DNA from: Chondrosia reniformis
Taxonomy: Eukaryota; Porifera; Demospongiae; Chondrillida; Chondrillidae
Assembly (NCBI GenBank): GCA_947172415.1
Contig: OX359201.1
Coordinates: forward strand, 1,612,001-1,676,000
Length of the DNA: 64,000 nt
Direction: 5' to 3'
The notes under the pieces are model-generated. The model had not been told where the DNA came from, made no database searches, and was given only the letters and a program-made list of their open reading frames with translations. The translations under genes were made by a program, and so were the position numbers. Each line of letters opens with the position of its first letter. Within the stretch, counting starts at the first letter, position 1. Of this stretch, positions 1 through 64,000 are shown piece by piece.

Positions 1-3
1 TAC

Positions 4-3000
4 CTGTTTTCCAGTTTCTTTTTAGCCAATAAGCACTTTTCAGCCTCCCAGGCCATCTGCTTCTTAACAAGCTCAACTTTATCCGTAAGCTGTTGCTTCA
101 TCTTCACTTCTATTTCTGGATCCATCATGAAATCCTTTAAGACAACAAATATAGCAAACATCATAAGTTAAAGCACTCAATATTAAAAAACATTCAACCA
201 TAAAAAGCAAGAAGACCCTATATACTTATGTACGTAAATGTCCATATCTCATAAGCTCATGTATATACGTACGTACATGTACAACATTATGTAGATCGGT
301 AAATGAACAGGTATTATACATATATAATTGAAGTGAGGGAGTTAATTGCCCTAAAACCTGTGCAAGCTATGATGAAGAAGTGAATTATCACTGACAGATA
401 TTAAGCCAAATGACAGATATCTTTTCTTGGCTTGCTGATAAGATGACAGTCACTTGGCTGGTCGGTGCAACATCTTTCAGTGAAAATTCACTTCTTCATA
501 CGACTAGTAGTAGATAGCATTTCATATGATCTCTGACCTCTTTGGAGAGTCTCAGTTGCTGTGGCAGCTGATCAGCTTTGTGCACAAGTGCTTGGTACTG
601 CTTCCTCAAGGCCAGTATAGCATGTCTGACCCGCTGCTTCTTCTCTTCGGCTGCCTTCATCATCCTGTCGCGCTCCGCCTTCTGCTTGGCATCCTCAATG
701 CTGCACAAGAGATAGCAACATGGTAACTGTAGTAAATATAACATTTAGTGAATCTGACTGAAGTTTACATACGTACATCCAGTTACTCTATATATGCATG
801 TACATATTATATACCTGTAAGCATTCGGATCTTCTATATCCTTGACTTCCTTTGTCAAGTCTAACACAGACTACAGAATCATGAAAGTATGTACGTAGTA
901 CTGTACATATGTGTAGAGATCAGACTTTGGTCACATGGTGGGTCTGGTGTACGTATATAATATCTCCCAGTGATTATTTCTATCACATGTGTAGATACTG
1001 TACTAAAAGGTTCCTCTATTGTAAAGATATGTACGTATGTATAAACAACCTAACCAGTATGGAAGGGGTACATACGTACGTATGTATTAGTATGTATGTA
1101 AATAGCCTAACCTTAGTATAATATACTATATGTAAAGGTACGTACGTATATTGTATGTACATACAGTAACCTAACCTTAATGTCCCCTTGTGCTCCAACT
1201 GCTGGCTTCTTCTCTACTTCTAGCTTTGCTTTGAACACAAAGATATTGCCATCATTTCCAGAGGATATAACAAACTTGTCGTCATGGCTACTGCAAACAT
1301 GTGTCACATGACCGTAATGGTTATCATGCACACTGAACGACCAAAAGGACTTGAAGCACTCGGGAGTGAAGGTGGGCTCCTCATCCTCAGCAGCTGACAG
1401 GGGATGGACCCTCACTACTCCATTTTCAGCTCCAACCAGTAAATGCTGGCCAGATGAACTGCAGGAGGATAAACATACGTATGTACGTACATATGTACAT
1501 AAATTATCTGACATTTGCTCCATATACATACGTATGTACATACGTATTTGTGGAAATTTATTATACTTCTGTTACATATTTAAACAATAACTACATACCT
1601 TTATTACTGTTGTGTACATACGTATTCAATGAATATTTTGTAAAAACTTTCCAATAAAGTACACTTTGTCTCATTGTTTAAATTCTAGAATTACTGTAAT
1701 ATAAATGCTATCCATAGCTACATACGTACGTACATTCACTACCACACTTCTAAAAAGTAGATTGCTAAAATACACATAATACGGTAACTTAGACCTTTAT
1801 ACAACACACTTGCTTAGAGTACATATGTACGTACGTACATATCTTTAGTATAGAAGGCTACCTAAAGGTGATTGCAGTCAATGGCATGTCCCTTTCAGAT
1901 ATCTGTGGTACAGGTACAGATAGAGCTGGTTCATCTTCCTCGAGTGGTTGACCCACTGCTACATCTCTCAGGTTGTACTGATATATGAAGCCTGCATCGT
2001 AACCACCCTGTAGTAGAGAAGAAGAGAAGAAAATTTAAACATTACAGTAGTACAAACCAAATTATTGAATTCTTGTTGGAGATGGCTTAATAACAAATCA
2101 ACTAGAACAACAAACACAACAGTGACTACTCTTTGCCACCCATGCACGTAAATATATGTACATTAGTATGTTAGTATTTTAGTAGGGGCTGATGTGCTGT
2201 TTACCATTGAAAGCCAAAAGTCTCTCTCTTCTCCATAATAGAAACCCTTCAGTATTGGACTAGGCCCCTCAGGTCTCTCTTCCTCTTTTGTGTCATCTTG
2301 TTCCTTTACCTCCTCCACCTCTTCCTCCTCATCAGACAACTCAGCCTCTTCACCTTCCTCTTCCCTCTTTTTACGCAGCCGCTCTTCTCTCTCTAGTCTC
2401 TTCTTCTCCTTCTCAGTGGCCTTGCGAGCTGCCTCCTCAGCTTTCTATACATAGTAGACCATGCTTACATACGTACATATGTAGGGAAATAAAAATAGAA
2501 CATGCCTAACACTAGTGATATGTATGTACGTAAGTATAACATACATAGGTAGGTACGTACATAATTGCACTATTAATGATAGTAGAAGAATGCTAGTTGA
2601 ATGAAGACATTTATGTAAAGTAAACTCTTGTAATACATACATAAAAGTAAAAAGCGTTACAATTTCCAGTTTATAATATGCAAAACTACGTAACTGATTA
2701 AACTGGGCGCAACAGAGTAAAGATGCACATGTACTTGTTCAAAAGAAAATTAAAGCAGAGAGGAGCTCACTCTAATCTTGTCCTTTACAGTGACAAATGT
2801 TTTCCCTGCAAACTTGAGTGGATCAAGGTAGTAGGTCTTTGAGGTGTCGTACGCTCCCTTCCTAGGAGCATCTACCTCCAACATGGAACCTTCATCACAG
2901 CAGACCAGCAGCTTCAACTCTTCCAAAGTCTCCTAATTGGATGAGCCAAACAACAGAGTCACACACAATGGTATGTAAAACAGACCACGACACAACTACT

Positions 3001-6000
3001 ATACATACGTACCTATAGGTACATATGAATGTACTCCAGACGGTACAACTACTATAGAGTATACCTATTGTTACATACTGTACGTACGCATGTACAGCAG
3101 ACCATGACACAACTACTACGTACATATGTATATATGTATGTATGTAGTATACCTATATTATGGGCAAGTATATACGTATGTACATATATCTTTAAGTGTG
3201 ATAATCATTTCAATTTGGCCAATATTACAAGCACTACAGCAGGTGTACGTAGGTATATGAGGGCTAGTTTACATGATGAGACCAAGCCAGTGAGGTGACT
3301 GAAGATGGTGTCTGAATGTATCCTATCGGATCATATCCTTCCTTGATGCTCAGAAAGAACACAGTTGAATCTTTTCCCTAAAATTGCAAATAGATAAGAA
3401 GTCTCAACTTACAGGGTAGACCTACGTAACTGAAAACATGTATCTATATCAGATGCATATACGTATGTACGTATGTACAGATACATATATAATTGACTTT
3501 AAAGTCTACTACATTTTAATAAGAGAAAGCAAGTAAGAACATTGTATGTACACACAATGTACGAATGTAAGCACGCACGTATGTATGTATGTGTACATAT
3601 GTACGTATCTCAGTGGTCATGTATGTACATACATATGTGTATGTACGTATTTACATACCCCAGTGGCCAGAATGCTTCCAGTGGGATCCACAGCCAACGC
3701 TGTGACAGGCTTTGAGTGTGGCTTGCAGACATGACCAAGAGTCAGTTTTGGTGACAGTCTCTTTCCAGCAGACACTCTACCTGGTTCAGCCTCCTCCATG
3801 ACCAGCACCCTAACCACTCCATCAGCAAAACCAGCTATCAGAGTACGAGAATCACCATCCACCTGAACAAGATACATGATACAAGATACATGTATTTAGA
3901 GCACATACATATGTGTGTTTTAACATCACCAGATGTCACACCCTTTCCTATGTATTTAAACTGGCTTGTATTCCTATTCCTCATATATGAATACATGTAC
4001 GCACTGTATGTATACACTAACAGAATACAGTATACTACTACGTATGTACGTACATATACACTTACAGTACATGGTAAATGGATATATGTACATAGATTAG
4101 TGAACTAATAACATCCATATAGGAAACATATCAATTCTTTCGCTTCAACCACAAATTTACTCAATTGGGGTTGAAGCGAAAGAATTGATATGTTTCTTTT
4201 AAATAGTCACCCGAAATTATCCCTTCAAGAATATCCATATCCATATACGTATACGTACATGTATAGTCAACCAATGTGGACAGCCATCACAACCAACCTG
4301 TTGAGGAGCCCACAAGAGGGTGGAACCTCCTCCTGAGAACTTGCTCCTGCAAATCTGCTCTTTCTTCTCAAAGTTGAAAATGGTGACACTGCCATCTTCT
4401 GCGAGCACTCCTGCCACGTATTCCTTGGGAGATACACAAAGCCCTTTGATTGACCCAGACGGGAAGCTAGCCAACCTCTCCGGAGGTCTCCGCTGTAAAG
4501 GAAGCAGGACATACTATAAAGGACCTAACTACGTACATACTGTATATGTGCTAGCCATCTACGTAAGTACTATATACGTATGTAGCCATACATACGGATA
4601 ATAACCTATCATACTGTTCATACGTACGTATATATATTTTATATAGAGACTCATGGACCCAGTCTTGGCTTAGTGCATAAATATGTATATTGCATAGCTT
4701 CTTTACTTATAGTACTTACTGTATGTGACACAAAGACGTCAACCTTCCAAATGGCTCCATTAGCATCTTGTGCGTACCACAGTGTGGTGTCCTCAGGGTC
4801 TGCTGACCTCACCAGGGTCTTGATGTAGACACCGTGTCCCACCCTGATCTCAGTCAGTGGCTCCATCTCAAAGACTGTGTTGTCTTCAGTTATATCAGCA
4901 CTGTCAATAGTGTCATAGTCCCACACCTAACACACAGCAGAGCAGAGCAGAGCCAACTAGTAACACACAGAGATATGCATAACTACATATTTTATGGGGT
5001 AAACAAATTTCAGACTTAAAGACACACATACACTGTATTGTTATCATTATACGTATGTATATTATTATTATTATTAAAGGTGTACCCTTTCAGAAAGATG
5101 CTGGTATAAATAGGGAATCAAGCAAAGAAAGAAGTAAGTATATATTGTCCATTAAAAATACATACGTATGCATGTGTACTAATATACGTACGTACGTACA
5201 TAGGCCAGACAAAGTACTTATATATAAACGTACGTATGTACATATATACACATATGTATGTACATATACATACGTACTTACATACCTTAACATATCCATC
5301 AGCTCCTGCGGTTATCAACTCTCCTTCTTCTAAGAACATTGTTTCAATGACACCCTACAGTACCATCACCAGCAACAGTTACATGTGTTTGCATGTATGC
5401 ATGTACCCCTGATATGATTACTGCAGGTACGTACACACTATAACAACCATTAGTATTAGTGACTATGAATGTGTATGTACGTACTCAAATTAAAATCTAT
5501 AATACTGTTAATAAGTCCCAGAAACAGCTGTCTGGCCCAATGGATAAAAGGAAAAGGCATGAAACTGTATTCTCATATAGGCTTACGTATCTCAGTAAGT
5601 ATTGGTGTAAAGTCATATTATATGTAAGGATCTATCCATATATGTATGAATATGTCTACATACGACGTAAGCACATATGTACGTACATGATGACAAGGCT
5701 TCTTTCCTTTTTTGGCAATTTCCACTTTAATAAATCCTCCATCCCAGAGAAGAAAGTTGCCCCATTCAGTGCCAGAAAGTACCTTACCATCCGGCAGCTC
5801 AACATAGGCTATAGGAAGCAAACACAGCTCAGCTCATTTGGTCAATCAGTTTGCATATACAACCTAACACTATTGAGAGGCATATGCATTATTATACATA
5901 CGTACATGTATTATAATGTAAACTAGAGAACAATAAAAATTTTCTACAAAAATAGTGAAGATGTAGGGATGGCACAAAAAGCATAGAAACAAGAAAGGGA

Positions 6001-9000
6001 TGTTACACAGTGAAGCATTAGCTATATATGCACGAATCATACAACACCCTTGCTTGTAGGATTCATGCATAGCTAATGCTTCACTGTGTAACATCCCTTT
6101 CTTGTTTCTATGCTTTTTGTGCCATCCCTACATCTTCACTATTTTTGTAGAAAATTTTTATTGTTCTCTAGTTTCTGTACTTTTTATGGAGCATAAGCTA
6201 AGAATTCGTTGTATTTTAAACCACTTTGGTTTTGCAATCTTCGACTGATTATGACGTCATTAAAATGGCGAATTTATTGAGGTCTTGACTCTTGAGCCAT
6301 GAAAACTGTCATACTCAATAATAGCGTTATCGCTCTCGCTTCTACAAAAGAATACAGCTCGGAAAATTTAGAGTAATTTCGATTAAGAAGTAGTCCGAAG
6401 GCTTATTTCGTTTTTTAGTTACAGCGGGCGAAGAAGATGAAGAAGATGAAGAAGAAGAAAACGAAAATGGGAGTTTTCAAAGTTCGTTCGTTTGCTAACG
6501 ATACACGGTCGCTTGCCTTCAAGGCCAATTTATAGCATGTTTGTTCTATATTCAACTCTACATAGTCTCGTTTTGGCGATTTTCAGCCTAATTCGGAATT
6601 TCGCTCCTATACCAATGTATGGGGAAAACGAAACAACCCGTACCATCCCTACATAGAGAGTACTACCGTACTCTCTGATACATACGTACGTATATAGATA
6701 CACATGATTGAACATTTAAATCTGGAGGATCAACAATAAGATCTCCAGGTGGAAATGTGATTCAGTTACTGTTGCCGATGCTCAAAAATGTACCTTTAAT
6801 GCTATGAATGCAAAATACTCGAATCCTTACCATTTTGTATGTGAAGTATGTATTACTACGTACGTATGTATGTACATACGTATACGAATGTATGTACATA
6901 CGTATACGAATGTACATTAATATGTATGTATGTACCTGAAATGTCAGTAAGTTCTGTTCTACCAAACTTTCCAAGCTGACCCTGCAGCTTCAGTCCAGTG
7001 AAGGTATGAGCCATTTTCCAGAACCTGATGTGGCCAGTCCCAGAGGTCGTCAACTGTCCCTCCATTTCGGGTGAAAAGGTCACGCGATAGATGTCCTGAG
7101 AGAAGGCCTTTGATCTCAAAACAATGCTCTCCTTCTTCCAGTCCCACACGGTCAACATGTAGTCAGGATTGCCTCCGACTGAGGCCAGGAGTTTGCCCTC
7201 CTTTGGCTCAAAGTCCATGTGACTATACATCTCCATTGTGCCTTCCCTCAGAAGACGATACAGCTTCAGCTCGGGATAGCTGTAGATGGCAATATGAGGA
7301 AGACTGCCCTTCTCACCAACAGCAAAGTACTTGTAGCTAGGATGGACCTACGGCAACAACACACACTATATACCTACGTACGTACATAGATACATACATA
7401 CATAGATGAGTACACTGCTACAAGAACATATAAATTTGAGGACCCACCAAATTATATGTTAATAAATTTATTACCTACATATTGCAAAGGGGAGAAGGGA
7501 TATATGCACGTACCTACGTACATATGTATGTAGGTACGTACATTAATACGTATATATAAACGGTATGCTATATTTATTAGACAGTCTAATGGCACAGGCC
7601 ACCAATAATACGTATGTACATGTACATATGTTCATACGTACGTACATTGGTCCTAGTTTTGCAATAAAACATTGGTATTTCCAGTGAATTAATTGTCTTG
7701 TACAAAACTACTGATGTCCACATAACAAAAGTTTACATTTGTACCCCTACGTGTATGTACATACATATATGATATTGAAACATGTGTTGTTGATAGGTCA
7801 ATTAGTAGAGTTAACTATTATGCAGTACAGTACGTACATATACATATATGCGTGTATATACGTACAAAGATTAATATGTAATACATATAAGTACATACGT
7901 ACGTATATGAACTACTAATCCCTTACAGCCAGTGCTCCAATGCCACCTCCGCTGAGGGACCTTATGTAAGTTGTCTCACTAGTTTCAATGTTAAACAATG
8001 CAATAAAGTTTCCAGAAGCATACGCAATCACATCGGCACCCAACGCAATGAGATTAGCTCTCTTCTGAGACTCATAGCCAAATGAGTGGCTGAAGGTAGT
8101 CAAGGACAACCACTTAACCATCATATATACGTATGTTAATACATGGTTTAGGATATGGACCTACATACGTACAATAGCCATTATCTAACCAGATACTGTG
8201 TGTAATTCACACATTGGAAAGGAAGTTAATTGCACTAAGTCTGTGCAGAGGCTATGATGTGAATATTATGCCTGACCAATCAAGTGACCAGACCTTAATT
8301 GGTCACTTTTGTGCTGCAATATATGTACACACACACTGTAAAGCAATATAATGAGGATACTGCAATGCCATTGTATCTGCTGGCAGTTCCACTGCTTCTG
8401 GTTTAGAAGCTAAGGAGATGTAATCATAAAAGAAGCTTTCAGGTAACTCTTTTACTTCCTCTTTCTTTTTGCTCTTTGACTCCTCTTCCTCCTTAGCCTC
8501 TGCAAGGTTATCTTGTCTTCCAGCAGATCCACCTGAAGATTGTCCTTCTTCTCCAGTTGGCTGAGCTGTTGATGCAGAGGTAGGACTCTCAACAGTTCCT
8601 TCATCTTTACTGATTGGTAAGTCTTTGGTGCCTTCCCCTCCAGCTAGTGCTGGAGTGTCCTCACCTTTCTGCTGGCTCTCGTTGGCATCTTCTTCAGAAG
8701 GTGTGTCCTTCTTGTCCCCATCCAGCTGATCATGGACAGCTGGTGATGAGCTGTGGACACCCAGTCCCTGGCTCTCTACATCTTTGCTTCCAGTGTTCAC
8801 TTCAAGGCTACTTGATTCATCTCTTCTTTCAGCTTCACTCCCTCCATTGGCAGGATCAGCCTTGCCCTGCCCCTCTAGATCATGCTCTGGATTGGCAGTC
8901 CCCTTGGTAACAGGACTCATATCAACAGGAGGGGAAACCCCTTGGGAAGGCTGTGTATCTTCCCTTTCTGCTAAATCTTTAGCTTTTTCAGTTGTGGCTG

Positions 9001-10025
9001 TAGTTGGCATATCACTTCCTTCTTGAGGAGGAGCATGTAACTCTGAAGTTGTAGGAGTACCACCTTCCCCTTCTCCGACTGCCTCCTCAGTCTCTTGTCC
9101 TTTCTTGGGAGACTGTTTGACTACATCTGCCTCAATGGGGTCGCCATTTGCAGCAGATTGCTCAGTGCTGGCTTGTGGAGGACTAGTCTCCATTTGGACA
9201 TCTGTGTTAGGTTCCCCAGTATCTCCCTCTTGTGGCTCTCTGTCTTCTGTAGCTGAGCTGGTCATTGGAACCTTTTCTGGATCCTTGGAAGTCAGACTGT
9301 CTGGCTCTAAAGAAGGTTGATCAGCCTCATTGTTCTTAGCTGGACTGGCTTGAGCATCTCTATGATAATCTCTTTTTTCCTCAAGTCCTTGATCCATTTG
9401 AATAGGCTCAGTATGTCTTCCTGTACTAGCATCTCTACTTCCTTCCTCCTCTCCCTCTTTCTTGACAGTCTCATCTGCTGTCTCCTGAGATGGAGGTGGA
9501 TCAGGTTTATTCTCCTGCAATGCTATTACAAATGAACATATGCTTGTAGTTACAATATACAATCCTATATACATACATACGTATGTAAAATTTACACTTT
9601 ATGAGAATGACTACATTTACACTTGCTACCATTGTGAAGTATGTGTAAAACTAAAATGGATATTAGTAGTATCTTTTGTCATTGCATTGTTGATTACCGT
9701 TAATGACTTTCAGCAGAGGCCTGATACTAAGTTATCAGTCTAGTAACTCTAATGATATACTGGCAGGTATAGTAAAAATATTACATGTGGAATGTGAATC
9801 GTATTTACACTTACAATTTAGGCTGTTGGGTGTAGCAGAAGCTTCCAACGGGAGCGGTTCGCCAATTTTGGTCTCCACTTTACCGGAAGTAATGCTTTGA
9901 GATTCTTCCGTTTCAGCCTCAACCTTTAAATTTGCATCGATATCTTCTTTGTGACTATCAATATGGTCTTGATCTAGTTTACCGTCTCGTTCTGCTTTGC
10001 CGTCCCCTTTCACTCTGGACGCCAT
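4..10025 (-). CDS. CFAP44: CFAP44 (WDR52)-like cilia and flagella WD-repeat protein, 5' part only
   Basis: Seventeen exons can be read on the minus strand: 10025-9815, 9514-8337, 8089-7927, 7347-6936, 5808-5687, 5354-5286, 4926-4720, 4492-4298, 3862-3659, 3377-3300, 2932-2771, 2444-2205, 2007-1862, 1458-1176, 870-815, 700-538 and 134-4. They encode about 1340 residues and run off the left edge. Exons 1-2 give an acidic, Ser/Thr/Pro/Glu-rich N-terminus of about 450 residues. Exons 3-14 carry WD40 blades, e.g. [15 protein letters not shown] and [16 protein letters not shown]. Exon 7 holds the CFAP44-like stretch [15 protein letters not shown] and [12 protein letters not shown]. The last exons ([17 protein letters not shown] and [13 protein letters not shown]) begin the C-terminal coiled coil. 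The family works at the tether of inner dynein arm f on motile axonemes. ATG 10023-10025 was chosen because it opens the first coding exon. The long acidic N-terminus is unusual. The family call is confident; a few exon edges are approximate. Confidence 0.88.
4123..4196. repeat. 28-bp-arm hairpin in a CFAP44 intron
   Basis: The arms 4123-4150 and 4169-4196 are perfect reverse complements (GAAACATATCAATTCTTTCG at the outer end) with an 18-bp loop. Confidence 0.9.
5921..6173. mobile_element. Fold-back element of about 253 bp in a CFAP44 intron
   Basis: Arms of roughly 100 bp are near-perfect reverse complements (AACTAGAGAACAATAAAAAT to ATTTTTATTGTTCTCTAGTT) around a loop of about 45 bp. A half copy is at 17876. 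The rest of the intron up to 6660 is also repeat-like, with AGATGAAGAAG runs. Confidence 0.85.
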
Positions 10026-10091
10026 GTTTCCGAGTCAGTTTCCATAACAACCAATCCTTTAGGGGATTTCCATAAGAAGGGAATTTCCCGA
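10026..10091. promoter_or_regulatory. Bidirectional CFAP44/RNF170 promoter
   Basis: Only 66 bp separate the two divergent start codons (CFAP44 at 10025 minus, RNF170 at 10092 plus). Both 5' UTRs and the core promoter must lie here or overlap the first coding exons, unless an unseen upstream exon exists. I see no TATA box in it. Confidence 0.55.
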
Positions 10092-10724
10092 ATGGAATCC
10101 GAAGGTAGTCCAAAAGAAAATGCCATTATTCGTACGGATAACATCCTTCAAGGCGTTGGAGATGACGTTTTTGCGGCAGTAGTAACTTTCGTCGTTGTTT
10201 TTATGACAATCTTGTATTTTCTCCTTAAACAGCGTCCGGCACAACCTAATGTACGTGACACAGAAGAAGATACGAACCGGACGCTCCCAAACGGAGATTT
10301 ACCTGTGCAACCTGAACAAAGAGAAGAACAAGCACCAATTGTGGCGGGAGAAAACTGTCCAATTTGTTTAGGACCAGCCGTGGGGCCGATTGAAACAAAC
10401 TGTGGTCACAGGTTCTGTGGTGAGATGGCATTCACACTTTCATTTATTGAAAACTTTCTGTCAACGTCTTATTACTTCTAGGAGAATGTTTTACGACTAT
10501 GTGGAGGACTACCTCTTGGCCCAATGCTGTTCCCTGTCCAATATGCAGGCAACTAGTAAGTCTCGCACCTTTGTGGAGGCTAAGCTTTGTGTAATTGTGT
10601 TAGCTTCCAACCTGGATCTGTGTATGATTTGAACCTACGTACATCACTAGTTTGACATCCCAAACCTACCATCCTTTGGCTCCATTTGCTTCTACTGAAC
10701 ATATATATTTTTTATTACTATTAC

Positions 10725-10759
<35 letters not shown>

Positions 10760-12660
10760 GTAGTAGTAGTAGTAAAGTGCCCATGCATGTACATACATTA
10801 AGGTGTAGATAAGTGCCGACCAGTTCTGGTTAAGGGGCACAGGGCTATACCTGGACACATATAAACCATCGCCACTTAAGGCTACCAGGCTGCACTTCCC
10901 AAACAGTCACATACACAAGCACCGAGTTTGGAGGTGGTGCATTATTTAGTTCAAGTGAAAAAAAGGGTGAAGGGTGATTTACAGAGTGGGATGATGTGGG
11001 TAATGTAGATAATATAGATAATATACATACATACATAGTCTTCATTTGGACTTTACATTCACATATATACATAGTCTCCATTGTTCATTTTGGTTTTAAT
11101 ACACTTTATATTCAAAATATTAATGTCTAAAGTTTGTCTACATTTAATATGATCATATTCATAATTAAAATACTATGTAATTAGCTTGTTCTGAATTCTA
11201 GGTAAATTTAGTTTTGGTTGACCCTGAGATTGAAGGAAGAATTCAACATGAGGTCATGAGAAGCATAAGAGATTACAACAGAAGAATGGCAGGAGTTCCA
11301 AGACCAGTAAGAGTGCTTAAGTATATGTACATAGCCCTATAGATAATTCTACATTATAAGTGAATATAAGTATATAAGGTCCCTATGGAATTAATATTAT
11401 TATGGAAAGTGACAAATTTAGAATTAATAGTTTTACTGATATATTGTGATTGTAAGTGTACATGTTGAACCATATCATATAGCAATATACGTATTATATA
11501 AGCTTGAATAAGTCTGTGTGGCTAGGTTCATCAGTAGATTCAAACTATCACTAGCCAAATGAAACAGATTTACATCCAATGTTTCAGTAGTAGTTCAGTA
11601 GGTAGTTTCATTTGGCTAGTGATAGTTTGAATCTACGTAAATCAGTATATGTAATATTTAGGTACACATTACATTAATCATACATATTATGTAATTAGTC
11701 TGATAATGGCAGTCAGCATACCTCAATACATCACTGATAGCTCACTAATACATGTATACACACAGAGTGTAGTATAATTACATACGTACAGGCATGCATA
11801 AACACTGACACACAAACTGACACACACAGAGAAAAGGTACATAATATATACTTAATGCTGTAGACGCACTGTACTGCTATACCTGTTTTGAATATTTTAC
11901 AACATTTCTGTCAAATGATATTTTATTCTGCAATTTAAGTTAGGCATGTGTTTTGATTACAAAGCACCACACAACAGCTCAAAGTGGTATTTTCAGTATA
12001 CTATTGAAACTATACTACAAGTATTATGATAAACCATAAACGTGTATTTTGATACAGAGCACATAAAATATAACACACAACAGCTCTGTGTGGTATTTAC
12101 AGTATATGTGATGTATAGTATACTATTGAAAACTATGTATATAATACTTTATCTATATACGTACTATTGAATGTAAAGCATATGTGTATGGTACTATGCT
12201 CTTATAATACATTACAAGCCTCAAGACACCTGAGACATACATCAGTCAATCGACGACACTCACAACCAATTATCTCACATACTAGTCATAGAAATTTGAA
12301 TATTCATTTGCTTATATTTTTTAAGTGACCCTAGGAATCTTTGTCTTAACCTTAACAATAATAAGTAATGCTACCTATCTATCTATGTAGTTGGGAGATG
12401 TCCTGAGAGACGTGCCCACTCTCCTACGTTACCTTGTGAGAGACTTCTTTTCAGCTCAAGGAGTATTCCTCATGTGGAGAGTGAGGATCATCTTGCTACT
12501 AGTGTTAGCTGTGGCCTATCTCCTCTCTCCACTGGATATATTACCTGAAGCTGTGTTTGGGTTTCTTGGTCTCCTTGACGATGTTGTTGTCATAGCAACC
12601 CTTCTGGTGATGCTAACTATTGTCTATAGAGCTACAGTGATAGAACGTTTTACAAACTGA
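10092..12660 (+). CDS. RNF170: RNF170 E3 ubiquitin ligase, complete
   Basis: Four exons, 10092-10419, 10482-10555, 11202-11306 and 12391-12660, join in phase to 258 codons, the length I recall for human RNF170. Residues of about 25-46 form a first membrane helix. A RING finger follows: CPICLGP, then ETNCGHRFCGEC across intron 1, then PCPICRQ, giving the C3HC4 spacing. The last exon matches the RNF170 C-terminal domain (VPTLLRYLVRDFF, then YLLSPLDILPEA, then FLGLLDDVVVIATL) with two further membrane helices. In mammals this ER-membrane ligase ubiquitinates activated IP3 receptors. All zinc ligands are present, so it should be active. Intron 3 (1.1 kb) holds an inverted repeat. Confidence 0.95.
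10716..10775. repeat. ATT/AGT trinucleotide microsatellite in RNF170 intron 2
   Basis: A run of ATT units passes directly into AGT units between exons 2 and 3 of RNF170. It is simple sequence with no sign of function. Confidence 0.85.
11534..11636. repeat. Hairpin-forming inverted repeat in RNF170 intron 3
   Basis: Arms of 32 bp at 11534-11565 and 11605-11636 are perfect or nearly perfect reverse complements (starting GTAGATTCAAACTATCAC). The loop is about 40 bp. It looks like a fold-back miniature element. Confidence 0.8.
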
Positions 12661-13167
12661 TTTTGTTAACTTTTTGATATACATTTTCATTTACAAATTA
12701 CTATTTTGAAACATTTTATGCATGTAAGTTTAACATATACAGAAAATTCCACTTGATTCTAAAAGTAAATACATAATCATCTTTAATTATTTAAAGTTCA
12801 TGTACGTATATAGATCACAGCTGTAGACAGTTTTATCCTTGATACGTATGTAGGACTCATCAGTGTGGTATATGATGGGTGTATATGAATGCATGGCGCT
12901 ACATATATTTATGTACTCCGCTCAGTAATATAAGGGGACTCCCAAAATGCTTGTGGTTTCTTTATCAGAAAATGGGGGGAATCCCAAAATGTGGCTGACT
13001 ACTACTATATGCGTTGTGTGGTTCATTGCACTCCTCAGGAGACATGAGTGGGTGGAGTAAAACATGTTTATCCATTTAGCATATACGTACATGCAGACTA
13101 TAAATGTAGTACATTTGACAACTGGAAGTTTATATATTTTACAAAAATGACATAATACAGCACACTG
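12661..13167. other. Intergenic interval between convergent RNF170 and receptor A
   Basis: This holds the 3' flanks of two convergent genes. Positions 12930-13060 match the 3' flanks of the receptor relics near 17380-17466 and 31360-31465 (shared GACTCCCAAAATG and GAGTGGGTGGAGTAAA words). The family therefore duplicated together with its downstream DNA. No gene is seen. Confidence 0.6.
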
Positions 13168-16100
13168 TCACACACACTTTTCATACACAACTTCTTTTTC
13201 AGTGTCAATTTTATCCTTTGTCTTTATAGAATCATAAGCTGGGTTCTGTTGTAGATCTACATCAGCACTGTAGGGGAAAGAGAGAGGGAAATATACATTC
13301 AATGTATAATATTTACACATGCATTGTTACGTGCATAACTCACTGCAGATAGTCACTTTTATTTTCCTTACAACTGATTCTCTTCTTTATCCTTTTCACA
13401 ATGAGCACATGTATCACAACTGCAATGATAGAGGTTAGTACTACACCTCCAAAGAAACCTCCAAATACTCCACCAGCAATGCTAACTCCACTAGTTCTGC
13501 CACCATTTTGTGATGTAAAAAATACTGTTTGAAAACACAAATACATATAATATAGTGTACAAGAATACAAATTATAAAACAAATACATTTAACCATGCTT
13601 TTGTACATGGAGTTGTAAGTTACTGTATATGAACAAAAGTAATTATGCATTATCATCTAGCTCACTTTCATGGTCATTTAAGATGTCTACATTTAAGACA
13701 TGCACAGCAGATTTGGACTTTCCAACAGCATTCACTGCTACAAGTGTGATGTAATATGTATCATCTTCCACAAGTCCTGTTAAGTTGTAGCGTGTGTTAT
13801 TAGTTGTAATGCTAGTCACATTGCAAGTGCAAGTCTTGTCCATTGTATAACTCAATTCATACCAAGTAACTCCATCACATGTAGTTGGAGGTGACTCATC
13901 CCATTCAATGTAGACAGATGTTGTTGCCTTTTCTGTTATTTCTCTCAATCCTGTTGGCTTATCTGGTGCTAAGGTATTGTATATTATATACGTACATGTC
14001 ACTGATTAGCTGTAAATAGTCAAAGCATATATAATTTTGTTTGATCTTCACCACAAAATAATCATTGTGAGCGTGTATATATTAAGTATTGTATGTACCT
14101 CTCTCTGCTCCCAAACACAGTTTTATGACATTTGAAGGTTCATACATTGTACCAGTATCAGTGTTAGCTGAGTTGACTGCCCTCACTCTCATGTAGTATG
14201 TAGGGAACTCTGGTCCTGTCCAGTTGTAGTGTGTTGAGCTATTTTGAGTAAGTACAGTTCCATTTATTGTGGTAAAGGTACTGTTTGTAGTGTACTCAAT
14301 CTCATAAGAAGTGATCACTCCATTTGGATTAACAGGAGGTAGCCAGTTCAACTCAATTCCATTTTCAACTCCAATATCTCTTGTAATTCTCAGCAGACGT
14401 GGAGGACTAGGAACTGAATAAGACACATATCCATATGGCTATATAGTTTTGTATTCATTAAGCTCACTGTCATCTTCTGTTTTAACTGTCTTCTCTATGG
14501 GTTGACTGACTCCACTACCATCCGTAGCCCACACTCTAATCATGTATCTAGTTCCAGCTGTAAGCTTGTTCAGAGTAACACTTGTATTGTCCAATCCACC
14601 CAACTTCATGTAGATTGGTGTGACGGGTACTGAGAAGTCCAGTCTTTCATAACTGATGTAATATCCAGAGCTTCCACTAACACTAGTCCAGCTGAGTGTA
14701 ATGGAGCGTTGAGTGAGTTGTGTCCTTGACAGGTTATCAATGGAGGTGAGAGAGGTAGTGTCTAAATTACATATATACAGTAATTCTGATATTCTTAAAC
14801 CACATATACGTACGTATGTATATATGCATGAAGAAATATTTTCATTTTATAAAATTATAAAAGAGACATTTCAACATGATGCTAATACATATATACGTAT
14901 ATAAAATTTCATAATGCTAACTTGGATTGACAAATATTCCAAACCATGCTGTCCTCTCATTTCCTTGACAGTAGAATTCTTCATTTGAGGGATTCAGAGA
15001 AATAATTCTTGTTAATTGGTTAAACTTATATTGATTGATATAATTTGATGAATAAGAGTGACCTGAGGAGGGAGGTTTAGTTCCATTTCTATAATACCAG
15101 AACACTAGACCTGTACTGTAACAATTAATGCGATATCTAGTATTCTCTTGCACTAATATTGGAGTTCCATCAGTGACAAAACTGTTTCTTGGAAAGTAGA
15201 TTCCAAATTGCAATAGACTTGGTCTGATATATATGGACATTCCAGCTATAAAAATATACCAATTGTATAAAACTATTTCCTTTATCTAAAAATGCATATA
15301 TTCATATATTGTATATTAATATTGTGAAATTAAATTAGCAAACGTACAAGTATAAACAGAGTAATTGTCAAAAATAAAAGACTTCACATTCTTTCTAACA
15401 AACTTGTAACACTGATCCTGTGAGTATCACTCCCCAGTATCACTCCATCAGTTCTATTAGATACACTACACTGGTAGTCTCCATTATCCCCATCATGTAC
15501 AATATCCACTATTACTATGTTGTTGTACTGCCTCCTTGAACCATGCTGTGATGGTTCTGATGGATTGTTACAAGTACTTCCACTAGCACATGTCCAGCTG
15601 TAAGTCAGTTCACTTCCATAAGGTACTCCAACCACTCTACACACCAAAACCACTGTTGTTCCTTGCTCCACTTCAGTAGTGTTTGGATAAGCATCAATCT
15701 TAACTGTGACTGTAAAGCACATATAATGTATATATATTCCATTGGACAATCAAAGGGACATAGTTAACAAAGATACAATGTAGTAATCTATTATTAATTA
15801 ACTATTCAACATTTATATATAGATTACTATGGTATACGTATATTGTAACTTGCACGTATAAGAAGTAAGAAAATTACCATTATAGTATAAGGAAGCAGAC
15901 CAAAGTTGACTATTTAATTTCTCCGACTACCAATTACTTGAATGTTGTAATAAATTATATATGTTGCGTAGCTATAGTCTAGGCTACGCATATTGCTATC
16001 TGCATATATTAATATCTGAGTCTGAGGCGTTTCAAGAGTTTACCTTGCTCCGCGCTAAAGCAGTCGAGTTGCCTAAAGTGAACTGAAGAAAAAGAAATAA

Positions 16101-16191
16101 TGACTCAGCGAAATACAATGAATTACGCGCGTCTGCTAAAATTACTTTGTAACACGAGGACAGTAAATAAGCGGCAGATGGCCACCTTCAT
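13168..16191 (-). CDS. Receptor A: Ig/Ig-like/FN3x3 single-pass receptor with NPAY tail, complete
   Basis: Nine exons join in phase to 635 residues: 16191-16146, 16082-16044, 15709-15404, 15245-14922, 14761-14468, 14413-14099, 13968-13666, 13524-13344 and 13267-13168. The order is signal peptide (MKVAICRLFTVLVLQ), Ig domain (about 29-130: LVCRVVG, YSWTC, DNGDYQCSVSN), a second Ig-like exon (131-238: GIYFPRNSF, RINCYS, EEFYCQGN) and three FN3 domains (239-542: TLSWTSVSG with RYMIRVWATD; ELNWLPPVNPNG; IEWDESPPT). A Gly/Val/Ile-rich membrane helix follows at about 563-585, with a KRIKKRI stop-transfer stretch. The short cytoplasmic tail contains NPAYDSI and VVYEKC. There is no catalytic domain. 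NPxY motifs bind PTB domains when placed inside the membrane. The start was chosen because the ATG exon ends in phase 1, as in receptor C. I know no named orthologue. The ectodomain is shared with receptor C and with the phosphatase at 38579-50950. Confidence 0.85.
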
Positions 16192-16799
16192 ATCTTCTTC
16201 GATCCCACAAGGAGTGTATCACCCATCGGATATCCGGAAAGAGGGAGTAATAAATTTTAGCTATTCGGACTACGGCCAGAAGTTGAGAAACGACTCCTCA
16301 TGGATCAGGGTACATGAGTGGGCAGAGGGAGTTGAATGATGATGATAAAGGGGTATGTATAATGAAAAATGAAGTTAAAAGTATAGGGATGGTAGTGCCT
16401 AGGCCTGCAACAGGGACTGACGGGTTGTAACATATTCTATTCTTCTTCGAAAGTCGTAGTCGCCTCTGTATGTACATGTTGCAAAAATCTAGATCTTCCA
16501 TGCATGCATGCTACAATCAGTATAATACACCATGCCTTTGTAAAAGGGAAACTGTATTACATTATACAATCATTAATAAACTAACAGAAAAAGTGGTCAC
16601 ATTTATTTTTCCTCATTCCTCATTTATTGAGTGTGGTAACTCCAACTATAGACACTTTAAAAGTGTAAATACTTTCATATATGACCATATAATAAACTGA
16701 GATTGTGTACATCTATGTACAGCTTCATATATTATACATTTGCACTTTCATTAATAAGGAAATCTTTAAATTACATAATATAATGCATCACTATAGCTA

Positions 16800-17395
16800 A
16801 GCAGATCCTGTGAGTATCACTCCATTACTTCTATTAGATACACTACACTGGTAGTCTCCATTATCCCTCTCATTTACTATATCCACTACTACTGTGTTGT
16901 TGTACTGCCTCCTTGAACCAGCCTGTGATGGTTCTGAGGGATTGTTACAAGTATTTTCACTAGCACATGTCCAACTGTAAGTCAGTTCACTTCCATAAGG
17001 TACTCCAACCACTCTACACACCAAAACCACTGTTGTTCCTTGCTCCACTTCAGAAGTGTGTTTGGATAGGCATTGATCTCAACTGTACGTGTGAATATAC
17101 ATGCACAAGCAGGTTAAGAGACAGCGTATATATATATAACCCTAACCCTAACCCTAACCCGTATATAGTTAGCTATATATGCATGTATTGATCTAGTACT
17201 TATTGACTAATGTAGACAATATATGCATTTTCAAATTTAGAGCTGCATATGCATGTATATGTTAACACTTTGCAATTAACAAGGATTTAATTTATGCACA
17301 CAGATATTGTTGTAGTAGGTGAATATAGCGATATTTAAAGGTTTACCTTGCTCCGTGGTAAAGCAGTGGTCTTCTCAGAAGGGGACTCCCAAAAT
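16800..17395 (-). pseudogene. Broken receptor copy B: leader exon and Ig exon
   Basis: Positions 17348-17385 keep the second leader exon (reading CFTTEQ before a GTAAAC donor). Positions 16800-17060 keep most of an Ig exon nearly identical to receptors A and C. The Ig exon carries a small insertion near 17049-17060 that shifts the conserved YPNTTEVE stretch out of frame, and it stops at 16800 without a donor. No FN3 exons follow. It is a truncated pseudogene. Confidence 0.75.
17137..17160. repeat. Interstitial telomere-type repeat (TAACCC)x4
   Basis: Four uninterrupted TAACCC units, i.e. TTAGGG on the other strand. This is the canonical animal telomere unit. It sits between the leader and Ig remnants of pseudogene B. 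Confidence 0.9.
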
Positions 17396-17574
17396 GTGAC
17401 TGACTACTACAAAAATCTAGTGTGGCTCATTTTGCTCCTCATGAGACATGAGTGGGTGGAGTAAAGGTTATCCATTAAGCAAAATATGTATGCAGACTAG
17501 TATATATAACAGTAATACTTTTGACAACTGCTAGTTTATACAGTAAATTTTACAGTTGTCATACACACTTTTCA

Positions 17575-17870
17575 TATATACACAACTTCTCTTTCAGTGT
17601 CAGTTTTATCCTTTGCCATTATACAAGCATAAACTTGGTTATGCCGTAGAATCTACACCAGCACTGTAGGTAGATATACACTCAATGCATACAATAGGCT
17701 TGAGAGTTCCTTAATGTAATATTTACATTGTTTCTATGCATAATTTACTTACTACTTTTATTTTCCTTACGACTAATTCTCTTCTTTGTACTTCTCATGA
17801 TGAGGACATGTATCACAACAGCAATGACAGAGGTTAGTACTACACCTCCAAAAACTCTACCAACTATACC
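17575..17870 (-). pseudogene. Broken receptor relic: membrane exon and tail exon
   Basis: Positions 17745-17870 match the membrane exon of receptors A and C (VFGGVVLTSVIAVVIHVLIM, then STKKRISRKENKS). Positions 17575-17665 match the tail exon, but the NPAY region is frameshifted and hits a TAA. The upstream exons are replaced by fold-back and CACTA transposon sequence. It is the 3' end of a further family member cut off by insertions. Confidence 0.75.
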
Positions 17871-17875
17871 AACAA

Positions 17876-17990
17876 TTATATAGAAACATAATTTTCTACA
17901 AAAATATTGAAAAGTAAGAAAGGATATTAAAGAGTGAAGCATTAGCTGTTTATGAATCATAAATACAAGCAAGGGTGTTGCACCATATCC
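17876..17990. repeat. Half copy of the fold-back element seen at 5921-6173
   Basis: It shares ATTTTCTACAAAAATA, then GTGAAGCATTAGCT, then AAGCAAGGGTGTT with one arm and loop of the palindromic element in the CFAP44 intron. It lies directly before the left end of the CACTA element. Confidence 0.6.
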
Positions 17991-18089
17991 CTATATCTAC
18001 AAATATTTACAGGTTAGTATTACCTTGCAGACCTACCACTGGAAAAGAATAAATCTTTACTGACTTTACAATATTTTAAAGTTATCTTA

Positions 18090-18535
18090 AAGTTAATGTT
18101 TACTAATTTTAAGTCCAACTAAATTTCGTAAACATGTAAGATATATTTAAGACATATAAGTTACTTAAAGTAAACTTAAAGGTCAAGTTTACGAAATTTA
18201 AGAATTCTCTAAAGTTCATAAATATATCATTACTTTTACAAAATTTAGGTATCACATAAATGTAACTTAAAGGTCAAGTTTACGAAATTTAAGAATTCTC
18301 TAAAGTTCATAAATATATCATTACTTTTACAAAATTTAAGTATCACATAAATGTAACTTAAAGGTCAAGTTTACGAAATTTAAGAATTCTCTAAGTTCAT
18401 AAATATATTATTACTTTTATAAAATTTAAGTATCACATAAATGTAACTTAAAGGTCAAGTTTACGAAATTTAAGAATTCTCTAAAGTTCATAAATATATT
18501 ATTATTTTTACAAAATTTAAGTATCACATACTTAA
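18090..18535. repeat. 91-bp subterminal tandem repeat of the CACTA element, about 4 units
   Basis: The phrase GGTCAAGTTTACGAAATTTA recurs at 18181, 18272, 18363 and about 18453, a 91-bp period, with a partial unit before it. In plant CACTA elements, subterminal repeats of this kind are binding sites for the element's own TnpA protein. A similar role here is inference. Confidence 0.85.
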
Positions 18536-18810
18536 ACAAAAGTAGACTCCAGATGCAAAGATGTCCGTATATATATGCTATACTATAAGTATTATTTATA
18601 TAACTTATAGTTATTAATACACATAACACTTAACACTTATATATGTAACAGTCAAATTTACTAATTAAAAAATTTGTACATTTTATAAATATATAAGTAA
18701 GAATATTCATGCACAAAAAGGTATATATATATAGTCTACTTAACATGACACAAGTTGGGGAAATATATACATGCATATGTGAATGAGTCATATATCATGA
18801 TCAAACAAAT

Positions 18811-21800
18811 TCAAAAAGTAACAAAATTTTTCTTCGATAAAGGAATGGCTATCTTCTCCAATGAATTTAAGGGTTCAAGAGTATAGTTACCACCAACGGA
18901 AACTAAGTTAGCAATTCGTTGAACAGGTAGAAAGTTTGCTGGACCACCGGTAATGTAATTTCCCAAGGAAAATTCAATAAGAGGAGGGAGGAAAGATTTG
19001 TTGTTTCTAGATGTTGCTTTATACCATTTAACAACTGCAAGTGTGATACTGATATATTTTTCTTGATTGTTACATTTGACCATGAAAGAATGGTTCAAAT
19101 AATGCTGGACCTCACCAGGATATAAAATATATGACTCTGTGTTTATAGTGCCATCGTCTTTTGTCCAAGATGCTTGTATGTAGCGAGAATTACAATTCTT
19201 TCCAAAACACTTAGATCCATATCGCTGTGATCCTATATAAATATAAGGATACTTCTTACACAGAGAGGGCAACTGATCAGAAATGGCATAGTTAGATCTG
19301 GAGAATAGGAGAATGTATACAGATTTTAGATAGGACAAATCGTCCTTATCAAGTGATACTAAAGTGCCTGAATTTGGGGCTCTTGCAAGTTGCACATCTT
19401 GTGTAATAACTTCACACCATACCACTTCTGTTATTGGTTTTTCAGAGGCATAGTATGTGGACTGTGAAATCATTTGGGAAGATTTTGAACCAGTTTTAGT
19501 ATCTTTCCTACCTGATTGCATACTTTCAAATATTGCAACAAAATCTGACTCTTCATCATTGGCCATGGGAGAAATATTAATATTACTACAATGGGAGATA
19601 GCTAGAAATTTACGCATCAATTGCATTTCTATATTTCGCTTATTATTGGTAAAGGACCCTAGAAGACCATTGTAGCGTTCAAAAGAGAAAAGCCAAAAGG
19701 AGGCAATTGGACCATATTGGTTTATGCACTCCGCAAGGTGGCCATGCATGTGCATATTTGGTGTAATTGTACCAATACCATACACTCTTTCTATCGTTTT
19801 GCAAAATTTCATCAATAAGTGATCTGCTTTTAGTAAATTCTGCTGAGAAATGAATGGCTGACAAAGTAATTCACAAGCTAAAACAAATGTTTGCCAACAA
19901 GCTAAGTGCTCAATAGGTATCAAGCCAGGTAAACAGTATAATGAGTATATGAGTGTCCAGTTTTTCCACTCAGCGGCTGTAAAATTCCCAAAATTTGATG
20001 ATATACTAGTTGGAATGCGTCCTACTTGAAAAGGTATAGACAAAGAGGAAATTCTATCATCAACCTTACGAAGAGCAGCAAAGCGCAGAAAATCAAGTTC
20101 AATCCATAGTTTGAACATCTTTTTCGCTGTTCCCAAAAATAGATTGTGCATTGGGTCAACAATATGGTTTACAATTGGATCAAAGTATGGCAAGTCCAGT
20201 AAAGCTGTGTACCTGCAGCCATATTGTTTTTCTAAAAGTTGCCTTTTAGCTTTTGTACTAGCTGAGGTAATTTTCTGAACATTTGATCTATGAGTGTCAT
20301 TTGTCCTTTTTGGCCATGTATCTCTTTGAAATCCAGAGTAGTTTCTTTTCCTAGCATTGTTGACTAGTATAGTAGGAAAAGATTTCATGCACTTGGAGCA
20401 TCCCACAGTTGCTGCATGACTTAGAAATCCACCAAGTTTTCGTGTGGCTGGTATATCACTAGCTGTGCAGATGATCTTGGCTGATACTATAACTTTTTTG
20501 GTCTCACTTGTAGTCATCTCCATTCCATTTTGAAGTAGCAGCAATTCGGTAATTAGTGGTTGAAGAAATGTATTAAGAGAAGACGGTTCCTTTGACAAGG
20601 CAGGTAAAATCCCCAAAATTAAAACATTTTCAGGAAGAAAGCGCATTGTCCATGGAAGATTGGCTATCACTGCATATAAAACTCCAATAGAAATATTAGA
20701 GCGGCGTTTATATGGTTGAAACCAATCACAGTTTATCATAATTCCTAGGTCTAGTCTCCCTTCATCAAGTGCATGTGACTGGGAAGAAAACATGGTTTTC
20801 CAGACTTGGCCATCATAAATATCGCACAAGGTGTTACTTGGAACTTCCCTTGTTTTCCAATCTTGGCATACCTGAAAAAAATGAGGTCGTAGGAGTAGGA
20901 GATTTAAAGATTCCTTAATGCTATTATAACAGTATACCTTTATGGGAGAAAATCGTTTTGTGCCATTTTTTAAAGTAACCTCTTTAGACAATTGAGAACC
21001 ACAGTTAGTACAAGAAACAGCTGCTGGTTGACCATTTCCATCATATGCAATGATATCCGATTGGCTATACAACCTTGCACACTCTGGATTTGGGCACACA
21101 ACAGACTTGCTGAAAGTTTCCTTACTGAATTTCATTGACCTAAGCAGTCCAGATAGGTTTTTAGAAAATTCTACAGCTGCTTCATTCATGAACATCTGCT
21201 GCTTACCAAGTAATTTGAAAAAGGTACTCAGAATTTTCAGCAACCAATCCATAGCTCGATCACTAATGCGCCACTTTACATACCATCGAAAAAGAAGAAT
21301 GAGTAACCATCTAATCAGTGATGTTATGGGACCTTGAAGGTTTCTTTCTTCTGTATTTATCACGTCCAGAAAACATTCTTCATCTGAATCGCTGTGGTCA
21401 GCACTTGAATCATCTGTGCTATTCATGTCATCAAAGTCAGCTTCAGGTAGTCCTTGCATAATGAAGCTATCACTGTCTGCAGATTCTACAACCAATTCAT
21501 CAGAGTTTGATACATCTATACAGTGTTCCTCTGCCTCCAATACAGCTTGAGACATTTCCTACATGACATTATAAATGACTAAATTGATTAACTTGATAAT
21601 AAAACCACAAGTAAATATTCTTGAACATCATGAAGAGGAAAACACGAAAGAAGTAATTGCTGGGAATAAAACCCATGCATGCAGTACAGCTGGTTAAGAC
21701 CATGCACCAGTGCTCTGCCATTGAACCATGCTCCATTCATGTTACTCATGGCCATGGCATACGATTAAAAATATATACATTATAACTCTCAGTTAAAATG

Positions 21801-24169
21801 AAGTGAAATGATCACACCAATTGTGAGGTGTGAGTATATAGGGGATTACAGTGACTATAATTAAACTTCCAGTGAGAACGTCTCATGCACTGCATTTTAC
21901 CAGTTTTATATACATGCATATATACCTCTTCATCTGCTGGAATGGTTCTTGCACACTTTACTGGTGGCTTGCAATTGTAATCTGAATCATAGGCTGGTTC
22001 GATCTCTACATTTGCACCATCTGAATGGACTAATTGATCAATTCCAGTAGGTGGATAAGGTTGATCACTTAAGTCTGACTCTGCTGTCAGAGGCCTCTTC
22101 TGAAGTATATAGAAAATTACATACAAAATGAACAACATGCATGAAGACATTGGGGATAAACAATAAACTAATATGTAATTATACGAAAACATGTGGAACA
22201 AGCTAAGTCCTAATTAAAAATGGTGGCGAAGAGTTCGTATTTTCTAACGTGCTCTAAGTAACCATCTTTGCACAGATCATTTTGAAACAGAATGTGCCTA
22301 TTCCCTAGTTCCTAAAACCGGAACTGTTAAACGTTTAGTGTGAATGTTACACCCGATTTGTTTGTATTAATCATGCAATAAAAGTTAACTTATACAATCA
22401 AATTGAGGTTATCCTTTTTCTTTACATCTGTGTGCATGTATGGCTCCAGGGACACAATTAAATTATCTTTGAGATGATACATCCTTCGACATTTTGAGAG
22501 TTTCTAAATATTCAAAAAGTCGAAGGATGTACCATCCCAAAGATAAGCGGAGTTAGGAGGGAATCCTTATTCTATTACACAATTAAATCGTTCAGTAAAG
22601 ATGATTTCCCCTTAGTTGTAAACGCCTGAAAATGTTTTAGCAACTTAGAGCTACTTTGCGCTACTGAAAACACCTTTCTCTCGATTGAAATCGTGCGAAA
22701 AGGAAGTGTATTGCTATATATTTACATGTCAACTCGTAATACATCGAATAGGGCTTTTTCGTACTGAGAGAGTACATAGTTGCCAACAGTCCCGGAAAAA
22801 TATGCTGTGTCCCGCGTCCCGGCTGCCTTGTCCCGGTTATTTAAAGTTTTTAACAAAATTAAAAATACAGATATTAGTCTTTCTTGATATTTGTATGGAT
22901 TGCATGTTAGTTTTAGCTTTACTTATAACCACTTTACTTAAAATTTCAAAAGAAGCAATGCTTCTGAAGTACAACAGGCCCTCAAACGCCAATCTTGCGT
23001 AGCCCGACCGCCATTTTGCTCAGACTCCGCCATTTTGTCACTACTCGAATGCTCCCTCCGCGAAGTCGACGAAAGTGATTCATCGATAGTCGACGGTAAA
23101 ATTACAGAATGAAGGTACTACACCCGAGGTGTCCCTGAAGTTAATTTTGAAAAGTTGGCAACTATGAGAGTACTCGCCTCTAGTACGTACGGACAGATTT
23201 AAGGATGATACATCCTTCGACTTTTTGAGCGTTTCTAAGTACTCAAAAAGTCGAAGGATGTACCATCCCAAAGATAAGCGGAGTTAGGAGGGAATCCTTA
23301 TTCTATTACACAATTAAATCGTTCAGTAAAGATGATTTCCCCTTAGTTATAAACGCCTGAAACTGTTTTAGCAACTTAGAGATACTTTGCGCTACTGAAA
23401 ACACCTTTCTCTCGATTGAAATCGTGCGAAAAGGAAGTGTATTGCTATATATTAACATGTCAACTCGTAATACATCGAATAGGGCTTTTTCGTACTGAGA
23501 GCGTACTCGCCTCTATAGTACGTACGAACAGATTTAAGGATGATACATCCTTCGACTTTTTGAGCATTTCTAAATACTCAAAAAGTCGAAGAATGTACCA
23601 TCCCAAAGATAAGCGGAGTTAGGAGGGAATCCTTATTCTATTACACAATTAAATCGTTCAGTAAAGATGATTTCCCCTTAGTTGTAAACGCCTGAAACTG
23701 TTTTAGCAACTTAGAGCTACTTTGCGCTACTGAAAACACCTTTCTCTCGATTGAAATCGTACGAAAAGGAAGTTCATTGCTATATATTAACCCGTCAACT
23801 CGTAATACATCGAATAGGACTTTTTCGGTCATCCCTTACTGAGATAGTACTCGCCTCTATGGTACATACGCCCAGATTTCGGGATGTAAACTTTGAGAAT
23901 ATTTGCATACAGAAAAAACTTGGGGTAAGAGGTCTAGTTATATTAAAGTACGAGTGTCTGACCTTAAGCCACTGAGCTTCGTCCTCATCAGAACTGGAAA
24001 TTTCTGCTTCAAAAGGATTGCGTTGAAATATTTCACCATCTCTACCTCGAGCTCCTTGTTCTTGCTTTTGTTTAATTTTACGCATATGCCTGTACATCGT
24101 AGCTCTGGCCACTAGTTGTCCATGACATTCGTTACAAAAACACATCTTTCTGCTTTGTTCATCAGCCAT
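18811..24169 (-). CDS. CACTA-type transposase, three exons, about 1042 aa
   Basis: Exons 24169-23963, 22099-21926 and 21558-18811 join in phase 0 to 1043 codons. Exon 1 has a Cys pair and basic helix (CFCNECHGQL, then YRHMRKIK) as in other metazoan transposases of this group. It is followed by an acidic linker. The 916-codon exon 3 carries a second zinc motif (CPNPECARLY, then CTNCG), a likely catalytic Asp region (GIMINCDWFQPY) and HIVDPMHNLFLGTAKKMFKLW. That last stretch resembles the conserved DxxHN/GT segment of the Transposase_21 and KDZ relatives. No internal stop interrupts it. It presumably cuts and joins the CACTG ends of its own element. It is transcribed divergently from the gene at 24358. 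Confidence 0.8.
21657..21734 (-). repeat. tRNA-like sequence, probable SINE head, in a transposase intron
   Basis: Read on the minus strand it starts GGAGCATGGTTCAATGGCAG, a good box A (TGGTTCAATGG). It carries GGGTTTTATTCCC near the end, a weak box B and T-arm, with the spacing of a tRNA. The anticodon arm is poor and the acceptor stem is imperfect. A decayed tRNA gene or tRNA-derived SINE fits better than a working tRNA. Confidence 0.5.
22468..22545. repeat. Hairpin repeat copy 1 (also at 23203-23275 and 23538-23610)
   Basis: A 20-bp inverted repeat (ACATCCTTCGAC, loop, GTCGAAGGATGT) opens a unit of about 335 bp. The unit continues AAGATAAGCGGAGTTAGGAG and ends near a CGTACTGAGAG word. Two further copies follow within the CACTA element. 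A single arm recurs far away at about 40930-40955. Confidence 0.8.
22776..23165. mobile_element. hAT-type MITE, 390 bp, with 8-bp target duplication
   Basis: The ends are perfect 12-bp inverted repeats (ATAGTTGCCAAC at the left, GTTGGCAACTAT at the right). The octamer GAGAGTAC flanks both sides (22768-22775 and 23166-23173). Removing the insert restores the repeat unit seen at 23500. There is no coding capacity, so it depends on a transposase encoded elsewhere. It is nested in the CACTA element and thus younger than it. Confidence 0.88.
23203..23880. repeat. Tandem copies 2 and 3 of the 335-bp hairpin unit
   Basis: Two units (starting about 23203 and 23538) are almost identical to the unit beginning at 22468. 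Together with the MITE they fill the first intron of the transposase gene. Confidence 0.8.
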
Positions 24170-24357
24170 AATAGACTATATATACGATTAACACTGTGAC
24201 AAACACGAAGGAGCACCTATAGCTAGGAGCACATGTTAAAGTCTTGCACGTGCATATATGCATATATGCATAAATGAATAAATACATAAATGAATAATTG
24301 ATTTGCGCGGGTTAGTTCAAGCGGGATAATTTCAAAAGGTTGACCTACAATTTTTCA
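24170..24357. promoter_or_regulatory. Bidirectional promoter of the CACTA element
   Basis: 188 bp lie between the divergent starts of the transposase and of the second protein. The stretch includes short ATGCATATATGCATA-like and AATGAATAAAT repeats. The position is the evidence; no defined factor site is recognised. Confidence 0.45.
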
Positions 24358-26482
24358 ATGGCAAGTCCAAGCGAAACTATTGAGCCTTGCGAAAATGAAG
24401 AAGCGTCATCCCCACTGGGCCATGAGGAAGACCAAACAAATTTACCTTGTGAAGAAGTTACCTTCACAACAATTAATGACCTGTCAGACGATTCTTATGA
24501 CAGTGATTCTGATGAAGAATTCCGAAATTCTAATTGTGACATAAGTAGCGATGTGTCCGACAGTGAAGACGCCGAGGAACTAGCAGAGCTGCAAAAAGAA
24601 ATACTAATCCTAGAAGGGGAATCGTTTCTTACTGAAACTGGTACAGTATATAGAAACAGCAGCACTTGTAGGTTCCATTGTAAACCTAAAGCAAATGCTA
24701 CAAGGTTTCCTGGAAAACTGTTCGCATTTTATGGAACGAATGGCGGCGTCTCAAGCGGAAGGACAACGAGAACTAAAGAAAGCAATCAGAGAATTAAAGC
24801 AACCGGGTAATACGGAACCAGCTACAAGCCTAACCGGACGCACTCGAGGAAAGGCGAAAGTACCAATTGAATGCTCGGTAAGCACAAGTTAGTTGCCGCT
24901 AGAGTATTGATTGCAAACATTCATTATATAAAACGTCGTCGAACTTGTTGTGAAATATATAGTTAAATGGCGGCTTCAAGGCAGGATATTCTTTTAAGCG
25001 CTTTTAGTGGATATTGCTATTTTCCTGCTCACACGTCGACATTTTTGAGTTTCAATACTCGTATTAAGGCGATTTATTAATATAATACAGTCTTTAGTAG
25101 TTTCCATAGTCGATTTTAGGTTAGAAAATCGTTAACGTTTTAGGATGCCATTTTTCTTATATACATTGTACATCTTGTACACTAGAATATAAATTTACGC
25201 AACCTCAACTTGGCAATGCAAAATTGTAGTTTGCAACTTTGAATGTAAACCTCTAGATGACTCTAGGAAATCATGCTAACTCCTTATACACTGAAAATTT
25301 GATACATCCTGTATGGTAACTTGTGCATGTCAGTGATTCAATTTAAGCCGCACGAAATAATGTATAAATTGCATATAGAGGAGAGATATAAAATTGTTCA
25401 AATTAAAAGGTATTGCAAATTAAGCAAATTCGAATTGTGTGCTGCACTGTAGTATAAGCTTAATTGTTATTTGTACATGTATTAAGCATATATATTATGA
25501 AAGTATAGTACTTTAATTTTGATCAATACTTCAGGTAGACTCTATAGTGATTATGTATGTTCATGGCCATCATGTACATTAATTAATGTCCTCTTATAAT
25601 AGAGTGCTGTTAGACAAGTATACACAGCTTTGTTGAAGAATTCGAAGTCCCAGCAAAATGATTTTTCTGAATGGAACTTTGATCAAAGGTGCATGGACTT
25701 AACACATGTAGTGGTCATGCATGAAGCATATCATTATCATGAATTTTCATACAGGTTTGATTCTAAAGAAAATGAAGAAGTAAATGCAAGATTAATACGG
25801 GAAATTGTACAATTATACCCAAGTGCAAATCAAAAATGGGGAGAAGGGATCATAAAAGGTATATGTTAATGTATTATATATATTAGGCATATTATACCAA
25901 TTTTCTTGTATATAATATGTGCAGCTGCTGCCCAAAGATACTTCCAAACAAGATTGGAAGTTTTCAAGAAATCGGATGCTGAAATAGAGGTGCATAAGCG
26001 TATCTCTAGGAGAAATGGCAGAATCCTTCAGGTAAATCAATAATGCAAGTATATACTTAATCAATGCAGCTTATATCCATGTACGTGTATATATGTAGAA
26101 AATGAATAACAGACTGAAGGCATTGGAAACCATTGAATGGACTGAAGATGCCAAGGAGAAGGCGAGGAAATGTATTGCAGAAAAGGGGTACCACAGTTCA
26201 GAACATTCTGAACTTGAGTCCAGTAGTGGAAGTGATGATGAAGATAGTGATGATGATGAGGTGCAACAACCTAAAGCCAAAAGGATCAAAAGATCTAGAA
26301 TCGTCATTCAAACGTTACCTTGGCAAAGAACAAGATTAAAAATTACTAAAGAAGAATTAGACCGCCACCATGAAGACACCCTCAGTGAAAGGGCACGTGG
26401 TATGACTCAAAAAAGAGAGAGGGGAGGTCCATCTAACAGAAGTGTGCCAAAGACACGAATTGACTGGGCTTGCAAAGCCTAG
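24358..26482 (+). CDS. CACTA second protein (TnpA-like accessory), about 411 aa
   Basis: Exons 24358-24640, 24672-24877, 25603-25858, 25925-26031 and 26099-26482 close to 412 codons. The N-terminus is acidic (DDSYDSDSDEEF). A helical, probably coiled segment follows (MLQGFLENCSHFMERM, then RELKKAIRELK), then a conserved-looking globular part (WNFDQRCMDLTHVVV, then RLIREIVQLYP). The tail is acidic then basic (DDEDSDDDEVQQPKAKRIKR). Joining exons 1 and 2 needs either a 31-bp GT-AG micro-intron (24641-24671) or a frameshift at that point. The position inside the element and the divergent pairing suggest the TnpA role of binding subterminal repeats. No known domain is recognised. Confidence 0.6.
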
Positions 26483-27075
26483 GACTCCATGGATGTGCAG
26501 CCTCTCTGCATGTATAATTTTTCCTAAACAAAGTACAATACTAGACTAAGTACTGTGTAACATTAATTAGCAGTGCATGCATGTAGTTGATTTAAAACTC
26601 TATATATGTATATCTGTGTATATACATTTTAAGAATGTTATTTGTCTTTATTGGATCATGATCAGATATTGTTTCATATACGTGTGCATGCTAAATTCAT
26701 ATACACATGCATTCATGCATGTATATGCATGAGATTTTTAATACATGCATTTTAAGTCATAATTAGTTTAACTTTAAGACACCTTTAATCATGGAACTTT
26801 AAGGAATTTAAGATATCATTAAGTCCAGTTTATATTGTTGATAGGTTTATTGACTTTACAACACATTTAAGTTAACTTCAGGTTTTCAAATTTTAGGATT
26901 GATTTAAGTTGTCTTTAAAGAAATACTTAAAGTGAATCATTACTAAATTTAAAAGGCACCCTAAATGTAGAGTAAATATGATATTTAAGATGGGACCCTA
27001 AATTTAGTAAATTTGAATTTAAGTTATATTTAGGTCATGTTTAAGTGGCCCATATATTTGATATATTTTGCAGTG
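26483..27075. repeat. Right subterminal region of the CACTA element
   Basis: It has no gene. From 26755 onward the stretch is full of CTTTAA and TTTAAG words in both orientations, as on the left side (18050-18530), and ends in the CAGTG terminus. Confidence 0.65.
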
Positions 27076-27491
27076 TACTGTATGCATGTATGGCAGTAAT
27101 ATTGTGAAGTATGTGGACATAAATATACTGTATGTAAGTCTGTTTGTGTGTCATGTTCCCACTTTGCATATCCGCATGTAGTCACCAGTAGGTCTACATT
27201 CATCCCAGTTCCTCTCTCTTCCATGCTAAGTGAAGCCCCACCCCTTGTACGTCGTCTACTCTGAACTGGTACAGACTACAAAGAGATACATGAGGTAGGA
27301 TTGGCCTACCTGCGAAGATCATGTAAACATGCTCTCTCTATGCGGCTTACTACTACTATATGTGTTGTGGCTCCAAGGTACACGAGTGGGTGGAGTAAAA
27401 TACGTTTACGTTTCTCCCAGCGTGCCTCCATTTATAATTGGATGGCATCCGCGTGGATGCTCGATAGATCGAAAGTGTGTTCGCACGTGCG

Positions 27492-30400
27492 ATGGCAACA
27501 GCGATGGCAAAAGAAGGGCAGAGAGCCCAGGAAATGGATTCCCAGTTTGTTAGGACGGTAATTTTCAATGGACGTCTTAAAAAGCTTTCTAAATTCAATA
27601 ATTTCGTAAGTCCACGTCTACGTGCTTTTTAATGACTCTTCGCTGTATAGAATATGCAATAAATTAGCTATGTTTTTTTTGGAATGCATGCGGATAACTT
27701 AGAACAACACTAGACCTAGCCCATAGCGGCATACTTTAGAAAAAAAAACACTAGTTTACCTTTGAATCGGCCGGCACCAACAGCCCTCGTCTTGTTATTA
27801 GAAGTTATAAAGGATTTTTTGTTTCAAGTTTCCCCGCCGTTTTATATTTTATATTACCCCGCTTTGATTTATTGTTGTAATATAGATGAAGTGGAAAGTT
27901 GCGGAACTAGTTCGTCACACCATGAAATCAGACGTAAGTATTATTGCACCCCACTCTATATAGCAATAATTTAATGTTTCAACCCATACAATGCTATAGG
28001 TCTTCTTCACCCGGTATTGCTGAAGAAGACCATTGGGTTGAAACGCTTTCAGTATGTGTTGCTGACGTTCAGCGTGTTCCATTACCTTGTATATATATTC
28101 CTGTATATATTCCTGTATATATTCCTGTATATATTCCTGTATATATATATACGTTTCAAGTTCGCAGACCTGCCAAGGCTAGGCTTAGAGCATGAGTGAG
28201 ACTTTCTCAAGAAATGAGTGAGACTGCCCCAAAAATGTGTGAAATTTCAAATAAAATTTTTCGCTTGCTACACTCGCGTACATTTCCCTCAATACCCTTA
28301 CTGTTAACATTAGATGGCTAATACCATACATTACGTCATCAATTAAAAATGGAGGAGAAAGCGCCGCTACACTTAACGGATTACTGCTAGATCATGAGTC
28401 TATAAGTCGTGATAAATGGGATACAGATAGATCATCAACAAGAATTTAAAGATATATACTCCACAGCCAAGGAATAGCCCATCAGCTTGTATGGCTGGTC
28501 TGCCTGCTGGGGGTCCTGCAAGACCTAGACTAGAGTGAGTGTGACAGTGAGTGAGTATCAGGAAAAGGCGTGAGATCTGGCACAGATATGCGTGTGAGCG
28601 TGACATGACAGTCAAATGCATGTGTCTCACGCCAGATGCGTGAGACTTGGCAGGTCTGAGTTCGTGGGTTTGTTGCTTGTGGAAGAGCCCACCGTTTTTC
28701 TGCACAAAAAGTTATTAAAGGGCGGGAATTTCAGGACACGGCACCGTATTTTGCCAATACAAGAAGGAGCAGCTTCTCGCTTGGTCCCTCATTAGCTTGG
28801 CTCCTGTGCTAACTGGGAACAAAGTAAGAAGCTGTGATATTACGTATAGGCGAAAGGCAATGCTGTGTCCAGAAAACTCATCCTGTCCGGAAATCCCCTA
28901 CTTTACTTTACCTTGTGTATATATTCCTAGAAAGAAAAACATGAAATAATAGAAACTCCTTTAGACTTGTAAGGTACATTTGCTGGTAACTATGTAAAGC
29001 TAGCTCAAAAACTTTCCATTAATCTGTAAAACTGTACCATATCTATCTATCCATTTTTTATTTAAATTAGATTTCTCAATATGAATACGTTTTGGAGATT
29101 CGGAAGAAAGCAAAGAGTAGCAAAGTTGTAGAGGTCATTCCCCTAACCACAAGCAGGGCTGGAGTTGTTTCAATTGGATATTTTATGTCTGAAAGAACAC
29201 TACTCAACATCAATAAAACTTTGTACCTAGCTCCGACCGAATATGAAGCAGATTTGTGGAAAATCTATTTGATAGATGCAATAGGTATAGTCTTTTGACT
29301 TTGCAATTGTACAGACTTGTGGTCAGTTAATGTATTCAAATTACAAGGATTTTAAAGGATACAGTTTTTAGAGAAAGTACATTAGACTGGTCTTTTACAT
29401 GTGTCATGTAAGCCACATGGTTTACAGAGACACTACATTCATGAAAGACTTTTCCTCAAAGCATGTACTAATTTATAAATAGTCTCATCTCTGATAAAAG
29501 GAGATGGTATATGCATGATTGCAACCTTAAGACCATTTTCCTACGTATTTTCTTAGATATGACCAAATGGGCCTTTGAAGAGATTGTTGTAGGGGACCCA
29601 AAAGAGCATCCTTTGGGAAACTTGCGACTGTTTATGGAGGCACTTAAGTTAGAGTATGTGGACCTTGAGAAAGATAGAATCACCATTCAGCTCTCAAACA
29701 TCCATTCGGTAGTAGTCTATAAATACATTTGTGTAATTGCTACGTGCAACTGTACTAATGAGCCGAAATTGTATACAATTGCTCTCAAGAATGGTGAGAC
29801 TGTTGCAGACACTTTGTTTGACAATTTGCACGTGTTGGTGAAGAACTGGCTTCAGCTGAGAACCAAAACAGGAGCCATGTTACCCCCATTGACTCCAATT
29901 TACCGATATGGACATGGCGCACTCCGATTTACACTGGACATGCATCAACCATGCTGTGATCTAGAATGGATGGACGGGCAATTTAGAGTTTGCCTAGAAG
30001 AAGCTATTACCACTACTCCTATCTTGGAAGATAAGTTGTCAATCTCAGCAAGGACAGGCAGGCCTGAGCTAATGCGCAACAGGGAACCTGTTGATTACAG
30101 GATTTATCCACCTGTAGGCATTGGACCTTGTTTAAAGGTCCCCGTGGATGAGATTCAAAGAGTTAATGATGAAGGAGCTTTTTTGGTAAGGGAAAAATTT
30201 GAAACTAAAAGTGAAGCTAGCATGAGATCAGCATCTCCTACATCTTTAACAGGCTCTTACTATAAGATTCCCTTTATAAATGAAGAAGCTGGCAAGATTG
30301 ACATTCAAGAGGCTGTAGACACAAATAGTGCAGAGAAAGCTGAAACAATCCAAGTAGAATTACATCCATTGCAGGACAAGAGGCATCAAATGATTCCCAT

Positions 30401-30959
30401 AGAACTGGGTTTACAGGCTTTGCAGACTCCTGATAGTGATATTGGTACAGCACATTCTCCGGTTTGTGAGGCACTTCCCGTGGCAGATAACCCTTGCATA
30501 GAGGAGGTACTTCTGCCATCTACAGCAAAACCAAATCCTTTAGTTATAAGGTATCATAAGGAAACGGAATATCATGATGATACGGACTATCAGAAGGAAA
30601 CGGAATATCATGATGATACTGACTATCAGAAGGAAACGGAATATCATGATGATACTGACTGTCAGAAGGAAACGGAATATCATGATGATACTGACTGTCA
30701 GAAGGAAACGAAATATCATGATGATACTGACTATCAGAAAGAAACAGAATATCATGATGATACTGACTGTCAGAAGGAAACAGAATATCATGATGATACT
30801 GACTGTCAGAAGGAAACGGAATATCATGATGATACTGACTGTCAGAAGGAAACGGAATATCATGATGATACTGACTGTCAGAAGGAAACGAAATATCATG
30901 ATGATACTGACTATCAGAAGGAAACTGAGTCACTGACTGTCCAAGTAGAAATCCATTAA
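27492..30959 (+). CDS. PH plus PTB-like adaptor with ten tandem tyrosine repeats, 592 aa
   Basis: Exons 27492-27605, 27886-27933, 29071-29284 and 29557-30959 join in phase to 593 codons. Residues of about 18-125 fit a PH fold: VIFNGRLKKL, then FMKWKVAELV, then YEYVLEIRKK, ending APTEYEADLWKIYLIDAI. Residues of about 128-235 look like an IRS/DOK-type PTB: LEYVDLEKDRITIQL, then VVVYKYICVIATC, then NLHVLVKNWLQL. The middle has several tyrosines (VDYRIYPP, GSYYKIPF). The tail has ten copies of the 12-residue unit KETEYHDDTDYQ/CQ, each with a tyrosine next to acidic residues, as tyrosine kinases prefer. DOK and IRS proteins dock on receptors through PTB and recruit SH2 proteins through a phosphorylated tail. 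The fold calls come from hydrophobic pattern only. The gene sits between two receptors with NPxY tails. Confidence 0.6.
28090..28150. repeat. 12-14 bp tandem repeat (TGTATATATTCC)
   Basis: About five units of TGTATATATTCC lie directly before the miniature element at 28165, in the adaptor gene's second intron. Confidence 0.8.
28165..28658. mobile_element. MITE, 494 bp, with 6-bp target duplication
   Basis: The inverted ends CAGACCTGCCAAG and CTTGGCAGGTCTG are flanked by AGTTCG on both sides (28159-28164 and 28659-28664). The interior is rich in GTGAGT/GTGAGACT words and has no open frame of note. It lies in an intron of the adaptor gene. Confidence 0.75.
30558..30917 (+). repeat. 36-bp coding minisatellite, ten units
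   Basis: Exactly ten 36-bp units encode KETEYHDDTD followed by YQ or CQ. The TAT/TGT switch gives Y or C at position 11, while the Tyr at position 5 is kept in every unit. Eight units have E and two have K before that Tyr. Near-identity at DNA level points to recent expansion. The unit keeps the adaptor's reading frame. Confidence 0.95.
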
Positions 30960-31339
30960 GCGCTGACAAATATACTCATTCTATATCATTTTTTTGATTT
31001 TTATGAAGGCTTTGTATATTCTTCTTTGAAATTTGATTGATTTTACCTATTATAAAAAATATGATATTGTAGAGACTGTTAGCAAACCTTGCTGGATTAA
31101 TTCATTATAATCCATTGGATACAGCTCACAAGGCATTCAATTTGGTAAGGTACATAGAATGGGGTGGTTCTGGTCAGCTCTATATATTGTAATATTAATT
31201 CAAAAATGGCTTTTCTAAAAGCCCCCACTTACAAAAGGACGTTCATGTGTATAGAGACATAGATAGTTGTAATTAGGACACTCTTCAGTATGAATGTACG
31301 AGTACATGGCTACATGTATGTATGTATGTATGTATGTAC

Positions 31340-31670
31340 TCTGCTAATTAGCATTCCCAACATGCTTGTGGTTTCATTATCAGCAGATAAGGGTACAGCC
31401 AAAGACATGACTGACCACTATATGCATGGTGTGGCTCATTGTGCTCATCAGTGGGTGGAGTAAATTCCAGAGACAACTAATAGTACCCACAACGTATCTT
31501 AAGCATATACGTACATCCAAAGTATACTGACAACTGCATACATTTGAAATTTACAAAAATGACTGTCATACACACTTTTCATACACAACTTCTCTTTCAG
31601 TGTTGATTTTATCCTTTGTCATTGTAGAAGCATAAGTTGGCTTCTATTGTACTGTATCAGCACTGAAGGG
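31340..31670 (-). pseudogene. 3' relic of another receptor family member
   Basis: Positions 31560-31670 match the tail exon and 3' flank of receptor A (CATACACAACTTCTCTTTCA), but the reading frame hits TAG and the NPAY codons are lost. Positions 31360-31465 match the flank near 12995. No other exons are present. Confidence 0.65.
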
Positions 31671-32749
31671 GAACAGGTGTACATTCACAATTACATAATG
31701 TATATATACAATACGTTTGAGAATTCTTTCTAAACTGATTTTTGCATGGCCTCTTTGAACTAGCTGCATGTCTGGCTGTTTCCGTTCTGTTTGACTTCCA
31801 TTTTAGGTTAGGCTGTCACTATAGTCTAGATTTGTTGCTTGGAGCTAGCTATCCTGGTTTATTTTCACTTGTCTAGCTTGAATTCACTACACACAATTGT
31901 GTCTCTAGACTGCATGGGCTATTTGACTTATTATTTTTTAGCTATATATACCATACGTTGCTTTCCCTAGTTTACCTATATTGTCAAGTTTGAATTTAGC
32001 TGTATCCATATCCATATACCCTATCATTGTTCTGAGTAGTCATTTTTGAGCTGGCTTGTCCTGTTTGTTTATTTTAGCAGTCATTTACAGATGGCTATCC
32101 CTAGGCTATATAGGCTTGTAGCAATTTTGAGCTAGCTATATTTTCAAGCCTGTATTTGAAAGCTTATAGCTATAGACCCGGATTACAATTTTGTAATGCA
32201 TTTTGTATATAAAATACAACATTTAGCTTGCTTTGTGTGTGTAAGTTTAATTTCTGCAGATCGATGATGAAAAGTGGCTAAAGACTGCAGCTATTGGATG
32301 CACAGAACTGGAAATTTGATTTAACCTTTTGAATTGTGCTTCCAATTTTTAGATAGTGATCGTGACAATAATTAGCCTTTCTATTTATATATTGTCAAAT
32401 AGCTGTCTTGTTTATCTGCTCTTTAAAATGTATCTATTAAATTTCAGTATCATCAGTATGTTGTATAAATGTATTGTATACTTATTTTCATTCACTGGGC
32501 TACAGAGTTAATTATATACAGATCATGAGTTTTGTACCAATAAATGATAATTAATTACTTAACTTGATGAATGTAATGTTTAGGAAGCTGAAACTTGCAA
32601 TTGGTATCTGCTCTCACAGACACCCATAATGTATAATATTATCTTACGAGTATTGTAAGTATAAAAAATCAAAGGAGTACATTAATTTTGTTATCTTATT
32701 AACACTACACACTGTCACACTTATACACAATTTCTCTTTAATTTCATTT
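31671..32749. other. Intergenic, no gene seen
   Basis: AT-rich sequence with many CTAGCTAT and TTTGAGCTAGCT words between 31800 and 32170. No supported coding exon on either strand. Confidence 0.5.
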
Positions 32750-35700
32750 TCAGTTCAGCTTTGTAGAATCATAAGCAGGGTTCTGTTGTAGATCTACACC
32801 AGCACTGAAGGGGAAATAGAATTATATAATATATAGATAAGTGAAGGTACTGTATATTATGTATTCAATAAGCTAGTGAATTATGTCTTTAATAGCACTT
32901 ATACTGCATGTTACTGTGCATAACTTACTATATATGATCATTCTTATTTTCCTTACAACTGATTCTCTTCTTTATACTTCTCATGATGAGGACAACTATC
33001 ACAACAGCAATGATGGAGGTTAGTACTACACCTCCAAAGAAACCTCCAAATACTCCACCAGCAACTATACCAATAATTTTAACTCCACTGGTACTGTCAT
33101 CATTTTGTGACGTAATGGACACTATTTGGAAACAAATATAATAAGATTATATACAAATTCTATATATAGTTGCAACCTACCGTAAATCAAGACATTCGTG
33201 CTGCATTAAATTCATGTAGTTTTAGTTTAAAGTTGATTCCCAGAAAAAGTAATATGATTTAATTCATGCGAATTTGCATTATCAATATTGGGTGCACAAG
33301 TGGTCGTCCTCACTTCTTTCGGTGGAAGGGCAGTGATGTCACTAAAATCGTCACTTTTAGCACGCTCAGAACCTCCTTTTCGGGGTCGGTACCACCTTCG
33401 CCTTCGCAAACTCTCCTACCTTACGCTGTAAAGCTAAACGTGCAAATACCCGCGTTTTACGGTAATTACGTAAGGAGAAAATTCTGTGTGATGTAATTTG
33501 TGCGCGCTGAGACTCCTCGCACGAATACACACGAATTAGATGCACACATGAATTTCTTGATTTACGGTACTTATGTACTTATGTCTCTCAGCAGGTTCTC
33601 TAACTTATATAAACAAAATATATAATGCGGGATTATCTTGCTCACTTTTATGGTCATCTAAGGCATACACAGCAACTTCTACAAAGTTGGATTTTCCCAC
33701 AGCATTCACTGCTACAAGTGTGATGTAATATGTAGCATCTTCCACAAGTTCTGTTAAGTTGTAGTGTGTGTTGTTAGTTGTAATGTTAGTCACACTGCAA
33801 GTGCAAGTCTTGTCCATTGTATAGCTCAACTCATACCAAGTAACTCCATCACATGTAGTTGGAGGTGACTCATCCCATTCAATGTTGACAGATGTTGTTG
33901 TTGTTTGTTCTGTTATTTCTCTCAATCCTGTTGGCTTATCTGGTGCTATAATGAGAAAGTTGTGTATATATATTATTAAATGAACACACATGCACTATAT
34001 TGTACATTAAATTGAGATGTACATATATATTCTGTATCTATGCAGATTGCAAATATTATATATATAGAATGCAAAGCCATATATATATATAGAACATACA
34101 TGAAAAAATTCATGTACAATCTATCATACTTTTTGATTTGATTTTGAAGGGTTTCTTACATATATAATATAAACACATTAATTGACATGTCAGATGCATG
34201 TCATAGAGGATGTATATAAGTCTAAACAGATATGAATAATACGTGTAATACATGAACCTTTCTCTTTTCCCAAACATATTTTAAAGACGTTTGATGGTTC
34301 AGAAATTGGATCCACATCAGAGTCGGCTGAGTTGACTGCCCTCACTCTCATGTAGTATGTAGGGAACTCTGGTCCTGTCCAGTTGTAGTGTGTTAAGCTA
34401 TTTTGAGTAAGTACAGTTCCACTGATTGTGGTAAAGTTACTGTTTGTAGTGTACTCAATCTCATAAGAAGTGATCACTCCATTTGGATTAACAGGAGGTA
34501 GCCAGTTCAACTCAACTCCATGTTCAATATCTCTTGTAATGCTCAGTAGACGTGGAGGACTAGGAACTGAATATGACACAGATTTAGTTATATAATTATA
34601 ATTTTAAACTAAACTCACTGTACATTAAACTCACTGTCATCTTCTGTTTTAACTGTCTTCTCTATGGGTTGCCTGACTCCACTACCATCAGTAGCCCACA
34701 CTCTAATCATGTATCTAGTTCCAGCTGTCAGCTTGTTCAGAGTAACACTTGTATTGTCAGATCCACCCAACCTCATGTAGGTTGGTGTGACTGGTACTGA
34801 GGAGTCCAGTCTTTCATAACTGATGTAATATCCAGAGCTTCCACTAACACTAGTCCAGCTGAATGTAATGGAATTTTGAGTGAGTTGTGGCACGGACAGG
34901 TCTTCATTTGAAGTGGGAGAGGTAGTGTCTATATACATGCAGCAAATATATAGTAATTTGCTTATGGGATTTCATAGTTATTTTTGCTTAATTATAATTA
35001 TAAGTGACGTAAAGCATTAGGCATATGCAAATGTATTAAAGAATTATTACTGCATAATTAATTATGTATTTATATATACATATACAGTGGAAACTGGTTA
35101 ACGAGAAATTCACGGTGCAAGCCTAATCATTTCTTGTTAACAGTATTTCTGTTATCAGATCTCCATACATGTAATGTAATGATCCAAAAGTGTATATATA
35201 TATGCATATAAACACATTGATACACTAAAAATGAATTGCATACACAAGAGAGAGCTGTATATAATAAACGCATGTTACCACAAATTGTAATATATTATAC
35301 GTATATCATTTTTAAATGCTAACTTGGATTGACAAACATTCCAAACCATGCTGTCCTCTGATTTCCTTGACAGTAGAATTCTTCATTTGAGGGATTGTCA
35401 GGAATTTTTCTTGTTAACTGATTAAACCTACCTTCAGTGCTAAAATGCGATGTATAAGAATATGTGTCACCTGGAAAGTGTAAGGGCACTATACGTCCAC
35501 TTCTATAATACCATGACACTTGACCTGCACCACTACTGTAACAGAGGACACGATATCTAGTATTCCTTTGTATTAATATTGAAGTTCCATCAGTGACAAA
35601 ACTGTTTCTTGGAAAGTAGATTCCAGGATACTGTGAACTTGGTTTGTAATATATGGACACACCAGCTATATATAAATATAAATCACGTGTATATATATAT

Positions 35701-37147
35701 ATATAAAACTATTTCCTATACCATATGCGTACAAATTTTCGCGGGACGTATATATAGCGAATGCCTTTCAAGTAGGGATTTTAGCGGTTTTTTTCGCGAA
35801 GCCCCGAGTGTGCTTGAAGATTGACTCCTTTTGTGCACGTGGTTTCAACATCCGCAGCTGGAGAACTCAGACGTTGGTGACAAGTCCTACAAAAACGTCT
35901 ACGGTCTTAAAGTAATCCTTCGCGGGCATTCTGCATCACACATTTTCGCGTTTTCATTTTCACGAACCCATGCTGATTCGTGAAAATCTAGAAATTTTCG
36001 TCCCGCGAAAATTTGTACGCATACGGTATATAACTAAAAATGTATTAATACGTATACATGTATATATATATATTGTAACTTGCACTGTATATATATATAA
36101 TAACATTGTGAAAAATTATATTAGTGATTTTACTAGTAAACAAACCTGTAACACTGATCCTGTGAGTATCACTCCCCAGTATTACTCTATCACTTCTATT
36201 AGATACACTACACTGGTAGTCTCCGTTTTCCCATTCCTTTACTATATCCACTACTACTGTGTTGTTGTACTGCCTCCTTGAACCACGTTGTGATGGTTCT
36301 GATGGATTGTCACAAGTACTTCCACTAGCACATGTCCAACTGTAAGTCAGTTCACTTCCATAAGGTACTCCAACCACTCTACACACCAAAATCACTGTTG
36401 TTCCTTGCTCCACTTCAGTAGTGTTTGGATAAGCATCGATCTTAACTATGACTGTAAAGTATTGAATATAATACGTACATATATATACATCATATTGCGT
36501 GTACCAGCAGATCAAGAAACACATCCAGTTATATATAAGTATATACATATTTTTTGTCATTCGCAATGTAGTTATATAGATTATATATATCATATTTCTA
36601 CCATATTTATATATTATTCCAAAAATATATAAGTTCCTTATTTATACACATTTTAATTTGTAAAGCTGTATAATTATACATTAACAAGTTTGTAGTTGAT
36701 TTAATTAAAGTAGGTGATCATGAATATAAGATGCCAAGGATTCACAGAAGATCAAGATAAAGAAAAAGACAAAGACTGGGAGGATCACTGATGAAGGGTG
36801 GAATTCCCAGAAACGGCTGTCTGACCCAGTGGAGAAGAAGATGAAAGAAGGGAAAAGAAGGAAGAAAAGACTCCTGTATCTTCATCCAAAGCTCTCTTCA
36901 GGTTTAGTTCCCATATAGGCTCTTTTACAGAATAGGCATAGCATGTAGGAAAATGGTATCTTAGATTTTTTATGCAATCTCAGCGATGTTTAAAGGTTTA
37001 CCTTGCACCGTGGTAAAGCAGTAGCCTTCCAAAAGGAGAACTGTAGAGACAGAAGGATCATTGAAGTACAGTAGGAAACAAGTTTGATAATGCGATATTA
37101 CTTTGTAACACAAGAGAAGTAAATACACAACTGCCAGAACTCTTCAT
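32750..37147 (-). CDS. Receptor C: Ig/Ig-like/FN3x3 single-pass receptor with NPAY tail, complete
   Basis: Exons 37147-37102, 37040-37002, 36451-36146, 35665-35324, 34928-34635, 34566-34258, 33945-33646, 33121-32929 and 32804-32750 close to 627 residues with the same phases as receptor A. The signal peptide is MKSSGSCVFTSLVLQ, then ILLLEGYCF. Ig, FN3-1 and FN3-3 are nearly identical to receptor A. The second Ig-like exon keeps its ends (IYFPRNSFVTDGT and NPSNEEFYCQGN) but differs strongly in the middle and is 18 bp longer. The membrane exon has GGFFGGVVLTSIIAVVIV, then SIKKRI. The tail keeps DLQQNPAYDS but stops soon after, so the second tyrosine site of receptor A is missing. Two miniature transposons sit in its introns. 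Function is unknown; the ectodomain suggests cell-cell recognition. Confidence 0.85.
33178..33569. mobile_element. MITE in a receptor C intron, 392 bp
   Basis: The ends TACCGTAAATCAAGA and TCTTGATTTACGGTA are perfect inverted repeats. The element lies between the third FN3 exon and the membrane exon. TA at the termini would fit a Tc1/mariner-type origin, but the target duplication is not certain. Confidence 0.75.
35717..36030. mobile_element. MITE in a receptor C intron, about 314 bp
   Basis: Inverted ends of about 32 bp match with one mismatch (TATACCATATGCGTACAAAT at the left; complement TATACCGTATGCGTACAAAT at the right), continuing TTTCGCGGGACG. It lies between the Ig and the second Ig-like exon. 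Confidence 0.8.
36731..36985 (+). repeat. Dispersed repeat copy (also 44411-44670, inverted 45729-45870, part 5510-5585)
   Basis: A block of about 255 bp (GCCAAGGATTCACAGAAGAT, then ACGGCTGTCTGACCCAGTGG, then GCATGTAGGAAAATGGTATC) recurs nearly word for word at 44411-44670 and in part elsewhere. At 44411 it follows a reverse-transcriptase fragment, so it may be the 3' tail of that retroelement. Confidence 0.75.
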
Positions 37148-38578
37148 ATCCTCTTTGAATGCAGTATATAATTTAATATTTTTTTTTATCATTTTTATAT
37201 GACTCATTAAAGATAAATATTTCATTTTCATAAAAAATAATGAGATTTATACGTATATATAATAAGGGCAGATAAAGATAATGGTATAATAGATAACCGA
37301 TAAGAAGGGGTGCAGGAAGAGAAAAGGTAAATGCATTGCTGTAACTTAAAGATTAAAGACAAAGGCAAAGAAAAAGTTTGAGAGATGAATTTAATGAATG
37401 TTAAAGGTTTATGGTAAGGCTGTGAGAGGTAAAAAACATAATAATATTATATATATACACATATAAGTACAATAAAAAGAATCTTAGACATATAGCTAAT
37501 TTTGCTTCTGTATTATAAACACACATATATATGATGTACATATATGTGTGCAATAATCATTCTATACTGAATCAATGTGTATAATACGAACTCCTAAATC
37601 AAATTGCATTTCTATAATATCTTTAGGAAATTCCATATAGCAGGTTAGCTATATTTTTTCTTTCACAATATAATTTTAACTTCATATATAATACTAAACT
37701 TTAATGTACATTTAGGCCGGGCTGTATCTCTCTCAAATAGAAGGCGATGAAGGTAAAATGTGGTGTAAGTATTCACAGACATCATGTTCAGTGAGTGTTA
37801 GAAATTTTGATGGACACTTATAATTTGCCTATATATCTCTTACCATACATTAACTTCGCATGTCAGATTTTAATGTATATTTAGTGATGTAACTCTATCA
37901 AACACCAACATGTGAAGCTAATACTTGATGTCAACATTCACTGGCATGTATGAAATATTTTCAAAGAGTTTTTGAGTATACGTTTATGACTTGCATGATC
38001 AAGAAGAATGTTAAAGGTTTATGACAAGACTGTGAGAAGTAAATATAATATATGTAGCATATATAATTAACTATAGGCAAATTTAAAAGCTGAAATTTTA
38101 CCAAAGAAAGTTAGGAAGAAGCAGGTATCAGTAATTATATAGGAAACAATATAAATGAGGTTTGAAAAACTTGCTTTTATATAATAATGCACGATTTCAG
38201 ATTCATGTATCAGTAATCTTAATTTAGTGGCATATATGTTATATATAAATAGTAGATAGTAAATAGTAGATTATTATACAAAATAGTCAAGAATTATAAA
38301 TTATTATAATTGTGTCCAAAAACATTTCAGAACTACTTATATAACTGCTTTGAATTCCTACATTGTCAATCTTTTGTGAATCCTTGGCTCTCCATACATG
38401 TATATGCGAAATTATCATGCACTGCAATTGTATTCAGCAAAGTTTAATAAATTCACGATTATACATTTCATCAATGAGAATTGTACACATACGTATGTAG
38501 CAAAATAACTGATTTGATATAATGGGAATGCATAATTGTAGCTTATGTATATATTACCCAGTATAATTGCAAGTCAAT
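37148..38578. other. Intergenic interval between receptor C and the phosphatase 3' end
   Basis: AT-rich. The phrase GAATGTTAAAGGTTTATG recurs at 37395 and 38009. It should contain the promoter of receptor C near 37150-37300. No coding exon is supported. Confidence 0.5.
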
Positions 38579-50950
<12,372 letters not shown>

Positions 50951-51998
50951 TCCACTCGTGCACCAAAACATTCTACACTGACTTTGATTTAAGTATTGCT
51001 TTCCAAGACAATCTCTTTACATACAGCGCTATATATATATATAGCATTTATTTTTATTCATAGTCTTGAAATAGATACCTGTGTTCTATATAATTTAAAT
51101 TCAGTTTAATTACTGCCTAATACTTTCACTTTAAATGTAATGAGTCCATGGGTGAGTATGTATATTATTCCAGTAAACATATATCCTAGTTCTTTATGAG
51201 CTTTTAAGTATTTACCAATTGCAATGGTGTTCAATTATAAGTAAACTACACAAAGCTAATAGTATTCATTGATCAGTTGTATTGCATCATTGAAAATCAA
51301 TCATCGCCATGGACAACGGAGTATAAATGAGATATAGCCCATGGACTCTGACCTCTACCAGAATATAATTCTGGCTACCGTGTATATACTGTGCACGTCC
51401 TCAACTCTGGGCTATAACTTATATGTACGTACGTGTAAATACATAATCAAGTTTAACTTAAAAACATATTCAAAATGAAGTTAGAAGTAGGAATGGCAGT
51501 GCCTATACAATAGTGAGATTGGCACATCTGGAAAAAGTAATGAAACAAGATAGTGATCATATGGTAAGCTAGGCTAACCATATAGAATTAATCGACGTAG
51601 TGGCATATATATACGTACGTATATACTGAAACTTAACTATGTTTGGGCAAATCATGTTAAAAGTATTGGACCCAAACATAAGAAGTGATGTTCGTATATA
51701 ATTAAGTTTCAGTATGGTTATAACCTTAAGCTTACCATATTTGTCCAGCCATCCCAACTTAGAGAGTACTATCATACTCTCTGATATCTGTGATGATACC
51801 AATCTCAATATCTACTTAAAAGTTTGCTGTTATATATATCTATATACGTATGGTGACTATACATGACTTAATTGTAGCTATTAAATATGAATGTTAAATG
51901 TTTAAGTTGATATACAAAACAACAAAACAATATTAATGTATTATTAAGTATCTATTATGATTTTACTGTAAGATAAAACTAGTGACTAAGATTATTAT
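50951..51998. other. Intergenic: phosphatase promoter side and 3' flank of the Ig-PARP gene
   Basis: No coding exon is seen. Positions 51480-51790 contain a decayed repeat whose words (GGAATGGCAGTGCCTA, AGAGAGTACTATCATACTCT) recur at 16370, 6650 and 61890. The phosphatase start region should lie just above 50950. Confidence 0.45.
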
Positions 51999-54900
51999 TC
52001 AGCAAAAATCAATGTGATATTCAGGGTACATTTGAGCATCTTGAAAAATCACAAAAATGCTAGGCTGTATAACATCATCAACCACTGAATCATATAGAAT
52101 TGCTGGGTTATTTTGATCCTTTGCTGGGGCATTTTTCAAATCTTTATTTCCCTTAGTGTATTGTCCCGTCAAAACCTTTGCCAGGTACATGTGCTTCCTA
52201 CCATGTACATCAGGTGGAGAGTAGACATCACTAGCAGAATATCTTGCATTTACAGCAAAGTAGGTCCCATTACCAAATGCTGTTCCTGCATAGAGCAAAA
52301 CTGTAAAATCATATCTGTATAGAAGATACATTGATAATAAGGCATGTACTATATATACCAACAAACATTAATATTATACATCTTGTAGAGGCCTGAATGG
52401 CTAGATAGCTCTGACATAAACATCTAATTTCAGCCCAGATAAACTGTTTTAAAGTAAACTTCACCATTCATTGATAAAGGTAGCTCGGCTGTAAGCTGCC
52501 AAAATATTCGAGTTTAATGGTTTATCATGCCTATAATGTGAACGAAACTAGATATTAATTATACATACTTATAATAAGCGTATATATCATTGAAATAAAG
52601 CAAGGAAACTATAATCTAATACAACTACTAGTAACTGTCATGATACCATGTTTTCCTGCATAGCTTCTGTTAAATCCTCCATTATTAATTTTATCTACAA
52701 CATCAAAAGCACATCCATGGAACAGCATCCTCTCATTTGCTATAGAATTAGTCTGATCCATAATAGCCTTCCTTGCAGAATACTGAGCATACAATGTAGG
52801 ATTCTGAATTCTTTGAATTCTTATACTTTTTATAGGTGTATATGTCTCTGTGAATTTCCGTAATACATATGAACATTCGAGTTTGTTACTGACAGGATGT
52901 AGATCCACTACTTGACATTTCTTGTCTGAAGACATTAGTTCATTAATCCTATGGATATCCCATTTAGATGGCCATCTGCACATAAATTCACCTATAATAA
53001 ACATAACAGCTTGACCACTAAAATTTGAATCAATTGATATGTAGAAATGAATCTCTACATATGTTTACTTGTATACGCATACAAAGAAATTTACTTGTAT
53101 GTTCATTGGTGACCACCTTGGCTGAGCCTATATGCACAAACAAAAGACAAAACATCTCTTTCTTAATCACATCAATTTCCATGCACCTTACCAATTGCAA
53201 CTCTCTTCCTGTACCTGATACATAAGTAGCAAGTGCGCATTACACATATTAACACCAATAGTGAGACAAGAGATACCACACAAATCACCGAAATCTTCCA
53301 CCATGTCCTTGATATAGGTAAAGCTAATTAAAAGAAACAACTACGGCTAATTGCATTATGAAGCCCAGGGTGGGAGACGTTTATGTTGCATTGATTATTG
53401 AATTTAAATAAAGCATCCATATCGTATACGTACATATATGTATACATATAGTATAAGTTACAATATATCACACTATATAATCTAAAGTTATTAAAAATTA
53501 GGCATTTAAGAAGGTCGTGTGACCCAAATGAGTAAATTTTAAAAAATATCACAGAATTTTAAGAGTTTTAAGTGAAGAAAAATACTTAAGTCTATGTTTC
53601 TCTGTATATAGTTTGTTTTGAAATTAGAAAATTAAAGTTGCATGCAATACTTCAAGTGCACTATGAAAACAGAATAGATACTACCCTAGATGATGCTCTG
53701 TTTTATAGTTTTCCAAACTATATCTGGTCCTGTTCTAAGATTAAAATTATAAATAATAAATAAATTATTTTTCTCACAGTCAAAAATTTTAACACTGTTT
53801 TGTGCTACCCATTTTGTAATATTGTACTCATTATTCAAAATCCTTTTATATGGTGAACACCCTGATATATAGAGTGAACTAATATAAAAGGGTTTGCCTG
53901 CATATCAAATATTATATATAAAATGTTAAGTTGATGGACTGACCTTCTAGATCTTGTGTAACAATATTGACTGTGACATCTTGTGACACTGAACCCAATA
54001 CATTTTCTGCTACACATGTGTAGCTACCAGAATGTGACGATTCAGCAGACTTGAAGTGTAATGTTCCTTCTTTTGCATATGGACCTTTGGTACTGGGGTC
54101 ACTTGTTAAACTAAACCATTTTGAGTAAAGAAAAGAGATTAAATGTACATATATCTAAATGTGAGTGTATATACTGCTTTCTATATATAAGCAAAATTCT
54201 TAATCAACAGACTATTTTATATAGTAACAATTATAATCAGGTGCACATGGGCATATGCACTCAAAATGATCGTTCATATACATTATGTATAATGTGGGCT
54301 CTGATTTGCACCTCATTTCTTGGAACATCTGACATTAGCAGGAGTGAGACAAAAGGTGTTCATGCCATACGGATAGCCCCTTTACATCCGGTAATGAGGG
54401 TGGAGAAACTGGTAGCTACAAAGCTTCCAAGGATCTCTCTGTCAGTGATGGTAAAGGCGAAAATCTACACTTACAGTGCATCCAAGGGCAACACCTGAGG
54501 AGATCAGGGCAATCGTGCTGAAGGAAGAATGTCTTGGAAATTGGATGAACTATACCGCTAGCGATATTTTTGAAGATACATATTTATCTGACACCTGGTA
54601 AATACAGTAAGTTTTTAGGCAAAATTGGTTAAATCAGAGCCCACTGTATATGCAATCATCTACTTTTATAGCTCACTCTAATTTATCTTTTTTCCATTTT
54701 ATTTTTGGTCTTGGTATACCAAATGCTGAGCAGAATATGACTGCAGTATCTGATGGAGTTATAATAGTATAGCTGGATGGAATTGACCTTGTGAAGTGGG
54801 GAACTGCAAAATGAATACAAAAAAGAGTGGTTTAAAGAAGGTGTAGGTGTACTCAAGTAATTTTAACTGTTAAAAAGTGAGATGATCACATGAAGGTGTG

Positions 54901-57900
54901 ATTAAAGGGACATGCAATATTACACAACACATGTAGATTGCCCATAAATCACACTTTCAGTGAGAATGTCTTGCACGGCAGATGGCAATTACGTATAGTA
55001 TATATAGATAGATAGATATAAACAGGCTTGGAACAAGATCAATTCTCACAATAACAAAAACCTAAACATGGATTATACATAATTATATTAAGGAACTAAT
55101 TTATAGAGATATATACATATATATTTCCACTGCATATACCTTTCATGTTATATATAAGTATATATTATTACAATCATAATTACCTGTTCCTGCAGCCAAC
55201 ACATTTAGATAGGCAAAGCTTTCAATAGATGGTTCCACTGAGCATATATACCATCCACTGTCTGAGAGCCTGACTTTAGGTAATAAAAGAAATTCAACTC
55301 CAGTAGTATATCTAAAGGACCGAATACATGCAGAGACAATGTTTAGACAATATAGAAATATATACGTATGTATAGATATTTAAAATGTTATATTATAGTA
55401 ACTATATATCCTAGCTCTCTTCAGCAAGTATACATATATATGTGATAATTCATAGCCAGGGATCAGACATAAATATATAAAATATCTGATTGTTATTACC
55501 ACAATAGATATATACTGCATCTAAACCATCTACTGAGACAAGATACTAAACCATGTCATGGAATTGGCTGCTAAAAGCTTTTCCTCTTTGTGCACTCAGT
55601 TTACAGTGCACCCTCCACCATTTTTTGGGGGAAACCCCAGTGCAGTATTCAGATGGGATCCAGCAGTATGCTCCTCTATCTGTTTTGCCTTTCTATCCAC
55701 CAGCTACCTGAAAGCTGCCATCAGAGCTAGTTGTCTTCTACCTGGATAATGCCCCCTGGTGGCAGGGTTGAGGATGTCCTTTAGGACCACTGAACTGTGG
55801 AATGTGCTTTGGTGGATCAAGGACTCCAGTTAAACAATTAAGGGAATCTCAGGGGTCATCTAGCTAATGACTTATGACAATGTGCTCAAGGCCATCACTA
55901 GCAGTGTTATCAACATCCACTATGAGCTCGAAGAACAGGACCCAATCTGTGATTGCTTCCTGTTCCTAGTGGGAAGGGAATTCTAGTGAAGTACGTATAT
56001 GGTGGCCTGGGTATTAGTATATATACGTATAGTATTGTCCCTGAGGCTCTCCCTTTCCTCTGGGATCTTGGTCACTGCCTCAAAGAGGCAACTGCATGGA
56101 AAACAGCAGTCCGTGTAGTTTCTACTCCAGTGCGTTTCTGTGGCTGCATGTGCAGCTGGGAAATGTGGCTGCTGTCCTGGGTTCCCTCAAGGGTTTCATG
56201 GACTTGGAGGGGTATTGACTGATTGATGTTAGGTTGTGACTGTTCTTTGCTATTGTGTAATGATTCTAGAATAAACTGTATTTGCACTACAGTAACTGAA
56301 CAATCATTGTATTCTCTTATTATTATTATTATTATCATTATTATTATTATTATTATAAGAAGTTGACTGGTTGGGCTATCCTTACTAATCTTAAAGCTTA
56401 TGGCATGTCACAATAATAAACAATCATTTATTATTATTTAAAAGTACTTAAAATTGATCTTCACTTTCTATATATATCTACGTATACAATAATACTATAC
56501 ACTTACCTTGAAGGAAGGTTTTCTATTCCATACTTTGACCATATTACTGGGACTGAACTACCATTTTGATAACCAGCCTTACATTTAAATACTACATCCA
56601 AACCGACAACACTTGTCCTATTTCCTGGTAACAGTATAAATTGAATATTTTTCAGCTCCTCACCTGTATACAAGTATATATAAATACATTTGATACAGCG
56701 ATATATTGTAAATATCAATATAATATTAGCAGCGAGGGATTTATATCTAATAGCTATATGCATTTTCTTGATCTCAATCCTGACTAACTGATGAAAACTG
56801 CCAGATGAAAAACAAGTAATATGTTTCACTTAGTATGCATGTTAGAGATTTTAAAAATTCTAGATAAAAATTTGGATACATAAGACACATACATGACTTT
56901 GAAATTCCTTGAACACACAGTCCTGCAATATACTTGAATACTTAAAAATTGGATCTATTTTTTGTTAATTTGATGCAGTTAACTAATCAATATTTTAAAA
57001 TTCAAATATTTTTAGTATTATATTATTATTATTATTATTTATAAGTGTTTTTGTGTATATACACACTATGGCTATTAGCCCAAAACAGTACTATTATATA
57101 TAAAAAGCAGCACTGTTGTTCTCCAAAACTTGGAATAAAAAAATATAATTATTACCACACATTTTGAAATGAGTCCTCTCTCCACTATGTCCCTAAGAAC
57201 ACTGAGCTTCGGTTTCTCTCCCAAATCTGTCAACTTCTCTTTCACTGCTCTCCACACCCACGCATCTGTCCTAATTCCCTTAGAGATAGATAATGCCTCC
57301 ACATCCTGAGCATCTACTTCTTTCCGTCTAAATTTCTTACAGGCTTTATTTTAGGTTCCATTTCACCTTTCTTTGACATTCCAGAGCGTCTAATACCACA
57401 CACTTGAGCATCCTACTGTCCTCTATTTTGAACCAGAATGCCATAGCTCGCTTTCATGCTGCCCACTTAAGTGGTAGAACATCCATTTCAATCTGCAGAG
57501 ATGTTTTAGGATGGAACCTATTGCCAAAGACTCTGCAACCTCTCAACTGATCATGAACCTGTTCAATTTCTTGTATCTGCCTAGAACCCCCACTGTTACT
57601 TCTACACCACAGAGTTCTCCAAAGCCTCCATTACTCTCCTTAAAGCACCCCTTTAATGCCACCAGCTTTTAGCCTACTCCTACTTATCCCAACCCCAAGA
57701 GCCCTGTATCCTGCCTTTGTCCTTACATCAACCATTCCCTTCATCAATAAAAATCATTCATCACGCATCAAAGATCCTTGTAATTTGATATGCTTGATTT
57801 CCTCTATGGCAATATTAAATACACCTGTAGATCTAGCAGACTAGCGTTGATTGCGCAATGAAGGGTCTGATTTCATCAGACTATAGCTATAGCTATACCT

Positions 57901-58183
57901 GTTTACATATGCATGCACCTTTGTTCAACATGCACGCTTAATTAATCTGAAACCTCATTAAGGTAGCTATACTAAATATTTCCTATTTATAAGAAGAAGC
58001 CCGGTTTCGAGCGTTCCTTCTATCGTAGCATATAAACTAGCTATATTCGGTAAGACGCTAATTCAGAGAATCGCCTAAATTCAGCGGAAAGTTTGCTATG
58101 CAACAAAATTACTATGAAATCATTTTGAACTCACCAAAACAACAGGATGAAACAAGGAATATCGCGACCAAGAAGACGCCCAT
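51999..58183 (-). CDS. Type I membrane protein with two Ig domains and a cytoplasmic PARP catalytic domain, 474 aa
   Basis: Nine exons close to 475 codons: 58183-58135, 56663-56507, 55311-55184, 54803-54677, 54110-53944, 53323-53192, 53127-53095, 52991-52647 and 52285-51999. The signal peptide is [17 protein letters not shown]. Ig1 (about 17-111) has [15 protein letters not shown] and SGWYICS. Ig2 (about 112-208) has [15 protein letters not shown] and [12 protein letters not shown]. One membrane helix (about 219-240) follows TWWK and ends in RYRKR, so the C-terminus is cytoplasmic. Residues of about 268-474 are a PARP14/PARP10-type catalytic domain: [51 protein letters not shown]. The triad reads His-Tyr-Ile, as in mono-ADP-ribosyltransferases, not the His-Tyr-Glu of polymer makers. 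I know no established family with this architecture. Confidence 0.82.
54294..54644. mobile_element. MITE in an Ig-PARP gene intron, 351 bp
   Basis: The ends GTGGGCTCTGATTT and AAATCAGAGCCCAC are perfect inverted repeats. The flanks TGTATAAT and TGTATATG could be a diverged 8-bp target duplication (hAT type). It lies in the intron that splits the second Ig domain. Confidence 0.7.
55555..56230. repeat. Higher-GC decayed element in an Ig-PARP gene intron
   Basis: Base composition changes sharply from the AT-rich surroundings, and short open frames appear on both strands with many stops. It looks like the remains of a transposable element, but I cannot name the family. Confidence 0.4.
57140..57850. 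repeat. Decayed element remnant in the first intron of the Ig-PARP gene
   Basis: A pyrimidine-rich, higher-GC block. On the minus strand a short frame reads [20 protein letters not shown], then stops appear. It is probably a retroelement fragment; the family is not recognised. Confidence 0.4.
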
Positions 58184-58256
58184 TCTTCGTGTACCGTAAT
58201 GTCTCTAGCGTTATGGTTTACCCATAGATCTTATATACTTACGTAACCATAGATCT

Positions 58257-59137
58257 TATATACTTACGTAACCAGGATTGGAAACAACGCAAAAAAACGC
58301 AGTTAGAGGCTGATAGATCGAGACGGTCAGGCGGTCTGGTGACGTGTGTGACATTTTCGAATTCCGCTGATGACATCACGCTGGTGATGTAAGTTTGATC
58401 CGAGTACGTACGTATAATTTTATACGTTAATAATATTCATTGTCCGCATTCCAATGATGTCATTGAAATACGTCATAAATCGTATTCAATAAGTGACCTA
58501 TTTGTCCTATTTTGGTATTAATAAGCAGTCCATTACGTATGTTTACTAAGGAAAACGTCAAAAAACGCTTCGTGTTGCTCACGAGTACGGCAAGAGCTTT
58601 TAAATGGAGGAAGAATCACTTCCATCGATTGTTCGACGGCTGAGATAACGAGGAAACAAGTTGTACGCTTTTCCTACTTCACAAAGCAACATCTGTCGGT
58701 TTTTCTCCTAATCGAAAGGTTTTCGAAGGAAAAACTCGACGTCACGCTCTGTAGAATTATCGTAGGCATCATTTCTGAATGAACAGTTCACGATTTACCG
58801 CCTTACTGAAGCGAAAATGAGGACATAAGTTGTATATCTGTCATTTTCCTGCAATAAGCTTCTTTATTAGCAAGGTTAGACAAGAACAATATCTTTCGTC
58901 TACATTTACCACTGTATTAGGTATTTTCGATTACCGTTAGAATGTATCTGCTCTTTAGTATATATTCGTTGTAGAGATATAACGACTTTATCTATGGTCA
59001 GTCATTTGCGTTAGAATTTTTCCCGGTCTATCAGCCTCTAACCTTATTGCTTACGTAGGAGGAAAATTTATACTGTGGTCTACGTGATGTAATATATATA
59101 ATTTGCGCGTTTCCAATCCTGGTTACGTAAGTATATA
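58257..59137. mobile_element. Element of 881 bp with inverted termini, directly upstream of the Ig-PARP gene
   Basis: The termini are inverted (58257-58285 and 59109-59137: TATATACTTACGTAACCAGG, then ATTGGAAAC). A second inverted pair (GTTAGAGGCTGATAGA at 58301 and TCTATCAGCCTCTAAC at 59026) lies inside. The left terminus is partly duplicated just outside (58231-58256). It starts about 75 bp above the ATG and so may supply or split the promoter. Confidence 0.7.
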
Positions 59138-60160
59138 AGTACCCATGCGTATCGATTTTCATTCGCATGAATGATATTATACCTAATCTATATAGTGCGT
59201 ATTTCAATTTCACATGTTACCATATAATTTTGATTTCAACATTATAGCATGTACTATATAAAATGTTTTTAGTTGAAATATGCAAATAATATATAGGTAT
59301 ATTCATATAAAGTTCCCTTCAGAAAATGTTTTGTATTTTACTTCTGTACTGGATTATAATCTCACTTAGAAATACAGTGCAACTATGTCAAAGTAGACTT
59401 GCATAGTTCAACTGAGCTGTGGATTAACAAAGCCAACATAAATATTCATACAATAAAAGAAACTATATTTTACTTTAATGATTTCACATGCCAAAACTAA
59501 AATGACTAAGAAACAAACTAATTTTAGGGGCTGCCTGATTTGCGGATTACGTTGTATGGCTTCATGTTATACGGAAAGATATATATACAGTACAAGTTAC
59601 AATATACTAAGATATACAGTACAAGTTACAATATACTAAGGTAATCTAATATAAATAATATAATATAATGTAATTAAATAATTCATATGGCTCCAAAAAA
59701 GAACCTAGAAACAAAATGGGCATATCATCATAAAGTTTAGGGTATAAAACTCATTTTAAATTAAGGGATTTTTCATTTAGGTCTCCTTTTGTTAGAAAAC
59801 AGAGGACAAAGTCTGCATATAAAATGCCATAGGGCTATAGAAAACCTATAGGAAATTTATATTGAAACCAGGTGTTATATTTATAAAAATTATCAATTGG
59901 TCAGATATATTTGAAACCAACAAATATCATGGTACATGTGTATGACAAACATCTGGCGAAGTTTTGTTTAATTAAAATTGCAAAATAATCGAGATATAAT
60001 AAAGAATTCAAGGTTATGATTGTGCAATCTGGTGATGTATTATGATGTTTTTGTATTGCGTCACCGACACCCTCCGTACCTGCACAGGGTTCTGAATCTG
60101 TGACGTTGAGTAAACGTCACCTCACCGTTGCAAAAGAAGATCATCCTATTGTTAACGGCT

Positions 60161-60220
60161 ATGAAAAGTCGACGCTCTAGATCTCCTACGAGAAGGAGCT
60201 ACCGAACAGGCGAGTTGTAG
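60161..60220 (+). other. Short RS-rich open frame, possible first exon or uORF
   Basis: ATG 60161 opens MKSRRSRSPTRRSYRTGEL and then TAG. A CAAAG/GTGAGA donor follows at 60225, an acceptor-like TTGTGTAG is at 60453 and an AATAAA at 60486. The Arg/Ser composition resembles SR splicing proteins, but 19 codons prove nothing. It may be a spliced short transcript or chance. Confidence 0.25.
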
Positions 60221-61740
60221 CAAAGGTGAGATAAAGCGTTTTTGTATACGTCCCCGTCAAGTTTGAGGCAGAGTTGTTCCTATATATATTGATGCGAAAG
60301 ACTGAATTCGTTTGGTCATAGATAAACGAACAAAAACTAATAAAATAATTGTTCGTTTATCTATGGTTTGGTCGACCGTATTACTTTGGTAATTTAAGCT
60401 CTGTCTTCTCTTCTTACGTTATCTGTTAATATTTTTACTTGTCCTTGTGTAGGAATAAGGAATGTTTGTTGCGATCATTATGAGAATAAAGCCTTGTTGA
60501 GTGTCAGCAACATGAATTTACTAATTTCCTATTTATACTGAATTGTATTCCCATTCCTCATGTATTGCTGATGAAGACCTCTGTTTTGAAACGTCTAGAA
60601 TTAGTAAATTCACATGCATGTTGCTGACGTTCAACAAGGCTTTATTGTTATCCATGTGTACTATATATATACATTAACGAAATTGCTCATAGCGAAATTG
60701 CTCATAGCGAATGTCTATAAGTATAGTGAAATACTTTGTTAGCTAATTACACTCAAGTACACTACACAGTGCAAGTTATACTAGCAAATATATAAAATAT
60801 TAACACGGTACAAGTTCCAATTATAGGAGATCCAAGTGACTATATATGTAATATTAAAATTACAATCAAGTACTAGCTACACAGTGCAAGTTAGAAATTC
60901 AAGTGACCCCTAGGATAATCAGTATTTTAAATAGTACATATGTAGTTACAGGCTTTGAAATCCTCAACTTCTGCATAGAGAGTAGTAGCTGATACAGATC
61001 ATCCAATTGCAAGCTAGAACACATGGCCTACCAATTACCTTTTCACACCTTAGTATAGACTGAAGATGATGCATCTGCATGCCATATATCAACAAAGGTT
61101 CCAGTCTTAAAGGGGTCTCAGCTAATGACCACAGCATATTTGATTTGCATTGTGAGGGAGCTAAGAATACCGACGGTCGGTTGCATGCATGCATTCGCAT
61201 AATCAACAGGGTTAGAGACCATTTTGTAACTGGTCATTACACACATACATGGTGTTCAAAGCAAGAATACATATATATGTATTGTCTGTTAAAAAATTAT
61301 CAATAAACAAAGAATTATATACATACCCACAGGAATGTACTATTACATAATATCACCCAAAGACATTAAGATTGAACTCAAATTAGAATATTATATACGT
61401 CCATTTTGGAAAATCATTTATGGTATAAACAAGTATTTCGAGTTTAAAAATTCGTGGGGCTGCCGCCCCCCGAATTAACTCGAACTACTTGGCCGCATCG
61501 TTGGGATTTAATATATATACTCGTAATACTAACGATTGAGGACGCTTAAGTGTCCTGAACTTTATAAATAACGATGAAAAAGCTTCGTTAACTAAAGCTT
61601 CCTGAACGCCGCCATTTGCAAAAACGATATATTGACGTATAAATTAAGTGTTACAATAGTTGCGTATGAACTCGTATTATACATTAATTAATTATAGATT
61701 ACGTATACCTTAGTATATTGTAACTTGCACTGTATAAATA

Positions 61741-61790
61741 CAATACACATCGCTTCCATGTTTGGGCAAACATGGAAGCGATGTGTATTG
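61741..61790. repeat. Near-perfect 50-bp palindrome
   Basis: Two 24-bp arms (CAATACACATCGCTTCCATG, then TTTG) are perfect reverse complements around a 2-bp centre. It would extrude as a cruciform. Origin unknown, probably a small fold-back element. Confidence 0.9.
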
Positions 61791-62105
61791 TTAAGTCACT
61801 GAAATTTGAGGCAGTATATATTTATTTGTGTATTGTTAGCCTTATATGATCATTGTCTTGTTTCATTGCTTTTTCTAGATGTGATATATAGGTACTGTTG
61901 CAGGGACTGCCATCTCTACTTCTCATTTAACTTTTTAAATGTTTGACTATGTATAAGGTTCATATAATATGCATGTGGGAATCCATTTATAATAATAACG
62001 TAAAGTATAATGCAATATAACTCGTATAATACACTTTGAATGGAATGTGCAGATGTATATACAAGTGAAAAAAAAACAAATTAGTCACTATATATCCACT
62101 AAAAA

Positions 62106-64000
62106 TTAATTTTGATATTTCTCTAAGAATTGATCAATTCTCTTTGCTAGTTCCTGATGAGTTGACCTTGTTGTGTCACTCTTTAGAACATCAGAGAGAC
62201 TCTGCAGTTTGGCTAGACTTAGGTCGTCGTACAGGAGGATAAACAGGTTGGCATTAGCTCTATCTAGTGAAGTGTTGAGATCGATTTTCTCATAATTAGA
62301 CCTCGAGATGATCTTCTTAGCAAGAAGCTGATCTGATATCTGACGTACATCACAGTTATTACGGAGAAAGTCATTGAACCTCTCACTGCATAAGAAGTTC
62401 TTAATGTGGTCTTCATTTAAACCACAGCCACCTACAGTAGACATTTTGAACCAAGAATTTTAATTATAAATCACCAAAGTACAAAGGTATACCTTGATCT
62501 CTGTAAATAGTTGTATCTTGAGATTTGCTCTCTCCTCCTTTGCTTGTCTGCTCCTCAAGAACCCAGTACTCCTCAGGGTCATTACATTTGTTACTTGAAG
62601 CTGTCTGCAGAGTAAACTATTGAAATGATAATAATTATAGCTGTAAAATACAAACAAACTACACATGTGATAAAAATAAGAAGTCAGACAAATTAGATTT
62701 GCTACATACAGAGGTGACTCACTGTTGCTTCAGTGTTTTCAACTGGAAAGAACCAGACCTTTCTAACAGGTACTGAATGCAGCTGTCTACATCTTCCCTT
62801 TGGTCTGGTACACTTTAGTGTCACACCAGCTTTAGATTCAGACAGTAGGGCCAAGTGGGGAGAACCCTTTTGACAATCGCAGATAAAGCCAACTTGAAGA
62901 TTGACTTTCTTCAGGAACTCCTCACCCATTACGGATCCACTGACTGCCTTAATTCCTTCTTTTACATCACCTTGAATGGCAGCACAATGATCATGAAGCT
63001 TCTTCAAATCAGCAGGACCTGGACCTTTCTTACTGAAGATGAAACTTTCAAAGCAAAAGACAGCTACCTCAATCCTTCCAGGCTTGTCTATCAGGAATAC
63101 CTCCAGATTACCATAGGTGTACCTGATGGTGGACCGATCAGAATCATAAGGACATGTATCCCACTCGTCCTTGTCTGCTAAATGGACAGCTAACTGGCAG
63201 AAGATGCTTCTGGGCAGATCAAGCAGATTCTCACTGAAGGCATTCTCTTTGAAATTGAAGGCAAAGCAAAGAGGCTGCACGGTTGGGCAATCAGGAATCT
63301 CAATATGGCCTTTAGGTAGGACCGTAGGCATGAAGAACCTCCCTGGTCCAATTTCAGCTGTGAAGGAGAGGTTCTGCAGTACTTGAAGAAGCCATTCACT
63401 TGGGGTTTCTTCACTGATCCTAACTTCTTTAAAAAGCTCTTGATAATCTCTCTCATTAATTATTCCCTCTTTTTTGAATCTCTTAGTTGCAACACGCTGA
63501 GGATTACGTGGATGAAATCGAATTATGAGAAGCTTTGAAATCTCCTTGTACAGAAAGGTCACATCTGTACACACCCAATTGGATTCAAGGGGAACTCCTT
63601 GCAGCTCATAGTAGGCAAAGAAGCCAAAGTGGTGGAACAATCGAAGTAGTGCCAGAAACTGATCATCTGCTTGATAACCATCAATGTAGCCATTGGAGAG
63701 ACAAAATTTTTTGAGGTCTTGGCACTTGATGAAATGGTGTGGGGTTCGCTTTGTAATAAGATCCAGGAAAAACCACATCAAAGGCATTTCCAATTGAAGG
63801 CAGGCCTCCTTGTTGGAGATAAAGGAGCGAAGAAGGTTGAGGTAGTCCCGATCCTCTTTTGTAGCAGGATGGTCTTGTGAGAGGTACATGAGATTGTTGA
63901 CAAGAAAGGCAGTCTGGTCTGGAGCATGAACAAGGTGCTCACGATAAGGCTTTGAATTCAGCTCCTTCAAATGGGATTCAATGGAATGAAGGATTTCTTG
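62106..64000 (-). CDS. COR-like domain plus CARD-like death-fold protein, 3' part
   Basis: Exons 64000(open)-62723, 62604-62493 and 62431-62106 join in phase. The frame is open to the right edge, so the 5' part is missing. The first exon gives about 426 residues with a winged-helix pattern like the COR region of ROCO proteins: LFHHFGFFAYYELQG, then WVCTDVTFLYKEISKLL, then GIINERDYQELF and RFFMPTVLP. A second globular part follows, ending VWFFPVENTEAT. A short linker exon (NKCNDPEEYW) leads to the last 108 residues, which fit a six-helix CARD: LNEDHIKNFLCSERFNDFL, then LLAKKIISRSNYEKI, then LQSLSDVLKSD, ending FLEKYQN. CARDs assemble signalling complexes by homotypic contact. A Roc GTPase or other sensor domain would be expected upstream, outside the window. 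Confidence 0.6.

Follow-up and report, generated by a model that had tools for sequence, protein, structure and literature searches.

In this study, we examined 64,000 nucleotides of the Chondrosia reniformis genome (contig OX359201.1, positions 1,612,001 to 1,676,000 of the forward strand; hereafter the window), whose minus strand carries nine exons between 58183 and 51999 that, in the model rebuilt from the sequence, form a single frame of 474 amino acids ending in TGA. We believe that this is probably a chimeric gene for a single-pass sponge receptor, in which exon shuffling brought together an Ig/membrane family and PARP14-like catalytic exons. The predicted protein is most likely a receptor-type mono-ADP-ribosyltransferase.

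The features of the gene are collected in Table 1. All eight introns of this Ig-PARP gene are GT-AG with consistent phases, and the stretch from 51900 to 58300 contains no N. The open frame and the introns bear out the nine phase-consistent exons that a first-pass annotation of this DNA had proposed. The model is more than a product of chance because the borders of exons 2 to 6 recur in a paralogue on contig C11 and those of the PARP exons recur in three PARP14-like genes. Paralogues were searched for in a genome of 117,379,552 bases in 15 contigs, where the window gene lies on C13. Directly upstream of the start codon, a tandem duplication of 25 bases (ggttacgtaagtatataagatctat, minus strand) was observed at 58224-58273 of the window.

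Table 1. Exons of the Ig-PARP gene and the intron of the presumed join, in positions of the window.
Feature	Position	Strand	Content	Basis
Exon 1	58135..58183	-	Start codon and hydrophobic, signal-peptide-like start	Model, hydropathy
Exon 2	56507..56663	-	Ig domain 1, first half	Pfam; 74% identity to C11 paralogue exon
Exon 3	55184..55311	-	Ig domain 1, second half	Pfam, C11 paralogue comparison
Exon 4	54677..54803	-	Ig domain 2, first half	Pfam, C11 paralogue comparison
Exon 5	53944..54110	-	Ig domain 2, second half	Pfam, C11 paralogue comparison
Exon 6	53192..53323	-	Membrane helix and RYRKR stop-transfer; symmetrical, phase 1-1	Hydropathy, paralogue comparison
Exon 7	53095..53127	-	33-nt linker, phase 1-1	Like start of tail exon of C11 paralogue
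Intron 7	52992..53094	-	103 bases; stretch where Ig receptor and PARP would meet	Inferred from ends of the two homologies
Exon 8	52647..52991	-	PARP catalytic domain, first part; His356 codon 52719-52717	Pfam, PDB alignment, paralogue borders
Exon 9	51999..52285	-	PARP remainder; Tyr388 (52262-52260), Ile456 (52058-52056), stop codon	Pfam, PDB alignment

The features of an IgSF single-pass receptor were found in the window protein, the Ig domains by Pfam, and the signal peptide and the one membrane helix with its basic cytoplasmic flank from hydropathy alone. With the whole protein, Ig_3 scored 76.1 bits (E 3e-21, cut-off 30) and appeared in two stretches at a lenient E limit of 1. When the domains were scanned alone, Ig domain 2 was clear (Ig_3, 55.7 bits), and Ig domain 1 was weaker but real ('ig', 26.4 bits against a cut-off of 21.8; Ig_3, 28.3 bits, just below 30). 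The 19-residue hydropathy scan showed a hydrophobic N terminus and a single strong helix, peaking at residues 220-238 and followed by RYRKR. The ectodomain contains two N-glycosylation motifs (31 and 50). A signal peptide, two Ig domains and one helix with RYRKR had already been read from this DNA, and Pfam and hydropathy agree with that reading, Ig domain 1 being the weaker. The signal peptide, the single helix and RYRKR together predict a topology with the Ig domains outside and the PARP domain inside.

The PARP domain scored 71.9 bits in the whole protein (E 6.4e-20, cut-off 26.7, residues 308-473). The closest PDB sequence was PARP14 (7e-53), and PARP15 reached about 4e-48. The triad residues H356, Y388 and I456 align with PARP14, whose third place is Leu in that alignment. 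An H-Y-[I/L] triad instead of H-Y-E goes with mono- rather than poly-ADP-ribosylation. By its domain, its closest sequences and its triad, the predicted catalytic domain is of the PARP14-like (Clade 3) type, and mono-ADP-ribosyltransferase activity is predicted for it. The PARP14-type domain with a His-Tyr-Ile triad, as first annotated, was thus confirmed by Pfam, by the PDB alignment and by the trees described below. The catalytic domain is like that of the Clade 3 mono-ADP-ribosyltransferases of the PARP14/PARP15 type, whereas the rest of the protein is not: up to E 1, Pfam matched the window protein to none of the macro, KH and WWE domains, and in their place it has the signal peptide, Ig domains and membrane helix.

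Relatives of the two halves were found separately in the same genome. For the Ig/membrane half, the genome search matched four exons at C11:6244547-6247712 to residues 22-248 at 45-70%, and a fifth exon (47%) was found locally. The paralogue, modelled at C11:6244539-6248919 without a located exon 1, has the same borders and phases of exons 2 to 6 as the window gene, but it continues into an ordinary tail of approximately 250 aa without PARP, where the window gene has its PARP tail. All 79 candidates for this ordinary tail were scored, and no other match in the genome was found at E up to 1. In the ectodomain and membrane parts, 140 of 229 amino acids are identical between the two proteins, and the NG86 dN of 0.255 and dS of 0.681 give a ratio that fits purifying selection. 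Among the matches listed, no convincing remnant of the ordinary tail was found in the window: the best, with E 0.07, fall outside the gene (24 kb and 8 kb), and those inside the gene span, at 52.8 kb and 57.2 kb, have E values of 10 and 14.

For the PARP half, the nearest paralogues in the genome search lie at C6:3.414 Mb, C11:5.752 Mb and C11:5.727 Mb, all without Ig. The frames upstream of the PARP exon were scanned for domains in two of these genes, C11:5.752 and C6. At C11:5.752 Mb, Macro (1e-18) and WWE (3e-10) were above the cut-off and a PARP14-type KH was below it; in the C6 gene, the KH match stood alone, also below the cut-off. The acceptor of the catalytic exon and the intron within the domain have the same position and the same phase, 1, in all three PARP14-like genes and in the window gene, and the matching upstream donor was seen in two of the three, the phases being taken from the printed sequence. 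Because the inner PARP intron was retained, copying from DNA is favoured over copying via RNA. The window PARP domain grouped with the three PARP14-like genes in both trees, with support of 98/94 in a tree of 26 rows and 97/91 in one of 30. The smaller tree had dropped eight rows for a missing anchor motif and contained no C5 copies; the larger one restored those eight and added three C5 copies, and seven rows of the smaller tree are absent from it.

In total, the genome gave 43 PARP matches at E up to 0.001. Near-alike PARP14-like copies were seen at C3:3.66-3.71 Mb (L041, L043, L044 and L045, two on each strand) and at C11:3.66 Mb (L056). These copies carry in-frame stops, TAG in the C-terminal part and TGA in the N-terminal part; they look like decayed or segmentally duplicated genes, and they are in neither tree. 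A local cluster of PARP-like genes with at least two unusual sequence types was observed at C8:4.85-5.09 Mb (L017-L021, L024-L027, L030).

The place of the join was narrowed down with the paralogue's tail. When aligned from base 1, exon 7 shares 18 of 33 bases with the first bases of the C11 tail exon (shuffle p 1.1e-4, or 0.011%). In the C11 stretch, 1 of 319 AG-anchored starts reaches 18/33, and we take this one to be where the tail exon itself begins. Conversely, 2 of the 7568 AG-anchored starts in the window reach 18/33, one being exon 7 and the other scoring higher (19), so the likeness of exon 7 is suggestive and not proof by itself. This likeness would place the join within the next 103 bases, and it is suggestive of approximately 11 codons of the receptor's own tail having survived before PARP took over. 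Exons 6, 7 and 8 all start in phase 1, and therefore the frame is open with or without exon 7. In the stretch scored, the exon 6-8 donors rank 6 and 8 among 87 GT and the acceptors rank 4 and 10 among 87 AG, with a small training set that includes other sites of the same gene. These splice signals are acceptable to middling and not outstanding, and higher-scoring sites lie nearby. We infer that exons 6, 7 and 8 are carried in one mRNA.

It could be argued that our model joins two adjacent genes, one for an Ig/membrane protein that stops soon past exon 6 or 7, the other for a cytosolic PARP that begins near exon 8. Relatives of each half do exist without the other half. When the donor of exon 6 or exon 7 is read through, a stop follows 6 or 21 codons later, which makes a plain Ig/membrane receptor isoform with a short tail possible, and the early in-frame ATG of exon 8 makes a separate PARP transcript possible. 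However, just 200 bases lie between the membrane exon and the first PARP exon, with neither AATAAA nor ATTAAA between them, the acceptor of exon 8 and its phase are still those of a PARP14-like internal exon, which would be needless for a first exon, and exon 7, which is like the ancestral tail exon, is in phase with exon 8. We therefore consider two genes unlikely. The same symmetry of exons 6 and 7 (1-1) that keeps the frame open could also serve alternative splicing of one gene, in which skipping exon 6 would give a secreted Ig-PARP protein without the helix and a transcript that stops at exon 6 or 7 would encode a plain receptor. The three skips tried contained no internal stops and gave 463 aa (exon 7), 430 aa (exon 6) and 419 aa (both), but symmetrical exons are common in IgSF genes, and we rate this explanation as very unlikely.

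It might further be supposed that PARP was added recently and has no function here, with little or no translation of this part. The fusion is known as a single copy from one species, and its age is difficult to approach: the NG86 dS of the PARP half was undefined against the C6 gene and C11b and was 1.87 against C11a, the third paralogue, so neither the fusion nor the constraint since the fusion can be dated from it. Against this supposition, the PARP part contains no stop or frameshift and keeps the H-Y-I triad. Compared with the C6 gene, it differs by 0.29, 0.31 and 0.62 at codon positions 1, 2 and 3, a pattern that would be expected for coding sequence under constraint. In simulated neutral decay, the trials without a stop were 28% at 0.05 changes per site, 9.5% at 0.1, 1.7% at 0.2 and 0.4% at 0.34. 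Such few stop-free trials speak against long neutral decay and, under neutrality, leave room for a very recent fusion alone. We find a non-functional attachment scarcely probable. The sequence comparisons suggest that the fusion may be younger than the divergence of the Ig half (dS 0.68).

Returning to the chimeric receptor, we looked for the same combination elsewhere. Approximately 5.8 billion proteins were searched within length and word limits, the searches admitting 0.55-1.75 times the query length (about 261-830 aa), and none of the matches listed combined Ig with PARP Pfam domains. The full protein gave 96 matches, and residues 210-474 gave 125, of which 120 were listed; the sole Ig-bearing match listed was a contactin. 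Residues 18-268, the Ig/membrane half, had no match in this database within the same limits. None of the matches listed is named as a sponge protein, some being nameless. Among the 187 matches fetched, five (P0077, P0088, P0109, P0133 and P0172) have a 19-residue run with a mean hydropathy above 2.0. Two matches were unusual in other ways: P0075, a metagenome protein of 641 aa, carries Pfam annotations for a protein kinase as well as for PARP, and P0184, a fish protein named extended synaptotagmin-3-like, has C2 and PARP domains and may be either a gene model joined in error or a further PARP linked to membranes.

Within the Chondrosia reniformis genome, the search found no second copy of the fusion. 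At 42 PARP loci, some of which cover one place twice, and with split genes whose flank starts at the matched exon, no Ig pattern was found nearby (0/42), and a membrane-helix-like frame was found in the upstream flank of approximately 1.5 kb at one (L006). The control on the window gene caught its membrane exon and missed its Ig exon, so the survey is informative for the membrane segment alone. The genome-wide Ig lists, with 150 of 972 and 150 of 821 candidates scored, do not contain the window's own split Ig exons.

Some IgSF receptors, for example, receptor tyrosine kinases, have an enzyme as their cytoplasmic domain. They share the Ig ectodomain, the single helix and the intracellular enzyme with the predicted window protein, whose enzyme is an ADP-ribosyltransferase and not a kinase or phosphatase. 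Cell-surface ADP-ribosyltransferases are likewise familiar as the GPI-linked ecto-enzymes (ARTC), but these belong to a different ART family and have their catalytic site outside the cell. In PARP16, which belongs to Clade 6, a membrane segment is also combined with PARP, but the segment is C-terminal (PMC4245714), whereas the window protein ends with its PARP domain and has its sole membrane segment before it. The first-pass annotation had limited membrane PARPs to PARP16 and had seen no description of the present architecture. The former claim fails, because a Clade 3 protein of another sponge, Amphimedon queenslandica, has been published in which a transmembrane domain at the N terminus is combined with PARP (Perina et al. 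2014, PMC4245714), and membrane anchoring alone is thus not new. As described, the Amphimedon protein resembles the window protein in having its membrane segment before a Clade 3 PARP domain, but it is presented there with no Ig domain, and the main text of that paper does not use the word immunoglobulin (PMC4245714). The latter claim stands for the Ig ectodomain with PARP, which was found neither among the matches listed nor in a relevant report of an Ig-PARP receptor in the open literature. Within the limits of these searches, the new elements are the Ig ectodomain and the traceable origin by exon shuffling.

We propose that the last two exons of a PARP14-like gene, the catalytic ones, were probably moved by shuffling to a place after the Ig/membrane exons in a small family of IgSF receptors, where they would have replaced the family's ordinary tail; a less likely course is that the C11 paralogue lost a former PARP. 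The protein would be located in the plasma membrane, its Ig domains facing out of the cell and its PARP domain lying in the cytosol. In the simplest scheme, ligand-driven clustering, or binding by the Ig domains as such, would direct mono-ADP-ribosylation to the receptor's own tail and to nearby proteins; macro/WWE-bearing PARP14-like proteins of the same genome are possible readers of this mark. That the Ig receptor writes ADP-ribose with its cytoplasmic domain upon ligand binding, and that these proteins read it, is a tentative proposal to which we give somewhat less than an even chance.

If the fusion is expressed and active, it would be an animal receptor that signals directly by ADP-ribosylation, and a surface signalling route that runs on NAD+ instead of a kinase would have been built by the shuffling of two phase-1 exons. 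It would also be a receptor innovation whose exon shuffling can be traced, because relatives of both parental families are present in one genome and the join can be narrowed down to about 100 bases. PARP14-family enzymes are associated with immune defence. The metagenome of the specimen yielded 53 binned bacterial genomes (PMC12181767). Given this immune link and the many bacterial associates, with an Ig-PARP protein in this sponge, self/non-self or microbe sensing via ADP-ribose would become directly testable, provided that the protein is expressed and active.
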